Shown: piece after piece, positions 1 to 64,000 of the stretch | How the letters are laid out: each line of letters opens with the position of its first letter | How positions within the stretch are numbered: position 1 is the stretch's first letter | From: an uncultured Armatimonadota bacterium | GTDB taxonomy: Bacteria; Armatimonadota; Fimbriimonadia; Fimbriimonadales; Fimbriimonadaceae | NCBI GenBank assembly: GCA_903833215.1 | Contig: CAILEM010000054.1 | Location: forward strand, 1-64,000 | DNA: 64,000 nt | Direction of reading: 5' to 3' | Notes under the pieces: generated by a model | Told to the model about the DNA's origin: nothing | Databases searched by the model: none | What the model saw: the letters and a program-made list of their open reading frames with translations, nothing else | Program-made: the position numbers and the translations under genes

Positions 1-73
1 ATTTCGAACACTGGCCAAGCTTCACCTTCTGGCAAACTTCCAGCTTGAACTCGCGAGTAAAAGTTCGTCTCAT
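1..73 (-). CDS. Transposase OrfA N-terminus, IS3 family (partial)
   Basis: Twenty-four codons are visible from the ATG at 71-73: MRRTFTREFKLEVCQKVKLG followed by QCSK. This is the usual start of the helix-turn-helix OrfA (Tnp_1 / HTH_Tnp) proteins of IS3 elements, which bind the element ends. An AGGAGG sequence about 20 bases upstream is rather far for a ribosome site. The rest of the gene lies beyond the window edge. Confidence 0.7.
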   Translation of the reverse strand, partial: MRRTFTREFKLEVCQKVKLGQCSK

Positions 74-141
74 AACGGACACGATTGTGAATCCTCCTAT
101 ACTTCAAGAGGATGTGTGTCCAACATTGTGGTGGCAGTCCA
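1..141 (-). mobile_element. Terminal part of an IS3-like insertion sequence
   Basis: The start of a transposase gene reads leftward off the window edge. About 60 bases upstream of its ATG the minus strand begins with TGGACTGCCACC, which resembles the terminal inverted repeats of IS3-type elements. I place the outer end at about 141. The other end, the second ORF and any target-site duplication lie outside the window, so neither completeness nor activity can be judged. The element ends 43 bases from the hicB stop codon. Confidence 0.6.
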
Positions 142-184
142 GTTCACCGCATGAGCTTCGGGACTAATGGCTCCGGCGGCTATT

Positions 185-403
185 TCATGCCGACAATTCC
201 AAGACAAGAGTAGTCGGTTCTGGGATCGGGTCTCCATCTTCTCGCATGCCTTGAAGGTGAAGTTCCATCGCCTCTTTCATCAACCGCTTAGTGTCTTCAA
301 AAGTTGGACCCGATGCAACGCAACCGGGAAGGTCGGGAACGGCAGCACCGTATCCTGTGCTTGTCTTTTCAAAGATGACTGCGTATGTACTCACTTTTTC
401 CAA
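185..403 (-). CDS. hicB: HicB-family antitoxin
   Basis: This 72-residue protein has the compact HicB fold signature: a YAVIFEKTSTGYGAAVPDLPGC strand-turn segment near residues 8-28, followed by the GPTFEDTKRLMKEAMELHL helix. HicB binds and inhibits the HicA RNase and often represses its own operon. The gene overlaps the end of hicA by 13 bases, so the two are almost certainly translationally coupled in toxin-antitoxin order. No separate C-terminal DNA-binding domain is visible, so this is the short, partial-RNase-H-fold form of HicB. The call is firm from sequence pattern and context. Confidence 0.9.
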   Translation of the reverse strand: MEKVSTYAVIFEKTSTGYGAAVPDLPGCVASGPTFEDTKRLMKEAMELHLQGMREDGDPIPEPTTLVLELSA

Positions 404-579
404 CCTGCCTGTTTGTATATTGAGTTCTTCATTGCTGGCGAGAGGTCGTCCGACGGGTGCCCTGCAACTGTGACTCTGCCAACCCTTGATCCGTGCTTGA
501 ATTGCCGATGGCTACCTACAGTATTCACTAAATACCATCCATCCCTATTAAGCAGTTCGAGAATCTCGCGGACCTTCAT
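391..579 (-). CDS. hicA: HicA-family mRNA interferase toxin
   Basis: This 62-residue protein has the dsRBD-like HicA layout: MKVREILELLNRDGWYLV, then GSHRQFKH with the catalytic-type histidine at residue 24, then VTVAGHPSDDLSPAMKNSIYKQAG. HicA toxins cleave mRNA independently of ribosomes. The length is normal for the family and all key positions look intact, so the toxin should be functional. It lies 15 bases downstream of a small gene of unknown function and overlaps hicB, giving the order unknown-hicA-hicB. Confidence 0.92.
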   Translation of the reverse strand: MKVREILELLNRDGWYLVNTVGSHRQFKHGSRVGRVTVAGHPSDDLSPAMKNSIYKQAGWKK

Positions 580-594
580 GTCACTACGCTTTTG

Positions 595-846
595 TTAGGT
601 CGCCTGAGAATCTAGCATTGCATTAGAGGCACGTATTTTTGGAGCATCGTCAGGCAGCACTGGAAGTTCTCCTTTGAAGGAATGAATAGTCTCCATGAGG
701 TCATCCCAGGCTTTCTCGCTGAGTGCCTCTTCGGTCTTGTAGAGATCGGAAGGTATCAGTCGAAATCTCTCTGCTGGATGGGCGTGAGCATATTCCGCAA
801 CTTCCTCGCCCGTACCTTCAAACACAATCTTGTTCGCGATGTACAT
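595..846 (-). CDS. Small protein of unknown function upstream of hicAB
   Basis: I do not recognise a named family for this 83-residue protein. It starts MYIANKIVFEGTGEEVAEYAHAHPAERFRLI, a pattern often seen in small antitoxin-like proteins, and ends in a loose, Ala/Asp-rich tail. An AGGAGAG ribosome site lies 4 bases before the ATG. A TAGAAT hexamer just upstream could be its -10 box. It is the first gene of the hicAB transcription unit and is divergent from the sigma gene, with about 40 bases between them. It could be an orphan antitoxin or an accessory of hicAB; that is inference. Confidence 0.6.
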   Translation of the reverse strand: MYIANKIVFEGTGEEVAEYAHAHPAERFRLIPSDLYKTEEALSEKAWDDLMETIHSFKGELPVLPDDAPKIRASNAMLDSQAT

Positions 847-887
847 AGCTCTCTCCTAACTATTCTACGACAACCTCGGACCGACGG

Positions 888-2087
888 GTGTATTCTTTGC
901 GTGACCTGACCAAGGCGGCTGAACGCATGGAATCACCCTCGGAAAACTCGCTCGAACGGCTGTTGGCTGCTTTCTGTGGCCCAGACGAAGCCAAGGCGGC
1001 GCATGCTTTTGAGGAGCTATCCGTGCTCACGCGTCGGGGGCTGAACAGCTATTTGCGGGAACGTCTGCACTCCGAAGAGGCGCGCGAAGACGTGATTCAG
1101 GATGTCCTCCGCCGGATCTGGACGCGTCGACTGCAGTTTGAAAACCGCGGTGCAGCAGCGTGGTGGTCGCTCGTCAAGCTCGCGGCCGAACAGTGTCGCG
1201 TCGACCTCGTGCGCAAGGTCGGATCTGAAGTCACCTGGGATGAAGCAGAAGTTGGTGAGGTTCCAAGCGATGAGATGTCATCGGTCGACGCCGTACTCCA
1301 AGACCTCAATGACGCCAACGAACTCTACCGGGCTGCCGATGAGCTTTGGCTTGGATTCGACCCCTCGCTCTCGGACGCAGAGCGTGCACGACGCACCCTT
1401 GCCGCCCACCTATTCTTCAACCTGAATATGGAGTGGCACCAAGTCTCTGACATCCTCAATCGCGGAAAGCCGAGCGAAACCGTCAAACGCGGGCAGCTTG
1501 ATGCGTGGCTGGCCAATCCCGCCACCATCCGATCCCTCGCATTTCGCACACTGTATCTCGACAACGCGGGCCTGACCGCTTCCCTGCTCCAACTGCCGTC
1601 GGACGAACCAAGTGAACTCCAGAAAGTGCGCGTTCAAGCGATGACCCAAAGTCCAACCGGTGCCCCGCCCGGCAACTGGACCTGGACCGAGATTCGCGTC
1701 ATCCTTTGGCGGTATCGCGACGCCGAGCGCGTTGACCGAATCCTCGCTCGAGAGTCATGCGTGTACGACAAGCAAGAAATTCAGGCGATTTTCGATAGAT
1801 GTCTTGCCGAATTCCCGTTCCCAAAGATAATGGAGCGGCTATGCACAAGTCTGACCAAATGGCCCAAGGCTCGGCAGGAGCTTATGGAATCGGGCATCTG
1901 GCAGCGATTGGTTTTTGAGATTTACGCAAAGGACACCACCCAACATCGCGACATTCACGATCGGACCTCACCGGCGGCATCCTTGGCACCCTATTCCCTC
2001 ACCACGGGGATGCTGAATGTGTGGCTCTCCAGCGGTCGCATGTTTGCCAAGCTAGCATCTTACGTGCAAGCCCGGATGGCCAAATAA
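888..2087 (+). CDS. ECF-like sigma-70 family protein, first gene of CHAT triad
   Basis: Residues about 40-112 match sigma-70 region 2: a helical stretch with SEEAREDVIQDVLRRIWTRR, then AWWSLVKLAAEQCRVDLVRK, the usual core-binding and -10-recognition segment of extracytoplasmic-function sigma factors. The protein is 399 residues, about twice a normal ECF factor. The remaining roughly 280 residues are helical and unfamiliar; EWHQVSDILNRGKPSETVKR near 184-204 could act as a divergent region-4 helix-turn-helix. I use the GTG at 888; an ATG at 927 (MESPSENS) is an alternative and neither has a good ribosome site. Its stop overlaps the next start (TAATG), so sigma and middle protein are coupled. 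The likely role is transcription control by a sigma factor released or modified by the CHAT protease encoded downstream. Confidence 0.75.
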   Translation: MYSLRDLTKAAERMESPSENSLERLLAAFCGPDEAKAAHAFEELSVLTRRGLNSYLRERLHSEEAREDVIQDVLRRIWTRRLQFENRGAAAWWSLVKLAAEQCRVDLVRKVGSEVTWDEAEVGEVPSDEMSSVDAVLQDLNDANELYRAADELWLGFDPSLSDAERARRTLAAHLFFNLNMEWHQVSDILNRGKPSETVKRGQLDAWLANPATIRSLAFRTLYLDNAGLTASLLQLPSDEPSELQKVRVQAMTQSPTGAPPGNWTWTEIRVILWRYRDAERVDRILARESCVYDKQEIQAIFDRCLAEFPFPKIMERLCTSLTKWPKARQELMESGIWQRLVFEIYAKDTTQHRDIHDRTSPAASLAPYSLTTGMLNVWLSSGRMFAKLASYVQARMAK

Positions 2088-3175
2088 TGAAACCCGATCT
2101 CTCCCCTCAGGCAGTCGCATTGCTTCAACTTGCGGCGGGAAGTCTTCCTGAAACGGTCGTCCCCACCAAGCCGACGGTAAGGTCGCTGGTGCGATATCTC
2201 GCCAGCGCATTACCGCCTGCTGAAGCGTCAAGCGTCGAGATGGCGATCGTTCACGATCTTGGTGCGGGCGAACTCCTTGCCTCAACCTATCGCACGATCG
2301 AAGACCTGCGCAAACTTGCATGGAGTGACTTGCTTGCCCTGCAACCCACCGACCTGCTTGGCACCGAAATTCGAGCAGAGTGGATCGACTGCGTTCAGAA
2401 TTCTCTGCTGCCAGCAGAAAACCCGACAAGATCATTGGCTGGGATTCTTGAACATGCCCGAACCGGTTTTGATGCCTCGCGCATCGCTTCAGGAATCGTC
2501 GCTCATCTCAAAGAGGTCGGACTCGCTCCCCAAACCACCGCTTTTGCTGCCTCGGGCCGAGCATCGTTCAATCAGCCGAACATCGAGAGCCCTGAGCTCG
2601 AAGGCACTGATTTCGAATTCGATGCCGAAATCTGGTTCGACGGCACGTTGGCCCTTGAGCTACGATCCGCAAACGCCACTCATCTGGATAATCGCACCGT
2701 ATGGATCGCTTTCGAAGCGAACCGACAGTGGCTATGTCTGGGGTCTGCAGAATTTCGAAGTGGCTCGGCCATCCTCCAGTTGCCTGGTTTCGGAAAGCTC
2801 GTCGAGCTATCGGCAGGACAGCTTCCCGGGGGCATCTTTGCCTTACGGCTTGACGAGTGGCCGTCAGTCTGTAAGCATGGTGCTCTCGTTGTTCAGTCCG
2901 GGCCCGAACCGTTCGCCGAAATCGAGTCGATCCCAGTCATCGAAGATGGCAATGTCCAGATGGAAATCCGCCTCATTCCGTTCAGCACCGACCTTATTCG
3001 CTCGAAAGAGATCCAGATGTGGTTTGGCACCGGAGGTAGCGTTTGGCAACTGCTCGGAAGGTGGCCGATTCCCCGTGAGCCCTCTGCCAAGATGAGTCTT
3101 TCGTGTCCTTCACCAAAACCTGGCCCAGTTGGCATCGCTTTTCCTGGCGTTCTGAAACTTGCACTCCACGCTTAG
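2087..3175 (+). CDS. Middle protein of sigma-CHAT triad; anti-sigma-like N-terminus (putative)
   Basis: This 362-residue protein is of unknown family. The ATG at 2087 overlaps the sigma stop codon as TAATG and the CHAT gene starts 20 bases after its stop. Residues about 24-70 read SLVRYLASALPPAEASSVEM...GAGELLASTYRTIEDLRKL, which resembles the short helical N-terminal domain of many anti-sigma factors, but without zinc ligands and with no membrane segment. From about residue 170 the protein becomes beta-rich and acidic (ELEGTDFEFDAEIWFDGTLA), like an immunoglobulin-type module. Position suggests a sigma-binding partner or protease substrate, comparable to the middle components in Csx30-RpoE and CalpT-CalpS systems. 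That comparison is architectural only; I see no sequence similarity to those proteins. Confidence 0.6.
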   Translation: MKPDLSPQAVALLQLAAGSLPETVVPTKPTVRSLVRYLASALPPAEASSVEMAIVHDLGAGELLASTYRTIEDLRKLAWSDLLALQPTDLLGTEIRAEWIDCVQNSLLPAENPTRSLAGILEHARTGFDASRIASGIVAHLKEVGLAPQTTAFAASGRASFNQPNIESPELEGTDFEFDAEIWFDGTLALELRSANATHLDNRTVWIAFEANRQWLCLGSAEFRSGSAILQLPGFGKLVELSAGQLPGGIFALRLDEWPSVCKHGALVVQSGPEPFAEIESIPVIEDGNVQMEIRLIPFSTDLIRSKEIQMWFGTGGSVWQLLGRWPIPREPSAKMSLSCPSPKPGPVGIAFPGVLKLALHA

Positions 3176-3195
3176 GCTATAGTTTTCCGTAAGCT

Positions 3196-6100
3196 ATGGC
3201 TGGCGGAAACAGGGGTGGGGCAATACAGTTCGCCGACCTGCGACTGCGTCTTCAGGCAGTCAGCGGAGGGGTTCAAGGCACCCTCACGCGTGCCTCCGAT
3301 AACCTAACTCTCGCGGACGAATTCGCCCCAACATCCATCCAGCAGCTTCGGACATCAGCAAAGGCCGTTCTCGCCGGTGCTGCCACCGACCGAGCTCAGA
3401 TGTCGCGGGTAGGAACCGAACTCGGTAACGTCGCGTTCTCTGGCAAAGTTGGGGAGGCCTTGCTTCACGAAGCCAGCCGACACCAGGTTCGCATCCGAAT
3501 ATCCGGCGACGCGGAGTTGAATGATATTCCTTGGGAAATGTCGATCCTCGCTGGATTAGGGACCTCCAACGATGGGTATCTCGCCCTCTGTGGGCGGGTG
3601 AGCCTCACATGGGATGTCGAGGCCGCAAGTGAGGAAACGAGACGTCCCTCTGAAAACACGAGTGTCCTTGTCGCTTGGGCCAATCCCGGATCCGCGCAAT
3701 ACCCTCCTTTGCATTTCGCCGAGAAGGAAGCCGCTTCCGTGATTCGAGCCCTGAAAAGCGCCGAATGTCGCTCACTTCAAGTCGACGAACTTCCGTTCGC
3801 AACCATCGCCGGATTAATGCGGAGTCTGAAAGAACGACGACCCGATGTTCTCCACTTCATTGGCCACGGGGACTTGGCGCCATCGGGCGGACTCATCGTG
3901 CTCGAAGGTGGTCTACCCGCGACGGACTCCATTCTCTATGCCGAAGATTTGGCGAAGGCGGTGGTTGAAGCAGGGACGACACTCGCCGTCCTTTCCGGAT
4001 GCCTCACCAGCGGTTCTCCACAGGCGATTGGCAATCAGCTCGCCAAAGCGGGCGTTCCCGCAGTCTTGGCGATGTCCGTCCCGATTCAAGATGCGGCCAC
4101 CCACCAATTTGCCCGCGCGATGTACAGTTCCCTCGCCGAAGGCACCCAACTCGATGAGGCGGTGTTCGAGGGCCGATGTGCCATCTATGGGATGGGCAGC
4201 GATTGGGCCGCACCCCAGTTGATGATCTCTGGCTCAAAGCCTCTGATCCTCACCGAACTCGATGAGAACACTTTCAAGTGGCAAGCATCGGAACGAAAGA
4301 CGAATCTCGGCTACGACGATCGACCCTTTATCGGAAGAATGAAGGAACGTGCCGACCTTCGCGCTAAGATTCGCGACCAGGGCCAACGCCTCGTTACGAT
4401 CACCGGTCCGGGTGGAATGGGAAAGACGCGCCTTTCCAAGCAGGTTGCCGCCGAATTGCTTGGGGAGTTTCCCGATGGCGTTTGGTTCGTCGATTGCGAG
4501 GCCCTCATTACGGATCAGGAACTCACAGCGGGCATCGCAGCGGCATTGCCTTTTGCAACCGGTGCCGATTCGCTCAAGGCGGTTCAGGATTCACTCGTTC
4601 GGCGTCGAACGTTGATTGTTCTCGACTGTTTCGAGAATTCCATCGCTCTCGGTGGACTCGTCGAGTCGCTGCTTCAAAGTGCGCCCAACCTCCACGTTCT
4701 GCTCACAAGTCGTATTGTCCTCGGGCTTCCCCGCGAGCATGAATACCCGCTTCCACCGATGTCGACCACCGACAAGGGCGGGGCAAGTGCCGACAGCATC
4801 ACGTTGTTTGCCGAGGCCGCATCCCATGCCATCAGCGACTTTGAGGTCACGGCGAAGAACCGCAAGTTGCTCCGCGAATTGTGCGGCAGTTTGGAAGGTG
4901 TTCCCCTCGCGATTGTCTTGGCCGCCGGCCGACTGCGTCACATGAGCCTCGCCGAACTCCTGGAGCAAGTTCGCACCCAACCCATCGCCATTCTTCGCCG
5001 GCGCACGGGAGGTATCGATCGCCACTCAAATATCGAGGCGGTCGTCGATGCATCCTTTAGCCTGCTGCCAAGGGCAGAGCGCCAAATGCTCTGCAAGCTT
5101 GGGCTCTTCTACGGAAGCTTTACCCTCGCCGATGCCTCCGCCGTCTGTGGCATCTCGGAGGCGGAGCAGATACTGTGGATCTCCGACCTACGCGACCATT
5201 CGCTGGTACACATCCTTCGCGACGAGGTCCGAACTCGCTACAAGCTTCTCGATACCGTCCGGGACTACATCAGTCGGCTAACATTCGAGGGCCCTTTGGG
5301 GGTCGAGATAGAAGCATGTCGGAGAAGGCATGCAGAGCACTACGCAGCGCTGGCTATCGAAATCGGTCGACTGATGGCTGAAGGCCGTTGGTCCAGCGGG
5401 ACGGCGTCGCTGATGCAAGATATCGGTAACCTCCGCGCGGCAATGCAAACGGCGGTCCATCTCAAGCGAGATGACCTAATCGCTGCCATGACCGGCGGTC
5501 TTGCTCGACGCTTCTTCGAGGCTGGATTACTCACCGATTTTCGAATGCTTGCCGATGCAGGATATGAAACCGCGGAACGCACGGGAGACCCTACCCTCCG
5601 CATCCAGCTTCTTGGCCTAGAAGGGGCCCTGGCGTCGCGTCAGGGAGAAGAGGAGCGATGCGAGCAGCTATGGCTTGAGCGTGTTGCTCTCAGTCGAGAG
5701 CAGGGTGACATCGCACACTGCGCTGACGCCCTTATTGACCTTGCGTGGCAAGCCTTTGAAAACAACGACCCGACCAAGAGTCGCCTCCGCTTGATTGAGG
5801 CATTGCGACTCGCCAGGAGCGTGAAAGACCCCACTTTCATCGCCACCGCCAAAATCGTCCAGGCGCGAATCGCCTTCGCGTCCAAGAACCTGCGCCTCGC
5901 GCGGGTGCGAAATTTGCAGGCAGAAAAACTGCTCGCGCAATGTGCGGATCGAAATGGCTCCCTATTTGTTTGTCAATTGCTGAGCATGTCCAGCCGGGAA
6001 CTGGGCGACATCGACCGAAGCATCGACTTCACGTTGAAGCTACTCCGGCTCAGCATCGAGCGAAATCAGGTGATTCACGCGGGTTGGTCTTTGCTAGAGC

Positions 6101-6318
6101 TTGGCCCGATCTACGAGCAAACCAACCAACTGGAGAATGCCGCGCGATGCTACTTGGGCGCGATGAAGGTGCATGCCGAGTACGCGACCCGTCACCGCAC
6201 CCGCGCGGCGACGGCATTTGCCCAATTTCGAAAGCGGCAACCCGGCGGCGTTGTCACGTCAACGATCAATGCCCTACGCAATCATACGTGGACAGAGATC
6301 GTTGACGGCCTCTCGTAG
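3196..6318 (+). CDS. CHAT protease - STAND NTPase - TPR regulator
   Basis: This 1040-residue cytoplasmic protein has three parts. Residues about 90-350 form a CHAT (caspase-like) domain with its dyad visible: His224 in DVLHFIGHGDL and Cys269 in LAVLSGCLTSG. Residues about 370-690 form a STAND/AP-ATPase module of the COG3903 type, with P-loop GPGGMGKTR (Lys410), Walker B TLIVLDCFEN (Asp477), sensor LLTSR and a GLPL-like EGVPLAIVLAAG, followed by a winged-helix segment and KLLDTVRDYI. Residues about 700-1040 are TPR-like helical repeats. By family knowledge the TPR end senses a ligand, the NTPase oligomerises and the CHAT domain cuts a partner. The adjacent sigma factor and middle protein are the obvious candidate targets. 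All catalytic motifs look intact. Confidence 0.9.
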   Translation: MAGGNRGGAIQFADLRLRLQAVSGGVQGTLTRASDNLTLADEFAPTSIQQLRTSAKAVLAGAATDRAQMSRVGTELGNVAFSGKVGEALLHEASRHQVRIRISGDAELNDIPWEMSILAGLGTSNDGYLALCGRVSLTWDVEAASEETRRPSENTSVLVAWANPGSAQYPPLHFAEKEAASVIRALKSAECRSLQVDELPFATIAGLMRSLKERRPDVLHFIGHGDLAPSGGLIVLEGGLPATDSILYAEDLAKAVVEAGTTLAVLSGCLTSGSPQAIGNQLAKAGVPAVLAMSVPIQDAATHQFARAMYSSLAEGTQLDEAVFEGRCAIYGMGSDWAAPQLMISGSKPLILTELDENTFKWQASERKTNLGYDDRPFIGRMKERADLRAKIRDQGQRLVTITGPGGMGKTRLSKQVAAELLGEFPDGVWFVDCEALITDQELTAGIAAALPFATGADSLKAVQDSLVRRRTLIVLDCFENSIALGGLVESLLQSAPNLHVLLTSRIVLGLPREHEYPLPPMSTTDKGGASADSITLFAEAASHAISDFEVTAKNRKLLRELCGSLEGVPLAIVLAAGRLRHMSLAELLEQVRTQPIAILRRRTGGIDRHSNIEAVVDASFSLLPRAERQMLCKLGLFYGSFTLADASAVCGISEAEQILWISDLRDHSLVHILRDEVRTRYKLLDTVRDYISRLTFEGPLGVEIEACRRRHAEHYAALAIEIGRLMAEGRWSSGTASLMQDIGNLRAAMQTAVHLKRDDLIAAMTGGLARRFFEAGLLTDFRMLADAGYETAERTGDPTLRIQLLGLEGALASRQGEEERCEQLWLERVALSREQGDIAHCADALIDLAWQAFENNDPTKSRLRLIEALRLARSVKDPTFIATAKIVQARIAFASKNLRLARVRNLQAEKLLAQCADRNGSLFVCQLLSMSSRELGDIDRSIDFTLKLLRLSIERNQVIHAGWSLLELGPIYEQTNQLENAARCYLGAMKVHAEYATRHRTRAATAFAQFRKRQPGGVVTSTINALRNHTWTEIVDGLS

Positions 6319-6321
6319 GGC

Positions 6322-7137
6322 TTAGGGTCCCGGAGGAAGAGGCGCGTAAGCCTTGATGACAAACGTATCCAAATAGAACGTGTTCTGGATCAACGTTCCC
6401 GCGTTCGCGTTGCATGCATCGACCGCTGTCGTAGGAGAAGATGTGCTTGGAGCGAGTGTATGCACCTGAGTGGGGCGAGAACCGTGATAAAGGATGTTCA
6501 GGTGTGGTGCGCTGAGCAAAGACTTTGATGCGTGGTCGGAACCTGGAAGCTTGAACTTGATCTTCTTCAGTCCCGACTTGTTGCCGAGCTTGTCGAGCAA
6601 ATGAAGGTCGAGCTTCTCGTAAAGTGCACAGAGCCAATCCTGATTTTCGATCGCGGCACACATCAGGGCAATCTTCAAGTCAACGTCGGTACCAAGCGGA
6701 AGGTGGACAAAACCACGCTCGCCAGCATGAGCAATCACGAACTCAGGGTTCAAGGCAAGAATCTTTTTCTCAACGGCATCAAAGTCGATCCCACTTTTGA
6801 AGTTAAATCTTCCACCCGGAGTCATCATCCGAATGGAGATATAACCCGTCGAGTCGATGCCATCCACAACATAGGTTGCAGCTTGGTTGGCATTGAGTCC
6901 CACCGCTGTGGAGACCTCCATCGAGATCATAAAGTTATCTGAGAGTCGAGCCGGTCGTGGCTTTTCTCCAGCCGCAGGAACCACTTGGATCTTTCCAACC
7001 CATGCAAATGGGTCGGTAATGAGGTCGATTAGGTCCCGTGGGGAGCGCGTTTCATGCAGCCAAACCCGATCGTCATCCGCAAGCGGAATAAAGGTCGTGT
7101 TGCTCGCATTCTTGCCGTTGATTTCCAAATTGCTCAT
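6322..7137 (-). CDS. Hypothetical protein convergent with the CHAT gene
   Basis: This 271-residue protein has no signal peptide or membrane segment. I do not recognise a family. It opens MSNLEINGKNASNTTFIPLADDDRVWLHETRSPRD, has a mixed alpha/beta middle, and ends in a Ser/Thr/Pro-rich tail (HTLAPSTSSPTTAVDA). Its stop lies only 4 bases from the stop of the CHAT-STAND gene, facing it, so the two may share a 3' region. It could belong to the same accessory island (substrate, effector or ligand-related protein) or be unrelated; nothing in its sequence decides this. Confidence 0.6.
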   Translation of the reverse strand: MSNLEINGKNASNTTFIPLADDDRVWLHETRSPRDLIDLITDPFAWVGKIQVVPAAGEKPRPARLSDNFMISMEVSTAVGLNANQAATYVVDGIDSTGYISIRMMTPGGRFNFKSGIDFDAVEKKILALNPEFVIAHAGERGFVHLPLGTDVDLKIALMCAAIENQDWLCALYEKLDLHLLDKLGNKSGLKKIKFKLPGSDHASKSLLSAPHLNILYHGSRPTQVHTLAPSTSSPTTAVDACNANAGTLIQNTFYLDTFVIKAYAPLPPGP

Positions 7138-7281
7138 GTCAGTGTGTTCCTACCTCATTTGAGGGAGTTCTAGAAAGAACGTCCACATCCATCATAAACT
7201 AACCATAACAAAGCACATTTGCACAACACTCGTATTATTACGGTGTTTCGAGGGGCAACGAAGCAATTTAGCCAAGACACC

Positions 7282-7415
7282 CGCCCCGTGGTCGACTTCT
7301 CCGTGGCGTCGCAGCTACCCATGGAATTAGTGAGCCGAATGGGTTTGCTGCGCTCCATCGCGAGCACTTCACGCGAGTTTCCGGACGACGCCACGGAGAC
7401 GTCGACTACGGGGCG
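7282..7415. repeat. Long imperfect inverted repeat downstream of nuoF
   Basis: Two 30-base arms (7282-7311 and 7386-7415) are reverse complements with only two mismatches, separated by 74 bases. Both contain GTCGAC and CCGTGGCGTCG cores. The element fills most of the gap of about 300 bases between the unknown gene ending the CHAT island and nuoF. It could be a small non-autonomous mobile element, or a large hairpin at the 3' end of the nuoDEF message. No convincing coding sequence lies inside. Confidence 0.75.
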
Positions 7416-7438
7416 CTGCGTAGGGGCTCAGACGGGAA

Positions 7439-8743
7439 CTACGGCACGCCGACGAGCGATGGCTTGGAATCGATCATGCTCTTGCCGTGCTGGCAGTAGT
7501 ACTCGAACTCCTGCGGAAACACTCGGATGGCGGCGAGCACAGGCCAAGCGGCGGCGTCTCCGAGCGGGCAGAAGCTGCGACCGTCGATCTGCGAGGCCAC
7601 TTGGCGAAGCATCTCGACGTCGCCGGGGCGGCCGCCACCCTTGCAGATGCGCTCAAGAATCTGAACCATCCAACGGGTGCCTTCACGGCAGGGCGTACAC
7701 TTTCCGCAGCTCTCATTGGCATAAAAAACAGCGGATCGCCAAGCGAGCTTGACCATGTCGGTGTGCTCGTTGAAGAACATGCAGCCACCGGAGCCAACCA
7801 TCGACTTCACTTCGCTCATCTCTTCGTATCCGATGATCGCGCGATCGACGTCTTCGGCTGTAATCACAGGAACCGAGCTTCCACCAGGGATACAAGCCTT
7901 CAACTTGCCGCCACGAACACCGCCCGCCAACTCCAGCAACTCTCGAAGAGGGGTACCGAATTCAATCTCGTAGTTGCCAGGCTTGTTGACGTGCCCAGAA
8001 ACCGAGAAGATCTTGGTGCCACGTGAATTCTTCGTCGTTGCGCCTAGCGATGCAAACCACTCCGCACCCTTGTTCACGATGACGGGAGCGTTACAGTAGC
8101 TCTCAACGTTGTGAATCAGTGTCGGCTTCTCGAAAACGCCACTGATAACGGGGAATGGTGCGCTTGGGAATTTCAGTCGAGGCATGCCTCGCTCGCCCAT
8201 CAGCGAACTCATCAAGGCCGTTTCTTCGCCGCATTCATAAGAGCCTGCGCCCATATGAATTTGGATGTCGAAATCGAAACCCGTGCCTAAAATATTCTTG
8301 CCGAGCAGTCCCGCCGCGTAGGCCTCATCGATGGCGTTTCGAAGTGCTTTGGCGCCATCCATGTACTCGCCACGGATGTAAACGTAGCCGACATCGCCTA
8401 GAACGGCGTAGCCCGCGATGGTCATGCCCTCGACAAGCTCAAAAGGACAGTTCTCGAGAAGTTCCTTATCCTTGAATGTGCCTGGCTCGCCTTCATCTGC
8501 GTTGCAGATCAGATAGTGCTGGGTCTTCTTCTCTTTGGGCATACCGCCCCACTTAAGGGCAGCCGGTGCACCTGCTCCACCACGACCTCGTAGGCCTGCC
8601 GCCTTAACGGCGTCGATAATCGCAGATCGCTCCATACCGAGCGCTTTCGGAAGTGCGGTGTAACCACCTGTAGCCTTGTACCCTGCGAGGGTTTTGAACA
8701 ACGGATCGTGGGAGTGCTCAAGAAGCAGCTTGTACTCGGCCAT
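7439..8743 (-). CDS. nuoF: NADH-quinone oxidoreductase subunit F
   Basis: This 434-residue protein is the NADH-oxidising subunit of complex I, carrying FMN and a 4Fe-4S cluster, at the cytoplasmic tip of the peripheral arm. Visible motifs are the nucleotide/FMN loop GRGGAGAPAALKW near residue 53, NADEGEPGTFKD, GAGSYECGEETAL, and the cluster ligands ESCGKCTPCREGTRW plus a distal Cys in FCPLGDAAA. Length and motifs are normal. It is the last gene of a nuoDEF run; nuoE ends 47 bases upstream and no nuoG follows. Confidence 0.97.
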   Translation of the reverse strand: MAEYKLLLEHSHDPLFKTLAGYKATGGYTALPKALGMERSAIIDAVKAAGLRGRGGAGAPAALKWGGMPKEKKTQHYLICNADEGEPGTFKDKELLENCPFELVEGMTIAGYAVLGDVGYVYIRGEYMDGAKALRNAIDEAYAAGLLGKNILGTGFDFDIQIHMGAGSYECGEETALMSSLMGERGMPRLKFPSAPFPVISGVFEKPTLIHNVESYCNAPVIVNKGAEWFASLGATTKNSRGTKIFSVSGHVNKPGNYEIEFGTPLRELLELAGGVRGGKLKACIPGGSSVPVITAEDVDRAIIGYEEMSEVKSMVGSGGCMFFNEHTDMVKLAWRSAVFYANESCGKCTPCREGTRWMVQILERICKGGGRPGDVEMLRQVASQIDGRSFCPLGDAAAWPVLAAIRVFPQEFEYYCQHGKSMIDSKPSLVGVP

Positions 8744-8790
8744 GCTAATTGGCAGTTTACTCCCGGCGGACGGCGGAATTACCGCTCAGT

Positions 8791-9405
8791 TCAAATCTCG
8801 CCGTTACGAAGTTGGACTTTCACCACATCCGCCGCGTATTGAACGACCGTAGACTCCTCAGTATTGCGAAGTTTCTCAATGAGGGCGTCCAAACTCTCTT
8901 CTGTCAGAGGTCCGTAGTAATCCGAACCGACCTGCATACATGGGGCTCGGTCGCAAGCATTAAGGCACTCGACCTCTTCCAAGGTGAACATCCCGTCAGC
9001 CGTAGTTTCGCCATGGCGAATTCCAAGCTTGGCAACGAGACGGTCGCGCAGATTCCATGCGCCATTGATGTGGCAGCAGAGGCAGGTACAGAGCTCAATC
9101 TTGTGTCGGCCAGGCTGGTGGGCAACGTTGTAGAGCGAATAAAAAGTGGCGACGCCTTGGACCTCGGCATAAGACCGCTCCAGACGGTGGGCTACTTCCG
9201 CAATCGCTTCTCCGCTCAAGAAGCCGCCGTACTCACGCTGGGCAAGCCACAGGCCAGGCAAAATGCATGCCTTTTTATTCGGATAGTGGCTAACAAGGGC
9301 AGCGAGATCTTTCACGCCTTGCTCCGAAAAGTTGAGCTTCAGGTCTTCCGCACGTGGTTGGCGCGGTCGTTGATTGGGGCTGCCGATTTGAAGGAGTTCG
9401 CTCAT
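8791..9405 (-). CDS. nuoE: NADH-quinone oxidoreductase subunit E
   Basis: This 204-residue subunit holds the 2Fe-2S cluster (N1a) of complex I and partners NuoF. The thioredoxin-like domain has ligands in ELCTCLCCHINGAW (C-x4-C) and in VECLNACDRAPCMQVG (C-x3-C). I chose the ATG at 9405 (MSELLQIGS), 13 bases downstream of the nuoD stop; a longer frame continues upstream but would overlap nuoD. Extra cysteines around the first ligand pair (CTCLCC) are unusual but do not disturb the expected spacing. Confidence 0.95.
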   Translation of the reverse strand: MSELLQIGSPNQRPRQPRAEDLKLNFSEQGVKDLAALVSHYPNKKACILPGLWLAQREYGGFLSGEAIAEVAHRLERSYAEVQGVATFYSLYNVAHQPGRHKIELCTCLCCHINGAWNLRDRLVAKLGIRHGETTADGMFTLEEVECLNACDRAPCMQVGSDYYGPLTEESLDALIEKLRNTEESTVVQYAADVVKVQLRNGEI

Positions 9406-9418
9406 GCTGATTCGTGGG

Positions 9419-10636
9419 TTATCGGTCGATCTCTCCAAGCACGATGTCGATCGATCCAATGATCGCAACGACGTCGGCAATTAGCCTTCCAACGGCCAAG
9501 ATCTCCAAAGATTTCAGATTCATTAAACTGCTCGGGCGCTCGTGCCATCGATAGGGTCGGTTCGAGCCATCGCTAACGATGTAGAAGCCCAACTCACCCT
9601 TCGAGCCTTCGACGCTGGCATAGGCTTCTCCCACCGGTGTTCGGAAGCCTTCCGTGAACAGCTTGAAGTGGTGGATCAGCGATTCCATCGAAGTATCCAG
9701 CTCGGCGCGCGGTGGTGGCGAGATCTTGCGGTCCGTCGTTCTCACTGGCCCTTCAGGCAAGCCGTCGATCGCCTGGCGGATGATCTTACAGCTCTCCTTC
9801 ATTTCAGCGATGCGCACCAAGAATCGGTCGTAAACATCGCCCTTCTTGCCAACCGGGATACCGAAGCTAAAGTCTTCGTAGCTGCTGTACGGGTTGCTCT
9901 TTCGAAGGTCCCAGGCCACGCCGCTTGCACGAGCGATCGGTCCGCTGCAGCCCAGGCTGAGGGCTTGCTCGGCAGAGAGGATGCCAACGTTGAACGTCCG
10001 CTCCTTCCAAATGGGGTTCTCGACGAGCATGTTCTCAACGACAGTGAGTTCGGGGAGGAAGCCATCCAGGAATTCTCTCAGCTTGGTTTCAAAGCCTTCC
10101 GGCATGTCGCCGCGCAATCCGCCGGGAACAATCCAGCTCGGCATCATGCGGACGCCGGAGAACATCTCGAACAGATCAAGAATCAGTTCACGCTGCTGCC
10201 AAACATAGAAGTACGGCGTCATCGCGCCAAGATCCAAACCGTGAGTCCCGAGCCATACCAGGTGGGAGGCAACTCGACTGAGCTCAGCGAGGATGACTCG
10301 AAGGTACTGAGCACGCTTCGGAATTTCGCACTGTAGAAGCTTCTCAACCGCGAGCGCATGGGCCAGGTTGTTACCGTTGGCGTTCAGGTAATCCATGCGG
10401 TCGGTCATCACCACGCACTTCATATACTGCTGATACTCGGCCTCTTTCTCCATACCGGTGTGGAGGTATCCGATCACGCACTTGCAGCTGATGATGGTTT
10501 CGCCTTCGAGTTCGCAGATAACTCGGAGAACACCGTGGGTCGATGGGTGCTGGGGACCAAGATTGACCACCATCGTGTTCTCACCGATCTTTTGGAAGAT
10601 CGTCTCGGTCGAGGGCATGAACGTTTGAGAGGACAT
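9419..10636 (-). CDS. nuoD: NADH-quinone oxidoreductase subunit D
   Basis: This 405-residue 49-kDa subunit of complex I forms part of the quinone-binding site at the arm-membrane junction. GPQHPSTHGVLRV near residue 25, VIGYLHTGMEKEAE and DRMDYLNANGNN are the family hallmarks, and the quinone-site histidine and aspartate regions are intact. The ATG at 10636 (MSSQTFMPS) is preferred over an in-frame start 30 bases upstream. It leads a nuoDEF unit. NuoA, B, C and the membrane subunits are not in the window, so the complex I genes are split in this genome. Confidence 0.96.
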   Translation of the reverse strand: MSSQTFMPSTETIFQKIGENTMVVNLGPQHPSTHGVLRVICELEGETIISCKCVIGYLHTGMEKEAEYQQYMKCVVMTDRMDYLNANGNNLAHALAVEKLLQCEIPKRAQYLRVILAELSRVASHLVWLGTHGLDLGAMTPYFYVWQQRELILDLFEMFSGVRMMPSWIVPGGLRGDMPEGFETKLREFLDGFLPELTVVENMLVENPIWKERTFNVGILSAEQALSLGCSGPIARASGVAWDLRKSNPYSSYEDFSFGIPVGKKGDVYDRFLVRIAEMKESCKIIRQAIDGLPEGPVRTTDRKISPPPRAELDTSMESLIHHFKLFTEGFRTPVGEAYASVEGSKGELGFYIVSDGSNRPYRWHERPSSLMNLKSLEILAVGRLIADVVAIIGSIDIVLGEIDR

Positions 10637-10716
10637 GGCTTTTCTTGGGTAAAGGTCGCAAACCAACCTACCGGTTTCGATTCTACCAGCGGAACTGGCT
10701 ATCCTATTCCTGATTC

Positions 10717-11781
10717 ATGCTCATCCTCGGATTACTTCAGCTAACGTCTTGGAACTTGGGGCCATTTTCGCGTGACGGGATCATCAATCCGATCCTCGGT
10801 CCGAACCCGAAATCCAGCTTTCGATGCCCGATGAAGAAGGCGGAGGTGAATTGGGAGCACGATCACGACTTCAATCCCGCGGCAATTACTCGCAATGGAA
10901 GGGTCTATCTGCTCTACCGTGCCGAAGACAACAACGGCTCGGGAATCGGTGGGCACACGTCTCGCATCGGACTCGCTGAGAGCATCGACGGAATCCACTT
11001 CGATAAACGTAAGGTTCCCATACTATTTCCAACCAACGACGCCGCCAAACCTTACGAGTGGCCGGGTGGATGCGAGGACCCACGCATCGTTCAGTCGCCT
11101 TCTGGCGACTACGTGATGACCTACACCGCGTGGAATCGAAAAATCGCTCGATTGAGCGTCGCGACTTCGAAAGACCTCATTCATTGGAAGAAAGCCGGGC
11201 CCATTTTCGCGAGATCTAAGTTCATCGATACGTGGTCGAAATCTGGTTCCATCGTGACTCGCGTCGATCGAGGACGAGTGGTCGCAGCCAAAATTGACGG
11301 AAAGTTTTGGATGTACTGGGGTGAAGGCACCCTCAACGTCGCGACCTCGACTGATCTTGTCCACTGGGCACCAGTCCTCGCTGCAGATCACAAGTTGTTA
11401 GGAGTCCTAACGACTCGAACTGGCAAGTTTGACAGTAATCTGGTCGAGCCAGGCCCGCCAGCCGTACTTACAAAGGACGGAATCGTGCTGATCTACAACG
11501 GCAAAAACGCCGACAAAGATGGTGACAAAACCCTTGGACCCGGCGCTTATGCGGCTGGACAAGCACTGTTTGACCCACGCCATCCCGACAAACTCCTCAA
11601 TCGGTCGGAGTCGTATTTCATCAAGCCCGAAGCAGCCGAAGAAAAAACTGGGCAGTACAAAGCAGGAACCGTCTTCACCGAAGGGCTCGCCCTGTTCAAA
11701 GGCAAATGGTTTTTATATTACGGTGCCGCCGATTCCTATGTTGGTGTCGCCGTATCCAACGGGCAACCCAAAAAGCACTAA
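10717..11781 (+). CDS. GH130-like glycoside phosphorylase/hydrolase, probably exported
   Basis: This 354-residue protein has a five-bladed beta-propeller pattern. Motifs typical of GH130 are visible: NPAAITRNGRVYLLYRAED near 53-71 and GCEDPRI with the acid residue Asp121, then repeated IGLAESIDGIHF and LSVATSKDLIHW blade strands. GH130 enzymes act on beta-mannosides by phosphorolysis or hydrolysis; which reaction applies here cannot be read from sequence. The N-terminus MLILGLLQLTSW is a short hydrophobic stretch that may be a weak signal peptide, which would favour a hydrolase. The gene is divergent from nuoD and overlaps the convergent phosphatase gene by 4 bases. Confidence 0.8.
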   Translation: MLILGLLQLTSWNLGPFSRDGIINPILGPNPKSSFRCPMKKAEVNWEHDHDFNPAAITRNGRVYLLYRAEDNNGSGIGGHTSRIGLAESIDGIHFDKRKVPILFPTNDAAKPYEWPGGCEDPRIVQSPSGDYVMTYTAWNRKIARLSVATSKDLIHWKKAGPIFARSKFIDTWSKSGSIVTRVDRGRVVAAKIDGKFWMYWGEGTLNVATSTDLVHWAPVLAADHKLLGVLTTRTGKFDSNLVEPGPPAVLTKDGIVLIYNGKNADKDGDKTLGPGAYAAGQALFDPRHPDKLLNRSESYFIKPEAAEEKTGQYKAGTVFTEGLALFKGKWFLYYGAADSYVGVAVSNGQPKKH

Positions 11782-12407
11782 GGAATCGAGACGCGAATTT
11801 CTTTCGTGTTGTCTACCTTCTGCCATCGACCCGTGAAAGCATGCAAGAACTGGCCGCCATGGCCCGAATGGCCGACGAGAAGGATGCGAGTCCCCGCGTA
11901 AGACCTGCGGAATTCCTCGATAGATGCCTCGACCTGAGCGAGTCCAGCATTGTAGTCCGACGCGACGGGGAGCCGATTCCGACTCGGGTCCACGATAAAC
12001 AGGTCGGCAATGTCCTTCGGGAGGACGACCTTGGCACCATAGCTAAAGCGAGTCGCCGCCGCATTCTTGGGCCGATGCCCCGTGCAGCACTCATAGAGAA
12101 GCGGCCAAACCGTCGCCTTCTGGTGAGATGCCCGCAAGTAAGGTGCAATCGTCTTTAGCGCCCTCGGAGAGGGAGATACTAAGATCTTCTCGAACTTCGG
12201 CTCCGACAGTAGCCGCCTGGTAAGGTCATCGACTCCAGCCTGCCCCTTTTCCGAAAACACGTTGAGGGTCTTCGAGTTGTACTTCCCCGTCGCATTCGCC
12301 ACCGTCTCCCCATGCCGCACAAACACCAAATCCGTCGGCTTCACCGAGGCAAACACAAACGCAAGAACAGCCCACACAAACAGAGGGTACCCACCGTCCG
12401 CTCCCAA
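11778..12407 (-). CDS. Histidine phosphatase superfamily protein, membrane-anchored or exported
   Basis: This 209-residue protein starts with a hydrophobic segment (residues about 8-22, PLFVWAVLAFVFASV), likely a signal or anchor. The RHGE motif at residues 31-34 supplies the phospho-accepting histidine, and VGHSGHGG near residue 176 gives the second conserved histidine. SPSPRALKT matches the usual phosphate-pocket arginine region. The substrate is unknown. Its 3' end overlaps the GH130-like gene by 4 bases in convergent orientation, and its 5' side opens onto the repeat island. Confidence 0.85.
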   Translation of the reverse strand: MGADGGYPLFVWAVLAFVFASVKPTDLVFVRHGETVANATGKYNSKTLNVFSEKGQAGVDDLTRRLLSEPKFEKILVSPSPRALKTIAPYLRASHQKATVWPLLYECCTGHRPKNAAATRFSYGAKVVLPKDIADLFIVDPSRNRLPVASDYNAGLAQVEASIEEFRRSYAGTRILLVGHSGHGGQFLHAFTGRWQKVDNTKEIRVSIP

Positions 12408-12422
12408 TCAGCCTCCTCCTGC

Positions 12423-12562
12423 GATGATGCCTCCAGCCGGAGCCATCGGCGGAGCCTGGAGGCTGCCCACAGAGTGCTCGGTCGGCGCAGAGTGCGTTTG
12501 CCCCAAAAGCAGATGGTTCGAGCCTCCAGGCTCCGCTTTCAGCTCCGGCTGGAGGCATCATC
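12423..12562. repeat. 140-bp near-perfect hairpin element
   Basis: The outer arms 12423-12443 and 12542-12562 are perfect 21-bp reverse complements. After a symmetric 5/5 internal mismatch, the inner arms 12449-12464 and 12521-12536 add 16 perfect pairs, leaving a 56-base apical loop. The arms carry the CTCCAGCCGG and GGAGCCTGGAGGC motifs. No plausible gene is encoded. This is either a MITE-like element or a structured RNA. It begins the gene-free island at 12408-13243. Confidence 0.85.
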
Positions 12563-12642
12563 GAGAGTGGTAATCCGGGGCCGCCGGACAAACGAACCGA
12601 TAACGTCATCGCGCCAACCCAATCGAAACAACGGGCCACGCC

Positions 12643-12925
12643 GGTTAGCCAAAGGCTATCCTCTCCAAAGAGCGAAGGCATGGGTCCGCGAGGACCCTTG
12701 CCTGGTACTTCGTAAGACCAAACCCGCCGACAATACGGTACAAATCCGGTTAGCCAAAGGCTATCCTCTCCAAAGAGCGAAGGCATGGGTCCGCGAGGAC
12801 CCTTGCCTGGTACTTCGTAAGACCAAACCCGCCGACAATACGGTACAAATCCGGTTTGCCAACGGCAATCCTCTCCAAAAAGCGAAGGCATGGGGCCCCG
12901 AGGACCCTTGCCTGGTATTCCAGGT
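12643..12925. repeat. Tandem 105-bp repeat with internal palindrome (2.7 copies)
   Basis: Units start at 12643, 12748 and 12853, exactly 105 bases apart. The first two are essentially identical; the third has diverged and stops after about 70 bases. Each unit holds a small AGCC-AAA-GGCT stem and a strong stem formed by GGCATGGGTCC and GGACCCTTGCC around a GCGA loop. Open reading frames crossing this block come from the periodicity, which is a multiple of three. Together with the neighbouring hairpin and the inverted copy, it fills an intergenic region of about 830 bases with no gene that I can support. Confidence 0.9.
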
Positions 12926-13071
12926 TCGCAATCGTTCCTTCCCTGAAAGGGATGCGTCCGGAAACGCTCGGATACATCCCAATTTTTGCATAACCGCGGT
13001 GACAGCCCACGTGAGATTCAACCGAACGGATGGAGACGGAACACCTTCGGCGTACGGGCCGGTACGCGGGC

Positions 13072-13139
13072 CAAATACCAGGGAAGACCCGTCGACGGGT
13101 CATCCCTTCGCTTTTTCGAGAAGATCACCGTTGGCGAAC
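13072..13139 (-). repeat. Diverged inverted copy of the 105-bp repeat core
   Basis: Read on the minus strand, this stretch repeats the same order of blocks as the tandem units: GCCAACGG, then an AAAAAGCGAAGG block, then a palindrome, then CCTGGTATT. The palindrome here is GACCCGTCGACGGGTC instead of the GGGTCC-GGACCC form, yet it still pairs completely. The flanks outside 13072-13139 no longer match. Confidence 0.75.
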
Positions 13140-13243
13140 TTGAGGGGGGTGGCACAGACTGTGAATACCGGGTCTTTCCCTTTGCCTCCTACAACGAACG
13201 GCCCTTCGCGCAAGAAATGATCCCATCTGAGCGATTGCTAGAC

Positions 13244-13660
13244 TCAATCCAAAACCAGATTTCCAATCAGGTCGTCATGACCGAAGTAGAAATGCTGCGA
13301 AAATTGCCCCGACCGAAGCCAAATGAGCGCAGTCGGAAGCCCCTGAAGTACAAAGCTCGCAACGGCTTGGGCGTCGCGGGTGTTAATCGGCGTCCCGTCG
13401 ATATGAGTCACCATGAGGTGAAGTAGGTCTTCTTCCCCCTCAAACTGATACCGATACTCGGCTACCGTCCCTGAAAAATCGTTTGGCTCAAGACCTAAGG
13501 AAAGTAGGGCAAACCGATCATCCGGCCGAGACAGGCTGGAATCGAACTCTGGAAGCTTGATGGTCTTGTTCGCGACAACAAAGTCGAGAATCCGTTTCAT
13601 GACCTCATTACGACGAGCGCCTTCCTCGGTCGAAGGTGATATTAAAGGAAGGCTGGACAT
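13244..13660 (-). CDS. Hypothetical protein
   Basis: This 138-residue soluble protein of unknown family contains FALLSLGLEPNDFSGTVAEYRYQFEGEEDLLHLMVTHIDG, then a segment DAQAVASFVLQGLPTALIWL. It has no signal peptide or known motif. The gene sits between the repeat island and tRNA-Ser on the same strand as both dprA-like and mtnP genes, 20 bases downstream of the tRNA 3' end. The coding pattern looks genuine, but nothing points to a role. Confidence 0.6.
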   Translation of the reverse strand: MSSLPLISPSTEEGARRNEVMKRILDFVVANKTIKLPEFDSSLSRPDDRFALLSLGLEPNDFSGTVAEYRYQFEGEEDLLHLMVTHIDGTPINTRDAQAVASFVLQGLPTALIWLRSGQFSQHFYFGHDDLIGNLVLD

Positions 13661-13679
13661 TATCTCGTCCTACAAGCGC

Positions 13680-13772
13680 TGGCGGAGCGGGTGGGATTCG
13701 AACCCACGATCCGGTTCAACACCGGATACGCGATTTCCAGTCGCGCTCCTTCGACCACTCGGACACCACTCC
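13680..13772 (-). tRNA. tRNA-Ser (anticodon GGA)
   Basis: On the minus strand the acceptor GGAGTGG pairs with CCGCTCC. The D arm follows TG at positions 8-9, and the anticodon stem-loop GCGACTGGAAATCGC carries GGA. A long variable arm (ATCCGG/CCGGAT) is typical of serine tRNA. The T arm contains GGTTCGAATCC, and the gene encodes discriminator G plus CCA at 13680-13682. Length is 93 bases. Confidence 0.96.
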
Positions 13773-13801
13773 GCGCCGCAACTATTATGGCCGAAACGGC
13801 G

Positions 13802-14677
13802 TCAACTTGCGATAACTCTGGCACCTTGTTCTGCCCAGCTTCGATAATTTGGGATCCGATCCGACACTTCGACCCTTCTTCCCGCCTTCAAAGCCAGCTT
13901 GGCAACCTTGTCCATATTCCCGCCTTCGGACATATGAACAAACGCCAATCGCTTCGAAAGGCAGCCAATGAGGCGATCCCGCACCTGGTTATTCACCCCG
14001 ACAAACCCGGCTTCGGGTCGGAAGGGACTGACAACCAAATCGGTCTTAGGATCAAACTTCTCCCGCCAGAGCAACGCCTCATGACTGGCATCGTGGCTCA
14101 ACTCGCTGCCCAGTGCGGTAAACAATCCTCGATCAAGACACAAAATCCGTGGTGATCCCCAGCGCAACGGAACGATCGCTGACCGTTTGTACTCCGGCTT
14201 ATCATGTCCGCTCACAAGAACTTCAGATCGCAAGACCCCTTCTTCGGATAATTTCTCAATCAAATCCAAATCTGCCGGTCGAGCGTTGCGCGAACTGAGA
14301 ACGCAGAACGTATTTGCTTCCAGAAGTCGGGCATTTCCGTATAGAAACAGAATGCCGGGAGGATCGGGATCCATCTGCTCGACCATAGGAGGGTAATGCG
14401 CGTCAGCCGAGGATATGAGGGTCACACCCAAACCGGTGAGTCGCTTTTCCAGCACTTGAACCCGGTCAACCTGAGCTTCGGGATCGTTGGCCAAATTGAC
14501 GGCCGCCTTACGACTAAGTCGGTACTCCTCGATATATGCCTCGGTGGACAGCCGCATGAACTCTTCTGGCGTCCGATTCAACAGGTCGTTACGAGCCAGG
14601 ATACGGGTCACAGAACGCCCACCTATGCCAGGCGTCATCGCTAGAAAAAGGGAAAACGTTCGTCGCGTCAGTCCCAT
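13802..14677 (-). CDS. Divergent DprA/Smf-like protein
   Basis: This 291-residue protein follows the layout of DNA-processing protein A. It has an N-terminal helical part with TPGIGGRSVTRILAR, then YPPMVEQMDPDPPGILFLYGN (the usual YP..L..i.dpP.vLy.kGn block near residues 94-114), then FCVLSSRNARPADLDLIEKL where other DprA proteins have a GSR motif. The ivSGlArGiD motif is replaced by VLVSGHDKPEYKRSA, and the C-terminal AFVHMSEGGNMDKVAKLALKAGRRV resembles the usual SGslitA segment. DprA loads RecA on incoming single strands; the loss of the central glycine motif makes retained DNA-binding function uncertain. The start overlaps the mtnP stop by one base. Confidence 0.7.
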   Translation of the reverse strand: MGLTRRTFSLFLAMTPGIGGRSVTRILARNDLLNRTPEEFMRLSTEAYIEEYRLSRKAAVNLANDPEAQVDRVQVLEKRLTGLGVTLISSADAHYPPMVEQMDPDPPGILFLYGNARLLEANTFCVLSSRNARPADLDLIEKLSEEGVLRSEVLVSGHDKPEYKRSAIVPLRWGSPRILCLDRGLFTALGSELSHDASHEALLWREKFDPKTDLVVSPFRPEAGFVGVNNQVRDRLIGCLSKRLAFVHMSEGGNMDKVAKLALKAGRRVEVSDRIPNYRSWAEQGARVIAS

Positions 14678-15411
14678 TAGTTCTCGACTAACCTCTGAGC
14701 CGCTCGTAGCAAAATCTTGACCGCCTTCTCACCGGATCGATTCATCTCCTCCACGACCTCCTCATGGCTAAGTGGCATGTCGGAAATCCCAGCCGCCAAG
14801 TTGGTCACGATCGCGAGACAGCCATAATCGACGCCAGCCTCCCGCATCAAGATCGCCTCCGAAGCAGCCGTCATTCCCACCAAGTCTGCGCCGAGGTTCT
14901 TATACAATTCAATTTCTACCGGTGTTTCGTAGCGGGGTCCATTTCCGCAGAGGTAAACGCCCCCTTTGTGAATCGTTTCACCGACATCAGAAGCGGCACC
15001 CGCAATCGCCGTATGCGAATTCGTGCCAAATGGGTTGGTAAAGTCGGTGTGCACCACCTCTCTATCGAACAAGGTCAAGAACCTTCCCGTGAAGTCAAGG
15101 AAATCGGAGCAAGCCACCATGGTGCCTGCTGGCCAATCGACTCGGAGACTGCCAACCGCCGCTGTCGCTAGGCAGCCTTTGACACCTAACTGCTTCATGC
15201 CAAGCGCCATCGCCTTATAGTTGACCATATGCGGTGGAACCTTGTGGCCAGCCGAATGACGACCAATAAGAAACAACTTTAGGCCATCAACTTCCACATA
15301 TCTCCCTCGCAGACATCCAGCTTCGGTTGGAACGTGAAGTGCGGTTCCACCCAACCGCATCAGGCGATCGCCGATACCCGTACCCCCAATGATCCCAACG
15401 TCTACCTTCAT
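14677..15411 (-). CDS. mtnP: S-methyl-5'-thioadenosine / purine nucleoside phosphorylase
   Basis: This 244-residue enzyme of the PNP/MTAP family splits methylthioadenosine (or a purine nucleoside) with phosphate in the methionine salvage or purine salvage pathway. The phosphate loop GGTGIGDRL opens the protein, followed by GRHSAGHKVPPHMVNYKA, ATAAVGSLR, SDFLDFTGRFLTLFD, CGNGPRYETPVEIELY, and VGMTAASEAILMREAGVDY. The ATG at 15411 is chosen because it puts the family start MKVDVGIIGGTG at the N-terminus; the frame is open 42 bases further. It is coupled to the DprA-like gene downstream. Substrate preference (MTA or inosine/guanosine) is not certain. Confidence 0.85.
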   Translation of the reverse strand: MKVDVGIIGGTGIGDRLMRLGGTALHVPTEAGCLRGRYVEVDGLKLFLIGRHSAGHKVPPHMVNYKAMALGMKQLGVKGCLATAAVGSLRVDWPAGTMVACSDFLDFTGRFLTLFDREVVHTDFTNPFGTNSHTAIAGAASDVGETIHKGGVYLCGNGPRYETPVEIELYKNLGADLVGMTAASEAILMREAGVDYGCLAIVTNLAAGISDMPLSHEEVVEEMNRSGEKAVKILLRAAQRLVEN

Positions 15412-15544
15412 GGTTCTTACGATTATAGCGACCCTTGAAAACGAGGTTGGCACATTACGTTAAGGATTGCGGATTGCGTCGACGATCTCGCGAAACTTGA
15501 ACCCTTATATGTCATAGGGAGTAGAATAAGCGGGCCTCGCCCAA

Positions 15545-16498
15545 GTGCAGTCCTGCTGGAGCGTCTCGTTTTCCAGCGCCAGGCCGGAAATACCTTTGAA
15601 TACATCCCACGATAGCGACGCAGAGCGCCTTCACCGCGTACCTTTTGCGCAGTTCTTCTTTACGACTGGGCTTCAGTTCGCCCTAGCCCTTGGAGCATTC
15701 CGACTCATCGCTCCTGCGGCATTTGCCAACGAACTCAAACATCCTTGGATGATCGTTGCCTGGACGGTCGGCTTCGGTCTTCCGTTGAGCCTGTTCGAGT
15801 ATCTGTACCATCGGTACTTGCTGCACAGCGCAGTATTACCGTTCCTTCGTGCGATGCACCGATCGCACTCCAAGCACCATGGCCTGACGGCAGTGAAAGC
15901 TGCTGTGACGCCAAAGGAACCAGACCTATTGGTCCCGGTCAAGAACGAATATGCCGTTGAAGAAGAGCACCAAGAAGAGGACATGATGTTCCCGATCTAT
16001 GCGCTCAGCATCTTCGAAGCCCTGTTCGTTGTGACTCTGGGCGTCCCCGCAGCGATGTTGTTCCCGGGTCAACCCGTGTTCTTCTCAGTAATCACCGCCG
16101 TCGCTCTGTACTACGGCTCCTACGAGTTGTGGCACGCGATCATGCACCTTCCCTACGCCCACTTCTGGAAGCCAGCCATGGAGCACAAGCGATACGGGAA
16201 CACGGTTCGATACGTATACGGTTTCCACTTGATGCACCACTGGCGCCCTACCGCGAATCTGGCTGTCGTCGGATTCTGGGGATACGCCCTTTGGGATCAT
16301 CTTTTCGGTACCCACCACCGCCCGGTCCGAACGCCGCTGGTCGGAGCGCAGGTGAATTTCTACGACGCCGACATGCCTCGCCCTCGCTGGCCAGTCGCCC
16401 TCATGGATAAGTGGCAAGCTGGTCTCTATCAGTGGTCACGAAAAGTTGAAGCCGTTTTCGCCCGAATCTTCCTCGGTTCCGGCAAAGCCAAGCGCTAA
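15545..16498 (+). CDS. Fatty acid hydroxylase / sterol desaturase family membrane protein
   Basis: This 317-residue di-iron membrane enzyme has histidine clusters in family order: HRYLLH near 96, HRSHSKHHG near 112, HAIMHLPYAHFWKPAMEHKR near 198 and FHLMHHWRP near 230. Hydrophobic segments lie at about 37-56, 70-88, 150-165 and 176-190. Such enzymes hydroxylate or desaturate lipid substrates using O2; the substrate here is unknown. The GTG at 15545 is one possible start; a TTG at 15596 (NTSHDSD) would give a more typical N-terminus. Confidence 0.85.
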   Translation: MQSCWSVSFSSARPEIPLNTSHDSDAERLHRVPFAQFFFTTGLQFALALGAFRLIAPAAFANELKHPWMIVAWTVGFGLPLSLFEYLYHRYLLHSAVLPFLRAMHRSHSKHHGLTAVKAAVTPKEPDLLVPVKNEYAVEEEHQEEDMMFPIYALSIFEALFVVTLGVPAAMLFPGQPVFFSVITAVALYYGSYELWHAIMHLPYAHFWKPAMEHKRYGNTVRYVYGFHLMHHWRPTANLAVVGFWGYALWDHLFGTHHRPVRTPLVGAQVNFYDADMPRPRWPVALMDKWQAGLYQWSRKVEAVFARIFLGSGKAKR

Positions 16499-16659
16499 CT
16501 GTCTCCCGCATAAGCTCAAATCAGTCGCTGCTCTCGGCCGAGGGTAGCGGCTGATTTGGTTTTGGAGTGCCCCTGTCGACCCACGATTCCACGGAAATCC
16601 CACAAACCCAACCCCGGCCCTTGCGCAGGCCAATAGAAATCAGCCAAAATTCATTCCAT

Positions 16660-16735
16660 TGCCGCATAGCTCAGTTGGTAGAGCAGCTGACTGTTAATCA
16701 GCTGGTCCTAGGTTCGAGTCCTAGTGCGGCAGCCA
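16660..16735 (+). tRNA. tRNA-Asn (anticodon GTT)
   Basis: The acceptor TGCCGCA pairs with TGCGGCA, the D arm is GCTCAGTTGGTAGAGC, the anticodon stem-loop GCTGACTGTTAATCAGC carries GTT, and the T arm is CTAGGTTCGAGTCCTAG. The discriminator is G and CCA is encoded. A strong hairpin follows 4 bases after the 3' end. Confidence 0.97.
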
Positions 16736-16738
16736 GTT

Positions 16739-16779
16739 TTCAAAAGGCTCTCAGTTCATTGCACTGAGAGCCTTTTGAA
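16739..16779 (+). terminator. Hairpin terminator after tRNA-Asn
   Basis: A perfect 17-bp stem (16739-16755 with 16763-16779) has a 7-base loop and starts 3 bases after the tRNA CCA, with a short TTTT run just beyond the stem. Both form and position fit an intrinsic terminator. Confidence 0.85.
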
Positions 16780-16981
16780 CTTTTGGTGGTCGCGATAGCT
16801 TCGCGTGGAGCAAAGCGACATGCCTGTACCCGGCCGGGACTGCAGTCCAGCCACCGTAACGCCCGATGCAATGCAGCGAGAACCGCAAATAGGCTGAATA
16901 GTTTCAGGGTCCGACTTTTCGTCAGGAAGCAAATCAGCAAAAATGCTGCTCTCTAGGACTGGGACGGTACCATTTACTGTC

Positions 16982-17200
16982 ATGCGAATAAACACAATCG
17001 CAAAGAAATTTGCGGGTGAGTGGGTTCTCATAGAAGACCCGAAACACAGTAAGCGCACTGGCCAGATTATCTCCGGAACCGTCATCGCGCACGACGTAGA
17101 CAGAGATGCCGTCTACGCGGCTGGCATCGCCGCTGGCCCAAAGCATTCTGCCGTGCTTTGTTTCAAGGAAATGGAACCCGGAACAATTCTCGTTCTATGA
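16982..17200 (+). CDS. Small conserved hypothetical protein (DUF5678-like)
   Basis: This 72-residue protein reads MRINTIAKKFAGEWVLIEDP, then GTVIAHDVDRDAVYAAGIAA and a hydrophobic C-terminal strand. The pattern 'k.f.GeWVlIedp...gtVvaHs.Drd.Vy' resembles small single-domain proteins annotated as DUF5678-like. No function is known to me. I start at the ATG at 16982 rather than a longer frame opening at 16943. The 246 bases between tRNA-Asn and this gene hold only the terminator hairpin; I see nothing else there. Confidence 0.55.
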   Translation: MRINTIAKKFAGEWVLIEDPKHSKRTGQIISGTVIAHDVDRDAVYAAGIAAGPKHSAVLCFKEMEPGTILVL

Positions 17201-17275
17201 GATTCGAATTTTTCGGACCTCCCTTCGTATGCTGACAACCCCTTGAATCTCCGAGGGACGAATTGAGATTTGCCG

Positions 17276-19354
17276 TCACTTCAAAGCTGGAGTTGGGCAG
17301 ACACCGAGCCAGCCGTAGAGGCTATTTAGCGCCATCGAACTCCCGTTCGGTGAAATCGCTAGCGCGTTCACGCCTCCATCGCTGTATGTCGCCAACTGCT
17401 TGAAGGTCGATGCGCTGAATGCCTCGAGGTCAAGATCGGTGCCCACAAAAATCGTCTTGCCATCCCTAGTGAAGCAGGCAGAATACAAATATTGAGTGCG
17501 GGGAGTCAGGCTCAACGTTCGCTCTAGGGTTCCCTTGGCCACGTTCCACACCTCTACTACTGCCTCCACAAGCGAATTTGTGGTCTGATGAGTGCCTCCT
17601 ACCAAAAGTTGTTTCCCGTCTGGAGAAAACGTAACCCGACCCACGGCAAGAACCGAAGTCGGCAAACTAACGACGAGGCTGCCTGTCGAGACATTCCATA
17701 CTTCGACCGACCCTGACTCCAAATAGGTCTTCGGATCCCAAACTTCGCCTCCGGAGGCGATCAGCTTCCCGTCGGGTGAAAAGCCAACCGACAAGTTCCT
17801 GTTAGCAGTTGTTGGAAAACTCCGAACCGGCGTCTTTGTCGCCACATTCCAAATTTCAACAACGCCGCCATTGACCCCATATCCGACATCCGCCAACGTC
17901 TTGCCGTCCGGCGAAAACTCGGTCTCGCTTAGATCTGTTGCAGCCGTTGGAAGGCTCTGTCTGAGTTTCCCAGTTCCGTAATCCCAGACATCAAGAAAGC
18001 CCGCAGCCGGATATCCCATGGTTCCGCAACCCGCAATCGTCCTGTTGTCGGGAGAAAACGAAATGGAGGGGATCGAATTTCCCTTTGTCGCCAAGGTCCG
18101 CTCGACTCTGCCCGTCCGAGAATTCATTAGGGTGATCGCATTGCCACGCGAGTGGCCGCCGACCGCAAGGGCTTTACTGTCTGGTGAGAATTTCAGGGAC
18201 TGGCAGTTCTGGAATGCGGCGGTATGAAGCGTAGAACTGAGCTCAAGCGACGATAACTTCCAAGTTTCTATGGTCGCAGAGCCACACCCAACGAGAAGGT
18301 CTCTGCCATTCGGGGAAAAGCAAACCGAGATCGGGGCAGCTGTCGTTGAATCAAGTGTGCCAACAGCATTACCGGAGGGAAGACTCCAGAGTTCGATACC
18401 CTGCTTCAAGGCAGTTAGGGGCGGATATCCCGTATCAGCGAGATATTTTCCATTCGGCGAGATTGCGATCGACCTTATTTGACTGGTAGCCGTAGGGAGC
18501 GAATTGACAAGCTTCCCGCTGGCGATGCTCCAGATTTCTAGGATGCCGATGTCGTTGACCTGCTGCGCGGTCCCCCCTGCATACCCACCGGCAATAAGGG
18601 TCTTTCCTTCCGGCGAAATCGCCACTGATTGAACCCCTTGCGCTACCGTGGTTGGGTAAGTTGCGACCAGCTTGCTTGCCCTAAGGTCCCAAAGCTCTAA
18701 CCCACCGCCCCCCATTGTGAAGCCACCGACCGCAACCCGCGAGCCGTCCTTGGAGAGACCGATCGTCAACACTCCGGCGAGCGCAGTTGCGAGAGCCTTG
18801 CGTCGATAACCTGAAGTTAGGTCCCACATTTCTAGGACGCCCGACATCAGATGGGTTTGGTTGTCATACGACCGTCCGCCGGTCACCAACAGGTGACCGT
18901 CCGGCGAGAAAGCAACGACGCTCGTTGTGAAACTGGCCGTCGTTAGAAGTCTCTTGATTAGCTTGCCATCAGACAGATTGTGAATCTCAACGATCCCGCC
19001 ATACGGTGGTTGAGAACCATAGGAGCCGCCGTGGTAGTTGTACATAAACATGCCGAGCGCAACCATCGACTCGTCGGGGGAGATCGCAACTGTAGTCACG
19101 AATCCATTGGCCATTTGAGGAATACAAACCAGCAACTCCGCCGTTGACCGGCGGTAGATTTGGACACCGTGAGTGCCACCCACCGCCAAAAACAGGCCAT
19201 CCCGAGAAACGCTCACCGATTCGGCTCCGGCAATAGGGTTATAAACCCACTGCAACGCAAGGGCGCTTTGAGCGGAAGCAACAATCGGTGAGCAACATAG
19301 TGCCGCCCCAAAAAGCAAACCAAGAAACCTGCCCGTCCCAGACATTATTGCCAT
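17276..19354 (-). CDS. Secreted WD40-type beta-propeller protein
   Basis: This 692-residue protein has a clear signal peptide (MAIMSGTGRFLGLLFGAALCCSPIVASA) followed by about fourteen WD40-like blades. Each blade repeats VAISPDGKxLAxGG, a variable segment and GxVEIWNxxTGKL. The even repetition suggests two seven-bladed propellers in tandem. Such proteins serve as binding scaffolds; no catalytic domain is attached. An ATG three codons downstream is an alternative start. It is divergent from the next large repeat protein, with 179 bases between them as a shared promoter region. Confidence 0.85.
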   Translation of the reverse strand: MAIMSGTGRFLGLLFGAALCCSPIVASAQSALALQWVYNPIAGAESVSVSRDGLFLAVGGTHGVQIYRRSTAELLVCIPQMANGFVTTVAISPDESMVALGMFMYNYHGGSYGSQPPYGGIVEIHNLSDGKLIKRLLTTASFTTSVVAFSPDGHLLVTGGRSYDNQTHLMSGVLEMWDLTSGYRRKALATALAGVLTIGLSKDGSRVAVGGFTMGGGGLELWDLRASKLVATYPTTVAQGVQSVAISPEGKTLIAGGYAGGTAQQVNDIGILEIWSIASGKLVNSLPTATSQIRSIAISPNGKYLADTGYPPLTALKQGIELWSLPSGNAVGTLDSTTAAPISVCFSPNGRDLLVGCGSATIETWKLSSLELSSTLHTAAFQNCQSLKFSPDSKALAVGGHSRGNAITLMNSRTGRVERTLATKGNSIPSISFSPDNRTIAGCGTMGYPAAGFLDVWDYGTGKLRQSLPTAATDLSETEFSPDGKTLADVGYGVNGGVVEIWNVATKTPVRSFPTTANRNLSVGFSPDGKLIASGGEVWDPKTYLESGSVEVWNVSTGSLVVSLPTSVLAVGRVTFSPDGKQLLVGGTHQTTNSLVEAVVEVWNVAKGTLERTLSLTPRTQYLYSACFTRDGKTIFVGTDLDLEAFSASTFKQLATYSDGGVNALAISPNGSSMALNSLYGWLGVCPTPALK

Positions 19355-19533
19355 TTCTGAATACGTTCCAACTTAAATTACCATACAATATGTCGACCAG
19401 AACCTAGCGACTTCTCCACATCCGAATGTCGTCTTGATCCAAGTCAAAGAAGGATCAGGGTTGACCGAATACGACGGAATACCTACTTAACACAGCCAGA
19501 CTATTTGATACGGCACAATGTGCTTTTGAGGAA

Positions 19534-22500
19534 ATGATGATATTCCCAACTTCGAGATCCAAAACTTGCCTACTCCTCTCCTTCCTGCTTGTGATGACGA
19601 CTTGCCTCGTCCACGCGCAAAGATTTCCGGTCTACCGAGATCTGCATGATTTCGGAGGGACCGTCACCAATGCCAATGGCATCACCGGACCCGATGGGAC
19701 CAAACCCCGGGCAGGAATCGTGTTTGACAGTGCCGGCAACGCGTTCGGTACTTCAAGCGAGGGTGGTGCGAATGGTGGCAGTAACGGCATCATTTGGGAG
19801 GTCACGAAGTCGGGCACATACATTGACCTGCATGACTTCGGTGGAACCGTAAAGAATGCAAGCGGGAACACCGGACCAGACGGTAGTCAGCCGTATTGCA
19901 GTGTTGCCTTCGACAGCAACGGAAACATGTTTGGCACGACGCTCACCGGCGGCGCCAACGGCAAGGGAATTGTTTGGGAAATCACGAAAGCTGGAAAGTA
20001 CCTAGACATCCACGACTTTGGAGGCAAGATCACCGACGCTCAAGGGAATAGTGCCACTGATGGTGTGAACCCCGAAGCCAACGTGACCATCGACAGTGCT
20101 GGCAATATCTTTGGCACCGCACCCCTCGGCGGGGGTTATGGTGCGGGCGTAGTTTGGGAGATCACGACGTCGGGTCAATACAAAGATCTGCACGATTTCG
20201 GGCAACAGTACGTCGATGGCAGTGATGTCGTCGGTGGCGTTACTCTTGATAACTTCGGAAATATCATCGGGTCGACATCTTACGGTGGAGCGAATGGTCA
20301 AGGATTACTGTGGAAACTTTCCAAGACGGGCGTTTTCCAACACCTCCACGATTTTGGAGGCACCATTCAGAATGCCGATGGAAAGTCCGGTCCTGATGGA
20401 ACCCTTCCCAAAACCTGTGTGACGATTGATGCTAGCGGAAATATCTTCGGCACCACACCGAATGGAGGTCCCTCCGACGCCGGAATACTTTGGGAGATCA
20501 CTGCCTCTGGAACCTATCTTGACCTCCACGATTTCGGAGGAACCATCACCGTCGCCGATGGACAGACTGGCCTCGACGGTACACACCCTGTCGCAGCAGT
20601 GACGATCGGCCCAGATGGAAATCTCTATGGATCCGCATCGGTAGGAGGCCCATTCGACGAGAATAACGGCAACAAAGGCGCCGGCATGTTGTGGGAATTT
20701 ACAACTTCAGGAGCCTATCTTGATATCTTTGACGTCGGAGGAAATGTCACGAACCCAGGATTTGCCATCCCATCATCTATCGTTTTCGATGCCAACGGAA
20801 ATCTCTATGCCGTAGCATTTCTCGGGGGCGCAAACTTTTCCGGGACCTTCTGGGAGTTAGGCGTCCTAACCGTTAACTCGGTCAGCGTTTCTCCCACGAG
20901 CGTTCTCGGGAGCCAGTCTTCAACGGGAACGGTTACGTTGAATGGCGTCGCGGTGCCGGGCGGCACTTCGGTCGCGCTAACCTCTAACAGCACAAGTGCC
21001 ACAGTTCCCGCCACCGTAACGGTTGCCGCGGGTGCGAGCACAGCAACTTTTGCGATTGGAACATCCGCAGTTGGAACTTCGACGACGGCCACAATCTCGG
21101 CATCAGTAGCCGGACTGTCTCAGACCGCACCTTTAACCATCACGCCAGCAGTTCTTAGCAGTTTCACGGTATCGCCAACATCCGTCGTTGGCGGAATCTC
21201 GTCGATCGGAACGGTGACGCTTAACGGACCTGCACCTACCGGTGGTACGGCGGTTAATCTGTCTTCGGGTAGTTCGAGCGCACTACCTCCGACTACCGTA
21301 ACCGTGCCTGCCGGGAAAACTTCGGTGACCTTCGGAATTCAAACGGTCCAAGTAGATGCCACCACTACGGCAACTCTCTCTGCTGGGTTGGCAGGAACAA
21401 CGCTGAGTGCCTCTCTCACGATCAATCCGCTGGCACTTGTCTCTCTTAGCTTAAGCCCAACAACCGTCACCGGTGGGAACCCAAGTACGGGAACAGTAAC
21501 TCTCAACGGTCCTGCCGGATCGGCGGGTGTGACCGTCACCCTGACTAGCAGTTCGACGAGTGTTGCAACGGCGCCGGCGACAGTGAAGATTGCGAAGGGC
21601 CAAAACAGCGGCACGTTCTCCATTCCCACGACTGCGCTAACAGCCCAAAAAACGCCAACAATCAGCGCCACGTTTGCTGGGGCAACCCAATCAGCGACCC
21701 TGACGGTGGTTCCGCCGACCCTGCGGTCGGTGAGCCTAAATCCAGGAACCCTAACTGGAGGCTCCTCCGCGACGGGTACCGTGACCCTTACCGGTCCGGC
21801 CACGGTCGGAGGGTTGGTTGTAAAGCTGACGAGCAGCTCGGCAGCCGCCACGGTGCCAGCCAAAGTCACTATCGCGGCGGGCCAGACGTCGGCGACATTT
21901 GCGGTAAAGACAAAGGTCGTCGCCGTGGTCACAAAGCCGACGATTACAGCGACCCTCGGCAACGATGCACAAACCACCGCTCTGACCATCAATCCACCGG
22001 TGCTACAGTCCATTGCATTCAGCCCGTCCTCGGTTGTCGGCCTGACACCAGGAAAGGGGACCGTTACCCTCACGGGTGCGGCGCCTACGGGAGGAATCAA
22101 GGTTGCTCTTTCGAGTAACAACCAAGCGGTTACCGTCCCTCCGACGGTGACGGTATTGGCAGGACAGACCACGGCGACCTTCGCGGCCAAGACCGTCTCG
22201 GTAGCCGGTCAGACAGTTGCCACAATCACCGGCACCCAAGGATCCGTAACACAGACGGCGACACTTACGGTGAACCCGCCTGTACTAAAGTCGCTCACCT
22301 TGAGCCCGACGACCGTAGCTGGCGGAAAAGCCTCGACAGGAACCGTGACATTGGGCACAGCCGCCCCAACCGGAGGCATCACGATCAACCTCCGCAGCAG
22401 CAGTAACAGCGCGACCGTCCCACAAACGGTAACAGTTGGTGCAGGTTCGACGTCGGCCAAGTTCAAGGTCACTACAAGCACGGTGACGACCTCAACCAAA

Positions 22501-22563
22501 GCGACGATCACGGCGAGTCTGGGATCGACGTCCCAAACCGCAAACCTGACCATCAACAAGTAG
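19534..22563 (+). CDS. Secreted protein with TIGR03803-like repeats and bacterial Ig-like repeats
   Basis: This 1009-residue protein has signal peptide MMIFPTSRSKTCLLLSFLLVMTTCLVHA and a TGAGGA ribosome site just before the ATG. Residues about 30-440 carry six to seven copies of a unit of about 55 residues: YLDLHDFGGTV..., GPDGT.P...V.FDSAGN.FGT...GGANG.GI.WEIT.SG, matching the TIGR03803 (Gloeo_Verruco) repeat pattern and probably forming a propeller. Residues about 445-1009 hold seven Ig-like units of about 80 residues (LSPTTVTGGNPSTGTVTL..., VTLTSSSTSATVPATVTVAAG..., SATFAVKT...). There is no cell-wall anchor or sorting signal that I recognise. It is likely a surface-exposed or secreted adhesin-like protein. 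A long hairpin follows the stop. Confidence 0.85.
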   Translation: MMIFPTSRSKTCLLLSFLLVMTTCLVHAQRFPVYRDLHDFGGTVTNANGITGPDGTKPRAGIVFDSAGNAFGTSSEGGANGGSNGIIWEVTKSGTYIDLHDFGGTVKNASGNTGPDGSQPYCSVAFDSNGNMFGTTLTGGANGKGIVWEITKAGKYLDIHDFGGKITDAQGNSATDGVNPEANVTIDSAGNIFGTAPLGGGYGAGVVWEITTSGQYKDLHDFGQQYVDGSDVVGGVTLDNFGNIIGSTSYGGANGQGLLWKLSKTGVFQHLHDFGGTIQNADGKSGPDGTLPKTCVTIDASGNIFGTTPNGGPSDAGILWEITASGTYLDLHDFGGTITVADGQTGLDGTHPVAAVTIGPDGNLYGSASVGGPFDENNGNKGAGMLWEFTTSGAYLDIFDVGGNVTNPGFAIPSSIVFDANGNLYAVAFLGGANFSGTFWELGVLTVNSVSVSPTSVLGSQSSTGTVTLNGVAVPGGTSVALTSNSTSATVPATVTVAAGASTATFAIGTSAVGTSTTATISASVAGLSQTAPLTITPAVLSSFTVSPTSVVGGISSIGTVTLNGPAPTGGTAVNLSSGSSSALPPTTVTVPAGKTSVTFGIQTVQVDATTTATLSAGLAGTTLSASLTINPLALVSLSLSPTTVTGGNPSTGTVTLNGPAGSAGVTVTLTSSSTSVATAPATVKIAKGQNSGTFSIPTTALTAQKTPTISATFAGATQSATLTVVPPTLRSVSLNPGTLTGGSSATGTVTLTGPATVGGLVVKLTSSSAAATVPAKVTIAAGQTSATFAVKTKVVAVVTKPTITATLGNDAQTTALTINPPVLQSIAFSPSSVVGLTPGKGTVTLTGAAPTGGIKVALSSNNQAVTVPPTVTVLAGQTTATFAAKTVSVAGQTVATITGTQGSVTQTATLTVNPPVLKSLTLSPTTVAGGKASTGTVTLGTAAPTGGITINLRSSSNSATVPQTVTVGAGSTSAKFKVTTSTVTTSTKATITASLGSTSQTANLTINK

Positions 22564-22602
22564 ACACGAGGAGGAGCAAGCTTAGTAGCAACGAACGCGC
22601 CA

Positions 22603-22642
22603 CCTCACAGTAACATCAAGATGCCATGATGTTACTGTGAGG
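22603..22642 (+). terminator. 16-bp palindromic hairpin after the repeat-protein gene
   Basis: CCTCACAGTAACATCA (22603-22618) pairs perfectly with 22627-22642 around an 8-base loop; flanking GCGCC/GGCGC extends the stem across one bulged A. It lies 40 bases after the stop of the 1009-residue gene. There is no T-run, so it may act as an mRNA-end stabiliser or an operator for the small downstream frame instead of a simple terminator. Confidence 0.6.
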
Positions 22643-22654
22643 GCGCCTCATGCC

Positions 22655-22864
22655 ATGGACCTGAGCATCAATCTCACCACCACGGCTCTGGAGGTTCTAC
22701 GCGGCGTTCGCGTAAGCACGGTCGTTAACGATGCGGACCAGCCTGCATATGCTCCGTTAGGTAATCAAAGCGACAAAATCGGGGTGAGTCGTGCAGGGTT
22801 TCCTGTCCTAACGCTGGGCCGGACCATCACAAGCGAGGAGGTTGCGGCGTTCGAAGAGGAATGA
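22655..22864 (+). CDS. Possible small protein
   Basis: This 69-residue reading frame starts at ATG 22655 (MDLSINLTTTALEVLRGVRV) and ends with ITSEEVAAFEEE. I do not recognise a family. Support is limited to a protein-like composition, a preceding hairpin, and a small AATGATCCA/TGGATCATT hairpin at 22860-22884 right at its stop. No good ribosome site is visible. It may be spurious. Confidence 0.35.
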   Translation: MDLSINLTTTALEVLRGVRVSTVVNDADQPAYAPLGNQSDKIGVSRAGFPVLTLGRTITSEEVAAFEEE

Positions 22865-23014
22865 TCCAGTTCTCGTGGATCATTCATCCTCGATAGTGGG
22901 CTTTTGAGCGGAGCCATTATGGTTTGTTAATCGTGCGACGATCCGGTGATAAGGGGCATTCATTACACCGCCAGGAGCCGCTCGATCCAAAGCTAAACAA
23001 GCATTCTCTTGCGA

Positions 23015-23806
23015 TCAATGGGCAAGGCATTCTGCATCTGCCATGACGGCCATTTCTTCCTCTTCTTCCTCGATCCATACCATCAGCATTCGCGTCGGTT
23101 CCGTTCCCGGCTGCAAAGGCAGATCAGATTCGTAACGATGCCGAAAGCCCGACCGAAACGTTGCCGAGTCGCCAGGTTCGAGAATTAAGGTGTCCGAATT
23201 GATCGTCAGCTTCAATCGACCCTGCAGGCAATAGACAAATTCCTCACCTGAGTGACGAAACCCAGCCCTTTCCTGATCGCCATAGAGTTCCACCAATGCG
23301 GCCTGAAGCTTGCCATCGCTAATTTGACAATCTAGAGATTGTAGGAAACCGGTAACGAATCCCAAGTTCCCAATCCTCTTTCGGACATCACTCCCCTCCA
23401 CGGGGGCGAAGTCTTGATACATCGAAGGCGCTTTCTCGCGCCGAAAAGCAATCCGCCATGGTGCCGCTGACTGTCGATGAACCCGATATGGAAGTTCCCA
23501 ATCTTCTTCAGTGGCGAACAGATTCGGCGGCACTGTCTGCAGGGCGTTGCAGATTCGAATGAACAGTGGCTCGGCGATCGGCTCACCCTGTTCAAGGCGA
23601 AGGAGCGTGTTTTTGCTGACATTCACGCGCGAAGCCAATTCTCGAATCGAGAGTTTACGCGCCTGACGCAATTTCCGAATCCTGGGCCCAGCCAGCGCCG
23701 CCGCAGCTTCCGTATCCTCACATCCCTTCCAGATTAGTTTTGGCACTCGTCGAATTCTCCTGCTCAATTCTTCCGTAAATTGGACTTCCGGTTCAGTTAC
23801 TGCCAA
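23015..23806 (-). CDS. XRE-family regulator with C-terminal cupin domain
   Basis: This 263-residue protein has an HTH_3 domain at about 40-95 (IRKLRQARKLSIRELASRVNVSKNTLLRLEQGEPIAEP) and a cupin_2 domain at about 165-250 (HSGEEFVYCLQGRLKLTINSDTLILEPGDSATFRSGFRHRYES). The family usually represses or activates small metabolic operons in response to a ligand bound by the cupin barrel. The C-terminus is very acidic (WIEEEEEEMAVMADAE), which is odd. It is divergent from the HAF-type secreted protein gene (141 bases apart), the most likely neighbour to be regulated, although nothing proves it. Confidence 0.88.
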   Translation of the reverse strand: MAVTEPEVQFTEELSRRIRRVPKLIWKGCEDTEAAAALAGPRIRKLRQARKLSIRELASRVNVSKNTLLRLEQGEPIAEPLFIRICNALQTVPPNLFATEEDWELPYRVHRQSAAPWRIAFRREKAPSMYQDFAPVEGSDVRKRIGNLGFVTGFLQSLDCQISDGKLQAALVELYGDQERAGFRHSGEEFVYCLQGRLKLTINSDTLILEPGDSATFRSGFRHRYESDLPLQPGTEPTRMLMVWIEEEEEEMAVMADAECLAH

Positions 23807-23947
23807 TTAAAATGGCCCAAAACCGAAGGAATCGTCCCATAATGGCGGAATCAATCGCCCTTCTGATATTGATCCTTCAAGGTTGATCATCAACAATGTT
23901 CTTCGGAGAGCGAGCCAACCCAACCGGGAGGCCGCGAAAAGTCAGAA

Positions 23948-25525
23948 ATGAAATTCATCACGAAAACGATTGGATTATTGGCGGTAGCATGGGCTGCGGC
24001 GCAGGTCCCTGCTCTTGCCCAGAACCCAGAGAAGCTCGCGATTATTCCTGGGAATCACACCTATCCAGTTGCGATTAACCACGCTGGCGAGATCATCGGA
24101 GTGACGTATAACGCGGCTTGGACCCAAGTAACCGCGGTCCATTGGGTAAATGGCGAATTGAGCACCCTTCCTGGCTATCGTTCAAGTGTCGCCTATGGCA
24201 TCAATGATAATGGCACCATCGTTGGAGCCGAATTTGATAACCCTAGTCTCGCACCTGAACCCGTTATATGGGTGAATGGGCAACCAACGCTACTACCAAC
24301 CCTCGGTCTGGGCGGAGTCGCGTACGACATTAACGCCGCTGGGGACATTGTGGGTTGGGTCAACGGAGCCTCGATGACAGTACCCGCCGTCTGGCGAAAC
24401 GGACAGTTGACAGTCCTGACCACGCTTGAAGACAACGGAGGCGAAGCGCGTTCCATCGACAGCCGCGGTGTGATTACGGGTTTCTCTCGTTCCGCGGATT
24501 ACTTCTCTCAAATTCCGACCCAGTGGAGTTCGGATGTCGCCACCGGCTTACCCGTCAATTTCGATGACAACTATGCGGGTGTGCTCGGAATCACAAAGTC
24601 GAATGGAGGTGCCTCTGCCGGATACCTGGTCCAGAAGGAGACACTGGAAGATGGCAGCTTCTACTACATCAACTTGGCGGTTGCCTGGAAGGATGGACAG
24701 TACCTGGTGCTTCAACGGCCGAGTGGGCGCGGTAATAGCGTTGCCTATGGCGTGAACAATCAAGGCGTGATTTTTGGCTACACCACCAGTGTCGAGGGAT
24801 ACAAAACTCCGACCCTTTGGGACCAAGATGGTGCCGTCCGGCTTCCGATCGAGGAGGGCCGATCCGCCAGCGCCGTCGGTGCCAATGATCAAGGTGTCGT
24901 CGTCGGTGTTGATGACACGAATCCGCACGACGCTCAGCCTGTGCTTTGGAGGTTAGATCAGCTAAACCGCATCCAAATGACGAGTGTTCAAACCGACGCT
25001 GGGAAAACCGTAACGATTCAAGCAGCGGTACGCCGATCAAACGCACCCGTCATTGGTCGAATGGTAGAGTTCCGAGTCGGAAATAAGCGTGTGGGACTTC
25101 TCAAGACAAACTCTATCGGTGTCGCTTCACTGACCTATAAGGTCCCCGCCCGTAGCTCGCGACGAGTCGACATCATGGCTTCGCTGGGCGGAAGTAACTA
25201 CATTTTCCGGAATCTCGTGAGCGGTCGAAGCGCGACAGTCGCGGCGGTAACCCCAAGTCGGATCAAGCCTGGCAAATCCGCCAAGATCGCAGCGTCGATC
25301 TCCTCGCTGGAAACCAATCGCCCGCTGGCCAACGCAGATGCCACCCTCTGGGTGGCCGGGAAGCCTGTAGCCAAGGGTCGGACAACACCAAACGGGACTG
25401 TACGATTCGATTACCAAGCCGCCAAGTCTTGGCAGGCATCGAAGCTCAATATCGAAGTACGTTTTGCTGGAGACACGAGAAACCTCCCCGCTGCAGCCAA
25501 GGCGACGATCTTCGTCAAGAACTGA
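23948..25525 (+). CDS. Secreted HAF-repeat protein with Ig-like C-terminus
   Basis: This 525-residue protein has signal peptide MKFITKTIGLLAVAWAAAQVPALA. Residues about 35-335 contain seven HAF-type repeats (AYGINDNGTIVGAEFD, AYDINAAGDIVGWVNG, SIDSRGVITGFS, AYGVNNQGVIFGYTT, AVGANDQGVVVGVDD), each followed by PVIWVNGQPTLLP-type strands; these form a propeller-like extracellular domain. Residues about 340-525 look like two Ig-like modules. Role unknown, presumably extracellular binding. The XRE-cupin regulator lies upstream in the opposite direction and a hairpin follows the stop. Confidence 0.85.
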   Translation: MKFITKTIGLLAVAWAAAQVPALAQNPEKLAIIPGNHTYPVAINHAGEIIGVTYNAAWTQVTAVHWVNGELSTLPGYRSSVAYGINDNGTIVGAEFDNPSLAPEPVIWVNGQPTLLPTLGLGGVAYDINAAGDIVGWVNGASMTVPAVWRNGQLTVLTTLEDNGGEARSIDSRGVITGFSRSADYFSQIPTQWSSDVATGLPVNFDDNYAGVLGITKSNGGASAGYLVQKETLEDGSFYYINLAVAWKDGQYLVLQRPSGRGNSVAYGVNNQGVIFGYTTSVEGYKTPTLWDQDGAVRLPIEEGRSASAVGANDQGVVVGVDDTNPHDAQPVLWRLDQLNRIQMTSVQTDAGKTVTIQAAVRRSNAPVIGRMVEFRVGNKRVGLLKTNSIGVASLTYKVPARSSRRVDIMASLGGSNYIFRNLVSGRSATVAAVTPSRIKPGKSAKIAASISSLETNRPLANADATLWVAGKPVAKGRTTPNGTVRFDYQAAKSWQASKLNIEVRFAGDTRNLPAAAKATIFVKN

Positions 25526-25548
25526 GATCCTATCATGGACACTGACTG

Positions 25549-25577
25549 GCAATCTGCCCCATTTTGGGGCAGATTGC
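25549..25577 (+). terminator. Hairpin terminator after the HAF-repeat gene
   Basis: A 13-bp perfect stem GCAATCTGCCCCA / TGGGGCAGATTGC closes a TTT loop 23 bases after the stop codon. There is only a short T-run after the stem. Confidence 0.7.
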
Positions 25578-25764
25578 TTCGCCGTTTCTTGAAGCGGCTG
25601 CCTTAGTACTGATTAACACGGGATCTGCACAATCTGGCCCTCCGGCGACGAGACCACTTATTGCATGGAGTAGCAGACGAACGCTAGCAACAGCTATTAG
25701 CGGAATCCGATGCGGATTAATCCGAACCTCGCCTTCATCCTTAGGTGCACTGCACTCAGAAGAA

Positions 25765-25796
25765 AGTTCACGTATTGTGAACTCTTGATGTAGAAT
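25765..25796 (+). promoter_or_regulatory. Promoter and palindromic operator of higBA
   Basis: AGTTCAC-GTATT-GTGAACT is a perfect 7+5+7 inverted repeat at 25765-25783. It overlaps a possible -35 (TTCACG, 25767-25772) that stands 18 bases from a near-consensus -10 TAGAAT (25791-25796). The higB ATG follows 9 bases later. The arrangement fits autorepression by HigA binding over the -35 region, as known for higBA operons. Confidence 0.65.
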
Positions 25797-25805
25797 GAGA
25801 CCTAG

Positions 25806-26099
25806 ATGCGAGTCATCGCTTGGAAATTCTTGCGGGAGTATATCGACAAAGGTCACGCCGACGTGGCTGAGCCCTTAAGAGAATGGTTCCGAGTTGCAGA
25901 ACTTGCAGATTGGAGAAAATTGGCAGATGTCCGAGAAGACTACAAATCGGCAGATCTGGTCGGCGATCGCCTTGTATTCAACATCAAGGGGAACAAATAC
26001 CGTCTAGTGTGCAGAGTGCGTTTCGGGCACCCCGTGCTCTATGTGCGATGGATTGGTACCCACTCTGAGTACGACAGAATTGACGTGAGGAACATATGA
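25806..26099 (+). CDS. higB: HigB-family mRNA interferase toxin
   Basis: This 97-residue protein matches the HigB_toxin (PF09907) form: MRVIAWKFLREYIDKG, DVAEPLREWFRVAELADWRKLADVREDYKSADLV, RLVFNIKGNKYRLVCRV and LYVRWIGTHSEYDRIDV. These RelE-fold toxins cut mRNA on the ribosome; the basic and aromatic residues of the active groove (NKYRL, RWIGTHSEYD) are present. The stop overlaps the start of higA by 4 bases in the toxin-first order normal for higBA. Confidence 0.93.
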   Translation: MRVIAWKFLREYIDKGHADVAEPLREWFRVAELADWRKLADVREDYKSADLVGDRLVFNIKGNKYRLVCRVRFGHPVLYVRWIGTHSEYDRIDVRNI

Positions 26100-26506
26100 A
26101 TCCAAAGGTTTTGATTGCACCGGTTCGCACAGAAGTCGAACACGCAGAGGCTTTGAAGAGGATCGAAGAGCTCTTCGATGCCCCCGATGGGTCACTGGAG
26201 TTCGATGAGTTCGATATTCTAACGATCCTCGTTCACGACTACGAGCGGAAGCATCGCCCTAGTCATCCGGTTGAGCCAGCTGCAACCCTACGACACTATC
26301 TTGATCGAATGGAATTGTTGGCGAAGGATCTCGAACCTTACATCGGAACCAAATCCATGGTGAGTATGGTTCTGAACGGCCAGCGACCATTGACAGTCAA
26401 AATGATCCGGAACCTTCACGAAGGGCTTGGAATTCCCTTGGAAGTTCTCGTCGGATCAAATGCGCTTGAACCTCCTGTATCTCCCAACTTAAGACAACGC
26501 GCATAA
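26096..26506 (+). CDS. higA: HigA-family antitoxin
   Basis: This 136-residue protein matches HigA: FDILTILVHDYERKHRP near residues 40-57, RHYLDRMELLAKDLEPYIGTKSMVSMVLNGQRPLTVKMIRNLHEGLGIPLEVLVG at about 66-120, which is the HTH_XRE domain with its usual GtkskVSeVLngkRpLt recognition helix. It neutralises HigB and probably binds the palindrome upstream of higB. A convergent membrane-protein gene ends 6 bases after its stop. Confidence 0.92.
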   Translation: MNPKVLIAPVRTEVEHAEALKRIEELFDAPDGSLEFDEFDILTILVHDYERKHRPSHPVEPAATLRHYLDRMELLAKDLEPYIGTKSMVSMVLNGQRPLTVKMIRNLHEGLGIPLEVLVGSNALEPPVSPNLRQRA

Positions 26507-26511
26507 CAATT

Positions 26512-26904
26512 TTAGCGAGGAGGTTCGATTTTCGTCTGCCGCTTGTCAAAAGTAAATGCATAAGCAAGCACTGCCGAGCACCAGCCCATCGCACCCCAAA
26601 TGCTGATCTCCATTACTGAAGCCACGATGCCAAAAACTGACAACGAAGAGTTGGAGGCATCGTACAAAATCCATGGTGCAGCTGCAAAGGCAGTTCCCGC
26701 AGCAAGGGTTAGAGGACGAGGTGGGCACCACTTTGCAACTGCGAGTACTGCGAGAATTGAGGAATATCCAATGGTAGCGCATATGATTACCTGGCCCCAA
26801 AAATCTAAATGGAGTGCATTTACCCGAATATCGAGTGCCACTCGGCAAACTGTCAAGATGAAAACAAACACAAAGATGGAACCAGACTTTAGGTCCTCTT
26901 TCAT
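26512..26904 (-). CDS. Small membrane protein of the prepilin operon
   Basis: This 130-residue protein has four predicted membrane helices (about 9-25, 33-52, 64-80, 88-117) and a basic C-terminus. No family recognised. Its ATG overlaps the stop of the preceding membrane-protein gene by 4 bases, so it is the third coupled gene of the prepilin-like operon. Composition is similar to its neighbour, and the two may be distant duplicates. Confidence 0.6.
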   Translation of the reverse strand: MKEDLKSGSIFVFVFILTVCRVALDIRVNALHLDFWGQVIICATIGYSSILAVLAVAKWCPPRPLTLAAGTAFAAAPWILYDASNSSLSVFGIVASVMEISIWGAMGWCSAVLAYAFTFDKRQTKIEPPR

Positions 26905-27287
26905 GACTGAGCCTCAGCAAGTTTAGCTATGCCATTTAAGCAGGCCTTGAGAACACACCATGCAATCGCCGCTTCCCCTCCCCAAGTGGCTAAGCTCATC
27001 AAGAAGTGCAGCGATAATTTATCATTCTGCATCACAATGGTGCGAATTGAGAGATAGACGCTTCCGCACATAAATGAGATAAAAAGTCCTTTCCAAAAGT
27101 TTCGAGGAGTTAATTCGGCGAACTTGAGAATCACAAAGCCTAGTGCTGACATTGCAATGACGTCCCAAATCACTAGTGATCTTCCGTCACCGCCTTTTAA
27201 GTACAACGAAACTCCAATTAGGTCTGAGACAATCCCAAAAACCAAGCTAAGTCCAATTCGCACCGCAATTGACGTTAGGTAATTCAA
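26901..27287 (-). CDS. Small membrane protein of the prepilin operon (TTG start)
   Basis: The frame is open further upstream, but that part overlaps the prepilin gene and has poor protein character (MARRLEHRHKGGPDKRPLHR). I start at a TTG at 27287 (LNYLTSIAVRIGLSLVFGI), which overlaps the prepilin stop as TTGA and gives a 128-residue protein with four hydrophobic segments. No family recognised. Coupled starts on both sides argue that it is translated with its neighbours and may form a membrane partner of the prepilin-like protein. Confidence 0.55.
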   Translation of the reverse strand: MNYLTSIAVRIGLSLVFGIVSDLIGVSLYLKGGDGRSLVIWDVIAMSALGFVILKFAELTPRNFWKGLFISFMCGSVYLSIRTIVMQNDKLSLHFLMSLATWGGEAAIAWCVLKACLNGIAKLAEAQS

Positions 27288-27895
27288 TGCGCCGTGTCTC
27301 CAAAATAGTCGTAATTGTAATACCGCGTCCCCGTATGGCCATCGTGCGACACGTTGTGACCGCTTAGTTGCCTCACGACGACAGAGGCGTCGTTTAGCAA
27401 ACGGCGATAGCGACCTATGAAGAGGCCGTTTGTCGGGTCCACCCTTGTGCCTGTGCTCAAGTCGACGAGCCACCCTTCCGAAGTGGCACCAGGCAGATAC
27501 TTCCGTACAGTTGCCATTGACATGTTGAACTCACGTGGTCCAACGTATGAGTTGCGATAAGGGGTGACGAGAGTCTCAACTGATCCGTAGTGGGACTCAG
27601 CTGTCGAAACCAGCATATTTGCCAGACCTTGCGGATACGGATCGACTTGCCCCGAACAGATGCTTTTTGGCACTAATCCAGTACTAACGAGAGGAGCAGT
27701 TCCTGTGGGGAAATCTCCATATTGATCGTGATACATTGCCCCGGCCAGCCCCAGCTGATGCATCTCATTGAGGTCCGAACTTTCCTTTGCTTTTCTCTTC
27801 GCTATAACGAAAACAGGGCCAAGGACACCGATAAGGATAACTAGCACCGATATTGCGACCAGAATTTCAAGGAGCGTGACTCCCCGGATGGTCAT
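27284..27895 (-). CDS. Type IV prepilin-like / pseudopilin protein
   Basis: This 203-residue protein starts MTIRGVTLLEILVAISVLVILIGV, with the prepilin peptidase site after the Gly of RGVTLLE and Glu at +5 followed by the hydrophobic assembly helix. The body has the H-Q-x-G-L-A-x-YHDQYGDFP segment common to type II pseudopilin-like proteins in Planctomycetes and Armatimonadota. I chose the ATG at 27895 because AAGGAG lies 9 bases upstream; the frame is open further but without pilin features. It begins a three-gene coupled unit with two small membrane proteins. Confidence 0.85.
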   Translation of the reverse strand: MTIRGVTLLEILVAISVLVILIGVLGPVFVIAKRKAKESSDLNEMHQLGLAGAMYHDQYGDFPTGTAPLVSTGLVPKSICSGQVDPYPQGLANMLVSTAESHYGSVETLVTPYRNSYVGPREFNMSMATVRKYLPGATSEGWLVDLSTGTRVDPTNGLFIGRYRRLLNDASVVVRQLSGHNVSHDGHTGTRYYNYDYFGDTAH

Positions 27896-27942
27896 AAAAC
27901 CACGCTCCTTAGTATTGAATTTGATTCGGCTACTCATTTCCC

Positions 27943-28327
27943 TTAAAGATTGCAAGTGCTTGTAGGACACGTGGGCCCAGAAGTTGCAGGCGCAGCACAT
28001 GGACCCGGATTTGTGTTCGAGCAATTGACAGTGATCCCGTTGGTACATTGATAACCAGCCTCCGTGTAGACGTTTTTATATCCATTCTTGCTTGCTCCGT
28101 AGACTGTATCGCATGCCCACGAATAGTCGTACCAGTTGATAACATCAGTCCAAAGATAAATGCATGGCCCAGCACACACTGGGGTGGGAATCTTGAGTTC
28201 GGGTGTCATTGGGAACAGATGTGCCACCAATCTCACCCAATCGAGTGGCTCCAGTTGCTGCAACAGCTAAAACAGCCGCCGCCAGGCAAAGTCCATGCGT
28301 TGAATAGAACATAATTTTATTGAACAT
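27943..28327 (-). pseudogene. Small secreted Cys-rich protein gene with a frameshift
   Basis: Frame A begins at ATG 28327 (GGAG ribosome site 7 bases upstream) and encodes a good signal peptide, MFNKIMFYSTHGLCLAAAVLAVAATGA, but ends early at 28145. Frame B, shifted by +1, opens after 28267 and encodes the plausible mature part: TPELKIPTPVCAGPCIYLWTD, then CDTVYGASKNGYKNVYTEAGYQC and a Cys/Pro/Thr-rich end with eight or more cysteines, stopping at 27943. One extra base within 28145-28267, for example in GGGGTGGG at 28181-28188, would explain this. It may be a recent pseudogene, a sequencing error or programmed frameshifting. The prepilin operon starts 48 bases downstream. Confidence 0.6.
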
Positions 28328-28344
28328 AATTTTTCTCCAGAAGC

Positions 28345-28407
28345 GCAAGCGCTTGCAAGTTGCTGTAGACGACTCAATCTTATCACGGACTTCATTGAAT
28401 CAGTCAA
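28345..28407 (-). promoter_or_regulatory. Promoter with LacI-type operator
   Basis: On the minus strand a -35 TTGACT (28402-28407) stands 17 bases from a -10 GATAAG (28379-28384). Downstream, within the presumed leader, GCAAGCGCTTGC (28345-28356) is a perfect 12-bp palindrome centred on CG, the classical LacI/GalR operator form. The site lies 18 bases before the ATG of the secreted Cys-rich gene and could control it together with the prepilin operon. No LacI-type regulator is encoded in the window. The roughly 200 bases further upstream, to 28614, show nothing else. Confidence 0.6.
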
Positions 28408-28614
28408 CTTAATTTAGTTTTTTTTGCAACAGATCTTGATCGGCACCTATTTGCTCTAGTTCCGCAGACTCGAGTAGCTCGCGGCAAGGTAGTATTGGTC
28501 AAAGCAATCGGTTATTGAGAACCAGGTGAGCCGGAGGCCATGGGTAGGTGGTCGTGCTTTTTGTGAGCCAACTGTAGCTACATCGTCACGCAAATTGCGG
28601 AATGGACAGCATGC

Positions 28615-29922
28615 TCACGGCAAGATGTCCCCCACCACCAAGATCGCGCCCGCGTACCAGGCGGTGTTGTCGTAGACCTTGGGGTCAAGGCTGGTGATAG
28701 CGGCGTTCTCTTTTCGCTGATGAAGGATCTTCAGCTTATCGGGTTGCTCCGCCATAAGGCGCAGGGTGACAGTGTGGATACCTTCAGGCACGTTATCGGC
28801 AACGGGAAGCGTCCCCAAGCGATGGTAGGTGCAGTAGGCGTCAAAACGGGGCACAGAGTAAGGATGCAATTGATCGACTTGCACGGCGACTTGGCCGCAG
28901 TCGGGACCGAGCAAGTCATAGACTAGCACCGAGGAGCCTCTGAACCGGAACTTAATCTCTGCTCCGGGACGATCTGTCTTCCATAGGTCGGGAAGGTATT
29001 GGCGATATTGATTCGCTTTGGCGTCGGTCGCCAGATCCAGTTTCTGCCAGGACTGGCTAAGAATCGCACGACTCAGCGGAATCAGCTTGGCCTGCTCCCA
29101 ATTGTCAGTTCGAAGAGGAGTTGGCAATGCATGCGGACCAGGAGCAACTCCCGCTTTTTCGATTTGGGCAAACCCACGCTTGACGGCCTGGAAATACAAT
29201 TCGTGACCAGTTGCCTCGTAAGGATGTACCCCGTCCGGTGAAAAGAGAACCTGCCCCTGTTGCGCCATTCGGTCGGACTGCTCTTTGGTTGCCTGACCGG
29301 AAAAGATCAATTTGCCCTCGCGATGTAGGCGGGCGACTTCCACACCAAAGTGAATCGACGGGATGCCATAGTGATCGGCAATCTGCTCCATCACACTCGC
29401 AGCATGCGGAAACTTCCCGGCGTCGAAGTCGCTGAGCATTCCTTCCGTCAGAGTGTAAACAAAGCAGATGTCCGTTTTGGGATTTGCCTTCCAAGTCTGG
29501 CGAACGATCCCTTCCATGGCTTTCAGAATTCGGTCGGTCGGTGCGCCGCCATCGTTCACAGCAAATTCGACAAACAGGAGGTCAGGCTTGTGATCCAGCA
29601 CATCTTGCTTCAAGCGAAAAACTCCCAAGTCTGACCCTGTTCCGCCGATGGCTGCATAAATCTCACTCGATTTGCAGTTGGGATGCTGCTGGTTGAACCA
29701 GGCAAGGGTTTTCGGTCGCCAGCCATTTTGAGCGGTGATGCTACCGCCAAGATAGCCGACCCTGACTTCCTGGCCCATCCCCCACTTTTGGAAGACATTC
29801 GGCAGGCCACCGCGCACCGAACACTCCACCGCCGGACGAAGGACTTCAGATTGCTGGACTGGCACCGGATCAGACCCAAGCCCGATCGAACCAAGACCAA
29901 AAAGAAGGGCTAACGCATTCAC
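28615..29922 (-). CDS. Secreted SGNH/GDSL hydrolase
   Basis: This 435-residue protein begins with a short signal-like segment (MNALALLFGLGSIGLGS). Block I VGYLGGSITAQNGW has the nucleophile Ser61. FVEFAVNDGG provides the oxyanion Asn, and FSPDGVHPYEATGHELY near residue 230 gives the catalytic Asp and His. The C-terminal 150 residues form a beta-rich accessory domain (FRGSSVLVYDLLGPDCGQVAVQVDQ) as found in carbohydrate esterases. It probably de-esterifies a polysaccharide. It is divergent from the YVTN propeller gene. Confidence 0.88.
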   Translation of the reverse strand: MNALALLFGLGSIGLGSDPVPVQQSEVLRPAVECSVRGGLPNVFQKWGMGQEVRVGYLGGSITAQNGWRPKTLAWFNQQHPNCKSSEIYAAIGGTGSDLGVFRLKQDVLDHKPDLLFVEFAVNDGGAPTDRILKAMEGIVRQTWKANPKTDICFVYTLTEGMLSDFDAGKFPHAASVMEQIADHYGIPSIHFGVEVARLHREGKLIFSGQATKEQSDRMAQQGQVLFSPDGVHPYEATGHELYFQAVKRGFAQIEKAGVAPGPHALPTPLRTDNWEQAKLIPLSRAILSQSWQKLDLATDAKANQYRQYLPDLWKTDRPGAEIKFRFRGSSVLVYDLLGPDCGQVAVQVDQLHPYSVPRFDAYCTYHRLGTLPVADNVPEGIHTVTLRLMAEQPDKLKILHQRKENAAITSLDPKVYDNTAWYAGAILVVGDILP

Positions 29923-30031
29923 TATTCACCATGATAGCCAGTTGGTGGCACGACAATGGATTCGCCGGTGGATAGAGTCAAATCCTGAAATGTCGCCACC
30001 TCAGGTAAAACCCCGGCGAGGTTGCCACTCC

Positions 30032-31039
30032 ATGACTTTCCCCCTTCTCTCTTGCCTGCTTACGCTTATCACACCTACTGTTCATATGCCCTTGACTCAG
30101 AAAACCCACGGTCCAAGACTGTTTGTGGTGAACCAGGGCGACAAAACCATGAGCATCGTCGATCCAGCGACGAACACGCAAGTTGGCGTCGTTGACGAGG
30201 CACAGACCACCATGCATGGTCATGAAATCGCGGTTGGGCCTGACGGTCGATCCGTCTTCATGCCGATTTACGGAGATGTCGGGGTAGGCAGTCCTGGCTT
30301 GGATGGCAACGAATTGATAGTGATCGATTGGCCAACCGGCAAGATCACAGGCCGCATTGATTTTGGTCATGGCGTGCGTCCCCACTGTGCGGTGTACAGC
30401 AAGGCAACCGGAATGATTTACATCACGACGGAGATCGACAACACCATCACCATCGTGGACCCCAAGACCCTCAAAATCGTCGGCACGATCCCCACGAGTC
30501 AAACGCAATCGCACATGCTCGCCATCACTCGAAATGGGCAGTGGGGCTATACCTCCAATGTATCGGCAGGAACGGTTTCAGTCCTCGACATGCAAGCACG
30601 AAAGACGGTTACCGTCATCCCAATTTCAAAATCCACCCAGCGCATCGCGCTATCGCCTGATGACCGATGGGCTTTTACGTCGGATCAGACTCAGCACACC
30701 CTTGTCGTCATCGACACCAAAACGAACACGATCTCGAAGCGAATTGAGCTGCCTGGAAACGGTTTCGGTGCTGCTGCCACCCCGAACGGCAAATGGCTTC
30801 TCGTGCCGATTCCTGGGAAAGCCCTGGTCACCGTGATCGACCTCAAGACCCTCGAAATCGTGAAGAGCATTCCAGTCGAGGCCAACCCCCAAGAAATGCT
30901 CGTCCGCCCCGACGGCAAATTCGCCTATGTCGCCAGCGCTTCCAGCAACAAAGTCTGCGTGATTGACCTGAAGCAATGGAAGATGACCGCAACAATCGAG
31001 GTAGGAAAATATCCCGATGGTCTCGCTTGGGCGAACTAG
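30032..31039 (+). CDS. Secreted YVTN-family beta-propeller protein
   Basis: Starting at ATG 30032 the 335-residue product has signal peptide MTFPLLSCLLTLITPTVHMP. An upstream in-frame start at 29942 would lose this. About seven blades follow the YVTN pattern: LFVVNQGDKTMSIVDPATNTQVGVV, MIYITTEIDNTITIVDPKTLKIVGTI, GYTSNVSAGTVSVLDMQARKTVTVI, FAYVASASSNKVCVIDLKQWKMTATI. Such 40-residue-repeat propellers act as extracellular binding or surface proteins; some relatives accompany carbohydrate or quinone dehydrogenases. The 205 bases after the stop contain nothing I can assign. Confidence 0.87.
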   Translation: MTFPLLSCLLTLITPTVHMPLTQKTHGPRLFVVNQGDKTMSIVDPATNTQVGVVDEAQTTMHGHEIAVGPDGRSVFMPIYGDVGVGSPGLDGNELIVIDWPTGKITGRIDFGHGVRPHCAVYSKATGMIYITTEIDNTITIVDPKTLKIVGTIPTSQTQSHMLAITRNGQWGYTSNVSAGTVSVLDMQARKTVTVIPISKSTQRIALSPDDRWAFTSDQTQHTLVVIDTKTNTISKRIELPGNGFGAAATPNGKWLLVPIPGKALVTVIDLKTLEIVKSIPVEANPQEMLVRPDGKFAYVASASSNKVCVIDLKQWKMTATIEVGKYPDGLAWAN

Positions 31040-31244
31040 TTCAAGGCTGTAAAATTCACGCCAACCGCCTGCGAATTCGGGGGCCGATAGAGGAGTGGAC
31101 AAGTTGGCCGATTCCAGCCGCGATCAAGTTAAGCACGATACCGACGAATAGAAAGAACCACACTGGAAGCAGTCACCTCGGGCCCCAGATCAAGCACGCC
31201 TGTCTCCCCTTTGCGCCCCTTCGCGTCCGTCGCGTAAGTCTCTG

Positions 31245-33524
31245 CTACTTCTTCGCCGCCCCGCAAAGAACACCGTACAACGCTGCCGTCGGTGCGATGT
31301 TTTGCCAGACAGTGAATTCGCTTGCCATGGGGCTGCACTGGTTGCTGAACCATCTTTCGGCACCGGGCCAAACGTCAATCTTGGGATAGACCGACTTGTT
31401 CGCCCAGTCGTGGTCCCAGGGACCTGGACCTTGCTCTTGATCCTTGCGCCAAATACCGTACGGCACAATGCCCGGGTTCAGACCTGTCGGTCGATACCAA
31501 GAGTCCATGTGAAAGACATGGAGGGGATTGCGTTGGCCAAGTCCAGTCACCCATGTCATATTCAGCGGATTGGTCCCAAGGAAGTAGTCGGCGGTCGTAA
31601 ACATCACGCTCCGCAGCCTCTCGTCTTTCGTCAGGCCGTAGGCGGCAATGATCGGCTCAATCATGGGAGTTGTCTGTTGGCCAACGAGCATCGGCATACC
31701 GAAAGAGCCACCCCATCGCAGAGCTCGCTTATCGGCTGATGTTACGCCAAGTTCAGCGGTATGCAGAATTGCTGCCCGAAGACGCATTTCCAAGTCCGCC
31801 TTCTTTCGATGCGAGGCAGGTGCCATCAGGTAAGCAGTCGGTCCAAATAGGGTCGCATCCCACAACTCGCTGTTCGCACCGATCGTTTGGGTGTCGTGAT
31901 CTAGCTGAGCTTCATACTCACTCTCTCCGGTGAGAGCAGATAATGCTCCCGCTGCGTAGATCCGTTCTTTGATCAGTTTCGGCTCGTCACCTGCCCGCGT
32001 GTTTACTTTCGCCCAGGCCCAACTCTCAATCGCCTCGCGCCGCCAATCAACGCCTTTTGGGTCTTTGGCGTGGGCAATTTCAAGGCATCGTGCAAGTTGT
32101 GCGGCCGCACCCGCGTACTGGTAAGTCGACAACGGGTCTTCACCACTTACGATCCATGTTCGATCGACGTCCTGCCAAGAACCACGCCCCACATCGGCGG
32201 GACCGGTGTCAGACCCGAAATGATCGCCGCATGCCCGCAGCCCAATCCCGCCTGTTCCCCACTTTTTGTCCATGAGAGCATGGCGAAGGCGATAGCCGTA
32301 GCGTGGAAGCCACGCTGCCTCGTTGAGGATGTCAGGCAGGCCGTTGCTGCTCTCTGGAATATTCAGTTCGTGCGCCGCAAAGTTGGCCGGTGCCACCTGG
32401 TACGCAAGCAGTAACTCCTGCGCAATTTGGATATGCGTGTAATATCCATCCCAATCTCCTGCATCCTGATACCAACCCCACACATCAATCGGTCCTTTGA
32501 AGCCTGCCTTAATCGCAGGCACGTCGTCTGCCGACGCCTCCCAATTCTTCCAATCAATCATCCGTGAGGACGTGTACTGCAGCTTTCCACTGAAACCGGG
32601 GGTGATTTGAGGGTTGTGGGGAGCGGGGCGTTCGAACGTCGTATATGGCTTGGTCAGAGCGATGCCACTACGGTTGTGATAGAGCCCCCGCGTCGCCGTG
32701 CGAAACGCTTCGCGATACACGTCGGAGTCGATGCGAAATGTCGTGGAACATCCCACCCCGTCGACGGCTAACCGGTAGGTTCCCGATTTTTGAAAGGTTG
32801 AAAAATCGCACTCCAGCACGTCGGTGGCCAAGAAACTCCCGTTGGGAGTCTCGTTCACGTGTTGCGTCTCGGCGTTGATTGCGTTGCTTCGAAAAGCAGT
32901 CAAACCCTTGAGTGCAATAGCCCCAGTTTTAGCATCGATCAACTTGAATGGATGACCAATCCGATCGCTGACGTTCATCCCTCCCGCATCGCCTAGCCAA
33001 GCGTATACATATCCCAACTTCTTGGGTGCCGAGGGCGCATAGCCTAAAAGGTTGACATGAACCGCCTCGGAGATTGAGTCCGAGTCGCTGTAAGTAAATC
33101 TTGCCGTCGTTGCCAGGGCACCGGGGGCATCGATCGTCACTGCTTGGCCATTTCGAAGAGGCTTACCTAAGAAAAGGTAGATCCAGTGGTCCTTAACATG
33201 ATCCGGACGGTCGTTCTCAAAGTGCCCATTTGCCCACCGGTCGGCATACCAAGCGAAATCGGTTCCTTTTGACTTCCGCCCGATTCGAACGGGATGGCCC
33301 AAACCGCCAATGGTCCACGTTTCGATGCGGGAAGCTCTGCTCACATCGAGCGGGGCGATAATGACTTTTTCGTCGGTGCGTTTATGACCTATAGTGTGGT
33401 GCTCTACATGGCCCTCGGACAGGTGCACCTCCAAAATATCGCTACGGATTGCACGGACAGAAACAAGGTTCGGTGTTTGGTAACTGATGCCAGTTAGGAG
33501 CAGAAGCGTAGCGACTTGAATCAT
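31245..33524 (-). CDS. Secreted glycoside hydrolase family 9 (endoglucanase-like)
   Basis: This 759-residue protein has signal MIQVATLLLLTGISYQTP. An Ig-like CelD_N domain lies at about 150-260 (AVHVNLLGYAPSAPKKLGYVYAW ... GTYRLAVDGVGCSTTFRI). The (alpha/alpha)6 catalytic domain runs from about 265 to the end: GWYQDAGDWDGYY near 355 supplies the catalytic Asp pair, TADYFLGTNPLNMTWVTGLGQRNPLHVFH near 655 the substrate-binding His segment, and SEFTVWQNIAPTAALYG near 736 the proton-donor Glu. GH9 enzymes cleave beta-1,4-glucans by inversion. The gene lies 70 bases downstream of the sugar operon and may be read with it. Confidence 0.92.
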   Translation of the reverse strand: MIQVATLLLLTGISYQTPNLVSVRAIRSDILEVHLSEGHVEHHTIGHKRTDEKVIIAPLDVSRASRIETWTIGGLGHPVRIGRKSKGTDFAWYADRWANGHFENDRPDHVKDHWIYLFLGKPLRNGQAVTIDAPGALATTARFTYSDSDSISEAVHVNLLGYAPSAPKKLGYVYAWLGDAGGMNVSDRIGHPFKLIDAKTGAIALKGLTAFRSNAINAETQHVNETPNGSFLATDVLECDFSTFQKSGTYRLAVDGVGCSTTFRIDSDVYREAFRTATRGLYHNRSGIALTKPYTTFERPAPHNPQITPGFSGKLQYTSSRMIDWKNWEASADDVPAIKAGFKGPIDVWGWYQDAGDWDGYYTHIQIAQELLLAYQVAPANFAAHELNIPESSNGLPDILNEAAWLPRYGYRLRHALMDKKWGTGGIGLRACGDHFGSDTGPADVGRGSWQDVDRTWIVSGEDPLSTYQYAGAAAQLARCLEIAHAKDPKGVDWRREAIESWAWAKVNTRAGDEPKLIKERIYAAGALSALTGESEYEAQLDHDTQTIGANSELWDATLFGPTAYLMAPASHRKKADLEMRLRAAILHTAELGVTSADKRALRWGGSFGMPMLVGQQTTPMIEPIIAAYGLTKDERLRSVMFTTADYFLGTNPLNMTWVTGLGQRNPLHVFHMDSWYRPTGLNPGIVPYGIWRKDQEQGPGPWDHDWANKSVYPKIDVWPGAERWFSNQCSPMASEFTVWQNIAPTAALYGVLCGAAKK

Positions 33525-33594
33525 TTTTGGTTTCCTAGGATTCGAGGCAAAAGAATGCTATTCGGTGGTGTTTTTTGGCGCTCAGAGCTCCTCC

Positions 33595-34353
33595 TTACCG
33601 TGCGGGCAGGCGGCCGACCTCCATAAACTCTCCCTTGATTCGCTGGCTGGCGATTAGGATGTCCTCGGGAATATCTACATGGTCGATGAAATTTCTCCCG
33701 TTCGGGCCATAGCCTTCAGCGTCGTCGCGCAGGCGATCGATTTCACCTACGACGAGAGAGATGAATCGGGAAAGGCTCCACATCGGGTCAGCTTCTACAT
33801 TCCATTGCAGCGCCGACCCCAATTCTGGAATGAACGGCGCAAAGCTGATGAGTCGTGTACCGGGGGCATTTCGCCAGGCGCGTTCGAATGTGGCGTGGGT
33901 CCTGCGTTGCATTGTCGGGTCTTGGATGATGACGAGGGAGTTAACTCCTCCTAGTTCATCCAATGTCCGTCTTGACTCCTCCGCGTTCTCGCCGCAGTTG
34001 CGAGAGCGAGTTTCCATCAGAACGACACTGGACGGAACGCCTAAGACTTTCACCAGAAGATCGCGCATCATCTCGCTTTCGGAGCGACCTTCCGTTGCAA
34101 TTCCGGACCACTGAGGGTTGGCGGAAATATGAGATCTAAGGTCTTCGGTGGAATGCCCGATCCCACCTGACACGAGAATCTTTGGTGCGATGCCATCGCA
34201 CCAAGCCTGAGCAGCAACACGGACGGAAGCAATGAGGCTACTTCCAACAAGAACGATCGCATCAACCGGCGACCCCAAGGCTTGCAGATCGAGCCGCGAG
34301 ATATCACGGCGCGCCAACCAATTTGATACCCGATTCAGGTCGTTATGGATCAA
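33595..34353 (-). CDS. YdcF/SanA-type DUF218 protein
   Basis: This 252-residue protein has the DUF218 layout: DAIVLVGSSLIASVRVAAQAW near residue 28, KILVSGGIGHSTEDLRSH near 60, VLMETRSRNCGENAEESRRTLDELG near 115, and LVIIQDPTMQRRTHATFER near 140. The core residues (VSGGxG, E.xS.nT-like, MxRa) are of the YdcF type. It has no membrane anchor, unlike SanA/ElyC, so it is likely cytoplasmic. Its role is unclear; the ATG overlaps the isomerase stop by 4 bases, placing it in the sugar operon. Confidence 0.85.
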   Translation of the reverse strand: MIHNDLNRVSNWLARRDISRLDLQALGSPVDAIVLVGSSLIASVRVAAQAWCDGIAPKILVSGGIGHSTEDLRSHISANPQWSGIATEGRSESEMMRDLLVKVLGVPSSVVLMETRSRNCGENAEESRRTLDELGGVNSLVIIQDPTMQRRTHATFERAWRNAPGTRLISFAPFIPELGSALQWNVEADPMWSLSRFISLVVGEIDRLRDDAEGYGPNGRNFIDHVDIPEDILIASQRIKGEFMEVGRLPAR

Positions 34354-35264
34354 TGGAGGTATGGCTTTAGCACGTCACGAGCGATGAGGAAGCCACGTTT
34401 GACTTTCTCCTCGGTTCCTTCGAATGCCCGGTCTTCATGCTCGACACTCAAAACGTAGTCGTAGCCGACTTCATAGAGGGTCGAAATAAAGGCTCGCCAA
34501 TCTACTTCACCGAGGCCTGGCAGTCTTGGAATTTGCCATCCCATTCCTGCCGATAGAACACCGTTACGATGCAGACCATCTCGATCAATTTGGAGATCCT
34601 TTGCATGCACGTGAAAGATGCGATCCCGAAATTCTCGTACGACGCGAGGTGCATCGATGAACTGCCAAATCAAGTGGGAAGGATCGAGGTTCAGGCCGAA
34701 ATTCTCGTCGGGGATGATATCAAACATCCTTTCCCAAGCAACCGGGTTGATGGCGAGGTTCTCGCCACCGGGCCACTCGTCGTAAGAAAACAGCATCGGG
34801 CAGTTCTCAATTGCGATTTTGACCCCATGGTCTGCGGCAAATTTAACGATGGGAGACCAGTGAGCCCCAAACGTCTCGAAATTCTGATCGAAGTTCCTTG
34901 TCTTGTCTCGCCCTGAGAAGGTGCCCACAATCGGCACCCCTAGTTGAGCTGCCGCCACGATCACTTTTCGCAAGTGGTTTTGAACCATCTCGCGGTGGAG
35001 GGGATCTGGGTGGAGGGGATTTGGATAGTACGCAAGCGAAGATATTTCTACTTTCGAGTCGGCAAGGATGCCACGAATTTCGTCCGCCCGTCCTGGTGAA
35101 AGAGTATCGACGTCGATATGAGTCACACCCGAATAGCGCCTCTCTGCCTTTCCAACTGGCCAACACGCTGGCTCAATCATTTCGTATCCATTCGCCGCAG
35201 ACCATTGGACCAAAGCTTCCAAGGACAGTTGCGGCAACGCTGCACTCATCAATCCAAGTTTCAT
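34350..35264 (-). CDS. Sugar phosphate isomerase/epimerase (xylose isomerase-like TIM barrel)
   Basis: This 304-residue AP_endonuc_2-type barrel contains [48 protein letters not shown] (metal-binding Glu), [17 protein letters not shown] (metal-binding Asp/His), [13 protein letters not shown] (His) and VLSVEHED (Glu). This complete metal-ligand set is typical of IolE/IolI/YcjR-like proteins that isomerise or dehydrate oxidised sugars or inositols. It overlaps the dehydrogenase gene upstream by 4 bases and acts presumably on that enzyme's product. Confidence 0.9.
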
Positions 35265-36421
35265 TGTTCATTCACCTCGTTGTATGGAATCGCAACCCAA
35301 CGGTCAGACTTCGCGCTTTCGAAGATTGCCTCTCCGAGCACCACCTCCGTGTGACCGTCCTCAAAATTCGGATAGCGCCGCGTAGCATTTGGATCGATAA
35401 TCGCGGCATACACATCTCGATAGAGCTGTTTGAATGTATCTGGGAATCCTTCGGCATGTCCCCCAGGGTAAGAAGCAATTCGGGCTGCATGCGGATCCAT
35501 CAGGCCGGGATCTTTGATCAGGCATTCATTGGGTTGATATCTATGACCAATCCATAGTTCGTTGGGACGCTCCGAATCCCAAGCGAGCGATTGAGAGGCG
35601 CCGTTGATTTCGCACTCAAGTCGGTTTTTTCTACCTGCACTCACTTGAGACACCGTTAGCGATCCGCGTGCACCACCGGCAAACCGTAGGAGGATCGAGG
35701 CAAAGTCCTCCGTCGCAATTTGCACGTTGGTCGTTTCAACGGCAGAAGAGCCTCCGGTAAAAGTCTCAACGGAGCCTGACGGCTTTTGTCGAATCGGATG
35801 AACGGTTTGAAAGTCCGCCATGACCGCTTCCACCCGAAGTCCCGTTATAAATGAAATGGTGTCGAGCCAGTGGGAACCAATGTCCGCGACAGCACGCATC
35901 GGCCCACTGTATTCCGTTTCAAGGCGCCAATTCCAGTCCGTGGGAAGCAGGAGCCAATCTTGTAGATAGCTGCCATGAACTGCAGTGAGAGAACCTACCG
36001 ATCCATTCTGCACACGCGCCCGTGCCTCATGAACCAAAGGATAGTAACGGACATTGAAGTTGATGGCGGCGACGAGTCCGGTCGAATCAGCCAATCCGAC
36101 AAGTTTTCTTGTCTCTTCCGAGTTCATCGCCAGAGGTTTTTCGCAGACGACATGCTTACCTGCCTGGAGCGCTGCGTTCGTCTGAGGATAGTGCAGGAAG
36201 TTAGGTGACGTGATGTGAACGATGTCAATGCTATCGTCGGCCAGAAGCTCTTCAAAATCACGATAAATACGCTCCACACCGAGAAGCTGGGCCTTCTTTT
36301 CCGCGCGATCTTGAGAAGACCCCACGATGCCACCGACCTGAACGCCTATTCGTCGCAGCGCTTCAATGTGAACTGGGCCGATGAACCCAGTTCCCACAAC
36401 AGCAGCACGTACGACCGACAT
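35261..36421 (-). CDS. Gfo/Idh/MocA-family NAD(P)-dependent dehydrogenase
   Basis: This 386-residue protein has an N-terminal Rossmann fold with [22 protein letters not shown] near residue 8, [32 protein letters not shown] with the catalytic-type Lys of EKPLA near 94, then the C-terminal alpha/beta domain with [13 protein letters not shown] near 183 (conserved His/Asp) and [18 protein letters not shown] near 330, typical of inositol- and 1,5-anhydro-sugar-type enzymes of the family. It oxidises a sugar or cyclitol; substrate unknown. Its ATG overlaps the deoC stop by 1 base. Confidence 0.92.
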
Positions 36422-37158
36422 CAGTAGCCGCTTTCCTTGCCTGCGCTACTTGGGACAGCATCTATATTGTCAAAGGCATCAAGCATTGCTGCCGTTGCCG
36501 TGGCGCCCACCCTTGTGGCCCCTGCGCCGATTACCTCCAGGAGGGCTTCGAGCGTACGAATGCCATGGGCTGCCTTGACTTGGATGGAAGGTCCAACTGT
36601 GGCCCTCATAAGAAGTAGATCATCTATCGTGGCGCCGGTCGGTGCAAATCCCGTGGAGGTCTTCACAAAGTTTCCACCGGCGGATTCGACAGCCTTGTAT
36701 GCGGCAACCTTCTGGTCATGATCCAGGTAGGCGTTTTCGAGGATGACCTTTACGAGTGCACCGTTCGCAGCTAAGACGACCTGGCGAATCTCGTCTTGAA
36801 CGTAGTCGATATCCCCCGACCGAAGTTTGCCTATATTGATCACCATATCGATTTCGGTTGCCCCGTTCGCAACCGCTTCGGTCGTTTCAAATACTTTCGT
36901 CGCGGTGGTTGAGCTTCCATGAGGAAAGCTAACGACAGTTCCCACCGCAACATCTGTATCGACCAAAAGGGTTCTGGCGAGAGACACGTGATACGGCTTC
37001 ACACAAACGGAGGCGACACCGTATCGTTTGGCGAGTTCGCACCCTTTGACGACATCTTCATCCGTTAGCTGCGGTTGCAACAGGGAGTGATCGATCGTCT
37101 TGGCTAGTTGAGCCTTTGTAATCGTCTTTGGATCGAGTCGAAATGGTTGAGAAGACAT
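36421..37158 (-). CDS. deoC: Deoxyribose-phosphate aldolase
   Basis: This 245-residue class I aldolase cleaves 2-deoxyribose 5-phosphate into glyceraldehyde 3-phosphate and acetaldehyde. The Schiff-base lysine is Lys166 in [13 protein letters not shown], and the relay residues are Asp104 ([11 protein letters not shown]) and Lys195 ([11 protein letters not shown]). All are intact. It starts 9 bases after the GntR gene stop and is coupled to the dehydrogenase gene. In this operon it may act on a ketogenic or deoxy-sugar derivative instead of purely nucleoside-derived sugar; that is inference. Confidence 0.94.
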
Positions 37159-37167
37159 AGTTCACCT

Positions 37168-37959
37168 TTAGTCGGGGTCAGATTCGGATCGAACTCTCAA
37201 TCCGGTGGATTCGGCAAGAAGCACACTGTACGAGCACAACTCTGGTCGTACGAAACGCATTGTTCGTTCTAGCGGAACGCGGTGACGAGTAACGCTGATT
37301 CGCGTACTTGCCAATAACGCCGCCGCGATTGGCACATCTAGTTGTCGCGCCAGCTTTCGATCGGCATTGATTGCAAAAATGGACTCCTCGCCGAACTCCG
37401 GATGTAACCGATAGCGGTCGCGCATAAGTGCGTACAAAGACCCTGTCAGTATCTCTTTATCCAGGTCTGCAAACAGCTTTACGTCCAAGTAAGCCGTTTC
37501 AACTATCGCCGGGATCTCATCTATGTTTCGAATTCGTTCCAGAGCCCAAACTTCGCCACCCTTCCTAATTTGAAGCGCGGCACTCGTCGCTACGTCGGCA
37601 GCTTCTCGATCGAGACGAACGACCATAGTGGATGCCCTACGCCCCTTACTCGTTACTGCCTCCGTGAACCCTTGGACTCGGTTTAGCCCTGTTGCAACGT
37701 GTGGCTTCGCGGTAAAGGTGCCATGTCCCCGCTTTGAGACAAGAACTCCATCGCCAGATAATAGGTTCATCGCTTTGCGAACTGTCTCGCGACTCACACT
37801 GGCGAGGGCCGCGCACTCGGTTTCACTTGGTAACATCGTGCCAGCCGGGAGGGAAGCCGCCGCATCGTGAATCCTCTTCTTCAGACGCACGTACCGTGGT
37901 TGAGTTGGGGACTCATCCTCAAGATTGAGGAGCTCTGGCCAGTTCACGTCAATCGACAT
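37168..37959 (-). CDS. GntR-family (HutC-type) transcriptional regulator
   Basis: This 263-residue regulator has a winged helix at about 18-88 (LKKRIHDAAASLPAGTMLPSETECAALASVSRETVRKAMNLLSGDGVLVSKRGHGTF) and a UTRA ligand-binding domain (RVQGFTEAVTSKGRRASTMVV, WALERIRNIDEIPAIVETAYL, ESIFAINADRKLARQLDVP). I chose ATG 37959 (MSIDVNWPEL); a frame open to 38040 would run over the likely operator. It heads the operon deoC - dehydrogenase - isomerase - ydcF and is presumably autoregulated through the palindrome just upstream. Confidence 0.9.
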   Translation of the reverse strand: MSIDVNWPELLNLEDESPTQPRYVRLKKRIHDAAASLPAGTMLPSETECAALASVSRETVRKAMNLLSGDGVLVSKRGHGTFTAKPHVATGLNRVQGFTEAVTSKGRRASTMVVRLDREAADVATSAALQIRKGGEVWALERIRNIDEIPAIVETAYLDVKLFADLDKEILTGSLYALMRDRYRLHPEFGEESIFAINADRKLARQLDVPIAAALLASTRISVTRHRVPLERTMRFVRPELCSYSVLLAESTGLRVRSESDPD

Positions 37960-37967
37960 CAGATGTA

Positions 37968-38001
37968 TGGACAATATAGAATATATCTTCACATTTGTCC
38001 A
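37968..38001. promoter_or_regulatory. Candidate GntR operator / promoter region
   Basis: TGGACAA (37968-37974) and TTGTCCA (37995-38001) are perfect inverted half-sites separated by 20 AT-rich bases, immediately upstream of the GntR ATG. A second motif TGTCCAGACA overlaps the outer half-site. HutC-type GntR proteins bind such two-fold sites; the spacing here is wider than usual, so it could be two operators or a looped site. Confidence 0.45.
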
Positions 38002-38082
38002 GACATTTAAATCAACTCGTTTCTGGCCCAAATGCGACAATTTGTGACGTGATAAGGATTTCGGCCTAGTGGCCTGCGGATC

Positions 38083-38112
38083 TTAACCTAGAATCACCAT
38101 TCTGCTTATAAT
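38083..38112 (+). promoter_or_regulatory. Promoter of the first Ig-PQQ gene, short leader
   Basis: TTAACC (38083-38088) and a perfect TATAAT (38107-38112) are 18 bases apart. The ATG follows only 12 bases after the -10 box, so the transcript should have a leader of about 5 bases and no ribosome site. The paralog at 40883 has CATAAT at the same 12-base distance. Confidence 0.6.
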
Positions 38113-38124
38113 CACTCATCTTCT

Positions 38125-40638
38125 ATGGTGAACAACAAACTGATTCGAATTTGCTTGGTCTGTCTGACACTGCTGTTAGGCACGCTGAGCTTTGGCCAAT
38201 CTCTCTCCTCGGTAACGCTTAATCCAAGTACGGTGACGGCGGGAACTCCTTCAACAGCAACAGTGAATCTCACGGCTCCTGCAGCCAGTGACGTGACGGT
38301 CTTTCTCTCGAGTGCCATCAGTCAATTCACTGTCCCCGCGAGCGTGACGGTTCCCTCAGGATCTACTTCTGCCACTTTTTCGGTTGCAACGGCACCAGGC
38401 GGAACCTACTCGGGAAGCGTCTACGCTACTGTCCCACATTCATCGGCGAGTGCAATCTTAAATGTCGTCGAAGAATCACTGGTGAGCGTGACTGTCACCC
38501 CCAATCCAGTTACAGCTGGCACAACCGCGACAGGGACAGTCACGCTCGGAACAGCGCCCACTGGAAACTTTTCGGTCAGCCTGGCCAGTTCAATAAGCCA
38601 ATTGACGGTCCCGGCAACCGTGACGGTTGCGGCTGGATCGACAACTGGAACGTTTTCCGTTCAAACGGCACCTGGCGGCACCTACTCCGGCAGCGTCTAT
38701 GCGAACATTGCGCATGTTGGTGTAAGCACTGTTGTGAACGTCACCCAGGAATCGCTGGTAAGCCTATCGTTTGCTCCGAGCACCGTTACAGCAGGTACAA
38801 GCACGATCGGCACAGTCACACTTGGTTCGGCGCCGACTGCTGATTTTACGGTTAGCCTCGCAAGTTCAATCAGCCAGATCACCGTTCCAGCAACGGTCGT
38901 CGTCCCCTCTGGTTCGACGACGGGAACGTTCACTGTCTCAACCGCAGGTGGCGGAACTTACTCTGGGAGCGTCTATGCCTCGATCCCTCATGTTGGCATT
39001 AGCGCAGTATTGAATGTTCAGCTTGACCCACTCGTAAGTCTGACGTTATCACCCTCTACCGTAACGGCCAGCGGCACTTCAACCGGAACAGTCACCCTAT
39101 CGGCTCCAACAACCGGCGACTTCACTGTCAACCTGTCCACTTCCATCAGCCAGTTAACTGTCCCTGCAACGGTGGTTGTCCCGGCTGGATCCAACACGGG
39201 AACTTTCACCGTGTCAACTGCACCTGGGGGAACATACTCCGGTAGCGTGTACGCCAGAATCCCTCACCAGAGTGTGAGCGCTGTTCTGAGTGTTGTCGAA
39301 GAATCTCTGGCAAGTCTCACCCTTTCACCAAGCACCGTGACGGCAGGTGGGTCCACAATCGCATTCGTGACTCTGGGTACAGCACCCACGAGTGATTTCA
39401 CCATCAACCTTTCTAGTTCACTCAGTCGCATCACGGTGCCTTCAACCGTAACGGTTTATGCGGGCACCAAGACTGCAGCATTCCCTGTGCAAACGTCTGG
39501 CGTCGGCCCATACTCGGGCAGCATCTATGCCAATATCCCTCACCACGGGATAAGCGCTGTTTTGACGACAACTGCAGGCGGAGCTGGATCCTGGTCGACG
39601 TTCGGAGGCAACAACCGGCGTACTGGCCTTGCGACAGCGGGCGGAGCCACCGGCACAATCAAGCTGACCAATCATTTCGGAGACAACTTCGGCAATTCCG
39701 CTGTCTTTGACGCGGCCGGAAATGTAGTAATTGCTAGTGGAAACGGAAATATCTATTCGTTAGACAACGTCTATGGTAAGCCAAGTTGGTTCAGCCATAA
39801 GTTCGACTATTTCCAAGGTTCTGCTGCGATTGACCAGCGCGGAAATGTAATCGCTTGCGGCGGATCCGGACTCGTCTATTCCCTCAACGGAGCCAACGGT
39901 CATGACAACTGGTTTGTATCGCCAGGTGACAATTTCCAAGGATCTCCTGCCGTCGACAAGAACGGCAACATCGTTGTCGCGGGCGAAAGCGGAAACATCT
40001 TCCTGCTAAGCAAAGTTGACGGACATACCATGTGGTTTGCTTCTGCGGCGTTCGAAAACTTCTATGGCTCGCCAGCAATCGACACCAACGGCAACATCGT
40101 ACTGCTTGGTGCCAACGGTTACGTGTATTCCTACAACGGCGGGACTGGCCACCTCAACTGGAGAAACAACATTCACCAGTACCTTGGTGGATCCGTTGCG
40201 ATTGATCCGACGAACAATATCATCGTCTGCGACCAAGGCGGCGATGTCCTTTCCATCAATGGTGCCAGTGGAATTATCAACTGGCAAGTCTCTCCTGGCG
40301 ATATCTTCCTAGGGTCACCTGCCATCGATGCAAGTGGAAACGTGATCGTTGTCGGCATTGGTGGCAATATCTATTCGCTGAGTGGCGTTAACGGAAGCAC
40401 AATCTGGTCAGTGTCGAAGAGCACGAGTTTCGTGACTTCTGCCGCTATCGACTCTCTTGGTAATGTGATTGCCTGCGGTAAGAGCGGCATCCTCTACTCC
40501 CTCAATGGTTCCACTGGAGCGACAAACTGGTCGCTGCCGATTAGCGACACCCTGCAAGGGGTGGCTTCTCCATCGATCGACGCCCTCGGCCACATTTACA
40601 TCCTCGGAGCCAATGGCTTCGTGTTCTTCATTCAGTAG
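38125..40638 (+). CDS. Secreted Ig-like repeat / PQQ-propeller protein, copy 1
   Basis: This 837-residue protein has signal peptide MVNNKLIRICLVCLTLLLGTLSFGQ. Residues about 26-458 form five Ig-like repeats of about 85 residues: LSPSTVTAGTSTGTVTLGSAPTxDFTVSLASSISQITVPATV, then VPAGSTTGTFTVSTAPGGTYSGSVYASIPHxGVSAVLNV. Residues about 460-837 form a PQQ-like propeller with about eight units of the form AIDxxGNVIxCGxxGxVYSLNGxxGxxNW. It is probably a surface-exposed binding protein. It has a close neighbour paralog with the same architecture and nearly the same length, and a strong terminator follows. Confidence 0.88.
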   Translation: MVNNKLIRICLVCLTLLLGTLSFGQSLSSVTLNPSTVTAGTPSTATVNLTAPAASDVTVFLSSAISQFTVPASVTVPSGSTSATFSVATAPGGTYSGSVYATVPHSSASAILNVVEESLVSVTVTPNPVTAGTTATGTVTLGTAPTGNFSVSLASSISQLTVPATVTVAAGSTTGTFSVQTAPGGTYSGSVYANIAHVGVSTVVNVTQESLVSLSFAPSTVTAGTSTIGTVTLGSAPTADFTVSLASSISQITVPATVVVPSGSTTGTFTVSTAGGGTYSGSVYASIPHVGISAVLNVQLDPLVSLTLSPSTVTASGTSTGTVTLSAPTTGDFTVNLSTSISQLTVPATVVVPAGSNTGTFTVSTAPGGTYSGSVYARIPHQSVSAVLSVVEESLASLTLSPSTVTAGGSTIAFVTLGTAPTSDFTINLSSSLSRITVPSTVTVYAGTKTAAFPVQTSGVGPYSGSIYANIPHHGISAVLTTTAGGAGSWSTFGGNNRRTGLATAGGATGTIKLTNHFGDNFGNSAVFDAAGNVVIASGNGNIYSLDNVYGKPSWFSHKFDYFQGSAAIDQRGNVIACGGSGLVYSLNGANGHDNWFVSPGDNFQGSPAVDKNGNIVVAGESGNIFLLSKVDGHTMWFASAAFENFYGSPAIDTNGNIVLLGANGYVYSYNGGTGHLNWRNNIHQYLGGSVAIDPTNNIIVCDQGGDVLSINGASGIINWQVSPGDIFLGSPAIDASGNVIVVGIGGNIYSLSGVNGSTIWSVSKSTSFVTSAAIDSLGNVIACGKSGILYSLNGSTGATNWSLPISDTLQGVASPSIDALGHIYILGANGFVFFIQ

Positions 40639-40664
40639 CGTTCGGATCTAACCGAAACAAGATC

Positions 40665-40704
40665 CCAAGAGGGCTCAGACTGTTCGCAGTCTGGGCCCTC
40701 TTGG
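40665..40704 (+). terminator. UUCG-loop terminator after Ig-PQQ copy 1
   Basis: An 18-bp stem (40665-40682 with 40687-40704, one G-T pair) closes the exceptionally stable tetraloop TTCG. It lies 27 bases after the stop codon. Confidence 0.88.
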
Positions 40705-40882
40705 CATTCCCAACTCGTAAAACCGGACGGTAGGAGCCAACGCAGATAGCTAATGACACGATCGCTTTATCAATAACATGCGATCTGAATCGGTACATAT
40801 TGTCAACAAATCCGCGTTTAATTGCTTTTTTATATATTCTTGCGCATGTTGTCATATTTTTGGCCATAATGCCTCACCTTCT

Positions 40883-43393
40883 ATGGTGAACAAAATATCG
40901 CTTCGATTATATTTAATGCTTATTGCATGTCTATTGACTGCAATGAGTTTTGGCCAGTCACTATCCTCTGTCACCCTCAACCCAAGCACGGTTACAGCAG
41001 GAACCTCATCGACAGGAACCGTTACACTCACTGCGCCTGCAATCACAAATCTGACGGTATTTCTTTCCACTGCAATTAGTCAGATATCCGTGCCCGCCAC
41101 CGTTACGGTGCCTTCGGGAGCTACATCCGCTACATTTGCCGTCGCAACTGCCCCTGGAGTGACTTGCTCCGGGAGCGTGTATGCCAACATCCCCCACTCT
41201 GGGGTGAAGGCTGTCTTGAATATTGTCGAAGAGAGTCTGGTCAGTGTGACTGTTTCCCCGAATCCTATTACGGCAGGTTCGACCTCAACTGGTACCGTAA
41301 CACTTGGATCGGCTCCCACCGGCAACTTCTCGGTGAGCTTGTCTAGTTCCATCGGCCAACTTACAGTCCCAGCCACCGTAATTGTCGCTGCCGGATCGAC
41401 AACGGGAACATTTACCGTGAAGGCCGCTGGCGGAGGAGATTATTCTGGAAGCGTCTACGCATCCATCCCCCACGCTGGAGTAAGCACCATCGTGAGCGTC
41501 GTTCAGACGTCACTCGTGAGCCTGTCTTTCTCCCCAAGTACAGTCACCGCGGGAGCTTCGACGACGGGTACCGTTACCCTAGGGTCCGCTCCTTCTGGCA
41601 ATTTCACTGTCAGCCTCTCTAGTTCCATCAGCCAGATTTCGGTCCCAGCCACCGTTATTGTCCCAGCCGGCTCAACCACGGGAACATTCACCGTGAAAAC
41701 CGGAGGCGGCGGGACTTACTCTGGCAGCGTCTACGCTTCCATTCCCCACTTCACGATCGGTGCAGTTCTTAACGTGCAGCTCGATCCACTCGTAAGCCTT
41801 TCAGTCTCACCGACAACCGTCAACGCTGGTGGAACGTCGACTGGCACCGTGACGCTCACAAGCCCAACCACTGGCGATCTTGACATTAAGCTCTCGAGTT
41901 CTCTCAGCCAGATTACGGTTCCCGCAACGGTCACCGTTCCGGCAGGATCCAACACGGGGACATTTACGATTTCCACGGCTCCTGGAGGGACGTTCTCTGG
42001 CAGCATTTATGCTTCGATTCCGCATCAGAGTGTGAGTGCTTTGTTGAGCGTCGTTCAGGTAACTTTGGTCGGGCTCACGCTCTCGCCAAGTAGCATCACT
42101 GCCGGAAGCACAACTACGGGAACAGTCACGCTTGGAACCGCACCAACCAACGACTTTACAGTCAGCCTCTCGAGTTCGATAACCCAGATTTCTGTTCCAG
42201 CATCGGCTATCGTCCCAGCAGGATCGACTACGGGAACATTTACTGTTTCGACGTCAGGAGTCGGACCTTACTCGGGCAGCGTCTATGCCTCGATCCCGCA
42301 CCAGGGCGTGAAAGCCGTTCTGACCACCGTCGCCGGCGGTGCTGGTTCCTGGCCAACACTTGGCGGAAACAACCAACACACTGGTCGCGCGACCATGGGC
42401 GGATCTGTTTCCGGAAGCCTGTTCGCGACGAACCACTTTAATGAGAACTTTTACGGATCAGCCGTTTTTGATGCCGATGGCAATGCCATTACGTGCTGCG
42501 TCTCGGGAAATGTCTACGCGATGAAGAGGTCTGACGGTCATAGCAACTGGTTAATCCACAAGGCTGACCTCTTCGAGGGTTCGCCCGCGATCGATCAACA
42601 TGGGAATGTCATCCTGTGTGGCTACTTGGGAGGAGTCTTCTCACTGGTCGCAAGTTCCGGACAAGAGAATTGGTCAGCACATCTGCCTGACAATTTTCTC
42701 GGGTCTCCAGTTGTTGACAACAACAGAAACATCGTCGTCGCTGGACACAACGGAAATGTCTACTTACTTAGCAAAACAGATGGATCGATCTTATGGCACA
42801 CGGCGATATCAGATCATTTTGACAACGCACCTGCAATAGATAGATATGGCAACGTTGTACTCCAAGGTAGAAACGTATATTCACTCAACAGTGCTGACGG
42901 CCATCTTAACTGGATGTGCCCAACCGACGCAGGCACCGTGATGAATGTGTCCCCGGCGATCGATGCAAATAACAATATCATCGTCTTCGACGTTTCCGGG
43001 CGTGCATCGTCAATTTCCGGCGCGACCGGAAGCATCCGATGGCAAACAATGTTGGAGTCCCTCTCCTATGGCTCACCAACCATTGATGCACAAGGCAACA
43101 TCATCTACTGCGGGTGTTATTCCGGCGCTGTCACTTCACTAAGCGGCGTCAATGGCAGCGTCAACTGGAATGTAGCGACATCCGCCCTTCTGCGGAGTTC
43201 GGCCGTGATCGACTCACAAGGAAATGTCCTTGTCTGCACCTATCAAGGGGCCATCTGGTCACTTAAGCCTTCGGACGGGACTCGGACCTGGTCACTGCAA
43301 CTCAATGACCAAGTTCAGGCCCCACTAGCGATCGATGCCCTTGGCCATCTCTATGTCCTTGGATATCGCGGTAACATTAATATCATCAACTAG
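40883..43393 (+). CDS. Secreted Ig-like repeat / PQQ-propeller protein, copy 2
   Basis: This 836-residue paralog of the preceding gene has signal peptide MVNKISLRLYLMLIACLLTAMSFGQ, five Ig-like units and a C-terminal PQQ-like propeller. I start at ATG 40883 because the 5' context, CTTCTATGGTGAAC, is identical to that of copy 1; an upstream in-frame start at 40778 lacks a signal peptide. The repeat block is highly conserved between copies while the propeller has diverged more, as expected if the propeller binds different partners or if gene conversion maintains the Ig part. Confidence 0.88.
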   Translation: MVNKISLRLYLMLIACLLTAMSFGQSLSSVTLNPSTVTAGTSSTGTVTLTAPAITNLTVFLSTAISQISVPATVTVPSGATSATFAVATAPGVTCSGSVYANIPHSGVKAVLNIVEESLVSVTVSPNPITAGSTSTGTVTLGSAPTGNFSVSLSSSIGQLTVPATVIVAAGSTTGTFTVKAAGGGDYSGSVYASIPHAGVSTIVSVVQTSLVSLSFSPSTVTAGASTTGTVTLGSAPSGNFTVSLSSSISQISVPATVIVPAGSTTGTFTVKTGGGGTYSGSVYASIPHFTIGAVLNVQLDPLVSLSVSPTTVNAGGTSTGTVTLTSPTTGDLDIKLSSSLSQITVPATVTVPAGSNTGTFTISTAPGGTFSGSIYASIPHQSVSALLSVVQVTLVGLTLSPSSITAGSTTTGTVTLGTAPTNDFTVSLSSSITQISVPASAIVPAGSTTGTFTVSTSGVGPYSGSVYASIPHQGVKAVLTTVAGGAGSWPTLGGNNQHTGRATMGGSVSGSLFATNHFNENFYGSAVFDADGNAITCCVSGNVYAMKRSDGHSNWLIHKADLFEGSPAIDQHGNVILCGYLGGVFSLVASSGQENWSAHLPDNFLGSPVVDNNRNIVVAGHNGNVYLLSKTDGSILWHTAISDHFDNAPAIDRYGNVVLQGRNVYSLNSADGHLNWMCPTDAGTVMNVSPAIDANNNIIVFDVSGRASSISGATGSIRWQTMLESLSYGSPTIDAQGNIIYCGCYSGAVTSLSGVNGSVNWNVATSALLRSSAVIDSQGNVLVCTYQGAIWSLKPSDGTRTWSLQLNDQVQAPLAIDALGHLYVLGYRGNINIIN

Positions 43394-43423
43394 CATTCGG
43401 TTCTGACCGAATCAAAATGGCAT

Positions 43424-43453
43424 GGGGCTCAGACTGTTCGCAGTCTGAGCCCC
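43424..43453 (+). terminator. UUCG-loop terminator after Ig-PQQ copy 2
   Basis: A perfect 13-bp stem GGGGCTCAGACTG / CAGTCTGAGCCCC around TTCG, followed by TTTCG. It shares the core GGCTCAGACTGTTCGCAGTC with the terminator after copy 1. A second small hairpin ATTCGGT/ACCGAAT precedes it, as it does after copy 1. Confidence 0.88.
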
Positions 43454-43526
43454 TTTCGTTTGATGGCGACTTAGTGAACCAAACGTTACGAACAGCCTGC
43501 CTATACTGATACGAAGGGGTTTTTCT

Positions 43527-44162
43527 ATGAACAAGGTTGTTTTCATGCTCGCGGCGTTGATCGCCATTTCTAATTCGTTTGCCCAGGGCTTCGGTGGTGG
43601 GCAGACACGGATGAGGTTTGGTGGAATGGCGGGAGGTCCGATGACGATGCTCCTAATGGACTCCAAGGTCACTGAGGAACTGAAGTTGACAGACGACCAA
43701 AAAACGAAGCTTGCCGATATCGGAAAGAGCATTCAGGCGGACATGGGGAAGCTATTTCAACCCGGCGGCGACCAAGAGAAGGCCCGGAAATCGATGGGTG
43801 AGATGATGGAAAAGGCTACGAAGAGCCAAATGGAGATCCTCACCGCAGAGCAGAAAACGCGCCTCCAGGAAATCTATGTTCAGGATAACGGAGCTTCTGC
43901 AATCCTCAATAAAGACATCCAGAAAGGCCTCGACCTGAAACCGGAGCAGGTCAAGAAGGTCGCGACACTCCAAGAGAACCTGATGAAAGCCATGCGAACC
44001 ATGGGCGAGAAGCTTCGTAATCAGGACATTGACTTCCAGCAGTTCCAAGAGATCACGCAGAAGAACACGGCGATCCTCAAGAAGGAACTCACCGACCTGC
44101 TGACTGAAGATCAGAAGAAGAAACTCAAGGCGATGGAAGGCAAAGAGTTCAAACGAGACTAG
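43527..44162 (+). CDS. Exported Spy/CpxP-like helical protein
   Basis: This 211-residue protein has signal peptide MNKVVFMLAALIAISNSFAQ and a Gly/Met-rich mature start (GFGGGQTRMRFGGMAGGPMTM). The rest is charged amphipathic helix: VTEELKLTDDQKTKLADIGKS, ILTAEQKTRLQEI, GLDLKPEQVKKVATLQENL, LTEDQKKKLKAMEGKEF. The repeated Lt.eQ..kl motifs are typical of LTXXQ/Spy-type periplasmic chaperones. The promoter probably uses TATACT at 43502-43507, and AAGGGG serves as ribosome site. Partner unknown. Confidence 0.75.
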   Translation: MNKVVFMLAALIAISNSFAQGFGGGQTRMRFGGMAGGPMTMLLMDSKVTEELKLTDDQKTKLADIGKSIQADMGKLFQPGGDQEKARKSMGEMMEKATKSQMEILTAEQKTRLQEIYVQDNGASAILNKDIQKGLDLKPEQVKKVATLQENLMKAMRTMGEKLRNQDIDFQQFQEITQKNTAILKKELTDLLTEDQKKKLKAMEGKEFKRD

Positions 44163-44300
44163 GAGTCGACGGAAGATAGCTCTGGCTCAAACCTGAGTCA
44201 GGGTTGGCCTGTTTAGAGATAAAGCTGATCAGAACTTTGCCAGTATTTCAGCTACGATTTCTCAGATAGACTTGCCGAACCCTAGACGGCTATCTTCATC

Positions 44301-46334
44301 ATGATTACGTTAAGTTCTCTGATTCTCGCCTACTCTTTGGCGGGTGCTCCACTGAGCTCACTGCCACTACTCCTAAGACTTCACCAGAAGGCCAGCCAGC
44401 CAACGGGAATCGAAAAGGTAGAGAAACCGCCAATAGAGCTATCAAGTTCGGACGTACTCAAAGTAGTGTCGCCTAAGGCAAGCTTTAGCCTTGCAGGGCC
44501 CAGGGGTTGTGCCTTTCAATTTCAGCCCAACGTTCCCAAAGAATCGGGCTTTCAAACCGCGTCTCTGCAGGTCAATGGGGTCGAGGTGGCAGTTGGACAG
44601 TTCAAGAACGGGCTCGCCCCTGCTCTCGGTTATGCTCCAACATCTCCTATGGAGGTCGCCGTTTATCGCGGAATTGCCGCTGGGGCGGCAAAGGTCATTG
44701 CAACGTACCACCTTCGGACGGATGGCTCGGGTCTGCATCCACTCAAGTTAAGAACCGACGGAGATTCGTTGACTTCGGACAAACCCAACGGTTCCTACCT
44801 CATCTTTGGTCCAACCGGATGCCTTGGCCTCACCGCTCAAAAGCAGTTTTCAGTCGACGTGTCTACGTTTCCATCGGGCCCGACAGACTTTGCGTCCGTT
44901 TATGTGAACGGTGATACTGCCGAAGCCCCAGTCGTCCTCCATTCCATGTTGAAACCACGGATTGGGATCGAGGGCTTGGACCAACCCGTGAGTTCAGCAG
45001 CTCCCGTGAGCGTTCAAATTTCTGATCCTTCGCACAGGGGGATCAAGTCGGTCCAATTTGTGATGAATGGTCGTGATTTGGGCACCTTCGGAATCGATCG
45101 TCCCATCTAGTTAGACCTATCATCCATCCGTCCGGGGATGTACACGTTGAATATCTCCGGGAGATTGGCCAACGGTTTGAAGATCGGTCCGGAGTCGTGC
45201 AACCTGGAAATCACGAACGAGGCACGACGTCAGAGGCCCATTCAACCTCCGGCACCAACCATTCGAGATGTGATCATTCGATCCGCCTGGTACGGAGCAC
45301 CTGGCGGACAGGGAGCCGACGTCACCCAAAAGGTATTGGGACTGCTCGCTGCGTCTGGGGGGACGATTGTAGAGGCCCGCAACAACGACCTTGGAGATCC
45401 CGCGTCTGGCCAACACAAGCAGCTCATCATCGAATACAGTCTGCGAGGCAAAGTTGGAAGGCTGACATGTGAGGAAGAGGGCAAGATTGACTTTATTGAT
45501 CTCCTCCTTGAAAATGGCGGGACTCGACCAGGTCGAATTAAGGTCACTTCTGCGACCTACCAAGGTGTCGATGTCACGGCAAAAGTTAGAGAGGCGATCG
45601 CGAGAGGCGAAACATCCGTCCCTGTCGACTCCTATTGGCTTGGAATCCAAGATCCAGCACCCAATGTTCGCAAGACTCTGGTGATCACCCTTACGAATCC
45701 GGACATGACCACTAGGGTCGTCACAGGGACCGATGGTGAGAGAGTCTCCTTCTTGGAGTCACCAACGCTTACCAATCAACTCCTTGATTCACTTCTAAAC
45801 GGTTCGTTTGACTCGCTCGACACGGCACCCTTCGCAAGTGAGATGAAGTACGTGCCCGCCGGGAACGGTGTGTTGGGCCAAAGTGGGGTCTACACCCTCG
45901 CCTATGGCGTGATGCGCCCATTTCAGCTGCATCCTGCGTTGCGGCTAGATTTCTACCAACGCTCCGACAACCCCAATAGCATGGCGATGTTCATCAACCC
46001 AGTGCCTGGACGCCAACCGATCGTTCTTTGGAGTGAGCGAGTGAAGGTTCAGCCAAACACGGATTACAAATTCCAGTGCTACTGCGCAGATGCCTCCGAC
46101 AACGATGAAAACGCCTGGGCCTCGATCGCCCTCCAGGCAGACAGCAGCCGGTCCAAGGAGTTACTCCTAGATACTGGAGATGTTTGGAAGAAGATAACTT
46201 TCACTTTCCGAACCGGCACAAAACCAGAGATCACCCTTAGAATCTGGCGCGACGTCCTGCCTCCTTGGGCCAACTCCGGCAGCCTCATCGCCATTGACGA
46301 CATCACCCTCGTCCAGCTTTCCAGCAAAAGCTAG
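44301..46334 (+). pseudogene. Secreted Ig-like/carbohydrate-binding protein interrupted by one in-frame TAG
   Basis: One continuous frame of 678 codons runs from ATG 44301 to a stop at 46332-46334 with a single interruption, TAG at 45108-45110 (codon 270). Across it the protein reads NGRDLGTFGIDRPI * LDLSSIRPGMYTLNISGRLANG, which is the normal second half of an Ig-like domain, so both halves belong to one gene. The first half has signal MITLSSLILAYSLAGAPLSS. The second half ends in a CBM-like domain (LLNGSFDSLDTAPFASE, NTDYKFQCYCADAS, ITLRIWRDVLPPWANSGSLIAIDDITL). A downstream ATG at 45138 might allow separate translation of the second half, but it lacks a signal peptide. Nonsense mutation is the simplest reading. 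Confidence 0.75.
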
Positions 46335-46370
46335 GTCTACGTGTGCCCAGAATCTGGGTACAAGTAAGGC

Positions 46371-48428
46371 ATGCCTGGTTCACCGATACGCGTGTCGTTG
46401 GCAATCGGATTGGCGCTTGCGTCAGTCGGTTCATGCTGGTCCGATTCCGAGAAGTGGCGGCCTGCGGGTTGGGGTGGCGGTGGTCTTTATTGGTCTGTTG
46501 CCTTCCACCCTACCAAAGCTGGTGTCCTCTATATGGGGGGCGATGTCGTTGGTGCTTACAAGAGTGTTGACCACGGGCTAACTTGGAAGCATGCCAACAA
46601 CGGCATTGTCGGCTATGAAGTTCTGACCATCGCAACCGACCCATCGCAACCTGAACGCGTCTACGCGGTCACGAGCAATGGCATTTCACGAAGTGAGGAT
46701 GGGGCGTCGAATTGGACGACTCTGGTTAGCGGCCAGCGGGATAAATTCAATCTCGCATGTCAAAAGGAGCGAAGCATTCATTGCCTCGCGGTTGATCCAC
46801 ATAACAGTAAGCGGCTCGCGTTTGCTGCACCAGATGGGAGGGTGCTTGATAGCAGCGACTTCGGTTCCAGTTGGAAAGTCGATTTCAAACTGACCAAAGG
46901 ATTTGCGTCGTCAGTGGCATTTCAGCCGAAGAGCGGGAGCCTGTTCGCGGCGACTTCTGCGGGACTGTACTCACAACAGCAATCGAGTGGAACGTTTAAA
47001 CTCATCGTGCCCGGTAAGTCATTTGCGGTGGTGTTCGACCCATTAGGCACCGTAGGCTATGCTGCGATGGCGGATCAGGGCATCTGGAAGTCGATGGATA
47101 GCGGAGCTAGTTGGCACCAAACCAAGATTGCGACAAAAGCTGGTGAACAATGGCTGGACGTAGTCGTGGATGCCAAGAACCCTCAAACCGTCCACGCGAT
47201 TCGCGTTTCGGGGTGGGGTGGCTTATTCGCTTCATCGACTGACGGCGGACAGAATTGGACAACGAACGGCAATGTCACAGGAGACAGCGTTTGGAATCCG
47301 ACAGAAATAGAGGCAGCCAAGGCGGGTCCGCTGAACTTGAGCATGCCACGTAACATCGCAATAAGCCCAGTGAACAGCAATGAACTGTACATCGCGGCGA
47401 ACTGGCGTCCGGTCTATAGCTCAAACGCGGGCAAGATCTGGAATGAGCGGTCCAATGGTGCCGATATCTCCGTCATCACTGATCTGCAGTTTCACGGAGG
47501 CAAAACCTACGCCACCGCGATGGACGAAGGCGTTTTCGTAACGGACAGTGCCCCTTGTGGCTGGCGGCAACTGTTTCCGTTGCACTGGAGCAAGGAGAGC
47601 AGCGGCCACCAATGGCGCATCAAGGTTTGGGACAATGGCAAACAGATTCTCACCACGGGCTCGCCCTGGGATACGCCCCTGAACCTTGCGTTCCGATCAC
47701 TCGATGGCGGGACAACCTTCATTCCAGTTAAGGATGGTCTTCCCTCCTATCTGCCGACGGCGAACACCATGTGGGGACGGGGCTATCCAAGAGCCCTCGC
47801 CGTCGACCCCAAAAACCCCTACACGGTGTACATGGGGATCGACGGAAATTCTGACGCCAAGGGAAACGGGGGCGGGGTGTTTAAATCGGTTGACGGCGGA
47901 TGGCATTGGACACATTTGAAGAGTCAGCCTGCTAGCCGCAGAATGTTCTACGGAATCGCCGTCGACCCCACCGATTGCAAACGGATCTTCTGGGGGACAT
48001 GCGGTCTTGGCGGTGGACTCTATCGTACTGACGACGGAGGTGATACCTGGAAGCAAGTTTTCTCGAAGGAAGACTGGGTGTTCAATGTGACTCTCGGCTC
48101 GGATGGAACTGTCTACTGTCCAGGCAAGGAACTCTGGGTCAGTCATGATCATGGAACGACTTGGGCACAGGCTTCAGGCTTTGGCGATGGTATGCAGATC
48201 ATCGACGTTCAACTCGACCCAGCCAATTCCAGCCGATGGTGGCTCTCGCGTACCACTTGGGATGCATCAACGATTGGCGGAGTGTTTGAGACAACCGACG
48301 CCGGCAAGAGCTGGCACAGCATCTTGGGCGACCTCCCCTCGGAACGGCCACTTATCCTGCGCTATAACTCCGTTACGAAAGAGCTCTGGGTCGCCGGCCC
48401 AGGCATCTTCGTCCTAAAGCGCCCTTGA
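46371..48428 (+). CDS. Secreted BNR/GH74-like multi-bladed propeller, possible lipoprotein
   Basis: This 685-residue protein has signal sequence MPGSPIRVSLAIGLALASVGSC; VGSC fits a lipobox. The body repeats Asp-box-like units (SVDHGLTWKHA, SEDGASNWTTL, SMDSGASWHQT, STDGGQNWTTN, SVDGGWHWTHL, TDDGGDTWKQV, TTDAGKSWHSI), as in GH74 xyloglucanases and sortilin-type proteins with two seven-bladed propellers. GGGGLYWSVAFHPTKAGVLYMGGDVVGAYKS at the start is typical of GH74. The catalytic acids are not certain, so xyloglucanase activity is only suggested. The gene starts 36 bases after the interrupted gene. Confidence 0.75.
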   Translation: MPGSPIRVSLAIGLALASVGSCWSDSEKWRPAGWGGGGLYWSVAFHPTKAGVLYMGGDVVGAYKSVDHGLTWKHANNGIVGYEVLTIATDPSQPERVYAVTSNGISRSEDGASNWTTLVSGQRDKFNLACQKERSIHCLAVDPHNSKRLAFAAPDGRVLDSSDFGSSWKVDFKLTKGFASSVAFQPKSGSLFAATSAGLYSQQQSSGTFKLIVPGKSFAVVFDPLGTVGYAAMADQGIWKSMDSGASWHQTKIATKAGEQWLDVVVDAKNPQTVHAIRVSGWGGLFASSTDGGQNWTTNGNVTGDSVWNPTEIEAAKAGPLNLSMPRNIAISPVNSNELYIAANWRPVYSSNAGKIWNERSNGADISVITDLQFHGGKTYATAMDEGVFVTDSAPCGWRQLFPLHWSKESSGHQWRIKVWDNGKQILTTGSPWDTPLNLAFRSLDGGTTFIPVKDGLPSYLPTANTMWGRGYPRALAVDPKNPYTVYMGIDGNSDAKGNGGGVFKSVDGGWHWTHLKSQPASRRMFYGIAVDPTDCKRIFWGTCGLGGGLYRTDDGGDTWKQVFSKEDWVFNVTLGSDGTVYCPGKELWVSHDHGTTWAQASGFGDGMQIIDVQLDPANSSRWWLSRTTWDASTIGGVFETTDAGKSWHSILGDLPSERPLILRYNSVTKELWVAGPGIFVLKRP

Positions 48429-48769
48429 CGACGTTATTCACACCAAGTTCTGTGGCTAACGATAGATCGTCTCCGCCACGAAGGCCAAATCCGGGTCCAA
48501 AGGTTGCCTCGGACATAACTATGCTAGTCCTGCGTGGGAGCCGTCGATCACTCAGCTCGGCCATCGTCACTAACGGCCAATTTTCGACACATAACACAAC
48601 TCAGTACATGCAGTCCTGTTGCCTTATATCACGATAGTAGCGTCGAGGTGCAGGTGAATAGCCTCCCGATGCACTTGCCTGATTCTTAACATTTTGATAA
48701 TTCACCCTTAACATATTTTAACTTTACCCTGCGATACTATCGATATGGACTGCGATCCAGGAAACCCTT
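48429..48769. other. Intergenic region with AT-rich promoter end
   Basis: These 341 bases show no supportable gene. The last 100 bases before the next ATG are AT-rich and contain TTGATA (48694), TTAACA (48708) and GATACT (48733), any of which could belong to a promoter for the downstream gene. An AGGAAA ribosome-like site precedes that ATG. I see no structured repeat in the remaining part. Confidence 0.4.
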
Positions 48770-49408
48770 ATGAATAAGATCCGATATGCACTTGCGATGT
48801 TGGCAGCAGCAATGAGTTGTATGGCATCAGCACAAACAAGCACTATTCTCACTTATAACGTCAGTGGAGGCACAGGTTTTGTGACATTTCTTTCAGGCGG
48901 AGGATTCGAGATTGGGGCCGCAGCTACGGCACAGGGTCCGAGTACTAACACAGTGCCCGCATCAGTAAATATAGACTGGGGGGTAAAAGTAGTCTGGACG
49001 GGCTCCTCAAGTACTTCACCTACGGCGATTGGTGCTGTCTCTTTAGGATTGGACAAGTATGCCAATGCTGGAGCCTACAACCGCGCAATAGGTGGCAGCG
49101 CTAACGGAACTGGCACGGCAGACGCAATGACACAATCGGCTACGGTTGGAGTAGGCACGGATACGCCTACAGCAATAGGTTCGGGTTACTCCTACACGGT
49201 GAATGGAAGCAGCCTAGTATTCTTCAACACAGGATCTGGCCAGTGGACAGCAAATAAGACTTTTTTGACAAGCACTTGTTCTGGAACTGGCACGATTACA
49301 CACCCCTGGAGCAGCTACAAAGATGATTACGGTTCGGGCACTGGGTACATCATCCCTGCTAACACCAACGGCATCATCAGCAACACGCTGGTAGTTAGTG
49401 GGAATTAG
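48770..49408 (+). CDS. Secreted hypothetical beta-rich protein
   Basis: This 212-residue protein has signal peptide MNKIRYALAMLAAAMSCMASAQ and a Ser/Thr/Gly/Ala-rich beta-type mature region (STILTYNVSGGTGFVTFLSGGGFEIGAAATAQGPS, GGSANGTGTADAMTQSATVGVG). It has one cysteine in the mature part (TSTCSGTGTI) and no anchor. No family recognised. Composition resembles extracellular matrix or spore-coat-type proteins, but this is only an impression. Confidence 0.65.
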   Translation: MNKIRYALAMLAAAMSCMASAQTSTILTYNVSGGTGFVTFLSGGGFEIGAAATAQGPSTNTVPASVNIDWGVKVVWTGSSSTSPTAIGAVSLGLDKYANAGAYNRAIGGSANGTGTADAMTQSATVGVGTDTPTAIGSGYSYTVNGSSLVFFNTGSGQWTANKTFLTSTCSGTGTITHPWSSYKDDYGSGTGYIIPANTNGIISNTLVVSGN

Positions 49409-49467
49409 GCGGTGGGAGCTGGCCAGTGCAAATTAGACCCAAGCTACGTTAAAACCTGGAGTGAACC

Positions 49468-51567
49468 ATGGTCGCAATAATTGCCTTGGCGCTCGTGGTC
49501 GGACCCGCTTATTCTGGACGTGTCGTAACTGCCGAGGCTGTTGTCGCAGAGATTTCGAGCGCAATGCATCAACCGATAAGACTCGCTCCGCACCTCAGCA
49601 AAATCCTCGTGTATATAGAGCCACATGGAGCTTCGAACGAGGAAACTTTGACAGCGCTTGCTGATGCGGTCAATGGAAGCATTCACTACAGAAATGCGCT
49701 AAAAGTGATAGAACGGACGCAAGAAGACCTTCTCAAGCTGCATAAGAGGCGTACTGAAGAGAGAGCATCGTGGATTCAGAAGCGGATCTCCGGCATTGAG
49801 AAATACCGAACCCGGTCGTTGAGACCAAGGCAGATTGCAGAATCCATCTCGTCGGAGGTGGATCGTCAAGCCAAGCAGTGGTCGGAATTGTCGCTTGGAA
49901 CCAGTAACTCCCTAAGCCCTTATCGAGCGGCAGAATTGATGCCGTCAGAGGCGCTACTGGAACAACTAGTCGAGAGAATCGGCCCCAGAGAAATTGGTGC
50001 CATTCCGAGTGGGGAAACGAGGATCTTCGAGGACCAGCCAGCATTCGGAGCGAGCGCACTTCCGCCGCATATCGACTTGACCGAACGCTTTGTTGCTGGG
50101 GTCCAACCATTTCAATCGGTCAACCTTAATGACCAGGTGAAGCAAAAAGCCTCCATGATGAGTATGGGGGACGTTATACAAACCGCCGTGGGACCAGGAG
50201 AACCACTGCGATTGCGCCTTCAAGCGCAGTGTGACGAGAATCAAGTAAACATCAACCTTGATGTCTACAATAGCCAAGGCAATCGTGTGGCGGGTGCATG
50301 GCTCGACTGCGGCCCCACGGAACAGCACCTTTCACCAGTCATAGTCATGAGGCGAGAATCACAGCGCCCGGACGTGCGTTGGCTCAATCTATCCCCAAAA
50401 GCAGTAGAAACGTTCGCTTTTGCGACAAATCCGGTACCACAGGTCGAGGCACCAGAGTGGTTAATCCACCCAGACCGAATCGATCCCCTCAATCAATATG
50501 TCTCGGAGATCCTCCACTCCTACGCTTCTGACCAGGCACCTAAGTGCTTTGCAGCCACAGTCTCAGATTCAATGTGGCTCAACGTTCGACATGCAGTTCA
50601 GTTCGGCCGTGTCAATCTGAACGCCCTGAATGCCCTAATGGCCGAATGGACCCCGTATGAACGATTGGAGTCGAGTCTCTCCGTCGTCATGCGACCAAAG
50701 GATCCGGAGATCGATGAGAAGCGGCGCGCCAACCGAAAGGTCCTTGGAAGCTTTGCCCGAGACCTGTTGGCAACTCGATCATGTGACGTCCGGAAACTCG
50801 GAATTTTCTTGCACACCGTTAGCTCTGAATTAGCACAACTTGGAGATGCATGGTTGTTTCCTATCTTGCGAGATATCCATTGTCAGCAAGCGAAGGGTGG
50901 CTTTTCAGACCGGCTGCTCGCATTTGTCGGTAGCATCCCCGATACAACTTGGCAGGAGTTGTTAGGTGGAAAGACAGCGAGCGTACGACGTCTCGGAATA
51001 GGTGCCGACCTGAAAAACGAGCTGCTTCAGGACATCGGAGCACCGATCCAGGGAGACGCCTCCTTTCCAGACATGTGGCATCACGCCGATATTCTGTACG
51101 GACAAGCGGATTTTTCCGAAACATTTATCACAGTCTTAAGTGCCCCAGAGCGAGTTTTCAACATGGTAGAAGCAGGAACACCGGACCAGCAGCCGTGGAA
51201 TCCTGTTGGTACCCTCAGCCGATTCTTCTATATTCCACCTGGCAACATTCGGTGGAAGAATGACTTCCCAACGGTGTCCATCCAGCGCGATGAGTTTGAG
51301 CACAAATACGACCACCTTCAGTTTCGTCTGGGCTATCGAAATTCCTTAACGCTAATCGTCCACTTGCCTCAGAGTCTCTACATACGAGCCAATGCCGCAT
51401 CCGACTTAGTCCCCGATCCTGTTGCGATTAACTACAAGGATTTGCCTCAGGCGCTAAAGGATGAGAATTGGAGGGCGGCTCATAGCAAAGCAATAGCAGA
51501 TGCATTCCAGCGTCGTGACAGCCGCATCACTATCCAAGCCATGCCTGCAAAAACCCCTCCTCCCTAA
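49468..51567 (+). CDS. Large exported protein with STN-like N-terminal domain
   Basis: This 699-residue protein begins with a signal-like MVAIIALALVVGPAYSGRV. Residues about 22-82 (AEAVVAEISSAMHQPIRLAPHLSKILVYIEPHGASNEETLTALADAVNGSIHYR) resemble the STN/secretin short N-terminal fold found at the start of secretins and TonB receptors. The remaining 600 residues have mixed charge, with many Arg/Glu helices (RTEERASWIQKRISGIEKYRTRS) and no beta-barrel signature. Function unknown. It follows the small secreted protein by 59 bases on the same strand and may be cotranscribed with it. Confidence 0.6.
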   Translation: MVAIIALALVVGPAYSGRVVTAEAVVAEISSAMHQPIRLAPHLSKILVYIEPHGASNEETLTALADAVNGSIHYRNALKVIERTQEDLLKLHKRRTEERASWIQKRISGIEKYRTRSLRPRQIAESISSEVDRQAKQWSELSLGTSNSLSPYRAAELMPSEALLEQLVERIGPREIGAIPSGETRIFEDQPAFGASALPPHIDLTERFVAGVQPFQSVNLNDQVKQKASMMSMGDVIQTAVGPGEPLRLRLQAQCDENQVNINLDVYNSQGNRVAGAWLDCGPTEQHLSPVIVMRRESQRPDVRWLNLSPKAVETFAFATNPVPQVEAPEWLIHPDRIDPLNQYVSEILHSYASDQAPKCFAATVSDSMWLNVRHAVQFGRVNLNALNALMAEWTPYERLESSLSVVMRPKDPEIDEKRRANRKVLGSFARDLLATRSCDVRKLGIFLHTVSSELAQLGDAWLFPILRDIHCQQAKGGFSDRLLAFVGSIPDTTWQELLGGKTASVRRLGIGADLKNELLQDIGAPIQGDASFPDMWHHADILYGQADFSETFITVLSAPERVFNMVEAGTPDQQPWNPVGTLSRFFYIPPGNIRWKNDFPTVSIQRDEFEHKYDHLQFRLGYRNSLTLIVHLPQSLYIRANAASDLVPDPVAINYKDLPQALKDENWRAAHSKAIADAFQRRDSRITIQAMPAKTPPP

Positions 51568-51662
51568 AGAACAATTGACTTAGCAGGTGACACTGCACGG
51601 AGGACGACCCGCCTGCGTCGATAGGTTTCCAACCCCGATGTGCGTAGCCATTTCGCTCACAC

Positions 51663-52499
51663 TTAAGCCGGATGAGCCGAATACGAGATTGCGATAATTT
51701 GCTCTTCTCCGGGCGACATGGTCTTTGAGGGCGTGACGAGGCCGCTTTCCAAGCAGACAAAATCAGGTGAACCGAGGTCTTGAATCGTGTGGTTTGGGCC
51801 CGGATTCCACAGGACCGCACCGGCACATCCTTCGGTAACGATATCGATCCGATGGTGGTCCAACGTGAGTTCCTGACGACTCACCGTGTCGAGATACACC
51901 CGGTCATAGGGAGTTTGATGCGGAACGGTACTGTCGGGCTCGGTCTGCTCGGTCAGCCCCAGGAGGTTGTCAAGATATCGGTTCCCGAGGCCCGTTACTG
52001 TTGCCAAAGACGGATCCTTGGTCGCCCAGTAGGTGTGGACCACAAACTGGAATGGACACTCGTTCTCACCTATGTTTCGGATCGTGGCTCGGATGTTCAG
52101 CCCTTCTTGCAGAGTGTAAACGAGTTCGCACGAGAATTGGGTCGGGCCATACCCTGGAGCTGAAGGCTGAGTCGTGCTCAAGATGATCGCGTTTTCAGAC
52201 TCCACGACCTGAGCGTCCCAAATCGCGGTACGGGCAGCACCATGCTGGCCATCCAAAGTTGTTCCGAGCGGCAGGAGGCTTCCCTTTCCGAAGAAAGAAA
52301 AGCAAATGGGAGCTCCTCCTCGGTAAGGCGTCCTTCCGTTGCTGATCGCGTCCGCACTATTATCAAAGACGATCGGCTCCCCAGCTCGTGTCCACGAAAC
52401 AATCTGGCCTCCGAAAGCCGATACCTCGACCTCGTTGTCACCGTGGCTGAGGTTAAAGGTCGGATATCCGGCCAAATGAATTCGGGAAGTTACGCTCAT
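51663..52499 (-). CDS. D-hexose-6-phosphate mutarotase / aldose 1-epimerase family
   Basis: This 278-residue beta-sandwich protein resembles YeaD: VEVSAFGGQIVSWTRAGEPIVFDN, YRGGAPICFSFFGKGSLLPLGTTLDGQHGAARTAIW (catalytic-type His in GQHG), PFQFVVHTYWATKD (second His) and FVCLESGLVTPSKTMSPGEEQII (catalytic Glu). The enzyme interconverts alpha and beta anomers of hexose 6-phosphates. It is divergent from the B12-sensor operon; 147 bases separate the two starts. Confidence 0.9.
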   Translation of the reverse strand: MSVTSRIHLAGYPTFNLSHGDNEVEVSAFGGQIVSWTRAGEPIVFDNSADAISNGRTPYRGGAPICFSFFGKGSLLPLGTTLDGQHGAARTAIWDAQVVESENAIILSTTQPSAPGYGPTQFSCELVYTLQEGLNIRATIRNIGENECPFQFVVHTYWATKDPSLATVTGLGNRYLDNLLGLTEQTEPDSTVPHQTPYDRVYLDTVSRQELTLDHHRIDIVTEGCAGAVLWNPGPNHTIQDLGSPDFVCLESGLVTPSKTMSPGEEQIIAISYSAHPA

Positions 52500-52646
52500 T
52501 GTTATCTATTGCACCACAAAAACCTCGCGTTAAGCGTGGGGCAGCCTGCTTCCCAGCAATACATCGGAACAACTTCAGACATTCCCGGTCAGTACCAGAG
52601 CGCACGTAATCTCGATAATTATCCTGGCGAGCTTGGGCAATGTTTT

Positions 52647-53399
52647 ATGACTGAACAGACAATCCACAATCAGGCGAGGGACGATGTTCTTCAAAAGCGC
52701 AGGGGAACTTCGAAGGCGAAGTTGCAGGAATGTGGTCACCTAGATCCGCTTGCCCAACAGTACCTTGATGCCTTGCGGAGAGGGGAGCGGCACGTTGCTA
52801 GCCTCATCGTGTTGCAAGCTGTCGAAACGGGCACATCCGTCAAGGACATCTACATGAATGTCTTTCAACCAGTGCTTTACGAAATCGGGCTCCTCTGGCA
52901 GATAAATCGCCTGTCCGTTGCGGAAGAGCATTATTGCACGGCGGCAACTCAGCTCATCATGTCGCAGCTCTATCCATATATCTTTGACACGCCAAGGAAT
53001 GGACGCACATTAGTCGCCACGAGTGTTGCCGGAAACCTCCACGAGGTCGGCATTCGGATGGTTGCTGATTTCTTCGAGATGGATGGTTGGAATACTTATT
53101 ATCTTGGCGCGAATACGCCAAATGCAGACGTGATCTCAACGATCATTGAGCGGAAGGCAGAACTACTAGCCGTCTCAGCCGCACTTTCCTGCCATATCGA
53201 ACCTGCCCGAGAACTTATTGAGGCTGTCCGAGACAACGCAGAGACCTCTAAAATAACTATCTTGGTTGGTGGACCACCGTTCAACAGAGATCTTGACTTG
53301 TGGAAGGAGATCGGTGCGGATGGCGCAGCATGCGACGCCCAAGAAGCTATCGCACTGGCAAACCAGATCGTCAAGGAGAGACTCTCATCAATTGCATAA
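52647..53399 (+). CDS. Stand-alone B12-binding sensor with CarH-type Wx9EH motif
   Basis: Starting at ATG 52647, the 250-residue protein has a four-helix cap (residues about 30-115, B12-binding_2 type) and a Rossmann B12-binding domain (about 120-245). Trp84, Glu94 and His95 in LWQINRLSVAEEHY form the Wx9EH motif characteristic of CarH/LitR-type photosensory cobalamin domains. The lower-ligand His132 is present in NLHEVG, where the first residue of the usual D/E-x-H-x-x-G is Asn. It has no DNA-binding domain, unlike CarH. A longer frame starting at 52242 overlaps the mutarotase gene and is not used. The stop overlaps the kinase start as TAATG. The probable role is to pass a light or cobalamin signal to that kinase. 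Confidence 0.85.
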   Translation: MTEQTIHNQARDDVLQKRRGTSKAKLQECGHLDPLAQQYLDALRRGERHVASLIVLQAVETGTSVKDIYMNVFQPVLYEIGLLWQINRLSVAEEHYCTAATQLIMSQLYPYIFDTPRNGRTLVATSVAGNLHEVGIRMVADFFEMDGWNTYYLGANTPNADVISTIIERKAELLAVSAALSCHIEPARELIEAVRDNAETSKITILVGGPPFNRDLDLWKEIGADGAACDAQEAIALANQIVKERLSSIA

Positions 53400-54610
53400 T
53401 GGAAGAGCGCGGGGTGGCCGTCCAATGCGCTTTGGACGGCACGATTCAAAGTGTGATAAAGGATGATGACGTCCTTTCTGGGAAATTCCAGGCCGGATCA
53501 CATATTCGGGATTTTGTAGATTCGTACTCCCATGAAAAGTTCGACAGGTTCATCGACGAACTCCAATCTCAGCAAGTGGCGTTCAATTGGGAAATAAACG
53601 TCACGATCAGCGAAATGCCGGTTGCGTTGCACTTCGCGGGTGCCAAATTGGGGGTCGGATACCTGATCATGGCAGCACACTCGTCCAGTGGTCTGTCTGA
53701 CCTGAATAATGAGCTAACCCGAATTAACAATGAGCAAGTTAACCTCATTCGTTCGCTGGCCAAGGAACGTTCCATGGTCAGTGGAGAGCGCGCGCTGCCC
53801 CATATTACGAAGTTCGAAGAATTCACCAGTCTCAACAACGAGATGGCAAATATGCATCGCGAACTTGCTCGGAAGAACTCCGAATTGGTGCAGATTAACA
53901 ATCAAAAGAACCGACTGCTCGGCATGGTTGCCCACGATTTGCGCAATCCGCTCGGAGTCATCCTCACATATTCTGAGTTCCTAGAGAATGAAGCAGCATC
54001 GGTCCTCAATAAAGAACAGCGCCAGTTTGTAACGACGATCAAAGACATGAGCGAATTTATGCTCAACATGGTGTCTGATCTTCTTGATGTGGCTGCGATC
54101 GAATCAGGTGAGTTAAAGCTAATTCCCGAACCGACAGACCTTGTTTCGCTTGTCCAACGCAATGTAGCTTTGAACCAAGTCCTCGCAGCAAAGAAAGGGA
54201 TTTCCATCACCTTCGAATCCCCGGTTGCGCACCGCCGTGTCACCCTCGATCCCGGGAAGATTGATCAGGTACTCAACAACCTCATTAGCAATGCGGTGAA
54301 GTTTTCTCATCACGGAACGCAGGTGTTGGTCACCCTCCAATGGTCGCCAACGATGGTCACGGTCACTGTCGGGGACCAGGGCCAGGGGATTCCGCCAACC
54401 GACCTCGCAAAGCTGTTCCAGCCTTTCAGCACGGCGAGTGTGCGTGGAACGGATGGCGAACAAAGTACCGGCTTGGGATTAGCGATTGTTCGAAAGATAA
54501 TTGAGGGCCACGGTGGCCATATCTCGGTTGAAAGCAAAGTTGGTGTGGGTTCGAAATTCACGTTTGCCATCCCTAGCGAGAATACAGTTGGGGCATTTCA
54601 TGCGACCTAA
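53399..54610 (+). CDS. Histidine kinase coupled to the B12 sensor
   Basis: This 403-residue cytoplasmic kinase has no membrane segment. Residues about 1-95 resemble a PAS-like input domain, residues about 97-172 a coiled coil rich in Asn/Glu/Leu (NNELTRINNEQVNLIRSLAKERS, ARKNSELVQINNQKN), and then come HisKA with phospho-accepting His179 (MVAHDLRNPLGVILTYSEFLE) and HATPase_c with N-box NNLISNAVKFSHHG, GDQGQGIPPTD and GLGLAIVRKIIEGHGGHISVES. The ATG shares TAATG with the B12 sensor stop. The hybrid kinase start lies inside its last codons. Confidence 0.93.
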   Translation: MEERGVAVQCALDGTIQSVIKDDDVLSGKFQAGSHIRDFVDSYSHEKFDRFIDELQSQQVAFNWEINVTISEMPVALHFAGAKLGVGYLIMAAHSSSGLSDLNNELTRINNEQVNLIRSLAKERSMVSGERALPHITKFEEFTSLNNEMANMHRELARKNSELVQINNQKNRLLGMVAHDLRNPLGVILTYSEFLENEAASVLNKEQRQFVTTIKDMSEFMLNMVSDLLDVAAIESGELKLIPEPTDLVSLVQRNVALNQVLAAKKGISITFESPVAHRRVTLDPGKIDQVLNNLISNAVKFSHHGTQVLVTLQWSPTMVTVTVGDQGQGIPPTDLAKLFQPFSTASVRGTDGEQSTGLGLAIVRKIIEGHGGHISVESKVGVGSKFTFAIPSENTVGAFHAT

Positions 54611-57023
54611 GAATCAAAGTGAAGATCGCGCCGCGACGATCATCTTACTTGTTGATGACAATCGGGACTCTCTTAGGGGCACTGACCGGATACTCAAGAG
54701 TGCGGGCTACAGAGTCATCAACGCAGTTGACGGGCTTTCCGCCGTCCGCCTATCGAAAGAGCTGCATCCGCACCTCGTTCTTCTCGACGTCGTCCTTCCA
54801 GACATTACTGGTCTCGAAGTACTTCGACAAATTCGAAATGATCCAGATCTAGTGAGCGTTTCGGTGGTACTTCTGAGTGCTTTCAAAACAGAGCCAGCTG
54901 ACCAAGTGAGAGGTCTCGATGCGGGGGCAGATGGGTATATTGCTCGCCCTATTACTAGTAATGAGTTACTGGCACGCGTCCGATCTCAACTTCGGCAACG
55001 AAATCTCTCGGAGGATTTGCGGTTTAGCGAACAGCGATATCGAAGGCTATTTGAGTCTGCCAAAGATGGCATTTTGATTCTAGATGCCGAATCGGGAATG
55101 GTAATGGATGTTAATCCATTCCTTGTCGAGCTTCTCGGATATACGCACGAGCAATTTCTCGGAAAGGCCATCTGGGAACTTGGATTCTTCGCAGATATCG
55201 TAGCGAACTCAGACAGATTTATCGAGCTCAAAGCCAAAGAATACGTCCGTTATGCAAATCTGCCGATGAAAACCGCGTCCGGACGGGCCATTTCCGTTGA
55301 ATTTGTCAGCAACGTTTACTTAGTTGAGGGCACAAAGGTCATTCAATGCAATATCCGTGATATCACCGAGCGAGAAAAGGTGGAAAGGGCTCTAGAGCAG
55401 AGCGAGAGATCGTTCCGAGAATTGATTCAGCACATGCACATCGCCTTGGTGTCCCACGGACCTGACATGCGGGTGCTCTTTTCAAACCCAATGGCATCCC
55501 AATTGCTCGGACTGACCACTGATCAGATGTGCGGCAAGCCAGTGACCGACGCTGCCTGGAATTTTGTTCGCCGGGATGGCAGTGTGATGCCAGTCGACGA
55601 ATATCCAGTGAATCAAGCGTTGCGAGATCCAGAAGGAGAAATCCGAGACTTGGTTCTTGGTATCACAAAGGGGAATCGTGCCCATATAACATGGGTGCAA
55701 TGCAACTCCCACGTTCTCCATGGAAACGGAGGGGAAACTCAGCAAATCCTCGTGACCTTTGCAGACATTACCGACCTCATAAGGGCCACCAGTGATCTCA
55801 AAAGGGCTCTCGAGCAAACTGAGATTCAGGTTGCTGATCGAACAGCTCAACTGGAACGTGCGAACGAAGACCTTTTGCTATCAGCTGAACGGGCGGACGC
55901 CGCGAATTCAGCCAAAAGCGAGTTCCTTTCTCGGATGAGCCACGAACTACGAACGCCCTTGAATTCAATTCTCGGATTTGGTCAAGTTCTTCAAAGCCAA
56001 GAATTAACCAACCTTCAAGCAGAAAGCGTCCAATTCATCTTAACCGGTGGCAGACACCTGCTCGAACTCATCAATGAAGTTCTGGATATTGCCAGAGTCG
56101 ACGCGGGACGAATTGAGATATCCCTCCAAGCCGTTTCGATCGACCAAATTGTGAGTGAAACTTTTGCGATGCTGTCCCCCCTAGCTGCAGCAGATAACAT
56201 TCGACTGACATCCACGGCGACACCCAACCGGCCCACTCACGTGATGGCTGATGTTAAGCGACTGAAGCAAATACTCCTGAACCTGATCACCAACGCAATC
56301 AAGTACAACCGCGAAGGCGGAATGGTTGACTTGTATTGGAGTCAGCAAGGGTTGACGAGTGTCGTTATTAGCATTGCGGATACAGGCTTCGGAATTAAGC
56401 CCGAGGACATGGAAAAGCTGTTTGTCCCCTTCGAACGTATCGCCTTTCGCAACTCCAATATTGAAGGTACCGGCTTGGGCTTAGCTCTTTCTAAGAGGCT
56501 AGTAACAGCCATGGGTGGAAAATTGAATGCCAAGAGCACGCTGGGCGTCGGCTCCGTTTTTTCTATAGAACTAGCACTTGCCCAGGTGCCAAATTCTATG
56601 CAGACCGCTTCCGATCGCAACCCATTCAATGGAACAAGAGACCATTTACGGGTCTACACAATCCTAGCAATCGAAGACAACTTAGCCAACCTCCGACTTC
56701 TGGAAGTCATCCTTTCTTTGAAACCAGAATTCAAACTGCTCGCGGCAAACCGGGGAGGTACAGGTCTCGAAATAGCTCGGACCCAGGTCGTCGACATCAT
56801 CCTTTTGGACCTGGATCTACCTGACATCTCGGGCCTCCAAGTTTTGGAATTGCTACGTGGTGAGCAATTGACTCGAAGCACACCAGTTGTTGTTGTTAGT
56901 GCCGACGCTACTCCATCCCAGGTCGTTCGAATGATGCAGGCAGGTGCGACGGCATACATCACCAAGCCGTACGACGTCCAAAGACTTTTGGAGACTCTTG
57001 AAGAGCACCTTCCGGAGACCTAA
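54600..57023 (+). CDS. Hybrid histidine kinase (REC-PAS-PAS-HisKA-HATPase-REC)
   Basis: This 807-residue cytoplasmic protein starts at ATG 54600, overlapping the previous gene by 11 bases. REC1 has Asp63 (LVLLDVVLPDITGLEVL). PAS 1 lies at about 140-265 (RRLFESAKDGILILDAESGMVMDVNPFLVELLG) and PAS 2 at about 275-400. HisKA has His448 (SRMSHELRTPLNSILGFGQVL), followed by HATPase_c (LLNLITNAIKYNREGG, GTGLGLALSKRLVTAMGGKLNAKS). REC2 has Asp737 (IILLDLDLPDISGLQVLELL). A first REC at the N-terminus lets it accept phosphate from the upstream kinase, making it a natural relay to the HD-GYP protein. Confidence 0.95.
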   Translation: MRPKNQSEDRAATIILLVDDNRDSLRGTDRILKSAGYRVINAVDGLSAVRLSKELHPHLVLLDVVLPDITGLEVLRQIRNDPDLVSVSVVLLSAFKTEPADQVRGLDAGADGYIARPITSNELLARVRSQLRQRNLSEDLRFSEQRYRRLFESAKDGILILDAESGMVMDVNPFLVELLGYTHEQFLGKAIWELGFFADIVANSDRFIELKAKEYVRYANLPMKTASGRAISVEFVSNVYLVEGTKVIQCNIRDITEREKVERALEQSERSFRELIQHMHIALVSHGPDMRVLFSNPMASQLLGLTTDQMCGKPVTDAAWNFVRRDGSVMPVDEYPVNQALRDPEGEIRDLVLGITKGNRAHITWVQCNSHVLHGNGGETQQILVTFADITDLIRATSDLKRALEQTEIQVADRTAQLERANEDLLLSAERADAANSAKSEFLSRMSHELRTPLNSILGFGQVLQSQELTNLQAESVQFILTGGRHLLELINEVLDIARVDAGRIEISLQAVSIDQIVSETFAMLSPLAAADNIRLTSTATPNRPTHVMADVKRLKQILLNLITNAIKYNREGGMVDLYWSQQGLTSVVISIADTGFGIKPEDMEKLFVPFERIAFRNSNIEGTGLGLALSKRLVTAMGGKLNAKSTLGVGSVFSIELALAQVPNSMQTASDRNPFNGTRDHLRVYTILAIEDNLANLRLLEVILSLKPEFKLLAANRGGTGLEIARTQVVDIILLDLDLPDISGLQVLELLRGEQLTRSTPVVVVSADATPSQVVRMMQAGATAYITKPYDVQRLLETLEEHLPET

Positions 57024-58045
57024 TGCCCTTACACATCGTTCAGGAGGCCTCCATTCTCATTATTGATAACGAGTTGGCGAACACACGTCTTCTTGAAATC
57101 ATCCTCCAGTCACATGGGTGCACTCGCGTGTGCTCCGTAAACGATTCGCGGCTAGCGCTAGAGACATTTCGGCAAATTCAACCGGACATTATCCTGCTCG
57201 ATCTCGCCATGCCTTTCGTGGACGGCTTCACGCTCATGAGTCAGATTCGTCAAGAAGGAGACCTGTGCGATGTGCCGATCCTCGTTCTCACCGCCGATGG
57301 GACGTCCGAGGCTCTGCACCGCTCTCTTTCTGATGGTGCCAATGATTTCCTCGCAAAACCCTTCGACGCAACCGAGGTATACCTTCGAGTCAGTAATCTT
57401 GCTTTAACGCGATTTAGCTCCGAGCTTCTGAAGCGACTCGTGCTAGACCGAACAAAGGAGCTAGAACTTTCACAACTTGAAACGGTCCATCGCCTCGCGC
57501 TGGCTGCTGAGTACCGGGATGACGTTACCGGCCTTCACACCATGCGGGTTGGGGAGTTATGTGCAGGCATCGCCGGGAACCTAAACTGGAGCGTGGAGAG
57601 TGTGGACCTCATTCGAACGGCTGCACAACTTCACGATATCGGAAAGATTGGTATTCCCGATTCAATACTACTTAAGCCAGGAAAATTGACTGCGGAAGAA
57701 TTCGATGTAATGAAAACCCACACCATCATCGGCTCCAAAATTCTATCAGGGAGTTCTTCGATCGTACTCAAACTTGCCGACCAGATTGCCCTGTATCACC
57801 ACGAACGCTGGGATGGACGCGGATACGCCAGAATCCCATCCAGCGACGTTCCGCTATCTGCTCGGATCACGATGGTTGCGGACGTATTCGATGCCCTCAC
57901 TCATGACCGCCCCTATAAGCAGGCATGGACGGTTGAAGATGCCCGTCAAGAAATCCGATCCCAAAGCGGAATCAGTTTTGATCCACAGGTGGTGACCGCA
58001 TTCGAAGCCCTCATGAGTTCCGGTTATCAATTCTCGCAACCGTAG
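57023..58045 (+). CDS. REC-HD-GYP cyclic-di-GMP phosphodiesterase (variant GYA motif)
   Basis: This 340-residue response regulator has a REC domain with Asp60 (PDIILLDLAMPFVDG) and an HD-GYP domain from about 150: RDDVTGLHTMRVGEL, HDIGKIGIPDSILLKPGKL with His204/Asp205, HTIIGSKIL, LYHHERWDGRGYARI and ADVFDALTHDRPYK. The HD residues and both metal-site histidine groups are intact, but the eponymous GYP reads GYA (residues 267-269). HD-GYP proteins hydrolyse c-di-GMP; GYP variants may differ in activity or partner binding. The ATG is joined to the hybrid kinase stop by TAATG, closing the four-gene operon. Confidence 0.95.
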   Translation: MPLHIVQEASILIIDNELANTRLLEIILQSHGCTRVCSVNDSRLALETFRQIQPDIILLDLAMPFVDGFTLMSQIRQEGDLCDVPILVLTADGTSEALHRSLSDGANDFLAKPFDATEVYLRVSNLALTRFSSELLKRLVLDRTKELELSQLETVHRLALAAEYRDDVTGLHTMRVGELCAGIAGNLNWSVESVDLIRTAAQLHDIGKIGIPDSILLKPGKLTAEEFDVMKTHTIIGSKILSGSSSIVLKLADQIALYHHERWDGRGYARIPSSDVPLSARITMVADVFDALTHDRPYKQAWTVEDARQEIRSQSGISFDPQVVTAFEALMSSGYQFSQP

Positions 58046-58068
58046 CCTTTATTTAGAATGTCCGTTTC

Positions 58069-59127
58069 TCAACGAGTTGTCACAGCAGATTCAACAATCG
58101 TCAACGTACGTGCCTCGGCGTCAAGTTCAGCCTGGACACCCACAGGAAGCGTGTCCTTGTCTTTGATGTGCCCGATCCATGCTCCACAAAACGCTGGCAC
58201 TCGGATCTGATCGGCAAAATTCTGAAGCACGTGGAGCATGGTGAATTCCCTTTCTGGACTTGTCGCAGGTTCTGCCGACTGAGTTGCCCGCAGACTAAAA
58301 TCGCCAAACACGAGGCCTTGAACACCCTTCATGGCACCACTTATCCGTAAGGTGTTAAGCATGCGATCAATCCGGTAGGGCTCCTCGCCAATGTCTTCGA
58401 GGAACAGAATATGCCCCGCGAAGCTTGGCAAATAAGGCGAACCCACCAGCGACGCTACCAGGCTTAAGTTCCCACCGATCAACCGACCTCTTGCCTTCCC
58501 TGGTGACAATGTCGCTGCTAGAGGCTGAGGCGGGTGCCCCTCTGGAGTGGATGGAACCGCTAGCAATCCTGCCGGTTCCGCTGTTCGAATCGTCTTCGTA
58601 ATGTTTTGAAGATCGAAAGCACTGTACGTCGAGAGTGCCACAGGGCCATGGAAAGTGACAACCCCTGCCTTTGCATAGATCGCCAGGATCAGTGCGGTGA
58701 TGTCGCTATAACCGAGAAGGACCTTTGGGTTTCGATGAATCGCATCGTAATTCAAACGGTCCAGGAGGCGTGCCGCGCCGTAGCCGCCCTTCACACAGAT
58801 GATGCCGCTTACCTCGGAATCCTCGAACGCGTCGTTGATATCTGCCGCGCGGTGTTCATCGGTCCCCGCCAAGTATCCCCATGAATTGGAAGCATGAGCT
58901 CCCGTCTTGACCTTGAAGCCGAGTGACTCAACGTTTCGTCGAGCCTTCTCAAGGTCAGCCGGTCCTTGCACCGAACTACTTGGAGAAATGATGGCGATCG
59001 TATCGCCATCGCGCAGTGCTTTGGGCTTAAGGATTGACTTCACTGTCTTCACAGATGCTAAGGACGCCAACGGCACCGCCGAAGCCGCGACAAGCAAAGT
59101 TCGGCGAGTGATCGGCATAGCAGACAA
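58069..59127 (-). CDS. LD-carboxypeptidase-like peptidase S66, exported
   Basis: This 352-residue protein has an RRT-type signal (MSAMPITRRTLLVAASAVPLASLASV), possibly Tat. LRDGDTIAIISPSSSVQG, GIICVKGGYGAARLLDRLNYDAI and LLGYSDITALILAIYAKAGVVTFHGP carry the S66 nucleophile Ser near residue 143. The catalytic Glu follows in GHILFLEDIGEEPYRIDRML and the His in GWIGHIKDKDTLPVGVQAELD (with an Ala before Trp). S66 enzymes remove the terminal D-Ala from muropeptide tetrapeptides during cell-wall recycling or release; the signal here suggests action outside the cytoplasm. Confidence 0.9.
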   Translation of the reverse strand: MSAMPITRRTLLVAASAVPLASLASVKTVKSILKPKALRDGDTIAIISPSSSVQGPADLEKARRNVESLGFKVKTGAHASNSWGYLAGTDEHRAADINDAFEDSEVSGIICVKGGYGAARLLDRLNYDAIHRNPKVLLGYSDITALILAIYAKAGVVTFHGPVALSTYSAFDLQNITKTIRTAEPAGLLAVPSTPEGHPPQPLAATLSPGKARGRLIGGNLSLVASLVGSPYLPSFAGHILFLEDIGEEPYRIDRMLNTLRISGAMKGVQGLVFGDFSLRATQSAEPATSPEREFTMLHVLQNFADQIRVPAFCGAWIGHIKDKDTLPVGVQAELDAEARTLTIVESAVTTR

Positions 59128-59160
59128 TACCAGAGGCCGATTCTTTCGCCACCTACATCG

Positions 59161-61695
59161 CTAGTGACCGACGGATTGCGGCTTCCCAAGAGACCAAAGG
59201 ACGAACTGAATTTGAGCGCCCTTCGGGCACGCCACTGTGAATTGGGAGGAACCAGCCGGCAAAAACGCCGGTTTGGCCACCGCACAGACAGCGATTTGCT
59301 TTCGGTTTCGATCAGCTTGATACGCCTTGTCCCCGTCAATCAGGACAAACTCCCCGTCCTTCACAGGGTGCGTGGTCCGAACCTCGGTCCCATCGGGAAG
59401 AGTAACCACCACCGCGCCCGGCTCCACTCCTTTGTCAAGCTTTATCCGAACAGCGAGGTGTAGCGGCTGCATTGAATTGGGATTCAAAACCTGTATCGGG
59501 TTCCCTGCCTTAGCCGCCTCCGTTCGAAGTTCCTTTACTGGCGTCAGCAAAAACTTCATTCGGCCCGTTTGCTTAAGGTGGAATTTGGACGTCAGGTCTT
59601 TCAACGCCTCTTTTTGCACTGGCGTGAACAGGTTGGCAGCGCGGGCATTCTCCCAAGCACGGAACGCACTAAAAATCGCTGCCTTCTCGCCACTCTTCTC
59701 GACCGCATCCTCGGTTAAGCCAAGCATATAGGTCGCGTCCAAAGCCACCGACTTTGCCTGCAAGTTCTCGGCGTCGTAAAGGGACCAGTCGCTATGGTAG
59801 TCCTGAATCCCAAAGGTGGGAGCGAGAAAGGAGTTCTGAAACATGTGGCGGATATCTTTGCCTTCGGTCCCCCAGTGATTGAGAATCGGGTCGAACATGT
59901 TGTTGCCGCCACCCACATTACAGGAGCCCACAAATTCCCATTCACCGGGCAAGATGCCGGCCCCCATCACGCGCGGTGCCTTACCATGGGTCAGCTTGGA
60001 ATAGGTCTCGAAGAATCGTCGCATGAAACGCTTCACCCCGAAGTAGCCCTGATTGATGTAGAGAGTGCTTTCGAGACCGTCGAAATCGATGTACTCCATT
60101 CCGTTTTCGACCATCACGCTTGCGTAGTAGTCCGCGTACGACTCCATCAGGCTCATATCGGGGCAAAACCCGCCGTAGCAATTCTGTTGGAGCTTGGCCA
60201 AGCCAAGACCTGCTTTGTGGTTCTGCGGCTTCGTTCCACCGAAACCACGCTTGATCACCCTCATCGTCCAGGGTGCTTGCTTACTCACCACATCGACCTG
60301 AATCAGTTCTCCCCCAATCTGAACAATGTTCGAATCGTCACCCATTGGCCACGTTCCCTTCTCTGTCAAATATGAGGGATCGGAAACGGTGATCGACATC
60401 TCTGAATCCGTCAGGTCCTTTGCCAAAGCTGTTCGGCACACAGTTTGCAGGTGGTTACTCGCAATCGGTGTCACGTCAGAACAACGACCGGGCTGCAAGA
60501 AGAGGCATAAGGTGTGCAGCCCGTATTTGATTCCGTGCTTGCGGCAATCGTCAGTGAACTCCTTATAGGTTTTGCTCCGATTTCCGGAGAAGGCAACTCG
60601 CTTTCCGAGCCAGTGATCGGCTGGATTTGCGTAGTATTCCCCCTGCCCTTCATCCTGAACCGCGTTGAGGGTTAACGCTTCGGCGTACTCGATCATCTTG
60701 TCGTGGGGGCCGCCATTCCATGCGATATCCGGCTTGAGCAGAGCTGGATCATGAACCCATCTGCCATCGATTTTTGGCTTGAGAATAGGCTCATCCTCCA
60801 CGATTTTTCTCAGAGTCCTGGGAGCCAAATCAGTTGTACAAGCATAAAGCGCAACCGTCGATCCGATGAAATCAACCCCTGGAACCGGATCGCTTACTTG
60901 CGTCCGTGGACGCGACCGTGGGAAGCCTGGCAATAAAGACCACTTCTGGGTGTAGCTCTTTCTGCGATCTCGAGAGTGGTAGGCGATGGTTGAGCCGAAC
61001 GTCGGCTCGAGCTTTGCGCCTAATCCGCCAATCTGTTGGAAAAATTCATCAGGATGCGAGGAGAAAGCCACGTCACTGATGCCATCACCGCCGAGGTTGA
61101 ACCACTGCCCCTCTTTCAGGTCGTGCGGTACCGGCCATTTCTTCGAATCGAAGGTGTGAACGTAGTAGCCCAATCCATGGGAATCGCCATCGGCAGGAGG
61201 ACCCGAGATCGTGTTGTCGTCGATGCCGAACAAGCCGATTGCATAGTGGTCATCCCTGACGACGCCAATGATATCGCCGATATATTGAGAGATCTTGGTG
61301 TGCAGCGGTCCCCAAACGATGTTGTCAACCTTGCCTCGATTCGAGAGTGAGAGAAGTTGAAGGCGTAGGTAGCTCCTGTTTGCGGTTGCATGAACGACAG
61401 CCACTGACCCATTGGGGTACTTGATATGGAAGGAACCGGACCGCCGGTCGAATACGGATGACTTGGGAAATACCAGCTGACTGTTCGGCACTCCTGCTTC
61501 ATGGAGGCTGATAAGCGGGGAGGGATGGCCGGCAGCCATGTACTCCGTGCGGGTCTTCCCGTGCTTCAACGATGTGATGTAGCCGTGTGGGTCCACAGAA
61601 ACTTGAGTGCCTTGGAACGCAAATGAGATGCTGTCTGGCAACTTGTGCTGGACCAAAATGGTGACGGCGGCGATGGATAAGGAAAGGATCGGCAT
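59161..61695 (-). CDS. Large secreted glycosidase-like protein (TIM-barrel type)
   Basis: This 844-residue protein has signal MPILSLSIAAVTILVQ. An N-terminal beta-sandwich (about 25-260) is followed by a central barrel-like part: GRWVHDPALLKPDIAWNGGPHDKMIEYAEAL, GIKYGLHTLCLFLQPGRCSDV, ENGMEYIDFDGLESTLYINQGYFGVKRFMRRFF with an acidic DFDGLE, and VMGAGILPGEWEFVGSCNVGGG. The end is beta-rich (LAVRIKLDKGVEPGAVVVTLPDGTEVRTT). The layout recalls families of bacterial glycosidases with alpha-galactosidase-like barrels, but I cannot name the family. It is divergent from the last gene in the window, with 111 bases between them. Confidence 0.6.
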   Translation of the reverse strand: MPILSLSIAAVTILVQHKLPDSISFAFQGTQVSVDPHGYITSLKHGKTRTEYMAAGHPSPLISLHEAGVPNSQLVFPKSSVFDRRSGSFHIKYPNGSVAVVHATANRSYLRLQLLSLSNRGKVDNIVWGPLHTKISQYIGDIIGVVRDDHYAIGLFGIDDNTISGPPADGDSHGLGYYVHTFDSKKWPVPHDLKEGQWFNLGGDGISDVAFSSHPDEFFQQIGGLGAKLEPTFGSTIAYHSRDRRKSYTQKWSLLPGFPRSRPRTQVSDPVPGVDFIGSTVALYACTTDLAPRTLRKIVEDEPILKPKIDGRWVHDPALLKPDIAWNGGPHDKMIEYAEALTLNAVQDEGQGEYYANPADHWLGKRVAFSGNRSKTYKEFTDDCRKHGIKYGLHTLCLFLQPGRCSDVTPIASNHLQTVCRTALAKDLTDSEMSITVSDPSYLTEKGTWPMGDDSNIVQIGGELIQVDVVSKQAPWTMRVIKRGFGGTKPQNHKAGLGLAKLQQNCYGGFCPDMSLMESYADYYASVMVENGMEYIDFDGLESTLYINQGYFGVKRFMRRFFETYSKLTHGKAPRVMGAGILPGEWEFVGSCNVGGGNNMFDPILNHWGTEGKDIRHMFQNSFLAPTFGIQDYHSDWSLYDAENLQAKSVALDATYMLGLTEDAVEKSGEKAAIFSAFRAWENARAANLFTPVQKEALKDLTSKFHLKQTGRMKFLLTPVKELRTEAAKAGNPIQVLNPNSMQPLHLAVRIKLDKGVEPGAVVVTLPDGTEVRTTHPVKDGEFVLIDGDKAYQADRNRKQIAVCAVAKPAFLPAGSSQFTVACPKGAQIQFVLWSLGKPQSVGH

Positions 61696-61806
61696 TGGCT
61701 TTCAGTCAGGCTCGAGTACGAGCGTTGGTGACGTGAAGTATGGACCAACCGATGGCTTGTTCTGCCCTAACGATTGAGTCGCAACCACAACTGTATACTG
61801 GCCGCC

Positions 61807-64000
61807 ATGTGCTTTCGGATGAGGAGCGCCTCTTGCGTCATAGTTGCCGTCAATCTGCTTTGTGTCGCATCGGCGACACAAAACTCTGCCAGTTGGCTTC
61901 CGGTTCGCCCAACCGAAGGCATGCGCCTGCTGGTTTGCCGTTACGACGGGTCTAAGCTTAACGAAGCAATCCCATTTTCAAATGGAAAAGCACTGACCTC
62001 GCAGGGCAGCTGGATTTGCTCGGTCCGCAAAGACGGCACCAATCTAGCTGTTACCTTTCGGCTCGTAAAGGGTTTGGCAACATCGACCGGAGTTGCCGTC
62101 GCATTCGACTTCCCCCACTGGAGTCGCCGCAATTATCTCTTGGTGCCCGGTGCGGTGTACAACGGCAACCGATTCCCTGCCCTCCCCGGTGGATACATGC
62201 CGCCGTTTCCGCCGAGCATGTTCTTCAACCCGAACCTGCCCCTCACGATTTCCGATAACCCGCGACTGTCGCCCGAACCAGGAAAAGCTGGAAAGATCGA
62301 ATTACTGACCGGAAATGCTTCAACTCCTGCCATGGGCTTTTTTGCGCCAGCGCAAAAGAACGGATTCATCCTTCACGCCGAGCAGAACACTGGCTTCGGA
62401 AACAATGGGATGTTCATTGAGGAAAGCGCTGCCCAAAACCAAGCCACCCTCGTGGTCAGCGCTCCAGGTGTCCGCGAGTGGGCAGCTCAGTTTGGTGGAT
62501 TCGCCGAGAGTGGTGATAAGGGGGCGACGTGGAAAGCTGGCGATTCTGTCACCCTAAGGTTCTGCATCTCTAGGTTCGCAACGGACTCCATCCCAGGCTT
62601 TCTTGAGAAGTTCATGACGGAGCGCAAATCGCTTACGGGTCCCAATCGTCCACGAAATCTGGCTCCGATGAGTGAAATTTCCGACCTGATTGTGCCGAGG
62701 TTCAGCAAGCGTTGGACCACCCAGCCCGCAGGTAGTTGGTACGCCCCCGAGAACGACAACAACTTCCAACTAGGATGGGTGAGCGGTTTTATGCAAACGC
62801 CAATGCTTGCCCTGAATGATGCGGTTGAGCGTGACCGGATATGCCGACAGCTTGATTTCGTTACGTCCAAATTGCAGGGCAAGAGCGGTTTCTTCTATGC
62901 CGGCATTATGTCGGGCGGAGAATTGCGATCGGATCGGAGCTACGGTTCCCGCAAGCTAGTGCTCACCCGTAAGAACAGCGACACCCTGCTGATGTATCTG
63001 AAGTTCTTCAAGATCCTCAAGGCTCAAGGCCACGGAGATGTTATCAAGTCCACATGGAGGACAGCGGCTCGGGGCTTGGCAGATGCCTTTTGTCGCACGT
63101 GGGCAAAGTACGGACAATTCGGCCACTACCTCGATCCTGTGACGGGCGAGATTGCCGTGTTCAACACTACTGGCGGAGCGATCGCACCGGCCGGGTTGGC
63201 TCTCGCCTCGGAGTTCTTTCACGATCCGAGGTATTTGCGTGTTGCGACGGCATCGGCCGCCATGTATTTTCAGCGAGATGTCGTCGGGCGAGGACTGACG
63301 AATGGAGCATGCGGCGACATCTCTCAAGACCCCGACTCCGAGACCGCTTTTGGATTTCTTGAGTCGTTGATGGCGCTTTATGGAGTCACTGGTGATCCAA
63401 TTTGGCTAACGCGTGCCCGCACGGAAGCCAATTTGGCCGCAACGTGGGTGCTTTCCTACGATGCGTTCTTTCCTCGCGAGAGCCAAATCGGTAGAAACCA
63501 ATCTCGCATGGCTGGGGCCGTCTTTGCCAGTGCCCAGAATAAGCACGCTGCACCCGGCATCTGCACATCGTCCGGCGACTACCTATTCAAGCTGTATCGC
63601 GCAACCGGTGCCAAGCAATATGCGGAGCTGATTCGAGACATCCAGCATGCCGCCGTCGAAGCGACCGAACTGCCGGGCCACCCAACCTGCGGTGCCGGTT
63701 TCGGCTCATCAATGGAGCGGATCCAACCCACCGACGCCGAAGGCAAAGGCGCGATCGGAAACTACATCCACACCCAAAACGCCTGGACCGAACTCGACAC
63801 CCTCCTAATGGCCACCGAGCTTCCCGGCGTCTACGTTCAAACCTACCACGACACCCTATTCACCTTCGACCACATCAAGGCCCGAGTTCTTGGTCGACAC
63901 AACGGCACCGTCACGCTCGAATTAACGAACCCAACCAACTACGAAGCCCGTGTCTCGATCTTTGCAGAAACTGCTAAAGCCGCTAAGAAGCCACTCGACT
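61807..64000 (+). CDS. Large secreted (alpha/alpha)6-type protein, glycosidase-like (partial)
   Basis: The open frame runs 731 codons from ATG 61807 to the window edge without a stop. It starts with a signal peptide (MRSASCVIVAVNLLCVASA after an initial MCFR). A beta-sandwich N-terminal part (to about 260) is followed by a helical part with WYAPENDNNFQLGWVSGF, GRGLTNGACGDISQDPDSETAFGFLESLMALYG and GDYLFKLYRATGAKQYAELI, which resembles six-hairpin glycosidase-type toroids (alpha/alpha)6. Toward the edge it becomes beta-rich again. I cannot name the family. It pairs with the divergent glycosidase-like gene, and both probably act on one polysaccharide. Confidence 0.65.
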   Translation, partial: MCFRMRSASCVIVAVNLLCVASATQNSASWLPVRPTEGMRLLVCRYDGSKLNEAIPFSNGKALTSQGSWICSVRKDGTNLAVTFRLVKGLATSTGVAVAFDFPHWSRRNYLLVPGAVYNGNRFPALPGGYMPPFPPSMFFNPNLPLTISDNPRLSPEPGKAGKIELLTGNASTPAMGFFAPAQKNGFILHAEQNTGFGNNGMFIEESAAQNQATLVVSAPGVREWAAQFGGFAESGDKGATWKAGDSVTLRFCISRFATDSIPGFLEKFMTERKSLTGPNRPRNLAPMSEISDLIVPRFSKRWTTQPAGSWYAPENDNNFQLGWVSGFMQTPMLALNDAVERDRICRQLDFVTSKLQGKSGFFYAGIMSGGELRSDRSYGSRKLVLTRKNSDTLLMYLKFFKILKAQGHGDVIKSTWRTAARGLADAFCRTWAKYGQFGHYLDPVTGEIAVFNTTGGAIAPAGLALASEFFHDPRYLRVATASAAMYFQRDVVGRGLTNGACGDISQDPDSETAFGFLESLMALYGVTGDPIWLTRARTEANLAATWVLSYDAFFPRESQIGRNQSRMAGAVFASAQNKHAAPGICTSSGDYLFKLYRATGAKQYAELIRDIQHAAVEATELPGHPTCGAGFGSSMERIQPTDAEGKGAIGNYIHTQNAWTELDTLLMATELPGVYVQTYHDTLFTFDHIKARVLGRHNGTVTLELTNPTNYEARVSIFAETAKAAKKPLD

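Follow-up and report, generated by a model that had tools for sequence, protein, structure and literature searches.

A conserved operon of sigma factor, CHAT protease and STAND NTPase genes in Armatimonadota and its possible role as a protease-gated sigma switch

The window, by which we mean the whole stretch of 64,000 nucleotides analysed here, is the start of one contig from the 6.2 Mb genome of an uncultured Armatimonadota bacterium. Among named genomes, the closest to it are MAGs of Armatimonadetes and Fimbriimonas. Near its beginning lie three consecutive genes on the plus strand, and our analysis confirmed both the genes and the coordinates given for them in an earlier, sequence-only reading of this DNA. 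The first (888-2087), which opens with a GTG codon, encodes a sigma factor with an ECF region 2 and sigma4-like units; translation may really begin at the in-frame ATG at 927. The second (2087-3175) encodes a predicted zinc-less anti-sigma, here called the middle protein, and its start codon has one base in common with the sigma stop codon (...AAATAATG...). After a gap of 20 bases comes the third gene (3196-6318), which encodes a CHAT protease fused to a STAND NTPase and TPR repeats, the CHAT domain spanning 3412-4191 by Pfam. A fourth gene (6322-7137, minus strand) converges on the third and encodes a 271-residue protein without a Pfam family. The locus adjoins nuo genes, and its neighbours are kept at the same site in genome G004. 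Further along the window we also observed a 105-base unit in three tandem copies (12641-12955). The sequence-only reading had the three genes right, but overlooked the fourth gene as well as the CHAT-less architecture and the sister operon described below.

The operon is conserved far beyond chance, being kept by several families of Armatimonadota. A full-length profile search found the long sigma factor in 25 of 291 Armatimonadota genomes, from five families, and the middle protein was present in 20 of the 291, all within those 25. The middle gene is therefore carried by 20/25 sigma-bearing genomes and by 0/266 sigma-free genomes (Fisher p=1e-26, shared ancestry ignored), and the linkage of the three genes anticipated for the phylum is borne out. 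The profile used for the sigma genome scan was built from nine sigmas; one built from all 17 was too divergent. Co-occurrence outside Armatimonadota, also envisaged earlier, was not found: the sole genome-wide scan, in which a single short motif was sought in 85,000 species genomes, gave Armatimonadota matches only, and resting on that one motif it may have missed distant relatives elsewhere. A plasmid collection contained no match to the sigma or the middle protein, and a phage collection none to the sigma.

Two architectures can be distinguished. Type A consists of the sigma, middle and CHAT-STAND-TPR genes, mostly as an operon, and the set is kept while its order varies, with a divergent arrangement at L034, a convergent one at L041 and a split over two loci in G007 and in G025. 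In type B (L038, L039, L042, L043, L046, L099 and L106) the sigma gene, which retains its full-length extension, is followed by a gene for a STAND-TPR protein of 650-784 residues, with neither a CHAT domain nor a middle gene; all five sigma-bearing genomes that lack the middle gene have CHAT-less STAND proteins adjoining the sigma. A profile of the N-terminal domain of type A middle proteins finds the N-termini of type B STAND proteins (L043, E=7e-7; L038, 6e-4; L039, 0.01), and type B STANDs rank first, second and fourth among the ORFs that are not middle proteins. The two gave 94% (E=1.2e-7) in profile-profile comparison, where no other segment compared exceeded 7%. In L042, L046, L099 and L106 the domain is either weak or has been lost. 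The sigma tree, in which deep branches are weak, needs just one or two changes between the types, so that CHAT and the middle gene would have been lost together in few events.

Other variants of the operon were also seen. In families f13 and f19 the last gene instead encodes a secreted, probably beta-barrel protein, as judged from its sequence (L094:4300-5805, L096:4230-5645, L097:5193-6617 and L104:3275-4495, with weaker candidates at L098, L102 and L103). A small conserved gene lies divergent from the sigma in other families (L094:11095-11688, L096:11598-12071, L098:8050-8526, L095:1445-2044 and L105:723-1199).

The sigma factor carries a true ECF region 2 (residues 19-119). Taken alone, the window protein falls short of the Pfam cut-off for Sigma-70 region 2 (E=0.002), but 12 of the 17 family members match Sigma70_r2, the best at 5e-11. 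The family profile finds ECF sigmas in the PDB with E down to 1.6e-7, region 2 resembles that of ECF sigmas from the same genomes (profile-profile 95.7%), and the AlphaFold2 model, which is all-helical and confident (pLDDT 87.5), aligns with SigW with Z=12.2 over 94 residues. Beyond region 2 are a sigma4-like unit (residues ~130-225), a helical spacer and a second sigma4-like unit (~322-399). The first sits in the place expected of region 4, although its profile match to region 4 is not significant (4.8%, E=0.008). The longer structural alignments with ECF sigmas extend to about residue 220 with very high rmsd, which we read as different domain placement. The second unit is a duplicate of the first (profile-profile 92%, E=7e-7). 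The earlier description of a double-length ECF sigma thus holds for the length, while the additional part is a duplicated sigma4-like unit rather than any known kind of regulatory tail. Foldseek searches with the sigma and middle protein models gave no convincing whole-chain match.

The model of the middle protein (pLDDT 79) shows a helical N-domain (residues 1-146), a disordered linker with pLDDT below 50 (residues 145-161, encoded at 2519-2569 on the plus strand) and two Ig/FnIII-like sandwiches (~172-257 and ~272-362). Folds of this type were the sole matches for the C-terminal half, at Z of about 6, which is a common level. Searches of Pfam, PDB and NCBIfam returned no family. The N-domain has no zinc Cys/His motif, with no cysteine before residue 102, and its comparison with zinc anti-sigma domains falls in the right register without being significant (2.5%, E=0.018). 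We predict that the middle protein is likely to be a zinc-less anti-sigma, in agreement with the sequence-only reading. As type B fuses the N-domain to the STAND protein, this domain is likely the sigma-binding part, and CHAT would act on the separate middle protein. Two lone homologues of the middle protein were observed (L151:5419-6492 in G012 and L152:1628-2746 in G019), each between an aminotransferase gene on one side and a Mur-ligase-type gene on the other, with neither sigma nor CHAT adjoining.

Within the linker block of the alignment all 19 middle proteins have an arginine with Gly, Ser, Ala or Thr directly after it, the arginine being Arg158 in the window protein (codon 2558-2560). 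The other 41-column blocks have an arginine plus a small residue in at most 12/19 proteins, save those overlapping the linker. The block was picked after the alignment had been viewed, and shuffling within blocks gave no better than p=0.013, as the linkers are Arg-rich; by itself the 19/19 count is modest evidence. We propose Arg158 as a candidate CHAT cut site mainly because two different CHAT-linked anti-sigma families have the same site. The second family comes from a sister operon in the same genome (L048:3115-8094, G000:C116), which encodes an ECF sigma, a short zinc-motif anti-sigma, a TPR-CHAT protein and a subtilase; the zinc motif was read from the sequence, without a Pfam match, and the subtilase was likewise named from its sequence. 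Nine or more further loci in the order had matches to all four genes. Twelve aligned anti-sigmas of this family have, just before the C-terminal beta part, an arginine with a small residue after it, and two of the twelve (L122 and L128) are without the zinc cysteines. The sister operon is widespread in the order (L121-L139).

Pfam assigns the third protein a CHAT domain (E=1.3e-29), an NB-ARC/STAND domain (E=1.9e-7) and weak TPR repeats. Both the CHAT and the STAND part are intact, with His224, Cys269 and Lys410 exactly at the positions first reported, and the CHAT histidine and cysteine are kept in 21/21 type A proteins inspected, the window protein among them. The third gene was also considered as a plasmid-borne module and this was rejected, the best matches covering the STAND-TPR half only. 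Elsewhere, the CHAT-STAND-TPR gene at L037:6379-9513 (G019) is split into three frames, by sequencing error or decay, and L109:7488-11144 (G007) encodes one protein that joins an anti-sigma-like N-terminus to a probable membrane helix, repeats and a CHAT domain whose frame is apparently broken.

Searches of Pfam and PDB with the fourth protein found no family, and Thr97, His145, Cys242, Lys262 and Tyr264 are invariant in 16 homologues. Genes for these homologues adjoin type A, type B and split loci. At E<1e-12, a threshold set after the list had been viewed, the gene is present in 14/15 sigma-bearing genomes of the family and in 0/70 of its other genomes (Fisher 4e-15, ancestry ignored); at E<0.001 three sigma-free genomes match too. 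Two of these three, G106 and G068, have the homologue next to a gene for a cyclase-STAND-TPR protein, and G035 has the same pairing at an additional site; we conclude from this that the fourth gene follows the STAND sensor and not the sigma. These proteins carry a class III cyclase at the N-terminus of STAND-TPR (L160:3394-7164, L161:6167-10071 and L163:3141-6949), called by Pfam Guanylate_cyc in L160 (E=1e-7) and by sequence likeness in the other two, and the family sigma does not adjoin their genes. Several genomes have copies of the fourth gene without a STAND neighbour (L156-L159 and L164). A search for a promoter motif common to the sigma and fourth genes at 13 loci gave nothing convincing above shuffled controls; one locus of the 13 reached p=0.05, and its two upstream regions overlap.

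Taken together, we think it probable that the locus encodes a protease-gated sigma switch, in which CHAT severs the linker of the middle protein and so frees the sigma factor. In the resting state the middle protein would hold the sigma by its helical N-domain. A cytoplasmic signal would be received by the STAND-TPR part together with the fourth protein, and a nucleotide-driven rearrangement, as suggested by the family, would turn on the fused CHAT protease. The protease would then cut the disordered linker, most likely after Arg158, so that the Ig-like domains come away from the sigma-binding N-domain, after which the N-domain would be lost and the sigma freed. In the CHAT-less relatives, where the N-domain is fused to STAND, release would come about by conformational change instead of cutting.

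The sequence-only reading had allowed for two substrates, the middle protein or the C-terminal extension of the sigma. Cutting of the extension would turn a pro-sigma into an active sigma with the middle protein as an adaptor, as might be expected of a sigma of twice the normal length with a conserved extension. However, the CHAT-less relatives lack both CHAT and the middle gene and still have the extension at full length, which makes the middle protein the likely substrate, and the sigma4-like units of the extension resemble promoter-recognition parts rather than a removable tail; we consider cutting of the sigma improbable. The CHAT-less systems bear on another explanation, that CHAT is incidental or has other targets, such as cell death or wide proteolysis, and that STAND-TPR controls the sigma/middle complex allosterically. 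These systems retain sigma and STAND, and allostery presumably operates in them. Against this, CHAT and the middle gene come and go together and the catalytic residues are kept in every type A protein inspected, and we regard purely allosteric control as unlikely.

Defence systems often contain CHAT and STAND proteins, and the locus could serve in phage defence, reprogramming transcription or killing the cell on infection; over the CHAT domain PADLOC gives a weak match to SAVED-CHAT, which points the same way. The third protein has no SAVED domain, however, the nuo neighbourhood is conserved in G004, and the plasmid and phage collections gave no sigma match. The phage cue raised in the sequence-only reading found no support in the part examined, which has no defence-island context, while its view that CRISPR is not involved agrees with the first 20 kb, which contain no CRISPR-like array. 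A role in defence seems very unlikely to us.

A protease-gated switch could itself be one version of a modular receptor, an idea we offer tentatively, in which the sensor, made up of STAND-TPR and the fourth protein, stays constant while the output is exchanged: a CHAT protease that cuts an anti-sigma, a fused anti-sigma domain or a class III nucleotide cyclase. If so, an NLR-like receptor with a fused anti-sigma domain would hold a sigma factor directly. The natural pair of CHAT-containing and CHAT-less systems points to the sigma-binding domain, the fourth protein may lead to the signal sensed by STAND receptors, and with a cut site and domain boundaries predicted, the idea can be tested directly on purified proteins.

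Several known systems resemble the one proposed here. The CalpL-CalpT-CalpS system of type III CRISPR reportedly also places sigma release under protease control, using a Lon protease and a SAVED cyclic-nucleotide sensor; Pfam finds neither a Lon nor a SAVED domain in the window system. ECF54, as cited in PMC8999054, has genomic contexts with CHAT, subtilase and carboxypeptidase genes and was described as being without an anti-sigma. The likeness is an ECF sigma linked to CHAT, with a subtilase too in the sister operon, whereas at the window locus the sigma is extended, a middle protein is present and the ORF list shows no subtilase among the neighbours of the CHAT gene. Computationally predicted caspase/EACC2 neighbourhoods (PMC8195603) combine a caspase-like peptidase, variable sensor domains, an ECF sigma and, as a middle protein, DUF1822. 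Their peptidase arrangement differs, and 19 of our middle proteins gave no Pfam match to DUF1822 at E<=5, with remote homology possible. The nearest experimental precedent is Csx29-Csx30-sigma, where Csx29, a CHAT protease, cleaves Csx30 and thereby lifts the inhibition of a sigma factor (PMC10028731). Unlike in type III-E, no CRISPR effector was seen at the window locus; the window sigma reaches 18 bits with the model of the type III-E sigma family, for which the cut-off is 100, and the source genome has no CASP-type sigma over the cut-off. In the window system the protease forms one protein with a STAND NTPase and TPR repeats and the sigma is longer than CASP-sigma, but both systems would share a CHAT protease, an intermediate protein that probably inhibits an ECF sigma here, and the same order of logic. 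If our interpretation is right, CHAT control of sigma factors outside CRISPR would be an ordinary signalling design.

Follow-up and report, generated by a model that had tools for sequence, protein, structure and literature searches.

The repeats studied here lie in a 64,000-nt stretch of DNA (referred to as the window) between a gene of the histidine-phosphatase family (PF00300; 11778-12407) and a 138-aa ORF (13244-13660) that matches no Pfam family. A tRNA-Ser (GGA) gene is located nearby, at 13680-13772 on the minus strand. Two long ORFs extend into the repeats, one on the plus strand (12312-13220, 302 aa) and one on the minus strand (12226-12891, 221 aa); both are probably spurious and could be annotated as genes. 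Just upstream is a second inverted-repeat family (12420-12566, with arms at 12422-12464 and 12521-12563), which has 131 matches in the genome and was not found in the genome's seven Y1_Tnp loci.

Direct repeats of 105 nt start at positions 12641, 12746, and 12851, with identities of 100%, 100%, and 69%, and inverted arms of 66 nt each, 76% complementary, occupy 12854-12919 and 13074-13139. The central palindrome is GGGTCC-GCGA-GGACCC in the first two tandem units and GACCCGTCGACGGGTC in the inverted copy. A sequence-only reading of this DNA had described three tandem units and one diverged inverted copy whose central palindromes differ yet remain paired, and both parts of that description were borne out. 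A 22-nt block pattern matched four times in the window; 100 shuffles gave a mean of 0.00 matches. We scanned the window with R1, a covariance model of the 69-nt core (two hairpins) built from 34 units of this genome alone, and recovered exactly four units, three on the plus strand and one on the minus strand. One element has the third tandem unit as one end and the inverted copy as the other, with hp1 outermost at both ends and an interior between them. The pair of identical units upstream of it appears to stem from a local tandem duplication. The features are as follows.

12640-12745, plus strand: tandem unit 1, 100% identical to unit 2 (R1 match 12640-12708, 88.9 bits)
about 12643-12661, plus strand: hp1 of tandem unit 1
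about 12676-12703, plus strand: hp2 of tandem unit 1
12745-12849, plus strand: tandem unit 2, an exact copy of unit 1 (R1 match 12745-12813, 91.8 bits)
12850-13143, no strand assigned: complete miniature element of ~294 bp (R1 matches 12850-12918 on the plus strand and 13075-13143 on the minus strand)
12853-12871, plus strand: hp1, left end of the element (unit alignment, fold)
12886-12913, plus strand: hp2, left end, a long stem inside AGGCA...TGCCT (covariation, fold)
12937-12959, plus strand: hp3, left end, with a GCGTCC tag (CCTTCCCTGAAAGGGATGCGTCC; sequence)
13035-13056, minus strand: hp3 region, right end, with a GACGG tag as read on the plus strand, partly degenerate (sequence, full-element alignment)
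13080-13107, minus strand: hp2, right end (AGGGAAGACCCGTCGACGGGTCATCCCT on the plus strand; inverted-arm search, fold)
13122-13140, minus strand: hp1, right end (R1 match 13075-13143, fold)

Read inward, a unit of ~110 nt comprises hp1, a linker, hp2, TGGTA, about 20 variable nucleotides, and hp3 with a GCGTC-type tag. The outermost hairpin, hp1, is GGTTNGCC-AAA-GGCNATCC with a 3-nt loop; the linker to hp2 is TCTCCAAAAAGCGAAGG; and hp2 is a long central stem in GGCATG...CTTGCC. For the consensus and first alignment, we used 34 of 36 parsed units, omitting one exact near-duplicate and one partial unit. Among 84 distinct units, an hp3 stem of at least 5 was present in 51 when read inward compared with 19 when read outward, and the GCGTC-type tag, which stands on the 3' side of hp3, in 61 compared with 2. 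Two observations count against the interpretation that we favor below: hp3 is less regular than hp1 and hp2, with stem and tag found together in only 39 of the 84 units under a strict test, and it is missing from the two exact upstream tandem units, with the 38 nt located 3' of hp2 in unit 1 containing no recognizable hp3.

Scanning the whole genome with R1, as the sequence-only reading had proposed, yielded 82 full-length matches (E ≤ 1e-3) on 33 contigs. With these copies and the strong covariation described below, the outcome that was to refute that reading, an absence of additional copies and of covariation, clearly did not arise. Among these matches are 15 inverted pairs with an outer length of 288-295 bp, which are inverted doublets of fixed spacing, as in REPINs. 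Neighboring units less than 500 nt apart were arranged as 17 inverted pairs with hp1 outermost, 6 direct pairs on the plus strand, 3 direct pairs on the minus strand, and 2 pairs of the opposite inversion. The element at 12850-13143 shares 83% identity overall with a copy on contig C28 (79% in the interior and 52% in the left flanks). Across element copies, interior identity was 79% for the C54/C28 pair, 82% for C25a/C25b, and 59% as the mean of all pairs. Copies have their interiors in common while their left flanks average 46% identity, so the copying involved entire elements. Units in the 15 complete pairs (30 units) were more similar to one another than other units (54 units), at 0.730 compared with 0.674, a result reached in 0 of 300 permutations. 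A direct repeat of at least 3 at the element junctions, i.e., a target duplication, was found in 0 of the 15 elements. The outward flanks exhibited a weak preference for G at +2 to +4 beyond the terminal A (0.25-0.34 bits), and no firm target motif emerged from them.

The sequence-only reading had taken the palindromes as a sign of selection for a stem. In the alignment of 34 units, we found double changes in 12 of 18 stem pairs (86 cells, compared with a shuffled mean of 24.5). In the 84 distinct units, double changes occurred in 16 of 18 pairs (314 cells, compared with a shuffled mean of 111 and above all 500 shuffles), and 93.6% of cells were paired compared with 70.7% in shuffles. Sliding the partner column by one lowered the score of the 84 units from 0.548 to at most 0.086. 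The 84-unit alignment was fitted to the structure and therefore leans toward it; the 34-unit alignment was not so fitted. Collectively, these results support selection for the stems.

Covariation and stems would look alike in RNA, and a structured regulatory RNA or bidirectional terminator, with the stems kept as transcript folds, could also be proposed for this locus. On the minus strand, positions 12883-12900, part of hp2 read outward, are followed by CTTTTT and resemble a terminator. In addition, cells of the G-T type outnumber those of the A-C type (45 compared with 27, in the hp1-to-hp2 reading). However, the T run is not common to the related families, and the 45 G-T cells stand against 1,359 Watson-Crick cells. 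We dropped a call of the strand from the G-T and A-C cells, as the difference is too weak to decide it. Rfam gave no match at the gathering score in four loci (L102, L103, L097, and L112), and the window region gave sub-threshold matches only at E ≤ 5. Since the elements are inverted pairs, both strands fold, and the related ends described below enclose transposase genes. We therefore consider an RNA or terminator function improbable, and the regulatory RNA suggested by the sequence-only reading is unsupported here, no Rfam family being matched above its cut-off. Separately, the terminator-like part of hp2 may have a side effect on neighboring transcription.

We then examined transposase genes in this assembly and in its relatives. 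The assembly contains seven Y1_Tnp genes, none of which is flanked by this repeat family (0/7); the best R1 match near one of them had an E value of 0.0018 (L050). This result counts against the interpretation that we favor. A search for a transposase relic in the element loci of this genome and between widely spaced pairs gave no convincing match (best tblastn E value, 0.065), which also counts against that interpretation, and neither an empty site nor an excision was seen for this family. The Y1_Tnp genes at L047, L048, L050, L051, and L053 are each flanked by inverted hairpin repeats of their own, so several such systems coexist in this genome. On contig C112 (L031, 2760-5600), hybrid repeats consist of a window-type unit followed by repeats like those around the L048 transposase gene. 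Also on C112, the region 32123-34183 was considered as a gene-carrying transposon and dropped, as its interior consists of other repeats and small ORFs with no Y1 gene.

Strong R1 matches are confined to this genome. At E ≤ 0.01, three of 41 genomes were positive (this genome, G004, and G007), and at E ≤ 1e-6, four of 85 genomes of the family were positive (the same three and G043). In G007, a complete genome of the same genus, R1 matches surround a Y1_Tnp gene in inverted order (L097; plus strand at 1270 and 1424, minus strand at 2044 and 2192). The gene encodes a 151-aa protein (1540-1992, minus strand) that matches Pfam PF01797 (6.2e-21) and the NCBIfam IS200-type family (8.3e-16). At a second G007 locus (L098), a remnant of the C-terminal part of a Y1 gene of this type lies between the paired units. 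In G043, which belongs to another genus, the best unit match (L254, 1501-1570) stands a short way upstream of a full-length Y1 gene (1640-2083); a downstream partner unit was not found at this locus. In total, 16 distinct places were examined in relatives, and 3 of them had a Y1 gene or remnant; this fraction is not an unbiased rate because the loci were picked from the best or paired R1 matches. The repeats at the Y1 genes of G007 and G043 are diverged relatives of the window's repeat. The sequence-only reading had called for a search for a RAYT-like transposase: Y1 genes lie between related units in G007 and beside one in G043, and none was found with this family in this assembly.

G007 also carries a whole element of the same layout, belonging to another family than that of the window, at two unrelated sites (L121 and L125). 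These elements, 651 and 653 bp long, consist of a gene between two ends and are identical at 643 of 653 aligned columns (98.5%); the 200 nt outside them share 33.5% (left) and 23% (right) identity. Both ends of the element coincide exactly with the outer edge of hp1, and neither site has a target duplication. In the L125 copy, the catalytic tyrosine is replaced by cysteine.

Long inverted ends, a fixed length, and the lack of a gene would also fit a conventional MITE with terminal inverted repeats moved by a DDE transposase. This explanation is very unlikely given that the genes inside related ends are of the Y1/HuH type and that target duplications are missing at all 15 elements and at the two G007 sites.

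Eleven proteins from three genomes share the motifs DHVH or DHIH, WQ, and Y---Q--HH, with the tyrosine lost in L125. The associated proteins are ~150 aa long, lack a long C-terminal extension, and have a profile that matches solved IS608-type TnpA structures. These motifs, DH[IV]H, WQ, and Y---Q--HH, define TnpAY1 subclass 1.2, which is reported to be without REPs and without IS properties in the available text of Quentin et al. (2018, PMC6006769).

The signature bears on canonical REP/RAYT systems, in which short GTAG- or CGTC-tagged REPs are spread by class 2 TnpA(REP) proteins. Such systems share with our repeats the inverted doublets, the compensatory changes, and, through the related families, the link to Y1 genes. 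GTAG and CGTC REPs are 20-40 bp long, with GT[AG]G or CGTC at the 5' foot of the hairpin, in the available text of Di Nocera et al. (2013, PMC3733652), a single palindrome compared with ~110-nt units with several hairpins here, and the consensus of our unit alignment contains neither GTAG nor CTAC. The CGTC-tagged version fails on the position of the tag: GCGTC stands on the 3' side of hp3, whereas the CGTC described in that text is 5'. In addition, the protein motifs are DH[VI]H, WQ, and Y---Q--HH, and not Y---NP. A canonical REP is, like the MITE, a very unlikely account. The REP/RAYT lead of the sequence-only reading was right in a broad sense, since relatives of the repeat flank Y1/HuH transposase genes, and wrong for the canonical form, given the ~110-nt units with up to three hairpins, the missing GTAG, and the subclass 1.2 signature.

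In our judgment, the repeats are probably the ends of a non-autonomous element that belongs to a group of HuH transposons with multi-hairpin inverted ends and derives from a Y1 transposon. In its complete form (12850-13143), two inverted ~110-nt units, each with hp1, hp2, and hp3, would surround a short gene-less interior. Its most likely ancestor is an element with a Y1 (HuH/tyrosine) transposase gene between the same ends. This transposase would recognize the hairpins on single-stranded DNA and cleave at hp1's outer foot, the strand and the chemistry of this step being inferred; the element would then be excised and re-inserted without target duplication. A transposase of this lineage presumably moves, or once moved, the window's family. 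The cognate transposase of this genome, not found in this assembly, is missing or unassembled. The window element is best read as REPIN/TIRtron-like (or as a MITE-like derivative), not as a canonical REP/RAYT.

To place these proteins in a wider group, we scanned named genomes and kept 80 loci from at least 540 relatives, which come mostly from Verrucomicrobia, Planctomycetes, and Bacteroidetes and also from Armatimonadetes, Acidobacteria, and others. One of the 80 fetched loci left the flank test for short flanks. The test ran on 90 loci, 56 of them positive; after removal of duplicates of G004 genes (L141 = L117 and L173 = L120), the similarity of the upstream and downstream flanks, read outward, exceeded the 99% level set by pairs of mismatched loci at 54 of 88 distinct loci. 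Inverted flanks were found at 20 of 33 loci in Verrucomicrobia, 13 of 17 in Planctomycetes, 3 of 4 in Acidobacteria, and 2 of 11 in Bacteroidetes, in contrast to the reported absence of REP-like flanks in subclass 1.2. Significant inverted flanks were missing at the other 34 of 88 loci, which counts against the interpretation that we favor.

We counted hairpins in the arms of 77 loci, leaving out the two G004 duplicates and one short-arm locus. At least three hairpins were present in 65 of 154 proximal arms (140 nt) compared with 6 of 141 distal stretches; the proximal-arm counts were weak in Acidobacteria (1/8) and Armatimonadota (1/6). Arms of 170 nt had a mean of 2.81 hairpins compared with 1.32 in shuffles. 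One arm from Verrucomicrobium sp. BvORR106 had 41 matches in its own genome, and one from Terriglobus albidus had 56, some of which form inverted pairs of about 260 bp. Of 91 available proteins, 65 were used to build a tree (two of the proteins left out duplicate G004 genes). DH[IV]H was present in 63 of the 65, WQ in 65, and Y---Q--HH in 64, the subclass being assigned by this motif signature. In the tree, the Fimbriimonas proteins are interspersed with those of other phyla, a distribution compatible with transfer or old paralogy. We lean, by a modest margin, toward a single transposon group with three-hairpin ends that spans Verrucomicrobia, Planctomycetes, Acidobacteria, Armatimonadota, and perhaps Bacteroidetes, in which TnpAY1 proteins of the subclass 1.2 type would be the active HuH transposases and amplify gene-less miniatures of ~260-290 bp like that of the window.

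Several described systems resemble these elements in part. Members of the IS200/IS605 family (IS608, ISDra2) have a HuH Y1 transposase and terminal hairpins and, like the elements here, show no target duplication. Known members have small subterminal hairpins and the subclass 1.1 motif, unlike the long inverted multi-hairpin ends found here. With REPINs and REPtrons, our repeats share dispersed palindromic units, mostly in inverted pairs with a fixed spacing, along with compensatory changes and a Y1/HuH link. As in REPINs, defined by Bertels & Rainey (2011, PMC3116915), whose available text reports that paired units are better conserved than the rest, units in pairs are better conserved here. 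In contrast, our units of ~110 nt have up to three hairpins, form an element of ~290 bp, lack a GTAG foot, and go with a subclass 1.2 signature, and a gene-carrying element of this kind occurs whole, twice, in one genome (G007).

TIRtrons are Y1 genes between long terminal inverted repeats, according to the available text of Di Nocera et al. (2013, PMC3733652), and 20 of 26 TIRYTs fall in subclass 2.1, with the rest in 2.2 and 2.5, according to that of Quentin et al. (2018, PMC6006769). The elements at L123/L097, L121, and L125 likewise have a Y1 gene between long terminal inverted repeats, as do the 54 loci with inverted flanks; in both cases some repeats are self-complementary and dispersed copies occur in some genomes. 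The proteins here have the subclass 1.2 motif, not that of subclass 2.1 with a C-terminal HTH, and the hp1-hp2-hp3 layout is not described for TIRtrons in the text available. Class 3 TnpAY1 (Solibacter), with atypical structures in the available part of Quentin et al. (2018, PMC6006769), similarly comprises Y1 genes with several atypical flanking structures, numerous in the genome and found in Acidobacteria and Planctomycetes. Unlike the proteins here, class 3 has the motifs NHVH, W[TA], and Y----Q and a CnGA foot, and the inverted hp1-hp2-hp3 layout is not described in that part.

In the open-licence PMC literature, we found no description of three-hairpin ends for subclass 1.2 and no paper combining Armatimonadetes, REPs, and a transposase. 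The available text on the F. ginsengisoli genome reports only 12 transposase genes and an apparent lack of known IS elements (PMC4072686). The statement of the sequence-only reading that no described family has these blocks holds for the libraries and open-licence PMC literature searched. The window repeat is one of a kind of HuH mobile element that has been little described.

These findings provide a likely substrate for a branch of single-strand transposases described as having none. One genus contains the gene-carrying element at two sites, a derivative with a truncated gene, and a gene-less miniature. These are naturally occurring steps on the way from complete transposons to the REP-like debris that is widespread in the genomes of bacteria. 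The three-hairpin end poses a new recognition problem for HuH enzymes, and elements of this kind may explain part of the hairpin repeats that lack assignment in the genomes of Verrucomicrobia, Planctomycetes, and Acidobacteria.
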